Shown: piece after piece, positions 1-38,682 of the stretch | How the letters are laid out: every line of letters begins with the position of its first letter | Numbering within the stretch: the first letter of the stretch is position 1 | Source of the DNA: Oscillospiraceae bacterium | GTDB lineage: Bacteria > Bacillota > Clostridia > Oscillospirales > Acutalibacteraceae | Reading direction: 5' to 3' | DNA length: 38,682 nt | Assembly: GCA_902792985.1 (NCBI GenBank) | Contig: CADBBT010000012.1 | Span: forward strand, 32,881-71,562 | Made by a program: the position numbers and the translations under genes | Notes under the pieces: generated by a model | Seen by the model: the letters and a program-made list of their open reading frames with translations, nothing else | What the model was told of the DNA's origin: nothing | The model's database searches: none

Positions 1-558
1 AATCCGCTGCGGTTGAGCGAATTTGCCCTTTCGCGCCGCGAACCGCTGTATGTGCCGCGTGCGAAAGCCGTTGCGGCAGAGGAGAGCAAGCGCCGCGCCG
101 GCTCCTCCGACGAAGTGATCGCCGCGCTGAAAAAGGTGACAGACAACGCCGAAGCAGCGGCAAAGCATACCCAGTTCGGTTCCTGCGTGTTTGCCAACCG
201 TCCCGGCGACGGCTCTGCGCGTGAGCAGGCTGCATCTTGCCAAAAGGTGCTCGGCGGCTTTGCGAATATCTGTTATTCGTTTGCAACAAAGCGCTACCGC
301 TCCAACTGCATCAACTGGGGCATTTTGCCGTTTACTCTGGATGAAAACACGCCGTTCCCGTACGAGGTGGACGATTATGTGTTTGTGCCCGGCATCCGCA
401 ACGCGATCAAAAACGGGGTGGAGACCATTCCCGCCAAGGTCATCGCAAAAGACGGCGTGCATGACATAACTCTTTATGTCAAGGGTCTGACCGAGGATGA
501 AAAGACGATCATCCTGGAAGGCTGCCTGATGAACTACTACAAGGCTCAGATGAAATAA
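1..558 (+). CDS. Aconitase-family hydratase, C-terminal part (5' end outside window)
   Basis: The reading frame is open from base 1, so this is the C-terminal ~185 residues of a longer protein and no start is visible. The motif DGSAREQAA, followed by LGGFANICYSFATKRYRSNC and INWGILPF, matches the swivel domain (domain 4) of aconitases and related hydratases (GSSREHAA...NLINFGILP). The catalytic [4Fe-4S] domains lie upstream of the window. The next genes encode a phosphodiesterase (9 bp away) and NADP isocitrate dehydrogenase. An aconitase feeding isocitrate dehydrogenase towards 2-oxoglutarate is the natural reading. A YbhJ-like hydratase of unknown substrate is the alternative, and this fragment cannot separate the two. 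Confidence 0.8.
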   Translation, partial: NPLRLSEFALSRREPLYVPRAKAVAAEESKRRAGSSDEVIAALKKVTDNAEAAAKHTQFGSCVFANRPGDGSAREQAASCQKVLGGFANICYSFATKRYRSNCINWGILPFTLDENTPFPYEVDDYVFVPGIRNAIKNGVETIPAKVIAKDGVHDITLYVKGLTEDEKTIILEGCLMNYYKAQMK

Positions 559-567
559 GGTGATTTC

Positions 568-1248
568 ATGAAACAAACAAAATCTGTAACGATTCTTCCG
601 GCCGGTTTTACGATCACAGCGCACGCCGGTGCGCTTGACACCGAAGCGAACACGCTGGATTCCGTGCGCGTTTGCCTTGAAAACGCGGACATCGCGGAGG
701 TCGATCTGCGCTTTTTGCCCGACGGCACCCCGGTGCTTTCACATAACAGTCCGTCTGCGAACGCCGCGCGGCTGGAGGACGCTTTCCGTCTGCTCAAACA
801 GTTCCCCGATAAACGGATGAATGTTGATATCAAAGCGACGACCGACATGCCGCTGGTGCAGAAGCTCGCGGAAGAGATCGGCGTTTTGCCGCAGGTGTTT
901 TTTACCGGCGTTTTCAAGCGCTTTGTTGCCGACGTGCGCGTCGGTGCGCCGAAGATCCCCTATTATCTCAATGTGGACATTTTCCCGCTTCTCAGATACA
1001 GCAAAGTCTATCGGCTGCATCTGGTACATCAGGCGCAGCGCTACGGAGCGATCGGCTTGAACTTCAACCATCTCAACGCGACGAAAAAAATCGTGAATAC
1101 GGCGCATGCAAACGGTCTGTTGGTGTCCATCTGGACGGCGCGCAGCGAGGATACGGTTCAAAAGATCCTGTATCTCGGCGCGGATAATCTGACGACGACC
1201 ATGCCCGACGTTGCCAGAAAGTGCCTGGAAGCGTTTTCAAAACAGTAA
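568..1248 (+). CDS. GDPD-like glycerophosphodiester phosphodiesterase family protein
   Basis: A 226-residue protein with the GDPD TIM-barrel layout: an N-terminal strand with catalytic-type His (ITAHAGAL), an ExD metal pair (AEVDLRFLPDG), a second His (PVLSHN), a mid-barrel NVDIK and the terminal GADNLTTTMPD. Members hydrolyse glycerophosphodiesters to glycerol 3-phosphate and an alcohol. The usual HRG motif reads HAG here, so the Arg is lost, and ENT reads EANT. Activity or substrate may therefore differ from classical GlpQ/UgpQ. There is no signal peptide, so it is probably cytosolic. GGTG lies before the ATG, and it sits in the hydratase/icd operon. Confidence 0.75.
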   Translation: MKQTKSVTILPAGFTITAHAGALDTEANTLDSVRVCLENADIAEVDLRFLPDGTPVLSHNSPSANAARLEDAFRLLKQFPDKRMNVDIKATTDMPLVQKLAEEIGVLPQVFFTGVFKRFVADVRVGAPKIPYYLNVDIFPLLRYSKVYRLHLVHQAQRYGAIGLNFNHLNATKKIVNTAHANGLLVSIWTARSEDTVQKILYLGADNLTTTMPDVARKCLEAFSKQ

Positions 1249-1271
1249 AACACATGAAAGAAGGAACATGT

Positions 1272-2480
1272 ATGGATAGAATCAAAATGAATACCATCGT
1301 CGAGATGGACGGCGATGAAATGACGCGCATCCTTTGGAAAACGATCAAGGATGAACTGCTGCTGCCGTTTGTGGAGCTGAATACGGAATACTACGATCTC
1401 GGTTTGCCGCACCGCGACGAGACAGACGATCAGGTCAGCATCGACGCCGGCGAGGCGATCAAAAAATACCATGTCGGCGTGAAGTGCGCGACCATCACCC
1501 CCAACGCGCAGCGCGTGGAGGAATATCATCTCAAGGAGATGTGGAAAAGCCCGAACGGCACGATCCGCGCCATCCTTGACGGCACGGTCTTCCGTACACC
1601 GATCCTTGTCAGCGGCGTCAAGCCGGCCGTCCGCAGTTGGGAAAAGCCCATCACGATCGCCCGTCACGCCTATGGCGACGTGTATAAGGCAACGGAATTC
1701 CGTTTGACCAAGCCCGGCAAGGCGGAACTGCTGTTCACTGCCGAGGACGGCGAGACCAAGCGTGCAACGATCTATGATTTTGAATGCGGCGGCGTGCTGC
1801 AGGGGATGTATAACAAGGATACGTCGATCGAATCCTTTGCGCGTTCCTGCTTCAATTACGCGCTTGACGCGAAGGAGGATCTGTGGTTCTCAACAAAAGA
1901 CACGATCTCCAAGCAGTATGATCAGACCTTCAAGCTGATCTTTGCCGACATCTTCGAAAAAGAATACAAGGAAAAATTTGAAAAAGCGGGCATCACCTAT
2001 TTTTACACGCTGATCGATGATGCTGTGGCACGCGTGATCCGCTCCAAGGGCGGCTACATCTGGGCGTGCAAGAACTATGATGGCGACGTTATGAGCGACA
2101 TGGTGTCCACAGCGTTCGGCTCGCTTGCGATGATGACGAGCGTGCTTGTTTCGCCGGACGGCAACTATGAATATGAGGCCGCCCACGGCACCGTGACGAA
2201 GCACTATTACCGCTATCTGGAGGGCGAAAAGACCTCCACGAACCCGATCGCCACGATCTTTGCATGGTCCGGCGCACTGCGCAAACGCGGCGAACTGGAC
2301 GGCAACGCGCCGCTGATCGAGTTTGCGGACAAGCTGGAAAAAGCGTCGCTTGCCGTGATCGAAAGCGGACGCATGACGAAGGACCTCGCACTCATGTGGC
2401 AGGGGAGCACGCCGACCGTGCTGACCAGCGATGCTTTTATCTCCGCCATCCGTGAAGAGCTGAAAAGCTACATGAAATAA
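1272..2480 (+). CDS. icd: NADP-dependent isocitrate dehydrogenase, homodimeric eukaryote-like type
   Basis: A 402-residue enzyme that oxidatively decarboxylates isocitrate to 2-oxoglutarate with NADP. The start at 1272 follows GAAAGAAGG. An in-frame start at 1221 would overlap the GDPD gene and add 17 non-conserved residues. Visible family signatures are GDEMTRILW, the substrate loop SPNGTIRAILDGTVFR, RHAYGD (catalytic Tyr), and the metal Asp residues in LIDDAVARVI and NYDGDVMSDM. Length and motifs fit subfamily II, as in human IDH1, rather than the E. coli type. It lies directly after the aconitase-type gene and should supply 2-oxoglutarate for glutamate synthesis in an anaerobe. Confidence 0.95.
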   Translation: MDRIKMNTIVEMDGDEMTRILWKTIKDELLLPFVELNTEYYDLGLPHRDETDDQVSIDAGEAIKKYHVGVKCATITPNAQRVEEYHLKEMWKSPNGTIRAILDGTVFRTPILVSGVKPAVRSWEKPITIARHAYGDVYKATEFRLTKPGKAELLFTAEDGETKRATIYDFECGGVLQGMYNKDTSIESFARSCFNYALDAKEDLWFSTKDTISKQYDQTFKLIFADIFEKEYKEKFEKAGITYFYTLIDDAVARVIRSKGGYIWACKNYDGDVMSDMVSTAFGSLAMMTSVLVSPDGNYEYEAAHGTVTKHYYRYLEGEKTSTNPIATIFAWSGALRKRGELDGNAPLIEFADKLEKASLAVIESGRMTKDLALMWQGSTPTVLTSDAFISAIREELKSYMK

Positions 2481-2497
2481 GCACCAAACCGCGCATT

Positions 2498-2546
2498 GCC
2501 GCATAGAATACCCCGACATTTTCCGTTCGGAGGGGTTCTATGCGGC
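2498..2546 (+). promoter_or_regulatory. Hairpin sequestering the ribosome-binding site and start codon of the ZIP gene
   Basis: The left arm GCCGCATAGAA (2498-2508), a TA bulge and CCCC (2511-2514) pair perfectly with GGGG (2532-2535) plus TTCTATGCGGC (2536-2546). This makes 15 bp around a 17-nt loop. The right arm contains the end of the Shine-Dalgarno GGAGGGG and the ATG at 2540, so the folded mRNA would hide the start. No U-tract follows, which argues against a plain terminator. The ligand or signal is unknown. Confidence 0.6.
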
Positions 2547-3274
2547 TTGTTATTTTGATGGCGTTTCTCGTTGGCGGCGCAACGATGTTCGGCGCGGCGG
2601 TCGGCTTCTTTTGCAAAGGCGCGTCCCATCGCTTTGCCGATCTCACAATGTCTGCGGCTGCGGGCGTGATGCTCGCGTCGTCTGTGGTGGGTCTGCTTCT
2701 GCCTGCGATGGATACCGGCGGACGGTTCGGTCTATTTGTGCTCTTCGGCGGTGTGGCGCTCGCCTGTGGAAGCATGGCGTTTTTTGAACGCTTGACGCCG
2801 CGGCTGGGTGCTCGGCTCGGCGCGGCGCAGGGCAGTCACAGCGCGCTTTTGTTTGTGCTTGTGATCGCAGTGCACAACTTTCCCGAAGGGCTTGCCGCCG
2901 GCGTCGGTTACGGCACAGAGCAAACGGCGCGCGCCACAGCGGTCGCGGTCGGTATCGCGCTGCAAAACCTGCCGGAGGGGATGGTCACGGTCGCGCCGCT
3001 GCTGGCAGCGGGCTTTTCTCCGCTGCGTGCGCTGCTGTTCGGCTTGTTCACCGGCGCGGTGGAGATCATCGGCACCTTGCTCGGCTATTTCGCCGTGCAT
3101 TTTTGCGCCGCACTGCTGCCGTTTTCGCTTGCGTTCGCCGGAGGGTGTATGCTGTATGTCATCTTCCGTGAAATGCTGCCTTCGGCCGATTCACCGAAAC
3201 AGGGGCGCAGCGCGGTCTTTGCGCTGCTGACGGGCTTTTGCATGATGCTTGCAATGGATCATCTGCTCTCTTGA
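2540..3274 (+). CDS. ZIP family divalent metal transporter (GufA/ZupT-like)
   Basis: A 244-residue membrane protein with about eight hydrophobic segments. The two ZIP metal-site helices are clear: AVHNFPEGLAAGVG (TM4, His-Asn-Pro-Glu) and LQNLPEGM (TM5). ZIP proteins take up Zn, Fe or Mn into the cytosol, and the exact ion cannot be told here. The ATG at 2540 follows GGAGGGG, and both lie inside a 15-bp hairpin. It is 59 bp downstream of icd on the same strand and has no obvious promoter of its own, so it may be co-transcribed and controlled at translation. Confidence 0.88.
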   Translation: MRLVILMAFLVGGATMFGAAVGFFCKGASHRFADLTMSAAAGVMLASSVVGLLLPAMDTGGRFGLFVLFGGVALACGSMAFFERLTPRLGARLGAAQGSHSALLFVLVIAVHNFPEGLAAGVGYGTEQTARATAVAVGIALQNLPEGMVTVAPLLAAGFSPLRALLFGLFTGAVEIIGTLLGYFAVHFCAALLPFSLAFAGGCMLYVIFREMLPSADSPKQGRSAVFALLTGFCMMLAMDHLLS

Positions 3275-3299
3275 CAAGGGGTAAAAAAGCGTGTAGAAT
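3271..3299 (+). promoter_or_regulatory. Promoter of the GH16 gene
   Basis: TTGACA (3271-3276), a 17-bp spacer and TAGAAT (3294-3299), a near-consensus housekeeping sigma promoter. The -35 box overlaps the stop codon of the ZIP gene. The ribosome-binding site AAGGAGG follows at 3313, giving a very short leader. Confidence 0.8.
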
Positions 3300-3327
3300 G
3301 AAGGAAAAAGCCAAGGAGGTATTTGCG

Positions 3328-4248
3328 ATGTTCAAACGTGCAATTTCTTTGCTGATTTCCTTTTTGATGCTGTTTTCCGTTTCCGCACCGGAAAAGCTGC
3401 TCGGTCTTCCGAAAATGGCGACAAAAACAGACCTTGACATGAGCAAATTCACGCTGACCTGGAGTGACGAGTTCGATGGCGACACGCTCGATATGAGTAA
3501 ATGGGACTACGAATGGTGGGTCACGGAGCGCAAGGGCGGTTTTTGGCATGAAGACATGGTTTCGGTGCGCGACGGCAATCTGGTGATCAAAGCGGAGTAT
3601 CTTGCAGAGCCTTTGACCTGCCGCTCTGATGCGGACTGGATCAAGCCCTATAAACCCGGCTACTACAGCGGGCAGGTGACGACCAACGGCAAATTTGAGC
3701 AGTGCTACGGCTATTTTGAGTGCCGCTGTATCCTTCCGGCCGCCTACGGACTGTGGTCGGCGTTCTGGATGATGAACGAGGGTGTATTCCATGTGGACGG
3801 CTCCGGCGAAGACGGCACTGAGGTGGACGTGTTTGAGTCGATGTATTATAAAGATCACTGGTGGGGCGCCGACGCGGTCGTGACAGGGATCCATTACGAC
3901 GGCTACGGCGAAGGGCATCACGGCGATTCCATCGGAAAATACTTTATGGAAAACGATCCCTATACCGAATACAACACCTACGGCGTGGAGTGGAATCCCG
4001 ATGAATACATTTTCTATATCAACGGCAAAGAGACGGGACGTCTTTCCACCGGCGGCGTGAGCGACAATCCGGAATACCTGCTGCTCTCTGTGGAGGTTGC
4101 GGGTGAAAACGGCGTTGCAGACGCTGACCGGCACGGCACGGGCAAGATCACCAAAACGCCGCAGGGCAACTGGCCGGCGGAGTTCAAGGTCGATTATGTG
4201 CGCGTGTATCAGTACAATGACCGTCTGGCGGACAGTCAGGCAGAATAA
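3328..4248 (+). CDS. Secreted glycoside hydrolase family 16 (beta-glucanase/laminarinase-like)
   Basis: A 306-residue protein. The ATG at 3328 lies 8 nt after a strong AAGGAGG, and the N-terminus is a signal peptide (MFKRAISLLISFLMLFSVSA), so it is exported. The GH16 active-site motif EVDVFE is at residues 165-170, with nucleophile Glu165, helper Asp167 and acid/base Glu170. This spaced ExDxxE form has the beta-bulge seen in laminarinases, agarases and related enzymes, unlike the shorter ExDxE of lichenases. WSDEFDG near the start and VDYVRVYQ at the end are typical GH16 borders. The likely substrate is a beta-1,3 or mixed-linkage glucan, but this is not determined by sequence. No anchor or carbohydrate-binding module is seen. 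Confidence 0.9.
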   Translation: MFKRAISLLISFLMLFSVSAPEKLLGLPKMATKTDLDMSKFTLTWSDEFDGDTLDMSKWDYEWWVTERKGGFWHEDMVSVRDGNLVIKAEYLAEPLTCRSDADWIKPYKPGYYSGQVTTNGKFEQCYGYFECRCILPAAYGLWSAFWMMNEGVFHVDGSGEDGTEVDVFESMYYKDHWWGADAVVTGIHYDGYGEGHHGDSIGKYFMENDPYTEYNTYGVEWNPDEYIFYINGKETGRLSTGGVSDNPEYLLLSVEVAGENGVADADRHGTGKITKTPQGNWPAEFKVDYVRVYQYNDRLADSQAE

Positions 4249-4265
4249 GCAAGGTTTCGGTTTCG

Positions 4266-4469
4266 TTTTTCGGCACAGCTTTGCTGCGCCGAAAAAAGCC
4301 GGGACGGGATTGCGCAGCGCCGCAGGCGCTGCGCAAAAACAGGCAGAGCAAAGAGACAGCGGATGTTTGCGCTTTTGCGCGGCGGCGTCTTTGCTCTGCC
4401 TGTTTTGCTGCGTGGAAACACGCAGCATCCCGTCCCGGCGGCTGCGTACGGCGCGAAGCGCCGTGCGCA
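4266..4469. repeat. Cloverleaf-like nested palindromic element A
   Basis: The element has a 5' hairpin (4266-4274 with 4288-4296, plus an inner CAGC/GCTG). A 12-bp closing stem follows, GCCGGGACGGGA (4298-4309) with TCCCGTCCCGGC (4428-4439). Inside it are three abutting hairpins: 4310-4336 (12 bp, GCA loop), 4337-4405 (18 perfect bp, 33-nt loop) and 4406-4427 (9 bp, GAAA loop). No nucleotide is unpaired at the four-way junction. A 3' hairpin sits at 4443-4469 (12 bp with one T:G, GAA loop). It lies between the convergent GH16 and lipase genes. Element B at 27380-27518 has the same plan with different stem sequences. Confidence 0.85.
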
Positions 4470-4485
4470 AAATCGGTGCAAAGTG

Positions 4486-4518
4486 CAAAAAACTGCCGCC
4501 GCAAAATGCAGCAGCAGT
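4486..4518 (-). terminator. Intrinsic terminator of the hydrolase operon
   Basis: On the minus strand, ACTGCTGCTGC, a 5-nt loop and GCGGCGGCAGT (two G:U pairs) are followed by TTTTTT. It lies 17 bp beyond the stop codon of the gene at 4536-6209. Confidence 0.75.
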
Positions 4519-4535
4519 CGTTCAAGAAAAACAGT

Positions 4536-6209
4536 TTATTTGCTGAGCTTTGAACGGATCAAGTTCAACAGGATGTTGAACACATTGAACAGCGACGTCA
4601 AAAAGCGCATCAGCTTTGACGGTCTGGTTTCTGTTTTCGGATCGATCGCTTTCCAGTTTTCGGTGTTGCAGTTCTCTGTGCTCATCGGTTCAAACGCGCC
4701 GGTCTCTTTGTTGAGCACAATGAACTGTGAATACCCGAAATCGTCGGTTGTGAGCTGGCGATCGGCCACACTGGCCGTGTAAAGGATCGCTTCCTCAAAA
4801 TCTGTCCAGTTGCCGTGGTTCACACCTTTGAGCACCCAGGTGGAATCCGGGAAGAGGCAGGTGGAAGTATCGACCTGATGATCCGGGGAAATGTATTTGC
4901 CGAGCCCCTTTTCCTGCTGGGCGCGGATATAATCGTCTGAAAGCGTGTTGTAAACTTCGGACGTTGTTGCGCCGAGCGTTGCATAGCGCAGGGAAGTGAA
5001 ATCGTCACCGACCCAATTGCGGGAGCGGCAGATCGGCGTCATCTGAAAACCGTATTTTCCGACAACGGCAACATTGCCGCCGTTTGCGGCAAAATCCTTC
5101 ATCGCGTCGTCCATCTTCAGACGGACATTGACGTGATAGTTCTCGATCTTTTGAATCAGACCTGCATATTTTTCGCGCTTTTCACTGCCTTCGGGGCCGA
5201 AAACATAGCGCATGGCATCGTTATAATCTTTGATGTTGACGCAGGACCAGTAGCCGGGGATGGTGAAATAGGTGGCCATTGCCAGCGCGTGCGTCACGCC
5301 TTCGACCATTTTGTTATAGATCGTTTCCTTCACAGCGGTACCGAGACCTTCCATGAGATGGGAACGCTCCATAAAGTCGATCAACTGCGGAACCCAGGCG
5401 TCGTACTTCAAGTCGTAGATGATGCGATAATCTTCAAGATAGCGGTTGATGGAATCGCCGTCTGTCTGAAACTTTCCGCTGATGGATTCGCTCATGGCGT
5501 TGTGACCGTAAGTCATGCCTGCGTCTAAACCAAAGCCCTTGATCTGATGTTTGCTGCCGTATTTGCAAAGATAGGCCATCACAAAGTTTGTTCCCAGGCA
5601 CCGTCCGACCAGACCGACCTGACTGTGTCCGGTCATTTCGCAGACAGCATTGATGAATGCGTCCAGCTCGTCGGCAACTTCAACAGGGTCTCTTCTCCAG
5701 TCATAACAGAACTGGTATTCACCGTAGCTGTAAGTGCTTTTGCTGTTGGGGGTTGTCATGCGGTTGATGTTCTCTTGAAGCCGGTCCTGCGCAATGCCTA
5801 CGCCGGGGCGCGGGTTGCCGTTTTCGTCCATTTGCATGGGCTCGGTCATTTCCGCAATCTCTTTTTCAAGGATCTCATAGTATTCATCGTATTTTCCCGC
5901 GATGATCGCTTCGGCAAAGCCTTTGAGGACATTGCGCGCGGAATCACCGGTGTCGCCCTCGCCCTCTTCTGCGCTTTCTTCCGAATCATCGTCGGAGAGC
6001 ATCTTGCTGAGGGTCTCCACAAAGGAATCGATTCTTTTGCCGTTTTCGTCATAAATGGACTCGCCGTCGCCCATTAACAAAACCATGGGGACGCTGCCGC
6101 TTCGTTGCGGCGTGATCGTTGCGGGGGCGGTGTTTTCTGCAAACGCGGGAACGAGCGTCCCGAACAGTAAAAGGATTGCCAGAGAGAGGGAAAGTGCTTT
6201 TTTCATCAT
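4536..6209 (-). CDS. Secreted LCAT-like alpha/beta hydrolase with Cys nucleophile (paralogue A)
   Basis: A 557-residue protein with an N-terminal signal peptide ending near AFA (residue 24). The arrangement YDWRRDP followed ~30 residues later by the nucleophile elbow VGRCLG (residues 201-206) resembles the lecithin:cholesterol acyltransferase/lipase family. However, the expected GxSxG has Cys204 (codon TGC, 5598-5600) in place of Ser. A late Asp in YISPDHQVD and His in KGVNHGNW could complete a Cys-His-Asp triad. Substrate is unknown; acylglycerols or phospholipids are guesses from the family. The 3' neighbour on the operon strand is a terminator, and the gene 43 bp upstream is a paralogue. 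AGGAGG precedes two adjacent ATGs (6209 and 6206), and either could be used. Confidence 0.7.
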   Translation of the reverse strand: MMKKALSLSLAILLLFGTLVPAFAENTAPATITPQRSGSVPMVLLMGDGESIYDENGKRIDSFVETLSKMLSDDDSEESAEEGEGDTGDSARNVLKGFAEAIIAGKYDEYYEILEKEIAEMTEPMQMDENGNPRPGVGIAQDRLQENINRMTTPNSKSTYSYGEYQFCYDWRRDPVEVADELDAFINAVCEMTGHSQVGLVGRCLGTNFVMAYLCKYGSKHQIKGFGLDAGMTYGHNAMSESISGKFQTDGDSINRYLEDYRIIYDLKYDAWVPQLIDFMERSHLMEGLGTAVKETIYNKMVEGVTHALAMATYFTIPGYWSCVNIKDYNDAMRYVFGPEGSEKREKYAGLIQKIENYHVNVRLKMDDAMKDFAANGGNVAVVGKYGFQMTPICRSRNWVGDDFTSLRYATLGATTSEVYNTLSDDYIRAQQEKGLGKYISPDHQVDTSTCLFPDSTWVLKGVNHGNWTDFEEAILYTASVADRQLTTDDFGYSQFIVLNKETGAFEPMSTENCNTENWKAIDPKTETRPSKLMRFLTSLFNVFNILLNLIRSKLSK

Positions 6210-6252
6210 GAACTGCCTCCTGTATTAAAAATGGCTTGTGGATGTGGATGAT

Positions 6253-7923
6253 TTATGATTTCATTTTGCCGCCGATCCAAAGGAAAAGGTCGCCGATCAG
6301 CTTGCGCAATGTTTCAAAAAAGCGTACAACGCGGTCAAAGAAGGTGAGCGTTGCGGGGTCGGTCGCTTCCCAATGCTCGGTGTGATGGTTTTCGGCAGAC
6401 ATTGGATGATAGATGCCTTCTTCGTCCCGCACGATGAACTGCGAGTAAGGGAAATCATCAACGGTATACTGTCTGTCCGCGGTAAGTACCGTATAGAACA
6501 AGCGATCCTCAAACGGGGTCCAGCGGTTGTGTTCAATGCCTCGGAAGAACCATGTGCAGTTCGGGAATATACAGGTGGAAGCGTCGATCTGCTTGTCGGG
6601 GGAGATGTATTTGTCGAGACCGGATGCGATCCTTCCGCGAATGTAGTCGTCTTCCAGCGTATTATAGATCGCCGAGGTCGTTGCGCCCATGGAACTGTTG
6701 CCCACAGAAACATAGCTGTCAGCAACGGCGTTTCTTGAAACGCACATCGGCATGAGCTGGAAGCCGTATTTGCTCACGATCGCGATCTTGCCGCCGTCTG
6801 CAGCAAAGCGGCGGATCAAATCGTCCATGCCAAGCTGCACCTGATTGTGATACGCTTCGATCTTTTCAATCAAACCGGCGTATTTCTGCCGCTTTTCGCT
6901 GCCCGGTTTGCCAAAGACATAAAGCAGCGCGTTGTTGTAATCACGGTTGCTGACGCAGGACCAGTAGCCGGGGATCGTTGCAAGGGTGGAAAGCGAAAGT
7001 GCGCTGGTGACGCCTTTTGCAACGCGCGCATAGATCGGCGCTTTGACCGACGCGTTCATATTGTCGAACATGCCGGACGCTTCCATGAAGTTGATCAGAT
7101 CAACGATCCAGCCGTCGAGGGTGACGTCCATATCGGTCAAATACCGCTGGATCGCGTCGCCGTCAGAGGCAAATTTTCCGCTGAAGGATTCGCTGATCGC
7201 GTCCTGACCGTGCATCATGCCGCAATCAAGTCCAAGGCCGCAAATGCGGTTCTTATAGCCATATTTCGTGAGATATGCCAGCACAAAGTTGGAACCTAAG
7301 CAGCGGCCAACGACACCGATTTGCTCCTTGCCGGTCATTGCGCAAACACCTTCGATATATGCGTCGAGTTGGTCGGCAATCTCCAGCGGAGAACGGCGCC
7401 AGTCATACCAGAAATGATAGTCACCGGTTTCGTAAGGGCCGTCCGGATTCGGAACACTGGTCGACCGGCGATTGATTTCGTAGAACGACGCTGCAATGTC
7501 GGTGCCGTAACGCGGTTCGCCGTTTTCGTCCATCTGAATGCGGTCGGTCAGCTTTGCGACCTCCGCCTGCAGCGCGTCATAAAACTTATCTTCGTCGGCA
7601 GTGATCGCGCCTTTGATATACGCTTTCAGCACAGTGAGGAAGGATTCCTTGAGATCGAAGTCATCAGGAATGACGCCTTCCTCGCCGGAAATCATCGCTG
7701 CAAGTGCGTAGGGAAATGAATAGGCCTTGTTGCCGTCGGCGTCAAAAATATCGTTGCCGTCGCCGCTCAGAACGATCACGGGAACATCGCCGGCGCTCTT
7801 CATTTCAATCCCTTGAGACTCGCTCTCGTTTGTCGCCCCGGGAAGCTCCTCTTCGCCGAAAGCGGGGAGCATCACACTGAATAAGAGCAGAACTGTGAGC
7901 AACAGGGAACAAGCTTTTTTCAT
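6253..7923 (-). CDS. Secreted LCAT-like alpha/beta hydrolase with Cys nucleophile (paralogue B)
   Basis: A 556-residue paralogue of the next gene in the operon, colinear over its whole length. It has a signal peptide (MKKACSLLLTVLLLFSVMLP), then FWYDWRRSP, the elbow VGRCLG with Cys208, and C-terminal KYISPDKQID and RGIEHNRW holding the presumed Asp and His. Cys rather than Ser is kept in both copies, so it is unlikely to be a sequencing error. The start at 7923 is preferred because CGGAGG lies 10 nt upstream; the in-frame TTG at 7944 overlaps that site. A tandem duplication is the simplest origin. Extracellular esterase or acyltransferase activity is inferred from fold only. Confidence 0.7.
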   Translation of the reverse strand: MKKACSLLLTVLLLFSVMLPAFGEEELPGATNESESQGIEMKSAGDVPVIVLSGDGNDIFDADGNKAYSFPYALAAMISGEEGVIPDDFDLKESFLTVLKAYIKGAITADEDKFYDALQAEVAKLTDRIQMDENGEPRYGTDIAASFYEINRRSTSVPNPDGPYETGDYHFWYDWRRSPLEIADQLDAYIEGVCAMTGKEQIGVVGRCLGSNFVLAYLTKYGYKNRICGLGLDCGMMHGQDAISESFSGKFASDGDAIQRYLTDMDVTLDGWIVDLINFMEASGMFDNMNASVKAPIYARVAKGVTSALSLSTLATIPGYWSCVSNRDYNNALLYVFGKPGSEKRQKYAGLIEKIEAYHNQVQLGMDDLIRRFAADGGKIAIVSKYGFQLMPMCVSRNAVADSYVSVGNSSMGATTSAIYNTLEDDYIRGRIASGLDKYISPDKQIDASTCIFPNCTWFFRGIEHNRWTPFEDRLFYTVLTADRQYTVDDFPYSQFIVRDEEGIYHPMSAENHHTEHWEATDPATLTFFDRVVRFFETLRKLIGDLFLWIGGKMKS

Positions 7924-7980
7924 TGGGGGTTTGCCTCCGATCAATACTTAAAGAAAATACGGGCACACAGGATGCTGCAA

Positions 7981-8628
7981 TTAAAAGCTTGCGGCAAAGG
8001 CGTTCAACCAGGCACGCTTGATCAGCTCGTGCCCGAAGCAGGTCGGATGCACGCCGTCAGAGAGCCAGTAGCTCGGCGCTGCGATCTTTGCGGCGTTATC
8101 AAACGCCTCCTGCAGCGGAACAAACACCAGTGCATGCCGCTGTGCCAGTGCGCGCACGACGGCAGCAACATCCCGCACATTTTTGGAAAAAACAGAAAAA
8201 CGATCCGGCATCTGTGCACAGTCGTCCGTTCCCGTGCCGCGCAAAACAAACGGCTCAAGCAGCATCAGCTTTGTCTGCGGCAGCTTTTCGCGCAGTTCGC
8301 AAAGCAAGGCGTCATAGGTGCGCTCAAACTGCGCAAGATCAAGCGTGATGCCGCTGTTCAGCCGGTGCCAAACGTCGTTGACGCCGATGAGCAAACTCAT
8401 GTAATCCGGCTGCAGCTCAAAAATATCGGCGTTTCTGCGCGCATAAACTTCTTCGATCTTGTCGCCGCTGACGCCGCGATTTATGAATCTGTATGCGCCC
8501 GGGGCTTCAAAGCCGAGCGCGGCGGCAGTCAGCAGGGGATAGCCGTTGCCGAGACTTTCGTCATTTTCGCGGTCACGGAACACGTCGGTGATGGAATCGC
8601 CCTGAAAAAGGATCATTTTTGAATTCAT
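7981..8628 (-). CDS. SGNH/GDSL hydrolase
   Basis: A 215-residue enzyme with all four SGNH blocks: FQGDSITD (Ser nucleophile and Asp), NRGVSGDK (Gly), IGVNDVW (Asn) and DGVHPT (Asp-x-x-His). Members are esterases, lipases or carbohydrate acetyl-esterases. No signal peptide is visible, so it probably acts in the cytosol, unlike its secreted operon partners. ATG 8628 follows AGGAG by 5 nt; an upstream in-frame GTG at 8634 would overlap that site. It is the second gene of the operon, 8 bp after the chagasin-like gene. Confidence 0.88.
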   Translation of the reverse strand: MNSKMILFQGDSITDVFRDRENDESLGNGYPLLTAAALGFEAPGAYRFINRGVSGDKIEEVYARRNADIFELQPDYMSLLIGVNDVWHRLNSGITLDLAQFERTYDALLCELREKLPQTKLMLLEPFVLRGTGTDDCAQMPDRFSVFSKNVRDVAAVVRALAQRHALVFVPLQEAFDNAAKIAAPSYWLSDGVHPTCFGHELIKRAWLNAFAASF

Positions 8629-8636
8629 ATGCACTC

Positions 8637-9074
8637 CTATTCAACAACGGTGACGTCAGAGATCGTCAGATCTTCCGCTACGGTGATGGAAACAATGTAG
8701 GACTTGATGGATCCGTCTTTTTCCCAGGGACGCTCATAGGAGAACGTCACGGTGCTCTTGCCCTTGGACTGCGCGGTGAATGTAAAAAATTCCGTGCCGC
8801 CGCGTCCTGCGATTGCAACGTTGCTGTGCTCGTCCTGGTCGGATTCATACCAGGTCTTTGTTTGCTTTACACTGTTGCCTTCCTGCTGCACCGTCCAGCT
8901 GTATCCGGTGGAGGGGTTGCTGGAAAGCGCAAAGGTGACAGTGTCGCCGTTGATGGAATAGGTGTCGTCGTCAGAAAGCTTCAAGGCGGGCTCGCTCGGC
9001 GCTTTCAGGCTGATGCCCAAAGCGGAAAGCAGCGCAAGGAAGAAGGCGATCATTTTCTGAAAAAAATCCTTCAT
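8637..9074 (-). CDS. Chagasin-family (I42) cysteine peptidase inhibitor, exported
   Basis: A 145-residue protein with a hydrophobic N-terminal segment (MKDFFQKMIAFFLALLSALG) that fits a signal peptide or anchor. The three inhibitory loops of chagasin are all present in order: NPSTGYSW, GRGGTEFF and ERPWE. In known members these loops enter the active site of papain-like C1 peptidases. In a gut bacterium it might guard surface proteins against its own or foreign cysteine peptidases. It is the first gene of the four-gene operon; AAGGAG lies 11 nt before the ATG, under a perfect promoter. Whether it has any link to the Cys-nucleophile hydrolases downstream is unknown. Confidence 0.88.
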   Translation of the reverse strand: MKDFFQKMIAFFLALLSALGISLKAPSEPALKLSDDDTYSINGDTVTFALSSNPSTGYSWTVQQEGNSVKQTKTWYESDQDEHSNVAIAGRGGTEFFTFTAQSKGKSTVTFSYERPWEKDGSIKSYIVSITVAEDLTISDVTVVE

Positions 9075-9106
9075 ATTGAAACAACTCCTTTTTATATTTA
9101 TATTTT

Positions 9107-9135
9107 ATTATAATCCTTTTATGGTGCTTTGTCAA
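9107..9135 (-). promoter_or_regulatory. Consensus promoter of the chagasin/hydrolase operon
   Basis: On the minus strand, TTGACA (9130-9135), a 17-bp spacer and TATAAT (9107-9112) are an exact housekeeping-sigma match, 33 bp upstream of the first gene of the operon. Confidence 0.9.
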
Positions 9136-9186
9136 TGAATGCCCCGTCCTTTCCGCTGTAAAATTCTGCTTTGATCGGAAAAAGGC

Positions 9187-9215
9187 TTGCATTTTGCCAT
9201 GAAATCTTTTACAAT
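9187..9215 (+). promoter_or_regulatory. Promoter of the thioesterase gene
   Basis: TTGCAT (9187-9192), 17 bp and TACAAT (9210-9215), followed by AAAGGAG and the ATG at 9250. It is divergent from the hydrolase-operon promoter. Confidence 0.7.
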
Positions 9216-9249
9216 AAAATGGAATCAAGCAGAAAGGAGTGTCATCAGT

Positions 9250-9639
9250 ATGCTGAAATGCGGATTGAAAGGCAAACAGGAACGCTTAGTCACAACCGAG
9301 CTGACCGCGGCGTCTTACGGCAGCGGCGCACTCGAGGTGTTTGCAACGCCGGCTATGATCGCGCTGCTGGAAGAAACGGCATGGAAAAGCGTTGCACCCC
9401 ATCTTGACCCCGGCTGCAGCACGGTCGGCACAAAGGTCAATGTCAGCCATCTTGCGGCAACGCCGCTCGGTATGCGCGTATGGTGCGAAAGTGAACTGGT
9501 GGAGATCGACCGCCGAAAACTTGTGTTTCAAATTGCGGTCTATGATGAGACCGGTCTGATCGGCGAAGGGACACACGAGCGCTTTGTGGTTGAAAACGAA
9601 CGCTTTTTGAAAAAAGTGCAGGAGAAAAAAGGCGTATGA
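9250..9639 (+). CDS. FlK-like hotdog-fold thioesterase
   Basis: A 129-residue protein of the size of fluoroacetyl-CoA thioesterase FlK and its many housekeeping-like relatives. Typical segments are VFATPAMIALLEETAW and VGTKVNVSHLAATPLG, which supply the Thr, Glu and His placed in the FlK active site. It probably hydrolyses a small acyl-CoA, and its substrate is not known; fluoroacetate is unlikely. The ATG at 9250 follows AAAGGAG. The stop overlaps the start of the YitT gene by 4 bp, so translation is probably coupled. Confidence 0.82.
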   Translation: MLKCGLKGKQERLVTTELTAASYGSGALEVFATPAMIALLEETAWKSVAPHLDPGCSTVGTKVNVSHLAATPLGMRVWCESELVEIDRRKLVFQIAVYDETGLIGEGTHERFVVENERFLKKVQEKKGV

Positions 9640-10580
9640 AGCTGCTGGGACAACTGCACATAAAAAACTTTTTGATCCTCACGCTCGCCGGTATGATCAA
9701 CGCGTTCGGCATCGTGTTTTTCCTCTATCCGGTGCAGCTTTATGACAGCGGGATCTCCGGCACGTCGATGCTGATCGCGCAGCTCACGCCGCCGTATTTG
9801 CCGTTTTCGCTTTTCCTTGCGGCGCTGAATGTGCCGCTGTTCCTGTATGGACTGAAAAAGCAGGGCGCGGCGTTTACGGTCTATGCGCTTTATGCTGTCG
9901 GGATCTATGCGCTGAGCGCCTGGCTGATCATGGACGTGCTGCCGGTGGATGTGACGCTTGCCTCGCCCCTTGCCGGGACCGATCTGCTCTTGTGCGCGCT
10001 GTTCGGCGGCATCATCTCCGGTGTGGGCAGCGGACTTGCGATCCGTTACGGCGGCGCGATGGACGGCATCGAGGTCATCGCGCTGATTTTTGCCAAAAAG
10101 CTCGGCATCACAGTCGGCACGTTCTGCATGACATACAATGTTCTGCTGTATATCGTCTGCGGCTTTGTGCTGCACAGCTGGATCTTGCCGCTGTATTCGA
10201 TCGTGACCTATGCTGCCGCACTGAAGACCGTGGATTTCATTGTGGACGGCATCGACCGCGCCAAGGCGGCAATGATCGTGACCGTGCGGCCGGATGAGAT
10301 CTGCGAAGCGCTGTCTGCGGCGTTTGAAACGGGCGCCACAGTCATCGACGCAAAGGGCGGCTATTCCGGCAGTGAAAAAACAGTGGTCTACTTTGTGGTG
10401 AACCGCTTTCAGGTTTCCAAAATGAAAACGCTTGTGCATGAGATCGACCCCACAGCGTATATCACGATCAACGAGGTGGTGGATGTGTTCTCAAGCAACC
10501 TGAGCATAAAGACAACGGTGAAAAAGGAGGAGACGGCCCATGTTCCGTCCGATGAGAAGGTTCAAACAGGCACTGAGTGA
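9636..10580 (+). CDS. YitT family membrane protein (DUF161/DUF2179)
   Basis: A 314-residue protein with five to six hydrophobic helices in the first ~200 residues and a soluble C-terminal domain of DUF2179 type (AKAAMIVTVRP ... GATVIDAKGGYSG ... VVNRFQVSKMK). YitT-family proteins are common in Firmicutes; their function is not established. The start overlaps the thioesterase stop (ATGA), and the last 41 bases overlap the next gene. Confidence 0.87.
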   Translation: MKLLGQLHIKNFLILTLAGMINAFGIVFFLYPVQLYDSGISGTSMLIAQLTPPYLPFSLFLAALNVPLFLYGLKKQGAAFTVYALYAVGIYALSAWLIMDVLPVDVTLASPLAGTDLLLCALFGGIISGVGSGLAIRYGGAMDGIEVIALIFAKKLGITVGTFCMTYNVLLYIVCGFVLHSWILPLYSIVTYAAALKTVDFIVDGIDRAKAAMIVTVRPDEICEALSAAFETGATVIDAKGGYSGSEKTVVYFVVNRFQVSKMKTLVHEIDPTAYITINEVVDVFSSNLSIKTTVKKEETAHVPSDEKVQTGTE

Positions 10581-11013
10581 GCAGGAATGCCGCGCTTTGC
10601 TGCAGCAGGCGCGCCGCGGTGTGCTTGCTGTGGGCGGCGACAACGGCTACCCCTATGCGGTGCCGATGAATTTTTATTTCGACGAGGCAAAGGGGAGCAT
10701 CTATTTTCACTGCGCGCGTGAAGGGCACAAGCTTGACGCGATCCTGCGTGATGAAAAGGTCTGCTTCACAGTCATCGGCGGCGACGTCAAGCGCGACGAT
10801 TGGGCGTGGTATGTGAAAAGCGTGATCGTGTTCGGCGAAGCACAAAAAGTGACGGACGAGGCAGCAAAGGACGCCTGTCTGCGCGCGCTTGCAAAAAAAT
10901 ACTTCCCGCCCGAAGAGGACGTGGAGGCCGATATGGCGCGCAACGCCGCCCGGGCAATCGTGGTGGAGATCAAGATCCGCCACATGACAGGCAAACTGGT
11001 CCATGAGCGTTGA
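10540..11013 (+). CDS. Pyridoxamine 5'-phosphate oxidase-like flavoprotein (Nim-like)
   Basis: A 157-residue split-barrel FMN protein. ALSEQECRALLQQARRGVLA, followed by GYPYAVPMNFYFDE and IYFHCAREGHKLD, is the pattern of the PNPOx-related family that includes 5-nitroimidazole-resistance (Nim) proteins. Distant homologues of this kind are abundant in Clostridia, and resistance should not be assumed. AAGGAGG lies about 9 nt before the ATG at 10540, inside the YitT gene, giving a 41-bp overlap in another frame. Confidence 0.82.
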   Translation: MFRPMRRFKQALSEQECRALLQQARRGVLAVGGDNGYPYAVPMNFYFDEAKGSIYFHCAREGHKLDAILRDEKVCFTVIGGDVKRDDWAWYVKSVIVFGEAQKVTDEAAKDACLRALAKKYFPPEEDVEADMARNAARAIVVEIKIRHMTGKLVHER

Positions 11014-11152
11014 CGAAGGTTTTATGAAGAATGAAACTGAATGAGTGAAGCGCAGAGCCAACCGTTTGCCTGAATTTGACTATGCACAGAACGGTGTATA
11101 TTTTTTGACGATATGTACACAAAACAGAGCGCAAGTGCTCTCCATTGTTTCC

Positions 11153-11174
11153 GTAGGGGCGGCCAGTGGCCGCC
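11153..11174 (+). repeat. REP palindrome 1 (inside the RAYT gene)
   Basis: GTA followed by GGGGCGGCCAGTGGCCGCC, a near-perfect palindrome GGCGGCCA/TGGCCGCC. The same unit recurs at 25760 and 25921 and, inverted, at 11321 and 27689. Confidence 0.85.
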
Positions 11175-11320
11175 AGCCGCAAGTGCAACTCACGGGCGTC
11201 GGTGAAATCGTGGCGCAGACTTTGGAGGAAATACCGCTGCGCTATTCGCACGTTTCGGTGGATCATTATGTGATCATGCCGGATCATGTACATTTGCTGC
11301 TTCGCGTGGAAAGAAAGAGC

Positions 11321-11343
11321 GGGCGGCCGCTGGCCGCCCCTAC
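11321..11343 (-). repeat. REP palindrome 2, inverted (inside the RAYT gene)
   Basis: GGGCGGCCGCTGGCCGCCCC then TAC: the same unit in opposite orientation, 146 bp after palindrome 1 and also in frame. Confidence 0.85.
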
Positions 11344-11531
11344 GGTCTCACATATTGTGAACCAGTGGAAAGGAGCCGTGACGAGACGGCTGGGAAAAGC
11401 GATCTGGCAAAAGGGGTTTTATGACCATATTGTGCGAGATGTTTATGACTATCAGGTCAGATGGCAGTATATGGAAGAAAACCCTCAAAGATGGCTGCAA
11501 AAAACAGAACAACTTGAAAGGACGTGACAAC

Positions 11532-11918
11532 ATGAATCCAAAAATATATAAAACTTTTCAACAGTCCGAGCTGGACGCGGTGCTGATGTATCGCGCACTC
11601 GCGCAAAACGCAAAAAGCGACGCGGAAAAAACGCTGCTGCTGCGTTTGGGGGCGATCGAAGGCAAACACGCGGCGGTGCTGCGCGGCATTACGGAAAACG
11701 GCGAACTGCAGCCGACGGACGCGATGGCGAAACCCATTGCGCTGCTCGAACGCTTTGCGGGGCGGCGGGTGACCTATTTTCTTGTTTCGCTCGGCGAAAA
11801 GGCGGCGTATTATCTTTATCAGCCGCTGGCAAAGCAGCACCCGGAGCTGCAGGTCAACGCAAAAGAGGAGACCGACCACGGCAATACCCTGCAGTGGCTG
11901 GCCAAGGCGATCAAATAA
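11532..11918 (+). CDS. Rubrerythrin/ferritin-like diiron protein
   Basis: A 128-residue all-helical protein. Four iron-ligand type motifs are visible: SELDA in helix 1, EGKHAA (ExxH) in helix 2, GEKAAYYLY in helix 3 and ETDHG (ExxH) in helix 4. There is no rubredoxin domain, so electron supply must come from another protein. Members detoxify peroxide or store iron in anaerobes. The ATG at 11532 follows AAAGGA, just after the RAYT stop. Confidence 0.8.
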   Translation: MNPKIYKTFQQSELDAVLMYRALAQNAKSDAEKTLLLRLGAIEGKHAAVLRGITENGELQPTDAMAKPIALLERFAGRRVTYFLVSLGEKAAYYLYQPLAKQHPELQVNAKEETDHGNTLQWLAKAIK

Positions 11919-11949
11919 AAACGGCGGTCATTCCGATGGGAGTGACCGC
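11916..11949 (-). terminator. Terminator of sigE, possibly bidirectional
   Basis: An 11-bp hairpin (11924-11934 with 11939-11949) has a TTTTT run on the minus side (complement of 11917-11921), 51 bp after the sigE stop. On the plus strand only a weak TTTT follows. Confidence 0.65.
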
Positions 11950-12000
11950 TGAAGTTTTACGGATCAAAGCAAAACGGGGAAATGGCCGGTTTGTCTGAAT

Positions 12001-12762
12001 TTATGATGACGGTGTTCCGCCCGTCTCTTCGCCCGCCGCCGCCGTCTCCTGTGCCGTCAGTTCGTCGCGCAAGCGGGCGATGATGCGCTTTTCCAGCCGC
12101 GAGATATAGCTTTGCGAGATGCCGAGCTTGTCTGCGACCTGCTTTTGTGTGTATTCCTTTGAACCGAACAGCCCGAAGCGCAGCGTCATGATCTCCTTTT
12201 CGCGTGCGTCAAGCTGCCGCACAAGATCGAGCAACCGGCTTTTTTCGTCGCGGCTTTCCAAATCGCGGCTGATCTCGTCGCTGTCGGAGCCGAGCACGTC
12301 GCACAGCAGCAGCTCGTTGCCGTCCCAGTCCACATTCAGCGGCTCGTCGATGGAAACCTCGTTTTTGCGGCCGGCGCATTTGCGCAGATACATGAGGATC
12401 TCGTTTTCAATGCAGCGTGACGCGTAGGTGGCAAGCTTGATCTTTTTGGACGGCCGAAACGTGTTCACCGCCTTGATCAGCCCCACCGTGCCGATGGAGA
12501 TCAGGTCCTCGATGCCGACGCCGGTGTTTTCAAACTTGCGCGCAATGTAGACCACCAGCCGCAGATTGTGCACGATCAACCGGTCGCGGCTGTGCGCATC
12601 GCCGCGCTCCAGCGCTTCCAGCGCCTGCGCCTCCTGCTTTTTGCTCAGCGGCTCCGGCAGCGTCTGTGCCCCGCCGATGTAATGGATTTCGCTTTTGTGC
12701 AGCCCCAGCGCGCGAAACAGTGCGCGTTTGCATTTTTGAAGGGCTCTTTTTATTTTTTGCAT
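12001..12762 (-). CDS. sigE: RNA polymerase sporulation sigma factor SigE
   Basis: A 253-residue sigma-70 family factor. The core region 2 ([56 protein letters not shown]) and the region 4 helix-turn-helix ([20 protein letters not shown]) match SigE/SigK type factors. The ~25 residues before region 1 would be the pro-sequence removed by SpoIIGA, the gene immediately upstream. The start at 12762 overlaps the spoIIGA end by 13 bp. A longer frame to 12894 reads into spoIIGA and is not needed. SigE directs early mother-cell gene expression during sporulation. The sigG gene that often follows is absent here: a diiron gene on the other strand comes next. Confidence 0.94.
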
Positions 12763-13619
12763 ACGATCACATTCATTTCTTCCATCAGATTCGGGTGCAG
12801 CAGCGCGCCGAAGTCGCCGCCGCAAAGCGGTGTGTCGGACACCGCGATATAAACGTCCGCGGTGCGCAATTCTCCGTCGGGACCGTGGATGCACACCTCG
12901 TCTGGGCGAAACCCGGGCAGCGTGCGGAGCCCTGTCAGCGCATGGCAGGGGATGGAGCGCACATGCAGCGCCGCGGCGCAGTCCGGCGCGTTCAGATCTT
13001 TTTCCGCAAGCAGTTCGTGCAGCACGTCTTTGTATACGACGATCACCGGCAGGGCGGAAAACGGTTCGGTCAGCCGGTTGCCGCTGTCCAAAAACGCGCT
13101 GCAGCGCGCCTGCTTTTTTTCAAGCGTGATCGTCAGACGAAACAGGCTTTGCGCCGGTGCTCTTGCGCCGAGCAGCAGATGCAGCACATAAAACAGCGCG
13201 TAGCAGATCACGGTCAGTATCACGAGCAGCAGCGTGTCGATGTTGAAATACACCACGCTGCCGAAGTACAGCATGGATTTCGGGTGCAGGGTGTGCCAAA
13301 GCGCGAACATCAGCCCCGCAAAGACGAAGTTGACCGCGAAAAACACTGCATACAGCAGCAAAAACCGCTTGCGGCTGCCGCATCCGAACGCAACAAGCAC
13401 AAACACCGCCGCAGCAAGCAGACGCAGCAAAACGAGCAGCAGCTTGGACGAAAGGGGAAAAAAGATCACGAACGCGAACGCGCCGCCGAGCAAAGCCGCA
13501 ACTGTGCGGCGCAGCCGGCTGCCGTGCGCACGGCAAAGCAGGTCGGTCGCCAGCAGCAGCGCAAACGTGACATAGGCGTTGAGCACGAATAAAATGTCTG
13601 CGTAAACCACAACACGCAT
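12750..13619 (-). CDS. spoIIGA: Sporulation sigma-E processing peptidase SpoIIGA
   Basis: A 289-residue protein with about five N-terminal transmembrane helices (residues 1-150) and a C-terminal aspartic-protease-like domain. The catalytic motif [11 protein letters not shown] places the active Asp at residue 178, as in Bacillus SpoIIGA. It sits in the septal membrane, is activated by SpoIIR from the forespore and cleaves pro-SigE. GAGGTGA lies just before the ATG at 13619. Co-location with sigE makes the call firm. Confidence 0.93.
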
Positions 13620-13637
13620 GCGCTCACCTCGCCATTC

Positions 13638-13671
13638 AGTATAGCGCAGCTTTGTCGCAAAGCGTGTCGAG
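13638..13671 (-). promoter_or_regulatory. Possible spoIIG promoter with Spo0A-box-like sites
   Basis: A minus-strand TATACT (13638-13643) lies 18 bp upstream of the spoIIGA start. TGTCGCA (13653-13659) and TGTCGAG (13665-13671) on the plus strand each differ by one base from the 0A box TGTCGAA. No good -35 is present, as in Spo0A-activated spoIIG promoters. The sites are short and degenerate. Confidence 0.4.
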
Positions 13672-13688
13672 TTCTGTTGCGCTGCAAA

Positions 13689-13719
13689 AGAAAAAAGGCC
13701 GGTGACCGACCTTTTTCTT
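13689..13719 (-). terminator. Terminator between thyX and spoIIGA
   Basis: AAAAAAGGCCGGT, GA, CCGACCTTTTT forms a short GC-rich hairpin with T-runs on both strands, 20 bp after the thyX stop. It separates thyX from the spoIIG operon. Confidence 0.7.
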
Positions 13720-13738
13720 TCTTGTTCACAGATGCGGC

Positions 13739-15121
13739 TTATTCCGCGTCGCTTTCTCCGAGAAAGCGGCGGCGCATTTCCTGCATCTGCCCGCAGCACA
13801 TGCGCCCTTCGGGACACTTGCCGTCGATCACGCAGCTCGGACCGAAGCGGGCGAACAGCAGGGGGTTGTCTTTGCGCAAAAGGAAGAGCAGTTCAGTTGC
13901 CAGCGCGCGGATCTCCCACTGCGCACGGTTGCAGGTGCGCAGCTTCAAAAACAGCCGCAGCTCCCGGGCGTTCATCGTGGTCACAAAGTCGATCACGTTG
14001 CCGGAGAGGAGCACATAGACCAGATCATCTTCGCTGACGCCCTCGGCCTTGAACGCGTCATAGAGCGCCGCGGTGGAGGAAAACGCGTCAAGATACAAGT
14101 CGAGCAGTTCCGGCATTTCTTTGATGACAGGGGGGATGATGTGGCTTTGGCGATCGCAGACCGACAGCGACGGAATGGCGATGCTCTGCATCCTGTGCCG
14201 CGCAAAGTGGGTCAGTGTGGAAAGGGAAACGTCGCTGAACCGCACGGTGAAGTTCGCCATCTCCAGCGCGCGCGGGCGTCCGCTTTGCACAACAGCGTCA
14301 AGCGTCTGAAGCAGCGCGGCGTCATCCTTCAGCGTTTCGTCGGCGTCTGCCACGGTGCAGCAATAGCGCTCCATGAGGGCAGATTTTGCCACAAGGCGTC
14401 CGGCGTCCGGTGTGCAGGAAAGCAATACGACGGCCGGCTGCGCACTTTGAGAACCGCTGCTTTTTTTGAGCGGCGGCAGCGGCAAAGTGTCGCAGTAAGC
14501 GGCGTTCTTTTCTTCAAAATCGCCGAACACGCCCGGAGCGGCTTCTTTGCACTGCTTCAAAAGCTGTGCGCCGATGGCGCGGATCTCCGCGTTTTTGCTG
14601 CCGCGTCCGAAAAGCATGGCGCGCAAAACGCCAAGCAGCTCGCGCCCGTTCAAAGAGCAGAAGAAGTTGGAATAAAAGCAGTAGGGCAGAACAAAACGCG
14701 CGTCCTCTTTGGGAATGCCGCGTTCGCAAAGGGTGCCGTAAAGGGCAAAGAGCTTGTCCATCTGCGCGGTGTAGCGCGCCTTCTGGCTGTCATTCAGCGC
14801 ATCGGGAATGTGATAGCCGCAATCGGCAAAATCCACATAGCGGCGGGATTTGACCGTGAAAGACGCGAGGCGGAACTCGATCATGAACTGTTCGACCGCC
14901 ACGGAGACATTTTCAAACGCGAGGTTGAAGAAAATGTGCTCCACCGTTGAGGTGTGGCCGGAAGCGGTCACCTTGGTTATGAGGTTTGCGTTTTTTTCTT
15001 TGTCACGCGAACGCTCCATAATTTCGAGCGCCGTGCCTTTTTGCGTGGAGATCCTGCCGGCGGCAGCGCAGACCGCTTCGCCGCAGGAGGACACGCCGAT
15101 GATGTATGCGCCGTGGTTCAT
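13739..15121 (-). CDS. Tandem two-domain FAD-dependent thymidylate synthase-like protein (ThyX x2)
   Basis: A 460-residue protein, about twice the usual ThyX length, that reads as two ThyX domains. The N-half has GHTSTVEHIFFNLAFENVSV then EFRLASFTVKSRRY (82-95), keeping RxxS...SxRY but with RHR changed to EFR. The C-half has ARHRMQSIAIPSLSV (307-321), keeping RHR but lacking the SxRY end, plus the dUMP-binding-type LRTCNRAQWEIR near residues 394-405. ThyX converts dUMP to dTMP using FAD, NADPH and methylene-THF. The halves may complement each other across a composite site. A four-Cys tail (430-443) is unusual. ATG 15121 follows AGGAAG; a GTG at 15130 is too close to it. Confidence 0.78.
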   Translation of the reverse strand: MNHGAYIIGVSSCGEAVCAAAGRISTQKGTALEIMERSRDKEKNANLITKVTASGHTSTVEHIFFNLAFENVSVAVEQFMIEFRLASFTVKSRRYVDFADCGYHIPDALNDSQKARYTAQMDKLFALYGTLCERGIPKEDARFVLPYCFYSNFFCSLNGRELLGVLRAMLFGRGSKNAEIRAIGAQLLKQCKEAAPGVFGDFEEKNAAYCDTLPLPPLKKSSGSQSAQPAVVLLSCTPDAGRLVAKSALMERYCCTVADADETLKDDAALLQTLDAVVQSGRPRALEMANFTVRFSDVSLSTLTHFARHRMQSIAIPSLSVCDRQSHIIPPVIKEMPELLDLYLDAFSSTAALYDAFKAEGVSEDDLVYVLLSGNVIDFVTTMNARELRLFLKLRTCNRAQWEIRALATELLFLLRKDNPLLFARFGPSCVIDGKCPEGRMCCGQMQEMRRRFLGESDAE

Positions 15122-15149
15122 GAACTTCACTTCCTAATCCGTTTTCTTT

Positions 15150-15178
15150 ATTCTATTATAACAAGGAAGGTTTGTCAA
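15150..15178 (-). promoter_or_regulatory. Promoter of the double-ThyX gene
   Basis: On the minus strand, TTGACA (15173-15178), a 17-bp spacer and TAGAAT (15150-15155), 28 bp upstream of the start codon. Confidence 0.78.
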
Positions 15179-15258
15179 TCTTTCTCTTCAAAAAAGATTT
15201 TCATAAAATGTTTATTGTTAGCCACCCCACTGGAGTTTAATCCGTGGTGAACAAGAAT

Positions 15259-15295
15259 AAATACTGTGTCCGGATTAAGACCGAACACAGTATTT
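15259..15295 (-). terminator. Hairpin terminator, probably bidirectional
   Basis: AAATACTGTGT/ACACAGTATTT plus an inner CGG/CCG and a 7-nt loop. T-rich sequence follows on either strand. It lies 36 bp past the stop of the secreted-protein gene at 15331. The rest of 15179-15330 shows nothing else I can name. Confidence 0.65.
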
Positions 15296-15330
15296 TTGAT
15301 TTTCATAATACAGTTTTATCCTTTTTGGAT

Positions 15331-15759
15331 TCAGGAGCGAACGATAAGGCTGTTATCGCTGCATTTGACATCATAAGAGAACCTAACATCACCACATGCA
15401 GAGGATATTTTTAATTTGACGTTTCCGGCATTCCCCAACCAAGTTTTAATGCGTATATCAATGGAACCTCCGGTATATACTGTCGCGGTGGTCAGTGTGC
15501 CGTATCCGGTTCCGTAGCGTTTTTGCACAGAACAGTTACGGACGCCGGCGTTTGTTACATAAATTGATTCAGGACCGACATTCTTGATCGTAATTGTTGT
15601 GGTACGCCAAAAAACTTTGTCGCCGGTAGTGACAACGGTAAGGGTGTTTGGGCGGCTTTGGTTTGTGACCCTCTTAGCCGAAACAGAAAAACAAACAGTT
15701 GCAAGCAAAACGCATACTAAAATGAGGGAAAGAATTTTATTCACTTTTTTCATAAACAT
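15331..15759 (-). CDS. Secreted protein of unknown function
   Basis: A 142-residue protein with a clear signal peptide (KILSLILVCVLLATVCFSVSA) and a Thr/Val/Gly-rich mature part that looks all-beta (TLTVVTTGDKVFWRTTTITI). Three Cys follow the signal peptide. I do not recognise a family. AAAGGAG lies 4 nt before ATG 15759 and 10 nt before ATG 15753, so either could start it. Its codons are richer in A/T than those of the flanking genes. It follows a 27-residue peptide gene by 28 bp and probably shares its consensus promoter, opposite a divergent XRE regulator. Confidence 0.65.
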   Translation of the reverse strand: MFMKKVNKILSLILVCVLLATVCFSVSAKRVTNQSRPNTLTVVTTGDKVFWRTTTITIKNVGPESIYVTNAGVRNCSVQKRYGTGYGTLTTATVYTGGSIDIRIKTWLGNAGNVKLKISSACGDVRFSYDVKCSDNSLIVRS

Positions 15760-15787
15760 TGAACTCCTTTGATAAAGTTATTTTTTC

Positions 15788-15871
15788 TTAGCCATAGTTT
15801 GTATTAGAAAGCGCCGGATCTCCTCTGCAACGTGCAAAAATGTTTGGTTTCGTAAATACATCTTTCTTCAT
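15788..15871 (-). CDS. Putative 27-residue peptide, unannotated small ORF
   Basis: A short frame beginning MKKDVFTKPN and ending NTNYG, with one Cys at position 15. The Shine-Dalgarno AAGGAGG sits 9 nt before the ATG, the best in this region. A perfect TTGACA-N17-TATAAT promoter lies 37 bp further upstream. It lacks a signal peptide or hydrophobic stretch and I do not recognise it. It could be a leader peptide for the secreted-protein gene 28 bp downstream, a signalling peptide sensed by the divergent XRE protein, or a modified-peptide precursor. No modifying enzyme or transporter is adjacent. Confidence 0.5.
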   Translation of the reverse strand: MKKDVFTKPNIFARCRGDPALSNTNYG

Positions 15872-15903
15872 AAATGTTCACCTCCTTCACAACATTCTGA
15901 TCT

Positions 15904-15940
15904 TTAACACAATTATAGGCTGCTTTTGTGTTAATGTCAA
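15904..15940 (-). promoter_or_regulatory. Consensus promoter overlapped by an inverted-repeat operator
   Basis: On the minus strand, TTGACA (15935-15940), 17 bp and TATAAT (15912-15917) is an exact promoter. Perfect 9-bp arms TTAACACAA (15904-15912) and TTGTGTTAA (15926-15934) straddle the -10 box, an ideal position for repression. The XRE protein encoded 43 bp to the right in divergent orientation is the obvious candidate binder. Confidence 0.72.
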
Positions 15941-15982
15941 GAAAAAAACGAATCTTTTACATATTCTTTTGAGGTGAATGAT

Positions 15983-16228
15983 ATGAAGATTTATGACTAT
16001 AACGGAAAGAAGAATATCAGCGGCGATAGAATCCATGCTGCGCGATGCCAAAAACGATTGACGCAAAGTGAATTGGCGGCAAGATTGCAAGTCAATGGAA
16101 TTGTAATTGAAAGAGACAGTATTTCAAGAATCGAAATAGGCACTCGTTTCGTTGCCGATTATGAATTGATGATACTTGCAAAGATATTGGATGTATCGGT
16201 GGAATGGTTGCTGGGAATAGAATCATAG
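15983..16228 (+). CDS. XRE-family HTH transcriptional regulator
   Basis: An 81-residue single-domain helix-turn-helix protein. GDRIHAARCQKRLTQSELAA, VIERDSISRIEIGTRFVADY and ILDVSVEWLLG follow the XRE pattern. GAGGTGA lies 6 nt before the ATG at 15983. There is no sensor domain, so a peptide or partner may set its activity. It is divergent from the peptide/secreted-protein pair, with a palindrome between them, and its codons are AT-rich compared with surrounding genes, which suggests recent acquisition of this islet. Confidence 0.85.
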   Translation: MKIYDYNGKKNISGDRIHAARCQKRLTQSELAARLQVNGIVIERDSISRIEIGTRFVADYELMILAKILDVSVEWLLGIES

Positions 16229-16287
16229 ATCATTTGAACTTTATCAATACAAGTTTCTTTCATTTTTCTGAAAATCCCCAAAAGAAC

Positions 16288-16316
16288 TTGATAAAACCGG
16301 AATTTATTGCTATAAT
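16288..16316 (+). promoter_or_regulatory. Promoter of the cupin gene and the following run
   Basis: TTGATA (16288-16293), 17 bp and TATAAT (16311-16316), 33 bp before the cupin ATG. It is the only strong plus-strand promoter seen upstream of the ten-gene block ending at 25686. Confidence 0.82.
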
Positions 16317-16349
16317 AAGATGAATAATTATGACAGGAGAGACTGTAAC

Positions 16350-16700
16350 ATGATCAAACGTGCAAATGAAATGACGTCTACTGTAAAAGTCAACATGCGC
16401 GGCGGCGACGGACAGGCCGTTGTGACCGACATTTTGAACAAAGGCGAATATAAGGGCAGCGCCCGGCTGCTCGGCACGATCTTGCTTGAGCCCGGCTGCT
16501 CGATCGGCGCGCATGTGCATGAAAACGAAGAGGAAGTGTTCTTTGTTCTGGAAGGCACAGCGACCTATGACGACAACGGCACGACCGAGATCTTGCACAA
16601 AGGCGACAGCTGCCTTTGCCTCGGCGGTCAGAAGCATTCCATTGCCAACCGCGAAAAAGAGGGGAACCTCGTGGTCTTTGCAGCGATTCTGACCTACTGA
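16350..16700 (+). CDS. Small cupin-domain protein
   Basis: A 116-residue single cupin (cupin_2). Motif 1 is GAHVHENEEEVFFVLEG (two His and Glu metal ligands) and motif 2 is GDSCLCLGGQKHSIANRE (the last His). Such proteins are metal-binding isomerases, dioxygenases or sugar-binding modules; the role here is unknown. The ATG at 16350 follows AGGAGAG. It ends 1 bp before the thymidylate kinase gene. Confidence 0.85.
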   Translation: MIKRANEMTSTVKVNMRGGDGQAVVTDILNKGEYKGSARLLGTILLEPGCSIGAHVHENEEEVFFVLEGTATYDDNGTTEILHKGDSCLCLGGQKHSIANREKEGNLVVFAAILTY

Positions 16701-16701
16701 G

Positions 16702-17367
16702 ATGGGAAAACTGCTTGTCATTGAAGGACTCGACGGCAGCGGAAAGGACACCCAGACGCGCCTGCTTTCCGAAAAGCTGAAAGAACGCGGGCTGGAAAAC
16801 ACCGTGATCAGCCTGCCGCATTATGAGGACGCATCCAGCGCGCTTGTCAAGCTTTATCTCGGCGGCGCGTTCGGCAGCCGTCCGGGCGACGTGAACGCCT
16901 ATGCCGCCTCGTCGTTTTACGCTGTGGACCGCTTTGCCGGCTACAAGACACGCTGGGGCGCCGATTACGAAAACGGAAAGATCATCCTTGCCAACCGCTA
17001 TACGACCTCCAACGCGTGCCACCAGATGACGAAGCTGGACCGCACGCAGTGGGATTCGTTTTTGCAGTGGCTGTTCCACTATGAATATGAGCTGCTCGGT
17101 ATCCCGAAGCCCGACGGCGTGATCTTTCTCGATATGCCCGTGGAAGTGTCGCAGTCCCTGCTCGCCGCGCGTTATGCGGGCGATGAGGGCAAAAAGGATG
17201 TGCATGAGCGCGACGTGGCGTATTTGTCCGCGTGCCATGAAGCGGCCGCCTACTGTGCGCAAAAGCTCGGATGGGAAACGATCGCCTGTGCGCGGGGCGG
17301 CAAGCCGAAAACGGTGGAAGAGATCTCCGACGCCGTGTTCTCGTGTGCGGAAAGGATCTTGCGATGA
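16702..17367 (+). CDS. tmk: Thymidylate kinase-like protein
   Basis: A 221-residue P-loop kinase that should convert dTMP to dTDP. Walker A is GLDGSGKDT (residues 9-17), SFYAVDRFAGYK supplies a nucleotide-binding DR, and LANRYTTSNACHQ corresponds to the DRYxxSxxAYQ substrate motif of Tmk, with Asp replaced by Asn. GDEGKKDVHERD is the lid region. This longer subgroup occurs in many Clostridia. ThyX nearby makes the dTMP substrate. It overlaps the next gene by 4 bp (ATGA). Confidence 0.85.
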   Translation: MGKLLVIEGLDGSGKDTQTRLLSEKLKERGLENTVISLPHYEDASSALVKLYLGGAFGSRPGDVNAYAASSFYAVDRFAGYKTRWGADYENGKIILANRYTTSNACHQMTKLDRTQWDSFLQWLFHYEYELLGIPKPDGVIFLDMPVEVSQSLLAARYAGDEGKKDVHERDVAYLSACHEAAAYCAQKLGWETIACARGGKPKTVEEISDAVFSCAERILR

Positions 17368-18251
17368 TCACCTTTCGACCGATCGAACTTTCCGACAGCG
17401 CGTGGATGCGCGCGTGTGTGCGTGCGGACGGACGCATCAACTGTGAATACAGCTTCGGCAACATCTTCACCTATGCTGCGCGGTTCCCGCTGACAGCGGC
17501 AAACTGCTGCGGCTGCCTTGTAACGAAGTGCGAACTGCCCGAAGAAGATTTTTACTGTTTCCCTGTCGGAAACGGTGCGCGTGCCGCAGCGCTGCAGGCG
17601 CTGATCGAAACCGCGCTGGCCGAGGATCGACCGGCGGTGCTTTACGGAATGAACGCGGACGACAGCGCGATGCTGCACGAACAGTTTCACGGTCGCTTTC
17701 TTGCGGAAAAAGACCGCGGCTCGTTCGATTATGTGTACAATACGGCGGATCTGACAACCCTTTCCGGCAAAAAGTATCAGGCAAAGCGCAACCACATCTC
17801 GTTCTTTTTGCGCAATACGCGCTGGACTTATGAAAAAATCACCGCGCAGAACGCGCCGGAGTGCCTTGCAATGAGCGAGCAGTGGCTCTTGCAAAACGAA
17901 AGCGACTATCGGGAGGATCTGGAGGGCGAACTGAAGATCATCCGCCGTGCGCTTGAAAACTTTGACGCGCTCGGTTATGTCGGCGGTCTGCTGCGTGCCG
18001 ATGGCCGCGTGATCGCGTATACGATGGGCGAAGCGCTGAACGACGAGGTGTTCTGCGTCCATTTTGAAAAGGCGTTTCCGGATATTCGCGGCGCTTATCC
18101 GGCGATCAATCAGATGTTTGTGCAGCAGGAGCTGCAGTCCTTTCGGTTCATCAACCGCGAGGATGATGTGGACATTGAAAACCTGCGCCGCGCTAAGGAA
18201 TCGTATCACCCGGCGTTTTTGATCGAAAAATATGAAGCGAGGCTCAAGTAA
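17364..18251 (+). CDS. DUF2156 (MprF C-terminal-like) acyltransferase
   Basis: A 295-residue protein beginning MITFRPIELSD, with the INCEYSFGNIFTY, KYQAKRNHISFFLR, GGLLRADGRVIAYTMGEAL and VHFEKAFPDIRGAYPAINQM blocks of DUF2156. This is the GNAT-like double domain related to the aminoacyl-transferase half of MprF. No membrane flippase part is present, so it is a stand-alone soluble enzyme with unknown acceptor. It overlaps tmk (ATGA) and abuts the next acetyltransferase gene. Confidence 0.83.
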   Translation: MITFRPIELSDSAWMRACVRADGRINCEYSFGNIFTYAARFPLTAANCCGCLVTKCELPEEDFYCFPVGNGARAAALQALIETALAEDRPAVLYGMNADDSAMLHEQFHGRFLAEKDRGSFDYVYNTADLTTLSGKKYQAKRNHISFFLRNTRWTYEKITAQNAPECLAMSEQWLLQNESDYREDLEGELKIIRRALENFDALGYVGGLLRADGRVIAYTMGEALNDEVFCVHFEKAFPDIRGAYPAINQMFVQQELQSFRFINREDDVDIENLRRAKESYHPAFLIEKYEARLK

Positions 18252-19022
18252 GTGTATCTGCAACCGAACGCGCGCTGCATCGCGCCGCTGAAACATCTTT
18301 GGCAAACCGCTTTCGGCGACGATCCGGCCTATATCGCGCTGTTTTTCGACGGCACCTGGCAGCGCAGTCACACCTTTGCCGATTTTGAAAACGGGCAGCT
18401 CGTCAGCGCACTGTATCTGCTTGATTGCTTTGTTGTGCTTGGCGGCAAACAGTTCAGCGGTTATTATCTTTACGCGGCGGCAACGCTTCCCGATTTTCGA
18501 AAGCAGGGCCGCATGGCCGGATTGTTGGAGGAGGCCAAGGCCTTTGCCGCACAGCAGGGCAGGGCGTTCATCGCCCTTGTGCCCGGAGAGTCGTCGCTGA
18601 CAGCGTACTATGAAAAATTCGGCTTTTTTACGGCGATGCACCGCTATGCGGGACATTTGCAGGGCGAACTGTGCACGCCGCTTAGCCCGATCACGCCGCA
18701 GGCGTATTATGAAGCAGCGGCGGCACTGAGCGAGGACCGCTTCCTTTGGACAAGGGAAAACCACGCTTATGCGCTCTCGTGCCTCGCATATAACGGCTGT
18801 TTGCCGTATGCGGCCGAGAACGGCGTGCTGCTGACAGACGGAAAAAGCACAGAAGAGCTGCTGGCACAAACGCTGCCGCAGCGTTTCGGCGGGAGCTGCT
18901 TCGCGCCGCGGGCATATCCCGGTTCTGAAAAACAGCCGTTCGGCATGATCTTTGCCGCCGACCCGACGCTGAAACAGGCGCTGAAACAGAAAACGATCTA
19001 TATGAATCTTGCTTTGGATTGA
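18252..19022 (+). CDS. GNAT family N-acetyltransferase
   Basis: A 256-residue protein. The CoA-binding motif A is LPDFRKQGRMAGLLEEAKAF, followed by ALVPGESSLTAYYEKFGFF (motif B). The C-terminal ~120 residues form a second, degenerate domain, as in Eis-like enhanced GNATs. The start is a GTG at 18252 directly after the previous stop, with GAGG in the upstream gene end. Substrate is unknown. Confidence 0.8.
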   Translation: MYLQPNARCIAPLKHLWQTAFGDDPAYIALFFDGTWQRSHTFADFENGQLVSALYLLDCFVVLGGKQFSGYYLYAAATLPDFRKQGRMAGLLEEAKAFAAQQGRAFIALVPGESSLTAYYEKFGFFTAMHRYAGHLQGELCTPLSPITPQAYYEAAAALSEDRFLWTRENHAYALSCLAYNGCLPYAAENGVLLTDGKSTEELLAQTLPQRFGGSCFAPRAYPGSEKQPFGMIFAADPTLKQALKQKTIYMNLALD

Positions 19023-19032
19023 GGAGAAAGCT

Positions 19033-19578
19033 ATGGTCTATTGTTATCTTGCAAACGGATTTGAAGAAATCGAGGCGCTCGCGCCGGTGGATCTGCTGCG
19101 CCGTGCAGGTGTTGAGGTCAAAACCGTCGGTGTCGGCGGCAGCGTGATCACCTCTTCACACGGCATCCCCGTTTTCTGCGATCTGACCGAGGCGCAGGCA
19201 CTGCTGACGGATGCGTTGGACGCCGTGATCCTCCCGGGCGGTATGCCGGGAACACTGAATTTGGAAAAAAGCGCCAACGTACAGGCGGCGCTGGATTTTG
19301 CCGCGGCAAATGGCAGCTTCATCTGCGCAATTTGCGCCGCGCCGTCCGTGCTCGGTCATAAGGGACTGCTCAGCGGCAAAGAAGCCATCGCCTTCCCCGG
19401 CTTTGAAAAGGACCTGATCGGCGCGACCGTCAGCGAAAAAGCGGTTGTCACCGACGGCAACATCATCACCGCCAAGGGCGCCGGTGTCGCTGTGGACTTC
19501 GGCCTTGCGATCGTTGCCGCGCTCAAGGATAAAGAGACTGCCGAAAAGATCCGCGCAGCGATCCAATGTCAAAACTGA
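19033..19578 (+). CDS. DJ-1/PfpI family protein (YajL-like)
   Basis: A 181-residue member of the DJ-1 superfamily. NGFEEIEA holds the conserved Glu and ICAICAAPSVLG holds the nucleophilic Cys101 on the elbow. AKGAGVAVDFGLAIV is the typical C-terminal helix. Proposed roles in the family are glyoxal or glycated-product handling and oxidative stress protection. The ATG at 19033 follows GAGGAGA; an earlier in-frame ATG at 19009 lies inside the GNAT gene. Confidence 0.9.
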   Translation: MVYCYLANGFEEIEALAPVDLLRRAGVEVKTVGVGGSVITSSHGIPVFCDLTEAQALLTDALDAVILPGGMPGTLNLEKSANVQAALDFAAANGSFICAICAAPSVLGHKGLLSGKEAIAFPGFEKDLIGATVSEKAVVTDGNIITAKGAGVAVDFGLAIVAALKDKETAEKIRAAIQCQN

Positions 19579-20141
19579 TGAGCAAACAAACGCTGCGCGA
19601 AGCGGCAAAGCAAAAGCGTGCCGCACTGCATAGTGCACAAGCCGATGCGAAAATCTTGCAGCAGCTTTTGCAGACCGATGCATTTCAAAGCAGCGATCTT
19701 CTGCTGTGCTATGTCAGCGTCGCTTCAGAGGTCGATACCCGCGCACTGCTCTTACACTGCTTGCAAAGCGGAAAACGTGTGGCCGTCCCGCGCTGCGAAC
19801 GCGGCGGCGTGATGCGCTTTCATGAGATCGGCGCAATGTCAGACCTTGCCCCGTCGCCGCTTTCCATCCCCGAACCGGATGCGTCGTGCCCTGTGCCGGA
19901 GTGCAGCGAAAAAACGCTTTGCATCGTACCCGGCCTGCTGTTCGACCGTTTCGGCTTTCGCGTCGGCTATGGCGGCGGCTACTATGACCGGTTCCTTGCA
20001 TCCTTTCCCGGCAAGACGATCGGCCTTTGCTATGAAGCGCTGCTGAACGAAGAGCTTCCCCGCGATGTGTTTGACCGCCGCGTTTCGACCGTCATCACCG
20101 AACAACGAATTATTACTGTCAAATCAAAGGAGACTGCGTAA
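19566..20141 (+). CDS. 5-formyltetrahydrofolate cyclo-ligase
   Basis: A 191-residue enzyme of the YgfA/MTHFS family that converts 5-formyl-THF to methenyl-THF with ATP. The signature FDRFGFRVGYGGGYYDRFL is complete, and the N-terminal KQTLREAAKQKRAAL helix is typical. It overlaps the DJ-1 gene by 13 bp; a second ATG at 19578 fits a TGATG stop-start. It overlaps mltG by one base. It restores folate for one-carbon reactions, including that of ThyX. Confidence 0.92.
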   Translation: MSKLMSKQTLREAAKQKRAALHSAQADAKILQQLLQTDAFQSSDLLLCYVSVASEVDTRALLLHCLQSGKRVAVPRCERGGVMRFHEIGAMSDLAPSPLSIPEPDASCPVPECSEKTLCIVPGLLFDRFGFRVGYGGGYYDRFLASFPGKTIGLCYEALLNEELPRDVFDRRVSTVITEQRIITVKSKETA

Positions 20142-21571
20142 TGGAGAACGAACGCAAAAACTCGGAAAACAGACCCGATCCCAACCGTTCGGCGCTGGAT
20201 ACCTACTATGCCAACCGCAACGCGAAACGGGCTGCGTTCCGTGTCAACATTGAAGGGCTGGATAACGAGCCGCCGGCATATGTGCCGAAAAACGGCGCGC
20301 AGCGGCCGAATCCGCAGCAAAGCGTGGTGCGCCAGACCCGGCCGCAGTCCTCTGCGCGCGACGGTGTTTTGCGTGCGCCGACCGCTTCGCAGCAAGCGCA
20401 GCGTTCCGCGCCGGCACGGCCGTCCCGACAGGCGCCGCAGCCGCAGCCGCAACGGACCAAAAAGCGCAAAAAGAAAGAAAAGCACAGCGGCTATAATTTT
20501 GCGCGCGGGCTGATGATCACGCTCATGTGTTTGATCTTTATCGGCATTCTGACCGCAACGGTCTCCACGCTGGCGATCTCAACGCTCAACGACATCCTCG
20601 CCGTCAACAAGGACGGCGGCAGCACGGTGTCGATCGTTGTGCCGGAGAATTCCGATTTTGACGACGTGTTCAACATCCTGTGTGAAAACGATCTTGTGCA
20701 CCAGAAGACGCTCGTCAAGCTCTTTTGCAAATTCCGCCACTACGATATCAAACGCGGCAAGCCCGTCACCTATGAACCCGGCGTATATTATATCGAGACG
20801 GACAGCGGCATCGAGGCGATGCTTGAGATGATCAAGGCGACCACGAATACCTCTCGCGAAACGGTGCGTCTGACCTTCCCGGAGGGTTGGACGATCGCCA
20901 AGGTGTTCGAGCGGATCGAGAAATACAACGTCTGCACGGCGGAAAAGCTTTATGCAAACCTCGACATCGTCGGCAAGCAGTTCAAGTTCTATACGAAGAT
21001 CCCGAACAACGCGGGCCGCTATCTGAAGGCGGAGGGCTATATCTTCCCCGACACCTATGATTTCTATCTCGGCGAAGCGGCGTCGTCCGTGCTCAAAAAG
21101 CTCTATGGCAACTTCCAAAAGAAATGGACGAAGGAATACTCCGCAAAGGCGAAGGCGATCGGCATGAGCGTTGACGAGGTCATCACCCTCGCGTCCATCA
21201 TCCAGCGCGAGGCCAAGGACGCCACGCAGATGAAGGAGATCTCCTCTGTCTTGCACAACCGTTTGAAGGACAGCGCGACCTATCCGCAGCTGCAGATGAA
21301 CTCCACAAAGGAATATATCGACGCGGTCAACGAATACGGGCTGTTCAACGAGGTGTACTACTCCATCTACCTCGACGCATATAACACCTACAGCGTCACC
21401 GGTCTGCCCGCCGGACCGATCTGCAACCCGGGTATCGACGCCATTGAAGCGGCGCTGGAGCCGGCGGATACCAATTACAAGTTCTTCTGCCACGATTCGC
21501 AGGGCAACATCTACCTTGCCGAGACCGCCGAGGAACACCAGCGTAACACCGAGCTTGTTTTGTTCAGCTAA
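20141..21571 (+). CDS. mltG: Endolytic murein transglycosylase MltG
   Basis: A 476-residue type II membrane protein. Residues 1-118 are a hydrophilic Pro/Gln/Arg-rich cytosolic tail, with a transmembrane helix at about 123-147 and then the YceG domain. The catalytic Glu357 lies in ASIIQREAKD, matching Glu218 of E. coli MltG. EGYIFPDTYDF and NTYSVTGLPAGPICNPG are family hallmarks. It cleaves nascent glycan strands to set their length. The extended basic N-terminal tail is longer than in enteric homologues. The gene overlaps the cyclo-ligase stop (TAATG). Confidence 0.95.
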   Translation: MENERKNSENRPDPNRSALDTYYANRNAKRAAFRVNIEGLDNEPPAYVPKNGAQRPNPQQSVVRQTRPQSSARDGVLRAPTASQQAQRSAPARPSRQAPQPQPQRTKKRKKKEKHSGYNFARGLMITLMCLIFIGILTATVSTLAISTLNDILAVNKDGGSTVSIVVPENSDFDDVFNILCENDLVHQKTLVKLFCKFRHYDIKRGKPVTYEPGVYYIETDSGIEAMLEMIKATTNTSRETVRLTFPEGWTIAKVFERIEKYNVCTAEKLYANLDIVGKQFKFYTKIPNNAGRYLKAEGYIFPDTYDFYLGEAASSVLKKLYGNFQKKWTKEYSAKAKAIGMSVDEVITLASIIQREAKDATQMKEISSVLHNRLKDSATYPQLQMNSTKEYIDAVNEYGLFNEVYYSIYLDAYNTYSVTGLPAGPICNPGIDAIEAALEPADTNYKFFCHDSQGNIYLAETAEEHQRNTELVLFS

Positions 21572-21572
21572 G

Positions 21573-22811
21573 ATGAAAATGATGCAAAAACCCGAATTGC
21601 TCAGCCCCGCAGGGGATCTTGCGCGGCTGAAAGCAGCCATACAGTTCAAAGCAGATGCCGTCTATTTGGGCGGCACTGTTTTCGGTATGCGCTCTGCGCC
21701 CGAAAATTTTGACGATAAAGGGCTGGAAGAAGCAGTTGACCTTGCACATAAAAACGGCGTGAAGGTCTATCTGACGGTCAACGTTCTTCCGCGCAACAAC
21801 GAGCTGCAGGCGCTGCCGCGCTTTTTGGCGCACGCGAAAGATTGCGGTGTGGACGCGCTGATCATCTCCGATCTCGGCGTGCTTGATTACGCAAAACGCT
21901 ATGCGCCCGGTGTGGCCATCCATATGTCCACGCAGACCGGCATCGTCAATTACGCCGCCGCAAACGCCTGTTACCGGCTCGGTGCACGGCGCATCGTCAC
22001 TGCGCGGGAGCTTTCGCTGAAAGAGATCAAAGAGCTGCGCGCAAACATTCCGGCCGACATGGAGATCGAATGCTTCATTCACGGCGCGATGTGCGTGTCG
22101 TTTTCCGGACGGTGTCTGCTGTCAAATTATCTGACCGGGCGCGACGCCAACCGCGGCGCCTGTGCGCAGCCCTGCCGCTGGAAATATGCGCTCACCGAAG
22201 AAAAACGACCGGGGCAGTACTTCCCGATCGAAGACGCCGAGGACGGCGGAACTTATATCTTGAACGCGCGGGATCTGTGCATGATCGAGCACATCCCCGA
22301 ACTGATCGACGCAGGCGTTTCGTCCTTTAAGATCGAAGGGCGCGCCAAGAGCGAATACTATGTTTCCGTGATCACCAACGCCTACCGCAAGGCGATCGAC
22401 GCCTATGCCGCCGACCCCGCCGGGTTTGCGCTTGCGCCGTGGCTGCGCGACGAAGTTCGCAAGGTCAGCTACCGTGATTACTGCACCGGCTTTTATTTTG
22501 ACGACCCCCACGACAACGCGCAGATCAGCTTTCGCGGCGGCTATGACCGCGCGTGGGACGTGATGGCGATCGTGGAGCATTGGGAAAACGGAACCGCCCA
22601 TTGCACACAGCGCGGCCGCTTTTTTGCCGGCGACACCCTGGAGGTGCTAACGCCTGACGCGGTGCCGTTTGCTGTGACGGTGCCGCAGATCATCAACGCG
22701 GACGGCGAAGCGGTGGACGCTACACGCCACCCGATGATGGCGTTTTCGTTTCCGTGCGAAACCCCGCTGCCCGACGGCGCGATCTTGCGCAAGCAGCGTG
22801 ACGAACCCTGA
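21573..22811 (+). CDS. Peptidase U32 family protein (TrhP/RlhA-like RNA hydroxylation)
   Basis: A 412-residue U32 protein. ELLSPAGDLARLKAAIQFKA starts the barrel, and the U32 signature is ECFIHGAMCVSFSGRCLLSN followed by RGACAQPCRW, giving the Cys set thought to hold an iron-sulfur cluster. Members TrhP and RlhA hydroxylate RNA using prephenate, and the old peptidase label is doubtful. In Bacillus the trhP genes also lie just downstream of mltG, which supports the tRNA-modification role. Start codons at 21573, 21579 and 21582 are all possible; there is no clear ribosome-binding site, so coupling to mltG is likely. Confidence 0.88.
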   Translation: MKMMQKPELLSPAGDLARLKAAIQFKADAVYLGGTVFGMRSAPENFDDKGLEEAVDLAHKNGVKVYLTVNVLPRNNELQALPRFLAHAKDCGVDALIISDLGVLDYAKRYAPGVAIHMSTQTGIVNYAAANACYRLGARRIVTARELSLKEIKELRANIPADMEIECFIHGAMCVSFSGRCLLSNYLTGRDANRGACAQPCRWKYALTEEKRPGQYFPIEDAEDGGTYILNARDLCMIEHIPELIDAGVSSFKIEGRAKSEYYVSVITNAYRKAIDAYAADPAGFALAPWLRDEVRKVSYRDYCTGFYFDDPHDNAQISFRGGYDRAWDVMAIVEHWENGTAHCTQRGRFFAGDTLEVLTPDAVPFAVTVPQIINADGEAVDATRHPMMAFSFPCETPLPDGAILRKQRDEP

Positions 22812-22843
22812 AAAGGGAAAAAGACTGAAAAAGGAGGGATTGT

Positions 22844-24076
22844 ATGCGGCAAATGGCGATCATCGGCGGCGGTGCAGCAGGTCTTTGCTGCGCGTGCGAA
22901 GCGGCGTATCTTGCAAAAAAGCAGGGGAAAGCGCTGCGGATCACCTTGTTTGAAGCGCAGAACCGCGTGGGCAAAAAGCTGCTTGTCACAGGCAACGGCC
23001 GCTGCAATCTGACGAATCTGTGCGCTTGCGCAGAAGATTATAACGAAAACGCGCGCGATTTTATTACACCGGCGCTCACGCGCTTTCCGCCGGAAAGCAC
23101 GCTTGCTTTTTTTGAACGGCTTGGGCTTTTTACCCGCGCCGACACTGCGGGCCGTGTATATCCGCTGTCAAACCAGGCTGCGGGCGTGCTGGACGCGCTG
23201 CGGCTGGAAGCGGCGCATCTGGGCGTTCAAATGCGCGCCGAAACGCGCGTAACGGCTGTTGGGCGGCAAGATGGCGCGTTTATCATAAACGGAAAAGAGC
23301 GCTTTGACGTGCTTGTGCTCGCCTGCGGCGGCAAAGCGGCGGTGAAAGACTATAACGGCGACGCGCTGCTGCGTGCGCTCGGTGTGCCGATGACGGCAAC
23401 GGCGCCGTCACTTGTCAAGCTGACCACGCCGTCCGATTTTCCGAAATCGCTCAAGGGTGTGCGTGCTGCGGCAACGCTGCGGCTGCTGCTCGACGGCAAA
23501 GCGGCTGCCGAAGAAACGGGCGAGCTGCAGTTTTCCGAGGGCGTGCTGTCCGGCATCTGTGCGATGAATCTTTCCGCAAAACTCGGCCGCTTCTTTGCAA
23601 AGGGCGGTACCGACGCCGCGGTTCAAATCGACTTTGTGCCGTCGATGACAAGCGAAACCCTGCTGCAAACGCTGCAGCAGCTTTGCAAACAAGGACAGCG
23701 TGCAACGAACGAGCATCTGCTTTCGGGGCTGCTGCCAAAGCAGGTGGGACTGGCGCTGCTGAAACAGGCGAACCTTTCTCCGGCAAAGCCCACCGCGTCC
23801 TTGTCGGGCGCGGACCTTGCGGCGCTGGTGCGTGTGTGCAAAACGCTGCGTCTGCCCGTGAACGGCACAAAGGGTTATGCCGACGCGCAGGTCATGCTCG
23901 GCGGCGCAAAGCTGGACGCGTTCTCTTCACAGACGCTTGAAGCAAAAGCTGTGCCGCAGCTTTACTGCATCGGCGAATTGCTGGATGTGGACGGACTGTG
24001 CGGCGGCTTCAATTTGCAGTGGGCGTTTGCAAGCGCGCGTCTTTGCGCTGCTGCCGTTGTGGAGGGTACGCCATGA
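22844..24076 (+). CDS. HI0933/YhiN-family FAD-dependent oxidoreductase
   Basis: A 410-residue flavoprotein. The Rossmann GxGxxG is AIIGGGAAGLCCACEA, and VGKKLLVTGNGRCNLTN is the family signature. GLCGGFNLQWAFASAR is the C-terminal FAD-contacting motif. Relatives include BaiN-type flavin oxidoreductases of bile-acid metabolism, but most are uncharacterised and that role should not be assumed. AAGGAGGG precedes the ATG. It overlaps the next flavoprotein gene by 4 bp. Confidence 0.88.
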   Translation: MRQMAIIGGGAAGLCCACEAAYLAKKQGKALRITLFEAQNRVGKKLLVTGNGRCNLTNLCACAEDYNENARDFITPALTRFPPESTLAFFERLGLFTRADTAGRVYPLSNQAAGVLDALRLEAAHLGVQMRAETRVTAVGRQDGAFIINGKERFDVLVLACGGKAAVKDYNGDALLRALGVPMTATAPSLVKLTTPSDFPKSLKGVRAAATLRLLLDGKAAAEETGELQFSEGVLSGICAMNLSAKLGRFFAKGGTDAAVQIDFVPSMTSETLLQTLQQLCKQGQRATNEHLLSGLLPKQVGLALLKQANLSPAKPTASLSGADLAALVRVCKTLRLPVNGTKGYADAQVMLGGAKLDAFSSQTLEAKAVPQLYCIGELLDVDGLCGGFNLQWAFASARLCAAAVVEGTP

Positions 24077-25686
24077 TCCGGATCCGAGAAATCAAACAAA
24101 GCCTGGACGCCGACCGCGACGATCTTTTACGCGCGGCGGCAAAGGCCTTACATATCGAGCCGCGGCAGATTCAATCGCTCACGCTGGTGCGGCGTTCGAT
24201 CGACAGCCGCAAAAAAGACGACGTGCATTTTCGTTTCACCGTGGATATCGCCGTTGACGGCGACGAGGACCGCATCCTTGCAAAAACGGCCAATCCGAAG
24301 GTAGAAAAAGCGCACGATCCGGTCTATGAGATGCCGGAAAACCGCCGCGTTTCTTCCCTGCGCCCGGTGATCGTCGGTTTCGGCCCCGCCGGAATCTTTG
24401 CGGCGCTGGTGCTCGCACGCGCAGGGCTGCGGCCATTGGTGCTTGAACGCGGGGTGGATGTTGAAACGCGCACGCGCGACATTCAGCGCTTTTTTGAAAC
24501 CAAACAGCTCAACACGGAATCGAACGTCCAGTTCGGTGAGGGCGGGGCAGGCACATTTTCCGACGGCAAGCTGACGACCGGTATCAAGCACCCGTTCTGC
24601 CGTTTTGTATTTCGGGAGTTTTATGAACACGGCGCACCGGAGGAGATCCTGTATTCCGGCACGCCGCACATCGGCACAGACAAGCTTGTCCATGTTATCC
24701 GCGCCATGCGGGAGGAGATCCTTGCCCGCGGCGGCGAGGTGCTGTTTGGCGCAAAGCTTACGGACCTCATCATCTACAACGCCTCCGTTCAGGGCGTCAG
24801 CTATGTCCGAAACGGGCAGTCGGCTGATTTTGAAACCGACACGGTGATCCTCGCCATCGGGCATTCGGCGCGTGACACGGTGCAGATGCTGCATCGGCGC
24901 GGACTTTCCATGATGCAAAAGCCGTTTTCGGTCGGCGCGCGGATCGAACATCCCAGGGAATGGATCGACAAAGCGCAGTACGGCGCGTTTGCCGGACATC
25001 CGCATCTGCCGGCGGCGGTGTATAAGCTGGCGTGTCACGGCGAACACGAGCGCGGCGCATATACTTTTTGTATGTGTCCGGGCGGTACAGTCATATCCGC
25101 AACAAGTGAAGAACGCGGCGTTGTGACAAACGGCATGAGTGAGTTTGCGCGCGACCGGGAGAATTCCAACAGCGCGCTGCTCGTCAACGTCTATCCCGAA
25201 GATTTCCCCTCGGCGCATCCGCTCGCGGGGTTCGAATTGCAAAAAACAATGGAGCATACCGCCTTTGACCTCGGCGGCGGTGGATATGCCGCGCCGTGTC
25301 AGCTTGTCGGTGATTTTCTTGCCGGGCGCGCGTCAAAGCGCCTTTCCTTTGTGAAGCCCAGCTTTTCCACCGGTGTCACACCATCGGATATTCGCCGGTG
25401 TCTGCCGCAAAAAGTGACGGACACCATGGCCGGTGCGATCGTGCAGATGGACAAAAAGCTGCACGGCTTTGCGCTGCCGGACGCTGTTTTGACCGCGCCG
25501 GAAAGCCGCAGCTCGTCGCCTGTGCGCATTTTGCGCGACGACATCATGCAATCGAACGTGCGCGGCGTATATCCCTGCGGTGAAGGCGCCGGTTACGCCG
25601 GCGGGATCGTTTCGGCGGCGGTGGACGGCATCAAATGCGCCCACGCGGTGCTTGCGGACGAAAGCGAATGGAACAAGCGCACGTGA
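24073..25686 (+). CDS. Uncharacterised FAD-dependent dehydrogenase (COG2509-like)
   Basis: A 537-residue protein with a short N-terminal domain (MIRIREIKQS ... SIDSRKKDDVHF), then the FAD motif VIVGFGPAGIFAALVLARAG at about residues 98-117, QFGEGGAGTFSDGKLTT, and a C-terminal GEGAGYAGGIVSAAVDG. The family is common in Clostridia but has no settled reaction. GGAGGG lies just before the ATG, which overlaps the previous stop (ATGA). The pair of flavoproteins may share a pathway. This is the last gene of the ten-gene plus-strand run. Confidence 0.85.
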   Translation: MIRIREIKQSLDADRDDLLRAAAKALHIEPRQIQSLTLVRRSIDSRKKDDVHFRFTVDIAVDGDEDRILAKTANPKVEKAHDPVYEMPENRRVSSLRPVIVGFGPAGIFAALVLARAGLRPLVLERGVDVETRTRDIQRFFETKQLNTESNVQFGEGGAGTFSDGKLTTGIKHPFCRFVFREFYEHGAPEEILYSGTPHIGTDKLVHVIRAMREEILARGGEVLFGAKLTDLIIYNASVQGVSYVRNGQSADFETDTVILAIGHSARDTVQMLHRRGLSMMQKPFSVGARIEHPREWIDKAQYGAFAGHPHLPAAVYKLACHGEHERGAYTFCMCPGGTVISATSEERGVVTNGMSEFARDRENSNSALLVNVYPEDFPSAHPLAGFELQKTMEHTAFDLGGGGYAAPCQLVGDFLAGRASKRLSFVKPSFSTGVTPSDIRRCLPQKVTDTMAGAIVQMDKKLHGFALPDAVLTAPESRSSSPVRILRDDIMQSNVRGVYPCGEGAGYAGGIVSAAVDGIKCAHAVLADESEWNKRT

Positions 25687-25759
25687 GCAGGGAACAGGAA
25701 TCAGGGAACAGGGAACAGGAATCAGAAATCAGGGGTCAAGGAACAGAAAAGACGAAACC

Positions 25760-25783
25760 GTAGGGGCGGCCAGTGGCCGCCCG
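25760..25783 (+). repeat. REP palindrome 3
   Basis: GTA then GGGGCGGCCAGTGGCCGCC then CG, in the first copy of the 161-bp unit. Confidence 0.85.
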
Positions 25784-25920
25784 TGTGTCGGGCACGCTCG
25801 AACCCTGTTGATGAGGGTCGCTGATCCTTTTAATATCTGATGTACAGAACTTGCACAGAGAGCAGGTTACAGGTAACAGGGGACAGGAATCAGGGGTCAA
25901 GGAACAGAAAAGACGAAACC

Positions 25921-25944
25921 GTAGGGGCGGCCAGTGGCCGCCCG
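25921..25944 (+). repeat. REP palindrome 4
   Basis: Identical to palindrome 3 and exactly 161 bp after it, in the second copy of the unit. Confidence 0.85.
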
Positions 25945-26111
25945 TGTGTCGAGCACGCTCGAACCCTGTTGGCGTGGATCGCTGATCCTTTTAATTTCCG
26001 ATGTACAGAATTTGCACAGGGAGCAGGTTACAGGTTACAGGGGACAGGTTACAGGAAACAGGGGGGCGGCGATGGCTACCCTTTTTCTTTATGAGAAATA
26101 CACCATTGCTC

Positions 26112-26140
26112 TTGACGAAACGGCGTCGTCCTTTTATAAT
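26112..26140 (+). promoter_or_regulatory. Promoter of the SGNH hydrolase gene
   Basis: TTGACG (26112-26117), 17 bp and TATAAT (26135-26140), 31 bp upstream of the ATG at 26172. Confidence 0.82.
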
Positions 26141-26171
26141 AGAACCAGACCAATCAAAGCGGGGGAAGCAG

Positions 26172-27341
26172 ATGAAACAATGGGTCCAGTGCTGGGGACA
26201 AGCGCACGCGCCGCTTTCGGCGTTTTCCTTTGACGATCGCTGCCGCACGGTGCGCCTTGTGCTGAAAACCACAATCAGCGGCGCTGCCGTGCGGGTACGC
26301 CTTTCCAACGAATACGGGAAAACCGATTTGCAGCTGGGCGGCGTATCAGCCGCGCATTGCGACAAAAACGGCAACCTCACCGGCGACAGTGTGGATCTTT
26401 CCGCGCCGAAAAAGCTGGCAATAGGTGCGTGCGTCATCACAGGTGAAGCGAAGCTGCCTGTGAGCGCAGGCGATTATTTTTGCGTGAGCGTCTGTGTGCG
26501 TTCCGGAAAGCTCACAAGCGGCAACTTGATGAGCGACGCGCGCTGCTTGCTGCTTGCAGGCGACCGGCGCCACAGCATTTTTGTGGAGCCCCGGCTGCGG
26601 CTCAATGACCGTGTGCGCCACGCGGCAACGGGTCTGCTGTCCATCCCGCTGCAAACGCCCGTTCCCTTGTTTGAAACCGTGGAGCTCTTCAACGAAACCG
26701 GCGCAAGGTCGATCGTTGTCTTCGGCGATTCGCTCAGTCAGCAGGGCTTTTGGGTAAAACCATTTACCGCGCGCGTTTGCGCCGCGTTCCCCGGACGTTT
26801 CAGTGTGATCAATCGTTCCATCATGGGCAACCGCGTGCTGCGTGACGCTTCGCCGGTCTTTGTGCTGAAGGGGTTTTACGGCGTTTCGGCAAAGGCGCGG
26901 CTGGCACGCGACGTGCTGCAGTATAAAGATGTTTCCCATGTGATCTTGATGCTTGGCGCAAACGATCTGCTGCATTACGCGACGATCAGCGGCCGGCCGA
27001 ACGAACGGCCCTCCCTTGCGGCGCTTGCTGACGGGCTGTTTATGCTCTCCCGTGAAATGCAAAGCCACGGCATCCGCGTGATGGGGTCAACGCTCGTCAA
27101 CTTCCGCGACGGTGTGGACGCGACGCAGGAAAAGAGCGATTTGTGCGACCTTGTGAACACGCTCATTCGTGCCGGCGCCGATCATTTTGATGCGCTATTT
27201 GACCTTGCTGCCGTGACCGGCGACCCTGAACGGCCGCAGCACACGCGCGCGGATTTTGTCGGCGGCGACAAGCTGCATTTTAATGCCGCCGGAGGAGATG
27301 CGATCGCGCAGGCGATGGAGCTGGCGTTTTTTGAAAAGTGA
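26172..27341 (+). CDS. Two-domain SGNH/GDSL hydrolase
   Basis: A 389-residue protein. The N-terminal ~170 residues are a beta-rich domain (VQCWGQAHAP ... VRVRLSNEYG) common in front of GDSL esterases. The SGNH part has VVFGDSLSQQG (Ser), NRSIMGNRV (Gly), LMLGANDLLHY (Asn) and GGDKLHFN (Asp-x-x-His). Carbohydrate-ester or lipid substrates are known for relatives; none is implied here. No signal peptide is seen. It has its own promoter and starts at ATG 26172 after GGGGGAAG. A longer in-frame extension back to 26001 consists of repeat sequence and is rejected. Confidence 0.87.
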   Translation: MKQWVQCWGQAHAPLSAFSFDDRCRTVRLVLKTTISGAAVRVRLSNEYGKTDLQLGGVSAAHCDKNGNLTGDSVDLSAPKKLAIGACVITGEAKLPVSAGDYFCVSVCVRSGKLTSGNLMSDARCLLLAGDRRHSIFVEPRLRLNDRVRHAATGLLSIPLQTPVPLFETVELFNETGARSIVVFGDSLSQQGFWVKPFTARVCAAFPGRFSVINRSIMGNRVLRDASPVFVLKGFYGVSAKARLARDVLQYKDVSHVILMLGANDLLHYATISGRPNERPSLAALADGLFMLSREMQSHGIRVMGSTLVNFRDGVDATQEKSDLCDLVNTLIRAGADHFDALFDLAAVTGDPERPQHTRADFVGGDKLHFNAAGGDAIAQAMELAFFEK

Positions 27342-27379
27342 ATGATCTCAAGGCTGTTGCTGTGTGCGGCGGCCTTTTT

Positions 27380-27518
27380 TGCGCACGGCACTGCCGTGCG
27401 CACGTGGCGGCGAGACCGCGCAGCGAAGCTGCGCGAAACGGTGCGCACAGCGCGCCGTTTGCCTTGCGCCGCAGGCGCAAGGCGTCTCGCCGCCTGCTGT
27501 TGCGCAGCGAAGCTGCGC
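27380..27518. repeat. Cloverleaf-like nested palindromic element B
   Basis: The plan matches element A. A 5' hairpin (27380-27402, 10 bp, ACT loop) precedes a closing stem GGCGGCGAGAC (27406-27416) with GTCTCGCCGCC (27484-27494). It encloses three abutting hairpins: 27417-27435 (8 bp, GAA loop), 27436-27460 (11 bp with one T:G, ACA loop) and 27461-27483 (10 bp, GCA loop). Again no base is unpaired at the junction. A 3' hairpin GCGCAGC/GCTGCGC with GAA loop sits at 27502-27518. It begins 38 bp after the SGNH stop, between convergent genes. Confidence 0.85.
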
Positions 27519-27566
27519 TAGGAAGCCGCGCTGCAAAAGAAAGCTCGTGAGATGAATACAACCCAT

Positions 27567-27615
27567 ACCCGTTGAAAAAGACGCTTTCAGAGGAACTCTT
27601 GTCTCTGAAAGCGTC
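27567..27615. terminator. Bidirectional intrinsic terminator
   Basis: AAGACGCTTTCAGAG and CTCTGAAAGCGTCTT form a 15-bp perfect hairpin with a 10-nt loop. TTTTT follows on the minus side, and TTTTGTGCTTTTTT on the plus side. It can end the SGNH transcript from the left and the ilvE operon from the right. Confidence 0.88.
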
Positions 27616-27688
27616 TTGCTTTTGTGCTTTTTTGGCGGCTGTTTTGCATGAGAGCCCGTCCTTTTTTGCAGTAGTTCTCTATAAAAAA

Positions 27689-27712
27689 CGGGCGGCCAAT
27701 GGCCGCCCCTAC
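27689..27712 (-). repeat. REP palindrome 5, inverted
   Basis: CGGGCGGCCAATGGCCGCCC then CTAC, in the orientation opposite to palindromes 1, 3 and 4. It lies 28 bp beyond the ilvE stop, next to short GACTAAC repeats (27717-27741). Confidence 0.85.
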
Positions 27713-27740
27713 TATCGACTTATGACTAACGACTAACGAC

Positions 27741-28805
27741 TTAAACAGTCACGCGCCAGCCGCGCGTGTCTTCGCGCTTGCCCCACTGGATGCCGGTCAG
27801 CTCGTCATAGAGCTTCTGGGTCAGCTCGCCGATGCTGCCGTCGCCGATGTTCATGACCTCGTCTTCATAGCGCAGCTTGTTGACGGGAGAGACCACAGCG
27901 GCAGTGCCGGTGCCCCAGACTTCTTCAAGGGAGCCGTCCTTCGCTGCGGCAACGAGCTCATCCACGCTGATGCGGCGCTCTTCCACTTCGTAGCCCCAGT
28001 CGCGGCAAACGGTGAGGATGGAATCGCGGGTGACGCCGGGCAGGATGGAGCCGTTGAGCATCGGGGTGACAACTTTACCGTTGATCTTGAACATGATGTT
28101 CATCGCGCCGACTTCTTCAATGTATTTGCGCTCCACGCCATCCAGCCAAAGCACTTGAGAATAACCGTCGTCGTGCGCTTTGACCTGCGCGATCAGGCTG
28201 GCAGCGTAGTTGCCGCCGGTCTTGGTGAAGCCCATGCCGCCTCTGACAGCGCGGACATATTCGTCTTCGATCCAGATGCCGACCGGCTCAAGACCGCTTT
28301 CGTAGTAAGCGCCGGAGGGGGAGAGGATGACGATGAACAGGTAGGTCTTGGAAGGTGCAACGCCGAGGAATTCGTCGGTTGCAATGATGAACGGACGAAT
28401 GTACAGCGACGTGCCGGGATCGGTCGGGATCCAGTCGCGGTCAACGTCAACAACCGCTTTCACAGCGTCCACAAAGTCTTCCACCGGCAGTTCGGGGATC
28501 ACAAGACGCTTGTTGGAGTTGTTCGCGCGCTTGGCGTTCATGTCCGGGCGGAACAGATACACGCTGCCGTCCTCGCCCTTGTAGGCTTTCAGACCTTCGA
28601 ACATCTCCTGACCGTAATGGAACACCATGGCGGACGGCGCAAGGGACAGATTCTGATAGGGAACGATGCGGGCGTCATGCCAGCCCTTGCCCTCGGTGTA
28701 GTTCATGACGAACATGTGGTCGGTGAAGATCTTGCCGAAACCGAGCGGTTGACCCGGCGCGGGTTTTTGCTTCGGAGAAGTGGTTTTTGTGATTTTGATT
28801 TCCAT
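27741..28805 (-). CDS. ilvE: Branched-chain amino acid aminotransferase
   Basis: A 354-residue class IV PLP enzyme of the BCAT II type, exchanging amino groups between Leu/Ile/Val and 2-oxoglutarate. The PLP lysine is Lys195 in GFTKTGGNYAASL. FHYGQEMFEGLKAY, LYIRPF and YIEEVGAMNIMF are BCAT motifs. AAAGGG lies 9 nt before the ATG. It is the last gene of the acyl-CoA synthetase/oxidoreductase cluster, so its 2-oxoacid products would be direct substrates of the neighbouring ferredoxin oxidoreductase. Confidence 0.95.
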   Translation of the reverse strand: MEIKITKTTSPKQKPAPGQPLGFGKIFTDHMFVMNYTEGKGWHDARIVPYQNLSLAPSAMVFHYGQEMFEGLKAYKGEDGSVYLFRPDMNAKRANNSNKRLVIPELPVEDFVDAVKAVVDVDRDWIPTDPGTSLYIRPFIIATDEFLGVAPSKTYLFIVILSPSGAYYESGLEPVGIWIEDEYVRAVRGGMGFTKTGGNYAASLIAQVKAHDDGYSQVLWLDGVERKYIEEVGAMNIMFKINGKVVTPMLNGSILPGVTRDSILTVCRDWGYEVEERRISVDELVAAAKDGSLEEVWGTGTAAVVSPVNKLRYEDEVMNIGDGSIGELTQKLYDELTGIQWGKREDTRGWRVTV

Positions 28806-28834
28806 ATGTATGCACCCTTTCTGTATAAATTTGG

Positions 28835-28925
28835 AATGTGGAGTTTGGAATGTGGAATTGAGGAGTTGAGAGTAAAGAGTGAAGTTCCTTCGCTCCTGTT
28901 CACTTAATCCCTTATTCCTTTCATT
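28835..28925. repeat. Degenerate simple repeats between ilvE and the gamma-subunit gene
   Basis: TTGGAATGTGGA-type and GAGGAATTGAG-like G-rich units are followed by TTATTCC-type units: a short, decayed version of the arrays at 32221 and 35690. No promoter stands out here, so ilvE may be read from upstream. Confidence 0.6.
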
Positions 28926-28927
28926 TC

Positions 28928-29460
28928 TTATTCCGCGTACTCATATCCCGTTTTCAGTGCCTGCAGATTGACGTCAAGCAGGTTCATCTTGCGCGCGGGA
29001 ATTACCTTTTTCAGCGCGTCCTCGGTATTTTCAAAGCTCATGTCTTCGCTCTCCTTGAGGAGCTTGCCCATGAGGATCATATTTGCCAGCGTGGAAAAAC
29101 CTGCATTCTTTGCAAGCTCTGTGGCGGGCACATAGCAGACGCGCACATCGTCGCGTTCCACCTTTGCGGCGATCAGTGAGGAATCCACAAGGATCAGTCC
29201 GCCGGGAACAACGGCGTTTTCATACTTTTTCAGCGAGGGAAGGTTCATTGCAACGAGGGTGTTCGGTTCGTTGACGATCGGGGAGCCGACGGGCTCATCA
29301 CCGACGATGACGGAGCAGTTCGCTGTGCCGCCGCGCATTTCAGGGCCGTAGGAGGGGAGCCAGCTCACCTGTTTGTCTTCGATCAGACCTTTGTTTGCAA
29401 GGAACTTTCCGGCAAACAGCACGCCCTGGCCGCCGAAGCCGGCAATCAGAATCTGGTTCA

Positions 29461-29464
<4 letters not shown>
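28928..29464 (-). CDS. 2-oxoacid:ferredoxin oxidoreductase, gamma subunit
   Basis: A 178-residue catalytic gamma subunit. [18 protein letters not shown] at the N-terminus and [20 protein letters not shown] are diagnostic. It belongs to the four-subunit VOR/KOR complex that converts a 2-oxoacid, CoA and oxidised ferredoxin to acyl-CoA, CO2 and reduced ferredoxin, reversibly. Two adjacent ATGs (29464, 29461) overlap the beta-subunit stop. With ilvE next door, branched-chain 2-oxoacids are the likely substrates (Vor), but 2-oxoglutarate (Kor) is not excluded. Confidence 0.9.
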
Positions 29465-30218
<754 letters not shown>

Positions 30219-30219
<1 letters not shown>

Positions 30220-31283
30220 TACGCTTGTCCTCCTTTGTCAGCTTCTTCAATCGCCGCGAGCACCTGCGCCGGAGACGGGATCATGCCGCCAACGCGGTTG
30301 CACAGCGTCACCGGGCGTTTGCAGCGGGTAGCGAGTTCAATGTCCTCAACCATCTGGCCCATGTTCAGCTCCACGGAGATGAACTGTTTCACATGCTCCG
30401 CAGCGGCGAGCAGCGCCTTTTTCGGGAACGGCCAAAGGGTGATCGGGCGGATCAGGCCGACCTTGATGCCCTTTTTGCGCGCTTCGTTGATAGCGTTCTT
30501 GGAAACACGCGCAGCAATACCGAATGCGACAACGCAAAGCTCAGCGTCATCCATCAGGTATTCTTCGACCATCACTTCGTTTTCTTCAATCGTCTTGTAG
30601 CGCTCAAAGCGGGCAAAGTTGTTCTTTTCCAGCTCTTCCGGCTCAAGGAACAGGGAGTTGACGATGTTGTGCTCGCGCTGCATCTTCGTGCCGGTGACAG
30701 CCCAGGGCTTGTCGTAGTGCTGCACTTCAACTTCGCTCAGGTTGACGGGTTCCATCATCTGGCCGGTTGTGCCGTCGGCAAGGATCATCGCCGTCATGCG
30801 GTATTTATCGGCAAGGTCAAAGCCCTTGACGGTCAGACTGGCCATCTCCTGCACGCTTGACGGTGCAAGGACGATCATCTTATAGTCGCCGTGGCCGCCG
30901 CCTTTGGTCGCCTGAAAATAATCGGACTGGGAGGGCTGGATGCCGCCGAGACCCGGGCCGCCGCGCTGGACGTTGACCACAAGGGCGGGCAGGTCGGAAC
31001 CTGCAAGATAGGAGAGACCTTCGCTTTTCAGCGAGATTCCCGGGCTGGAAGAGGACGTCATGACGCGCTTGCCTGCGCCCGCAACGCCGTAGACCATGTT
31101 GATGGCCGCAATTTCACTTTCCGCCTGCAGGAAGCAGCCGCCGATCTTGGGCATTTTCTTTGCCATGTAAGCGGCGATCTCCGTCTGCGGGGTAATGGGA
31201 TAGCCGAAGTAGTGGCGGCAGCCGGCGAGAATGGCGGCTTCTGCGATCGCTTCGTTCCCCTTCATCAAAACTTTCTCAGACAT
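30219..31283 (-). CDS. 2-oxoacid:ferredoxin oxidoreductase, alpha subunit (VorB/KorA-like)
   Basis: A 354-residue alpha subunit. MKGNEAIAEAAILAGCRHYF, GYPITPQTEI, QAESEIAAINMVYGVAGAGK, TSSSSPGISLKSEGLSYLAG and QRGGPGLGGIQPSQSDYFQA are clear pyridine-domain motifs. Annotated relatives are mostly 3-methyl-2-oxobutanoate dehydrogenases. GAGGTG precedes the ATG. It lies 9 bp after the ferredoxin-type delta subunit. Confidence 0.93.
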
Positions 31284-31292
31284 TTTCGCACC

Positions 31293-31499
31293 TCACTTTT
31301 CCACTTTGATGATACAATCCGGACACATGGTGGCGCAGAACGCGCAGCCGATGCACTTGCTTTGATCGGTGATCTCGGCAGGGGAGTGTCCTTTTTGGTT
31401 GATCTTGTCCTTGGCGATCACAATGATCTGCTTCGGACAGACCATGGCGCACAGGCCGCAGCCTTTGCACCAGTCGGTTCTGAATGTGACTTTGGGCAT
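31293..31499 (-). CDS. 2-oxoacid:ferredoxin oxidoreductase, delta subunit (2x[4Fe-4S])
   Basis: A 68-residue ferredoxin-like subunit with two CxxCxxCxxxCP motifs, CKGCGLCAMVCP and CIGCAFCATMCP, each closing one [4Fe-4S] cluster. It passes electrons from the ThDP site to ferredoxin. The order delta-alpha-beta-gamma is typical of four-gene VOR/KOR operons. AGGAAGG precedes the ATG. Confidence 0.93.
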   Translation of the reverse strand: MPKVTFRTDWCKGCGLCAMVCPKQIIVIAKDKINQKGHSPAEITDQSKCIGCAFCATMCPDCIIKVEK

Positions 31500-31540
31500 A
31501 AACTACCTTCCTTTCGTTCTCGGTAATATTGCTTACAAAA

Positions 31541-32209
31541 TTATATAAGTTTTTCCTGCAGATGCAGCGGAAATACGTTTTCGTCCGCCAGCGCTTTTGC
31601 GTTGGCCAAATCTTCGCGCACGCTCGTCATCACCAGCGGCAGGCCGGAAAGCTCGCTCAATCTGCGCGCCTTTTCGCCGCTTGCAAGGATGTCTTCCACG
31701 GCCGTTTCGTCGCCGATGTTGGAATTGTTGACGATGCCGGTGAACGGCAGGTGACACGCCGCTTCGATCTCGCGCAGCACCGCAAACGCTTCTTGCGGCG
31801 TTTTGGTCAACGGACGGAAAAAGTTTGCAACAAAAAGCATATCGTAATTGCCTTCCGCTTTGATCTGGTCGGCGAACCGGCCCAGCGCAACGGCGCCCTG
31901 ATCGTCGCCGCCGATGTCGAGCACACAAAACGTATTGTGGTCGGCGATCGGCCGCTGCATCGCGGCAGGCAAAGCGGGGATGTCGAGGTTCGACCCGGCA
32001 TAATCGGAGCAGATCAGCTCCACACCGGCGGCATCCAGCTCCTTTTGGCTGTCCTTCGTGCGAAAATAGGGGTTCACGATGTCAAGGTCCAGAATGGAAA
32101 CCTTTTGGTGCGCCTGCCGAAGATGCAGAGCGAAGTTCACGGCAATGTTCGTTTTTCCGCTGCCGTAGTGGCCGCAAAAGATCGTAATGCGTTTGGGGTG
32201 GTTGGACAT
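31541..32209 (-). CDS. ParA/MinD-like P-loop ATPase
   Basis: A 222-residue ATPase with Walker A FCGHYGSGKTN near the N-terminus, KVSILDLDIVNPYFRTKD as the SIMIBI-class switch region and FCVLDIGGDDQG as Walker B. The lysine-first deviant motif of MinD is not present. It stands in line with the oxidoreductase genes, 41 bp before the delta subunit. A role in complex assembly or cofactor loading is a guess from context only. Confidence 0.8.
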   Translation of the reverse strand: MSNHPKRITIFCGHYGSGKTNIAVNFALHLRQAHQKVSILDLDIVNPYFRTKDSQKELDAAGVELICSDYAGSNLDIPALPAAMQRPIADHNTFCVLDIGGDDQGAVALGRFADQIKAEGNYDMLFVANFFRPLTKTPQEAFAVLREIEAACHLPFTGIVNNSNIGDETAVEDILASGEKARRLSELSGLPLVMTSVREDLANAKALADENVFPLHLQEKLI

Positions 32210-32220
32210 AGAAACCTCCA

Positions 32221-32456
32221 GATGAGGGATTGAGGGGTTGAGGGATTGAGGGATTGAGGGATTGAGGGATTGAGGGATTGAGGGATTGAGGGATTGAGGA
32301 ATTGAGGGGTTGAGGGGTTGAGGGATTGAGGGATTGAGGGATTAAGGGATTGAGGGGTTGAGGGGTTGAGGGGTTGAGGGATTGAGGGGTTGAGGGATTG
32401 AGGAATTGAGGAATTGAGGGATTGAGGAGTGGAAGAATTGAGGGGCTGAGAAATTG
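32221..32456. repeat. 8-bp GGGATTGA array (G-rich plus strand)
   Basis: About 28 tandem copies of GGGATTGA with variants GGGGTTGA and GGAATTGA. Four GGG runs separated by five bases recur many times, which meets the usual G-quadruplex pattern. It lies between the synthetase and ATPase genes on the strand opposite to their mRNA. Confidence 0.9.
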
Positions 32457-32469
32457 AGAAGTTAATCAG

Positions 32470-32541
32470 GAACTTTATCCCCTTATCCCCTTATTCCCTT
32501 ATTCCCTTATCACCTTATTCCCTCATTCCCTCATTCCCTTC
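32470..32541. repeat. TTATTCCC/TCATTCCC array (C-rich plus strand)
   Basis: About eight units of TTATCCCC, TTATTCCC and TCATTCCC: the complement type of the preceding array, starting 14 bp after it. The two can form an imperfect inverted repeat. It touches the stop of the synthetase gene. Confidence 0.85.
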
Positions 32542-34812
32542 TTACAATTTGCTGCGAATGATTTTTCCGCTGATCGTCTTGGGCAGATCTTCGCGGAAGA
32601 CAACGATGCGGGGATATTTATAGGGTGCGGTGTTCGTTTTAACGTAGGTCTGGATCTCTTTTTTGAGCTCTTCGCTCGGCTCTGTGCCCTTGGTGAGCAC
32701 AACGCTCGCCTTGACCACCTGGCCGCGGACTTCATCCGGTGCTGCGGAAACGCCGCATTCCAGCACATAGGGCAGCTCCATGATGACGTTTTCGATCTCA
32801 AACGGTCCGATGCGGTAGCCGGAGGATTTGATCACATCGTCGATGCGGCTGACATACCAGTAGTAGCCGTCCTCATCTCGCCAGGCGGTGTCGCCGGTGT
32901 GGTACATTCCGTCGCGGCAGGCCTCTGCCGTTTGCTCTTCGCTGCCGTAATATTCCATGAACAGACCGCAGGGTCTGCCCTTGTCAAGGCGCACAACGAT
33001 CTCGCCCGTTTCGCCGGTGTCCACCGGGTTGCCGTCGGGATCCACAAGGTCGATGTCGTATGAGGGGATCGCTTTGCCCATTGCGCCCGGCTTCGGCGTT
33101 GTGCCGATCAGGTTGCCGATCGTCAGCGTGGTCTCAGTCTGACCGAAGCCTTCATAGATCGTAAGACCGGTTGCCTCTTTGAAACGATAGAAGACCTCCG
33201 GGTTGAGCGCTTCGCCGGCCGTGGTGGCATATTGGATGGAGGACAGGTCATACTTGGACAAGTCCTCTTTGATGAACATACGGTACATCGTCGGCGGGGC
33301 GCAGAAGGTGGTGATGTTGTATTTTTTAAACATCGGCAGAATATCGTCGGCGTGGAAGCGGTCAAAGTCATAGGTGAAGACCGCGCCCTCGCACATCCAC
33401 TGTCCGTAGAGTTTGCCCCAAAGAGCTTTGCCCCAGCCGGTGTCGGAGATGGTGAAATGCAGTCCGTCGGAACGGACGGTGTGCCAGTACTTGGCGGTGA
33501 TGTAGTGTCCGAGTGCGTATTTATAGTTATGCAGAACGATCTTCGGGTAGCCCGTTGTGCCGGAAGAGAAGAACATCAGCATCGGGTCGCTGCCGCAGGG
33601 CGTTTCGTCTGTGCGCGGGAACACACTGCGGAACATGGTGTATTCTTCGTCAAAGCAGTGCCAGCCGTCGCGCTTGCCGTGGACGATGACCTTGACCGCA
33701 CGTTCACCGACTTTTTGTTCTGCTTTTTCCACTTCCGCGGCGGTATTGTCGTCTGCCGTGCAGATGATCGCCTTGACATCGGCGCGCTCAAAGCGATATT
33801 CAAAATCGTGCGCGAGCAGCTGATGCGTTGCCGGAATGGGGATGGCGCCGATCTTGTGCAGCGCGATGATGGAATACCAGAACTCAAGGTGACGCTTGAG
33901 CACCAGCATGACGCGGTCGCCCTTCTTGATTCCGAGGCTCTTGAAGTAGTTTGCCGTGCGGGCGGAGTTCCGTTTCATATCCAGGAAAGTGATCCGCTGT
34001 TCGACCTTGTCTTTGGAGACGTGCAGCATTGCCAGCTTGTCGGGATCGCGGTCGGCGATGGCGTCCACAACGTCATAGGCAAAGTTGAACTTTTCTTCGT
34101 TCTTGAAGTTGAGGGAGATGAGATGTCCCTTTTCATCCTCTGTGGCGTCGATGAACGGGCTGATGGCGAAGGTCTGCGCTTTCCCGGCAGAGACGATGGT
34201 CTCTTCCACTTTGTTGTCGCTGACCTTTTTATCGTCGGGCATCACGACCGCGAGGAAGGAGCAGTCTTTGCCGTTCATGGCGAGCATGCCGTGGGGCAGA
34301 CCGCTGTTATAGTAGATACTGTCGCCTTCTTCCAGCACGACCTCGTGGCCGTCGACCTGCACTTTCAGCGTGCCTTCCAGCACAAGGTCGAATTCCTGAC
34401 CGGCGTGGGTCGTGGTGTGGATCGGGCGGTTTTGCAGCTTTTCGTTATAATCGTATTTTGCAAGATAGGGCTTGGCGATTTTTCCGCGGAACAGCGGCGC
34501 AAGCTTGCGGATCTCGATGCCGTCCTCTTTTGCGGTGCGGATCGCCTGACCCTTTCGAGTCACGGTGTAAGTGGACAGATGCGCAGACTGTCCTTCCAAC
34601 AAGTCCGTAATGCCGATGCCGAACGCGAAAGCGCATTTGTGGATGAAGGTGAACGGCAGATCGACCGTAGCGGTTTCATAGGCAATGTACTGTGCTTCAT
34701 CCAGTTCTGTTTTTTGTGCCATCTCAGCGGTGGAATAGCCGTAAATCTGACGCATCTCGCGAATTCGTTCCGCCACCTGCTGTACTTCGTTGGAAAGGTG
34801 ATTTTCCTGCAT
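32542..34812 (-). CDS. HTH-cupin-AMP-dependent acyl-CoA synthetase fusion
   Basis: A 756-residue three-domain protein. Residues ~8-74 are an XRE-type helix-turn-helix (RIREMRQIYGYSTAEMAQKT). Residues ~125-192 are a cupin (HTTTHAGQEFDLVLEG ... GDSIYYNSGLPHGM). Residues ~210-756 are an acetyl/acyl-CoA synthetase with the P-loop FFSSGTTGYPK, YEGFGQTETT, YHTGDTAWRDEDG and catalytic Lys750 in TISGKIIRSKL. It activates a carboxylic acid with ATP and CoA. The fused regulator half suggests sensing of substrate or autoregulation. ATG 34812 follows AGGAGG by 8 nt; ATG 34818 is too close. A T-box lies upstream. Confidence 0.9.
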   Translation of the reverse strand: MQENHLSNEVQQVAERIREMRQIYGYSTAEMAQKTELDEAQYIAYETATVDLPFTFIHKCAFAFGIGITDLLEGQSAHLSTYTVTRKGQAIRTAKEDGIEIRKLAPLFRGKIAKPYLAKYDYNEKLQNRPIHTTTHAGQEFDLVLEGTLKVQVDGHEVVLEEGDSIYYNSGLPHGMLAMNGKDCSFLAVVMPDDKKVSDNKVEETIVSAGKAQTFAISPFIDATEDEKGHLISLNFKNEEKFNFAYDVVDAIADRDPDKLAMLHVSKDKVEQRITFLDMKRNSARTANYFKSLGIKKGDRVMLVLKRHLEFWYSIIALHKIGAIPIPATHQLLAHDFEYRFERADVKAIICTADDNTAAEVEKAEQKVGERAVKVIVHGKRDGWHCFDEEYTMFRSVFPRTDETPCGSDPMLMFFSSGTTGYPKIVLHNYKYALGHYITAKYWHTVRSDGLHFTISDTGWGKALWGKLYGQWMCEGAVFTYDFDRFHADDILPMFKKYNITTFCAPPTMYRMFIKEDLSKYDLSSIQYATTAGEALNPEVFYRFKEATGLTIYEGFGQTETTLTIGNLIGTTPKPGAMGKAIPSYDIDLVDPDGNPVDTGETGEIVVRLDKGRPCGLFMEYYGSEEQTAEACRDGMYHTGDTAWRDEDGYYWYVSRIDDVIKSSGYRIGPFEIENVIMELPYVLECGVSAAPDEVRGQVVKASVVLTKGTEPSEELKKEIQTYVKTNTAPYKYPRIVVFREDLPKTISGKIIRSKL

Positions 34813-34829
34813 TGTCATGTCCTCCTTAT

Positions 34830-35112
34830 TTAAAAAATAAGCCCGCCTCAAAGGAATCCTTTGAGACGAGCATTGTTTCAATACCCGCGGTACCACTCAA
34901 ATTGCGGAAGGCCGCCACTCTCGGGTTCTAACAAACCCTATGCATTTACGCAGCAATCACGGAAGACACTACTCGCGCTTGCTTTCGCATCTTCGGCTCG
35001 GAAGGGATGGGACACTGAGAGGGTGTTCTTACCGGGCTTTCACCGCCCCCGGCTCGCTGAAAGATCGTTCTCTCGTCCGTCTTCGTCACAGCTTTTTGTT
35101 ATTATTCACTTG
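34830..35112 (-). promoter_or_regulatory. T-box riboswitch leader upstream of the acyl-CoA synthetase operon
   Basis: Read on the minus strand, the T-box core GAGTGGTACCGCGGGT (34883-34898) is unmistakable. A terminator GTCTCAAAGG, ATT, CCTTTGAGGC with TTATTTTTT follows (34832-34865). Upstream, GAGCCGGGGGCGGTGAAAGC fits the stem I AG-bulge/distal loop region, and CCTTCCGAG fits its 3' side. Uncharged tRNA should favour the antiterminator. The specifier codon cannot be read with certainty: in CCCATCCCTTCCGAG, ATC (Ile) is one option and CAT or CCC others. Confidence 0.88.
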
Positions 35113-35117
35113 AAAGA

Positions 35118-35146
35118 AGTTTAACACTTCCAAACGGAATTGTCAA
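35118..35146 (-). promoter_or_regulatory. Promoter of the T-box/acyl-CoA synthetase transcript
   Basis: On the minus strand, TTGACA (35141-35146), 17 bp and TAAACT (35118-35123), immediately before the T-box leader. Confidence 0.75.
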
Positions 35147-35196
35147 GCTTTTTTTGCTCGCTCAAAGAAAAACCGTTTTGGCGAAAGACGTGCGCC

Positions 35197-35460
35197 TTAT
35201 TCGGCGAAGCCGGATTCCACCAGTTTTACCAGCGCGTCAACAGCTTCCTGTTCGTCTGCGCCGCCGGCGATGATGCGGATGTCTGTGCCGCCCATGATGC
35301 CAAGAGAAAGGACGCCGAGCAAGCTCTTTGCGTTGACTCTTCTTTCTTCCTTCTCAACCCAGATGGAAGATTTGAATTCGTTTGCCTTCTGGATGAAGAA
35401 CGTTGCCGGACGCGCGTGAAGGCCAACCTGATTCTGAACTTTTACATCTTTCACGTACAT
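35197..35460 (-). CDS. ptsH: HPr-family phosphocarrier protein
   Basis: An 87-residue protein of standard HPr size. His15 in GLHARPATFF is the PEP-dependent phosphorylation site, and Ser46 in NAKSLLGVLSLG is the HPr-kinase site used for carbon catabolite control in Firmicutes. Both sites are present, so it is HPr rather than Crh. No EI gene is adjacent. AGGAGAG precedes the ATG, and a good promoter lies 46 bp upstream. Confidence 0.93.
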   Translation of the reverse strand: MYVKDVKVQNQVGLHARPATFFIQKANEFKSSIWVEKEERRVNAKSLLGVLSLGIMGGTDIRIIAGGADEQEAVDALVKLVESGFAE

Positions 35461-35505
35461 AGACTCTATCTCTCCTACACAAAATTAATCTTTCATTTAA
35501 TGCAT

Positions 35506-35533
35506 ATTATATCACAAAATTTTTCTTCGTCAA
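35506..35533 (-). promoter_or_regulatory. Promoter of the HPr gene
   Basis: On the minus strand, TTGACG (35528-35533), 16 bp and TATAAT (35506-35511). Confidence 0.78.
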
Positions 35534-35675
35534 CAGGTAAAAACGAGGAAAAACCCCATTTTTCGATATTTTGGCTGATAGTCTGAACATTGCCGCCTTT
35601 TGAGTTTTGGTTTTGTGCAATTTGACAATGTGGTAGAAAAACGCTGGTGCAATGTGCACAATTGGGCAGTGGTTA

Positions 35676-35926
35676 GTGGTTAGCAGTCAGGGGACAGGGA
35701 ACAGGGAACAGGGGACAGGGAACAGGGGACAGGGATTAAGGGAATGAGGGAATGAGGGAATGAGGAATTGAGGGATTGAGGGAATGAGGGAATGAGGGAA
35801 TGAGGGATTGAGGGAATGAGGGATTGAGGGAATGAGGGATTGAGGGAATGAGGAATGGAGGGATTGAGGAATTAGGGGATTGAGGGATTAAGGAATTAAG
35901 GAATTAAGGAATTAAGGGATTGAGAA
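35676..35926. repeat. Mixed GGGAACA and GGGAATGA/GGGATTGA simple-repeat tract
   Basis: It opens with GGTTAGTGGTTAG and GGGGACAGGGAACAGG heptamers, like those at 25690, then passes into the 8-bp array seen at 32221, and ends in GGAATTAA units. GGG runs with short loops recur throughout. It fills most of 35590-35930; no gene is visible there. Confidence 0.88.
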
Positions 35927-35932
35927 GACTGT

Positions 35933-35962
35933 GTAAAGAAAAGTGCCGCCCGGAAGGGCGGC
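35933..35962 (-). terminator. Terminator of the PRPP synthetase gene
   Basis: On the minus strand, GCCGCCC, TTCC, GGGCGGC (35945-35962) is followed by ACTTTTCTTT, 9 bp after the stop. Confidence 0.82.
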
Positions 35963-35970
35963 GCGTGTGT

Positions 35971-37170
35971 TTATTTCAGGTCATACAGCTCAATGTAGTC
36001 CTGAATCTTTTTGAGGGGGTTGAGGTAGGGGCTGACGGTCTCGTCATGGTTGAGCGCGTTGATGATGAGTGCGCAGTATTTGGACATATCCACATAGCCG
36101 TACCATTCGCGCTGTTTCAGTGCTTCCGGCACATAGATCAGGTTCGTGGTGAAGATCTTGTCGAAAATGCCTTCCTTGAACGCTTCGTCAAAACGCTCCA
36201 GACCGGAGGAGAACAGGCCGAAGGTGGCAAACACAAAGATGCGGCCGGCCTTGAGGTTTTTGAGCTGGCGGCAAACGTCGATCATGCTGTCGCCGCTGGA
36301 GATCATATCATCGGCCACGATCACATCCATGCCTTCGACATTGGCGCCGAGGAATTCGTGTGCCGTGATCGGGCAGCGGCCGTTGACGACCTTCGTGTAG
36401 TCTCTGCGTTTATAAAACATGCCGAGGTTGATGCCGAGCACCTGCGAATAATACACGCAGCGGCTCATGCCGCCCTCGTCGGGCGAGATCATCATGGTTC
36501 TGTCGGGTTGGAATTTGATCTGGTTGTTCGTGCTTCTGGCGAGTGCTTTGATCATTTGATAGGTCGGGGAAACGCTTTCAAAACCGATCCCGATCGCGTT
36601 TTGCACGCGCGGGTCGTGGGCGTCGAAGGTGATGATGTTTTCCACACCGAGACCTTCCAGCTCACGCAGCGCCATCGCGCAGTCGAGCGATTCACGCATG
36701 GAGCGCTTATGCTGTCTGCCCTCATAAAGCATGGGCATAATGACATTGATGCGTTTGGCCTTGCCGGCGCAGGCGGAAATGATGCGCTTGAGGTCGGCAA
36801 AGTGGTTGTCCGGGCTCATCGGCACCTCGAGCGGTTTGCCGTCGGCGTCCTTGAGGTCGTAGATGTGATAGGTGACGCTGTAGTTGAAGCAGTCGGCGAT
36901 GATGAACAGGTCATAGCCGCGGATGGAGTCGTTGATCACGCACTTGCCTTCGCCTGTGGAAAAGCGAGGGAACTCAACGTTGAGCACATAGTTTTCTTTG
37001 TGATAGCCGTGGAAGAAGATGGAATCCTGATGTGCGATCTCATATTCCTTGCGGCACGCCACGATGTAATCGTTAATTCTTTGTGCCAGTGCTTCGCTGC
37101 CGCGAATGGGTATGAGACCGAGTTTGCCGCGCGGTGTGTTGGTCAGTTCCTTGATGGTTACGCTTTCCAT
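35971..37170 (-). CDS. prs: Ribose-phosphate pyrophosphokinase (PRPP synthetase), long clostridial form
   Basis: A 399-residue protein that makes PRPP from ribose 5-phosphate and ATP for nucleotide, His and Trp synthesis. The PRPP-binding loop is DVIVADDMISSGDSMIDV, and ENIITFDAHDPRVQNAIG is the catalytic HDxxxQ-like region. NVIMPMLYEGRQHKR matches the RQDRK loop in altered form. It is about 80 residues longer than the common 315-residue Prs. ATG 37170 follows GGGGGAA; a TTG at 37176 is in frame but less likely. Confidence 0.9.
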   Translation of the reverse strand: MESVTIKELTNTPRGKLGLIPIRGSEALAQRINDYIVACRKEYEIAHQDSIFFHGYHKENYVLNVEFPRFSTGEGKCVINDSIRGYDLFIIADCFNYSVTYHIYDLKDADGKPLEVPMSPDNHFADLKRIISACAGKAKRINVIMPMLYEGRQHKRSMRESLDCAMALRELEGLGVENIITFDAHDPRVQNAIGIGFESVSPTYQMIKALARSTNNQIKFQPDRTMMISPDEGGMSRCVYYSQVLGINLGMFYKRRDYTKVVNGRCPITAHEFLGANVEGMDVIVADDMISSGDSMIDVCRQLKNLKAGRIFVFATFGLFSSGLERFDEAFKEGIFDKIFTTNLIYVPEALKQREWYGYVDMSKYCALIINALNHDETVSPYLNPLKKIQDYIELYDLK

Positions 37171-37241
37171 GAGCAATTCCCCCTACATCATCATTTTTTG
37201 CAGAAATATTCTCCGAACAGAGTTTCTCTCTGCTTACTATT

Positions 37242-37270
37242 ATTCTACTTTTTTCCACGGAGAGAATCAA
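37242..37270 (-). promoter_or_regulatory. Promoter of the PRPP synthetase gene
   Basis: On the minus strand, TTGATT (37265-37270), 17 bp and TAGAAT (37242-37247). Confidence 0.72.
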
Positions 37271-37345
37271 GCTTTTTCTGAAATTTCCCTGCATAGAATA
37301 TCTTTCAGGAAACGAAGGGATTTTGGTGTAATTTGACGAAAGACA

Positions 37346-38269
37346 TCACTGCTTGAGATGCACGTCAAGCTGATTGAACGGAATGGAGATGCCGTTCGCG
37401 TCAAAGGCGAGCTTCACGCGCTCATGGATGGCAAAGAATACATCCCAATAGTTTCTGCTGTCACACCAGACAAGGGCAACAAGCTCCACACTGCTTTCGC
37501 CGTGGCCGCCGACAGCGATGGTCGGCAGCGGGTCGTGCAGCACTTTTTCCGTGGCGAGCACGGTGTCACGCAGGACCTGCTTGGCCTTGCCGATGTCATC
37601 GTCATAGCTGATGGAAAAGCTGAAATCAATGCGGCGTTTGCCTTCGACCGAGCAGTTGGTGATGTGGTTTTTCGTCAAATCGGAGTTCGGCATCACGATG
37701 CGCTTGTTGTCAAGCGTGCGGATGATCGTTGTCATAAAGCCGATCTCCACAACATTGCCCGACACGCCGGCAACCTCGATGAAGTCGCCTGTGCGGAACG
37801 GATGGTTGAGCAAAATCTGCACGCCGCTGACAAACTGTGCAACGCTGTCCTGCAAGCCCAGACCGACCGCCACGCCGACAGCGGACAGCGCGGCGATGAT
37901 GGAGTTGATCTTGATGAACATGGAAACGGCCATCAGCAAAAATGTGACGCGGATGACAAAACGCACCATTTTGGCGATGAAGTTGTAAACGGCATAGTCG
38001 GCCTTTTTCATCTTCATGGCACGGATGAGCAGCCTGGATACGATGTGCGCGAGCAAAAAGCCGAACAGCAGCAGCACAACAGCGGCCACGATGCGCGGCG
38101 CAGCGTCAAGCAGCTTGTTCCAAAGGTCCCATTCCGCCCAAAGCTTCGCAAAATAACCGAGCGTCTCCTTCGGCTTTGTGATATCCACCTCGGGGTCGGA
38201 GAGAATATCGGCGAGCGTTGTGGTGGATTCTTCAACGGCCTGCACGGTGGTTTCCAGCAGTTTCAGCAT
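37346..38269 (-). CDS. Small-conductance mechanosensitive channel (MscS family)
   Basis: A 307-residue protein. After a ~50-residue N-terminal stretch come transmembrane helices at about 60-82 and 100-125. The pore helix TM3 with Gly/Ala packing, ALSAVGVAVGLGLQDSVAQF, follows, and then the beta domain PFRTGDFIEVAGVSGNVVEIG and the C-terminal MscS vestibule domain. It opens under membrane tension to release solutes on osmotic downshock. AAGGAGG lies 8 nt before the ATG. TATAAA/TATACT-like boxes are present at 38292-38310 but no clear -35. Confidence 0.93.
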   Translation of the reverse strand: MLKLLETTVQAVEESTTTLADILSDPEVDITKPKETLGYFAKLWAEWDLWNKLLDAAPRIVAAVVLLLFGFLLAHIVSRLLIRAMKMKKADYAVYNFIAKMVRFVIRVTFLLMAVSMFIKINSIIAALSAVGVAVGLGLQDSVAQFVSGVQILLNHPFRTGDFIEVAGVSGNVVEIGFMTTIIRTLDNKRIVMPNSDLTKNHITNCSVEGKRRIDFSFSISYDDDIGKAKQVLRDTVLATEKVLHDPLPTIAVGGHGESSVELVALVWCDSRNYWDVFFAIHERVKLAFDANGISIPFNQLDVHLKQ

Positions 38270-38372
38270 AGCGCTGCCTCCTTCGCTTCTTTTTATAATA
38301 GTATAATTCTATCATGAAGCAAGTGGAATTTCAACCGCTCGCAAAAAGTTTTCAGAAAAATGAAAAAAAGGC

Positions 38373-38401
38373 TTGACAAACGCAGAGGAAAGGGGTATAC
38401 T
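38373..38401 (+). promoter_or_regulatory. Promoter of the initiator tRNA gene
   Basis: TTGACA (38373-38378), 17 bp and TATACT (38396-38401), 27 bp before the tRNA 5' end. Confidence 0.85.
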
Positions 38402-38428
38402 AATCAGGCACTTGTGAAGTGTATATAT

Positions 38429-38505
38429 CGCGGAGTAGAGCAACCCGGTAGCTCGTCGGGCTCATAACCCGGAGGTTGTAGGTTCAAATCCTACCTCCGC
38501 AACCA
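38429..38505 (+). tRNA. Initiator tRNA-fMet (CAT anticodon)
   Basis: A 77-nt cloverleaf with encoded CCA. The acceptor stem CGCGGAG/CTCCGCA leaves a C1:A72 mismatch, and the anticodon stem has three consecutive G:C pairs (GGG, CTCATAA, CCC). Both are hallmarks of the bacterial initiator tRNA. The T-arm is GTAGG-TTCAAAT-CCTAC. Confidence 0.95.
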
Positions 38506-38506
38506 T

Positions 38507-38546
38507 GCCGAAATCCCTTGATTTTATTGGGGTTTCGGCCTTTTTT
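38507..38546 (+). terminator. Terminator after the tRNA
   Basis: GCCGAAATCCC (38507-38517) pairs with GGGGTTTCGGC (38529-38539, one T:G), followed by CTTTTTT. The remaining 38547-38682 is A/T and G-run rich, with no supported gene. Confidence 0.85.
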
Positions 38547-38682
38547 ATTCCCGATAAAAACCGAGAAAAACCGGTCAAATTTCGGCTTTTGGGGTTTATT
38601 TGGGGTTTATTGCCCTCATTTTTGCGGTTTTCGGGTGGTTTTTCGCGTCCTGTCATTTGCGCCGGGTCTCCCTTGCTTATTC

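Follow-up and report, generated by a model that had tools for sequence, protein, structure and literature searches.

A dispersed five-hairpin cloverleaf element at gene ends, with stable places and exchanged copy sequences, in three genomes of one clostridial genus

Introduction

REP, BIME and REPIN sequences are dispersed extragenic palindromes that, according to passages of PMC3733652 and PMC3116915, consist of one or two palindromes of 20–40 bp, lie mainly downstream of genes, between unidirectional or converging genes, can be folded into larger structures and occur as several sequence families per genome. Bidirectional intrinsic terminators combine an A-tract/T-tract hairpin with a position between converging genes and evolve by compensatory change; in Bacillus cereus RNA terminators, as far as sections of PMC5381666 report, 79% of double changes are of the AT-GC type and G.U is tolerated above its A.C counterpart. 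Paired change together with loop inversion is the footprint of template switching between hairpin arms described in excerpts of PMC8794818, and hairpins maintained in this way are reported from RNA genes and yeast coding sequence in parts of PMC8794818 and PMC8604942. In E. coli, inverted repeats with cruciform potential cluster beyond stop codons and near the ends of genes; the longer ones are mostly parts of intrinsic terminators, and the passages of PMC6060812 concerned describe no dispersed family with a fixed multi-hairpin plan.

Here we analyse an element found in a stretch of 38,682 nt from an Oscillospiraceae bacterium, which as a whole we call the window. Like REP, BIME and REPIN sequences, the element is a dispersed extragenic palindrome located mainly downstream of genes, with larger folds and more than one sequence family. 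Unlike these sequences, as they are presented in the passages cited, it has five hairpins and a four-way junction without unpaired bases, its cloverleaf has neither a GTAG/CGTC tag nor a linked RAYT, and copy sequences are exchanged at fixed loci. It shares with bidirectional terminators the tract-bearing middle hairpin, the converging genes and the compensatory evolution, but an outer stem encloses this hairpin together with two others that abut it, part of the copies have no tracts, and AT-GC type switches are fewer than in the portion of PMC5381666 consulted. Perfect stems, paired changes and inverted loops (spacers) are features it has in common with template-switch maintained hairpins, here in a dispersed multi-hairpin bacterial repeat, and its location at gene ends resembles that of the E. 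coli inverted repeats. The literature searched contained no description of such an element.

Results

Fold of elements A and B

Element A (positions 4266–4469 of the window) consists of an outer stem enclosing three abutting hairpins, with one further hairpin on either side, and folding bears out the original prediction of a cloverleaf without unpaired bases at its junction. The parts of the elements are given without strand. The 5′ arm of the outer stem (4298–4310) pairs with the 3′ arm (4427–4439) over 13 perfect base pairs, where 12 had been predicted. Inner hairpin 1 (h1, 4311–4335) has 11 bp and attains the predicted 12 bp only if 4310/4336 is counted there; inner hairpin 2 (h2, 4336–4406) pairs 4336–4354 with 4388–4406 over 19 perfect base pairs instead of 18; and the 8–9 bp of inner hairpin 3 (h3, 4407–4426) agree with the predicted 9. 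The h2 loop holds a further small hairpin, and the base of h2 carries AAAA on the 5′ side and TTTT on the 3′ side, in the manner of a bidirectional terminator. The left flanking hairpin (4266–4296; 14 bp with one A.C mismatch) has the order T...A, in line with the earlier remark that T-runs lie on the wrong side of the first hairpin, and the right flanking hairpin (4443–4469) contains one G.T pair. When A is read on the − strand, these two are by eye of the GCGCAGC type and the GCGCACGGC type, the usual right (HpR) and left (HpL) flanking hairpins of the general plan, respectively. A + strand gene of glycoside hydrolase family 16 (3238–4248; PF00722) precedes A, and a − strand gene with a weak alpha/beta-hydrolase match (4536–6209; PF00561, 24.8 bits at a cut-off of 25.8) converges on it, which places the element between convergent genes as predicted.

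Both strands fold strongly. The RNA fold of 4240–4500 on the + strand reaches −163.5 kcal/mol (z = −12.0), the DNA fold of the − strand has z = −12.1, and in each case none of 200 shuffles was as low in energy. A sequence-blind finder, which demands a perfect outer stem and three hairpins with at most 2 bases between neighbours, recognised two elements in the window, A and B, whereas 10 shuffles that preserve its dinucleotides gave 0.0 on average. As the shuffles yield none, and neither does the sequence sampled from other genera of the family (below), chance palindromes in GC-rich sequence were rejected, in line with the original view that the nesting is too exact for chance.

Element B had originally been named without coordinates; we took it to be the second-strongest fold of the window (27380–27518). 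It follows the same plan as A and also lies between converging genes, a GDSL lipase gene on the + strand (26001–27341; PF13472) and a class IV aminotransferase gene on the − strand (27741–28805; PF01063). HpL (27380–27402) is followed by the 5′ arm of the outer stem (GGCGGCGAGAC, 27406–27416), which pairs with the 3′ arm (27484–27494) around h1 (27417–27435), h2 (27436–27460, with AAA...TTT ends) and h3 (27461–27483), and HpR (27500–27518) closes the element. Immediately before B, a separate intrinsic-terminator-like hairpin with a T-run occupies 27350–27380 on the + strand.

General plan of the unit

The element set comprises 112 cloverleaves from three genomes: that of the window (own genome), RUG11928 and RGIG3704. 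The unit spans about 150–200 bp and is built of a hairpin, an outer stem around three abutting hairpins, and a second hairpin; by eye, the order from the GCGCACGGC hairpin side is HpL, outer stem, h1, h2, h3, outer stem, HpR. Also by eye, the outer stem usually reads GGCGGCG(R)(R)AC, h1 often CGCGC(A/G)GC and HpR often GCGCAGC-GAA-GCTGCGC, h3 is variable, and some copies have their flanking hairpins swapped or missing. All junctions are free of extra bases in 75 of the 112 elements, and hairpins flank the core within 50 nt on both sides in 75, on one side in 27 and on neither in 10.

The middle hairpin often takes the form AAAA..stem..TTTT, with a loop longer than 45 nt in 30 of 112 cases. Ends of at least three A and at least three T are found on the middle hairpin in 71 elements, A and B included, compared with 4 for h1 and 3 for h3. 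The earlier statement that the element is not a known terminator is thus only half right, since from its tracts the middle hairpin looks like a bidirectional intrinsic terminator. Termination cannot explain everything, however: A/T tracts are absent from 41 of the 112 middle hairpins, and only 40 of 112 elements have within 150 nt a separate hairpin of terminator type that is oriented towards them (3 of 92 at control positions).

Copies in the own genome and in related genomes

A BLAST search of B against the own genome gave 25 hits including B itself. Sequence surrounding the hits of A and B was retrieved as 18 stretches. The strict finder recognised a cloverleaf in 12 of them, and folding showed the same plan in two (L015 and L023); a contig end or masked bases interrupt another three. 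An exact outer-stem pattern matched the own genome 26 times forward and 27 times in reverse, which merge into 27 places; the pattern read backwards had no match. A covariance model built from 26 short cores gave 67 matches in the own genome with both strands counted, or 49 places after merging overlapping coordinates; A is too divergent to be matched by this model, so that the copy number lies above 49 places. Counted in the same way on both strands, RUG11928 has 101 matches and RGIG3704 has 63.

These two metagenome-assembled genomes (MAGs), recorded as a Ruminococcaceae bacterium (RUG11928) and as a Clostridia bacterium from goat rumen (RGIG3704), were named as further carriers by a contig scan, of which one additional hit, in an Enhydrobacter MAG, was without a cloverleaf. 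Both reappear in the genus search (G179 and G161) with identical coordinates and scores and are thus species of the same genus. An absence of further copies from related genomes, which would have told against the original proposal, is contradicted by dozens of copies in the own genome and in these two. Among 34 genomes of the genus, seven had matches to model R1, three of them many (60, 96 and 57 at E 0.001) and four (G152, G159, G171 and G003) one or two; with strict filters, model R1 found one positive among 150 genomes of the family, the own genome. No cloverleaf reached a score of at least 25 in a sample of 348 kb drawn from five further genera of this family.

Hits of other sequence (L110, L113 and L271–L273) were likewise recognised as cloverleaves by the finder, so that the plan is wider than the sequence family. 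By elimination, L110 and L113 belong to G003, and L271 and L272 come from G152 and G159; L273 was placed in G171 because an identical sequence recurs in L305. The sequence-blind scan found three cloverleaves at a score of at least 28 in 160 kb of G003 (shuffle mean 0.0), none in 94 kb of G138, and three at a score of at least 24 in 539 kb of ten further genomes of the genus, the last count being without shuffle control. Another cloverleaf sequence family is present in L201 and L202 (G003) and L305 (G171), with GGCGGCCG or GGCGGCTG as outer stem and hairpins of GTGCGGC, TTTGCCG and ACAAAACC; most of its cloverleaves adjoin a GTCCCGCC or GGCGGGAC motif. The GCACGGC hairpin occurs 30, 45 and 37 times in the three carrier genomes and not at all in six others.

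Many cloverleaf matches lie at contig ends or within about 300 bases of them (contigs C66, C24, C17, C45, C19, C29, C26, C58 and C7 of G151 and contigs C31, C46, C37 and C24 of the own genome, G000). This suggests that assemblies may break at cloverleaf elements; with several copies coinciding with the contig ends of MAGs, such elements may be under-reported.

Gene context

Gene context was derived from a codon model trained on the loci themselves, because crude picking of open reading frames ran spurious frames through the palindromes. Context could be placed for 99 of the 112 elements, 11 being too near a locus end and 2 being without gene calls. Convergent genes surround 55 of these elements, tandem genes 41 and divergent genes 3, and none lies inside a gene; the neighbouring gene pairs of the same loci, element gaps included, comprise 62 convergent, 307 tandem and 59 divergent pairs (convergent enrichment, p = 2e-16; divergent depletion, p = 0.0015).

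Stable places and exchanged copies

Both flanks were matched in the RGIG3704 sequence analysed for 17 own elements, two of them neighbours at one locus; 22 others lacked a flank match in that sequence. The RGIG3704 counterpart contains a cloverleaf in 16 of the 17 cases (13 by the finder and 3 by folding), the place of the 17th (L101) is taken by about 3 kb of other sequence (L251, about 10889–13944), and a clean empty site was found for none of the 17. At one locus (L027 in the own genome, L266 in RGIG3704) two different cloverleaves stand side by side between converging genes and are kept in both genomes.

At 12 of 16 loci shared by the own genome and RGIG3704, the orthologue shows greater similarity than the best paralogue of either genome. 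With RUG11928, nine loci were matched, seven on both flanks and two on one, A and B among them, and at all nine the best paralogue of each genome surpasses the orthologue in similarity. This comparison is tilted towards the paralogue, which is the highest value among about 38 copies, and at the lowest values it says no more than that the orthologue does not exceed an unrelated copy. Pairs of copies that agree at 80% or more over a length of 70 nt or longer have dissimilar flanks in 52 of 69 cases in the own genome and in 173 of 190 in RUG11928. As judged by this comparison, the places are stable between species and the copy sequences are exchanged. The strongest unexplained fact about the element is that its geometry and its place persist through the replacement of its sequence. 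Synteny with RUG11928 breaks near the element at both L162 and L188, the only two loci examined in this respect, and from these two the elements may be rearrangement points.

Paired changes in stems and inversion of loops

Stems were compared in 16 orthologous pairs that the finder recognised in both the own genome and RGIG3704, a selection that favours intact structure and that was not imposed on the 17 elements compared by their flanks; the placement of all 16 was checked (11 on both flanks and 5 on one), and one pair (L103/L179) is poorly aligned. Of 873 aligned stem pairs, 827 are unchanged, 21 show double Watson-Crick changes and 25 are changed on one side (5 G.T, 8 A.C and 12 other); 31 further pairs fall in gaps. 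One-sided changes thus account for 25 of the 46 changed pairs, and the 21 double changes compare with 1.3 expected if both sides changed independently. Element A displays such paired change directly: RGIG3704 has C-G for T-A at the innermost outer-stem pair and h1 base pair, and the h3 of this orthologue carries a further nested hairpin. Compensatory changes, whose absence would have told against the original proposal, are present as paired substitutions in the orthologues.

Divergence amounts to 43% in loops of equal length, 17% in flanks and 3.8% in stems. Conserved stems enclose 54 loops, of which 16 are identical and 38 changed; exact reverse complements make up 6 of the 38, compared with 0.88 expected by permutation (p = 0.0002). 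Conservation of shape under changing sequence suggests that the folded shape itself matters. Only 10 of the 21 double changes are of the AT-GC kind, a share lower than the 79% given for Bacillus cereus in sections of PMC5381666 (p = 0.0015); a low share also fits copying of arms.

Action at the RNA or DNA level

If pairing were selected on the transcribed strand, a tolerance of G.U above A.C would be expected. Read along transcription, the elements in tandem contexts have 11 G.T and 13 A.C; tandem and convergent contexts together, the latter having no preferred strand, have 27 and 24. The ordinary terminator hairpins of the same loci have 47 G.T and 29 A.C, and the difference between 27:24 and 47:29, although in the expected direction, is not significant (p = 0.36) and leaves room for action at the RNA level. 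Should h2 act as a terminator, the two arms of the outer stem would not occur together in one RNA, whichever side transcription came from. The balance of G.T and A.C, the AT-GC share and a terminating h2 together favour, without proving, action at the DNA level.

Comparison with known families

In a search of both strands out to 45 nt from the core, GTAG was present at 5 and CGTC at 32 of 112 elements, compared with 24 and 53 of 94 control positions 600 nt away, so that both REP tags are depleted at the elements. Matches to Y1_Tnp number 3 in the own genome, 2 in RUG11928 and 1, a weak one, in RGIG3704; their loci (L210–L216, 20 kb) contain no cloverleaf at a score of at least 25, and no transposase or other machinery linked to the elements was found. 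RAYT-driven REP/REPIN was rejected on these grounds, and by eye the two flanking hairpins usually differ in sequence, unlike the inverted pair of REP copies around the spacer of a REPIN. What the elements do share with REP/BIME is their dispersal as extragenic palindromes past the ends of genes, with an excess between convergent ones; they are not filed as REP/REPIN because neither tag nor transposase linkage was found and the flanking hairpins usually differ.

At the gathering score, Rfam assigned no family to A or B, and its only match in the window is a tRNA (38429–38502); permissive matches in six loci (L138, L048, L006, L035, L113 and L098) are all below the cut-offs, and a known RNA family was rejected. 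Phage cargo was also rejected: among 19 viral stretches with the outer-stem pattern, and for that outer-stem sequence only, none contains a cloverleaf.

Discussion

We give about an even chance to the reading that the element is a REP/BIME-like dispersed structural DNA repeat, in which the central hairpin would serve as a bidirectional terminator, template switching and selection would maintain the stems, and copies would overwrite one another. The elements consist of near-perfectly complementary hairpins, with paired substitutions in orthologues and hypervariable, sometimes inverted loops. Their arms may form hairpins or cruciforms in the DNA, where template switching between arms would re-perfect stems and flip loops. 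The tract pattern points to h2 as a putative bidirectional intrinsic terminator for the flanking genes, as a result of which copies at gene ends would be tolerated or useful; RNA polymerase coming from either side would stop at h2, and the complete cloverleaf would thus rarely be contained in one RNA. The outer stem would then be kept for a reason at the DNA level, either as a substrate of spreading or conversion or for a junction-binding protein. Places that comparison shows to be stable between species, with copy sequences exchanged, would reflect an element that spreads or is overwritten from copy to copy within the genome in the manner of BIME/REPIN.

Three options had been offered originally, a structured RNA, a cruciform and a non-autonomous mobile element, and a cruciform-like dispersed DNA element fits best. 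A strand-specific RNA is disfavoured by G.T not being favoured over A.C, a result that is not decisive. A structured 3′ RNA in the untranslated regions of both converging genes, which would protect or regulate mRNA ends under selection for pairing on both strands, could account for the extreme folding, the paired substitutions and the location downstream of genes, and its action on both strands would explain why stems at converging genes are Watson-Crick only. Such a role is quite unlikely, given the G.T to A.C ratio in tandem contexts, the middle hairpin, which where it bears tracts would end the transcript before the outer stem could form, and the Rfam results for A, B and the six loci. Similar copies in unrelated flanks would suit a mobile element, but no clean empty site was found. 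An active non-autonomous transposon of MITE or REPIN type, moved as a single strand by an HUH or other transposase in trans and surviving as insertions at gene ends, would agree with those similar copies, with a defined unit bearing conserved flanking hairpins such as GCACGGC, and with the lack of copies inside genes and their scarcity in divergent gaps. Retention of 16 of 17 elements at their places in RGIG3704, the lack of clean empty sites and of a linked Y1_Tnp, and the depletion of REP tags argue against active transposition, which we consider unlikely.

A chromosome-organising element, whose junction would be a DNA recognition site (a Holliday-junction mimic or a site of the gyrase/HU type) and form a topological boundary between transcription units, is distinctly improbable: no binding protein is known, and many copies in only 3 of 34 genomes of the genus by model R1 would be odd for a core function, even though convergent enrichment, the 75 elements without an extra junction base, conserved places and an architecture kept when sequence is exchanged all agree with it. 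In a further reading, which we hold to be unlikely, the selected object would be the DNA four-way junction itself, as a genome-wide set of cloverleaves resembling Holliday junctions. Their sequence would be free to vary and constantly rewritten by template switching and conversion between copies, and their geometry would be held because a junction-binding protein or enzyme recognises shape instead of sequence; the placement at the ends of transcription units and the occurrence of the same geometry with unrelated sequences in other species of the genus would belong to this picture.

In each of three comparable species, the genome supplies natural replicates of the element by the dozen, with geometry conserved and sequence turning over. 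This makes testable (i) whether complex DNA foldbacks exist and are processed in vivo, (ii) whether template switching maintains long perfect stems in bacteria and (iii) whether dispersed extragenic palindromes are selfish or useful at gene ends.

Apart from the cloverleaves, the window contains a separate GTAG-containing palindromic repeat (CCGTAGGGGCGGCCAGTGGCCGCC) resembling a classical REP at 11151–11345, 25758–25781, 25919–25942 and 27684–27712, two copies of which flank and enter a Y1_Tnp-like stretch at 11201–11443 (G000:C12:44081-44323). A 161-bp tandem duplication at 25694–26015 carries the REP-like repeat, arrays of CAGGGAACAGGGGACAGG-type 7-base units occupy 25667–26077 and 35667–35748, and long arrays with an 8-base period are found at 32145–32541 and from 35643 on.
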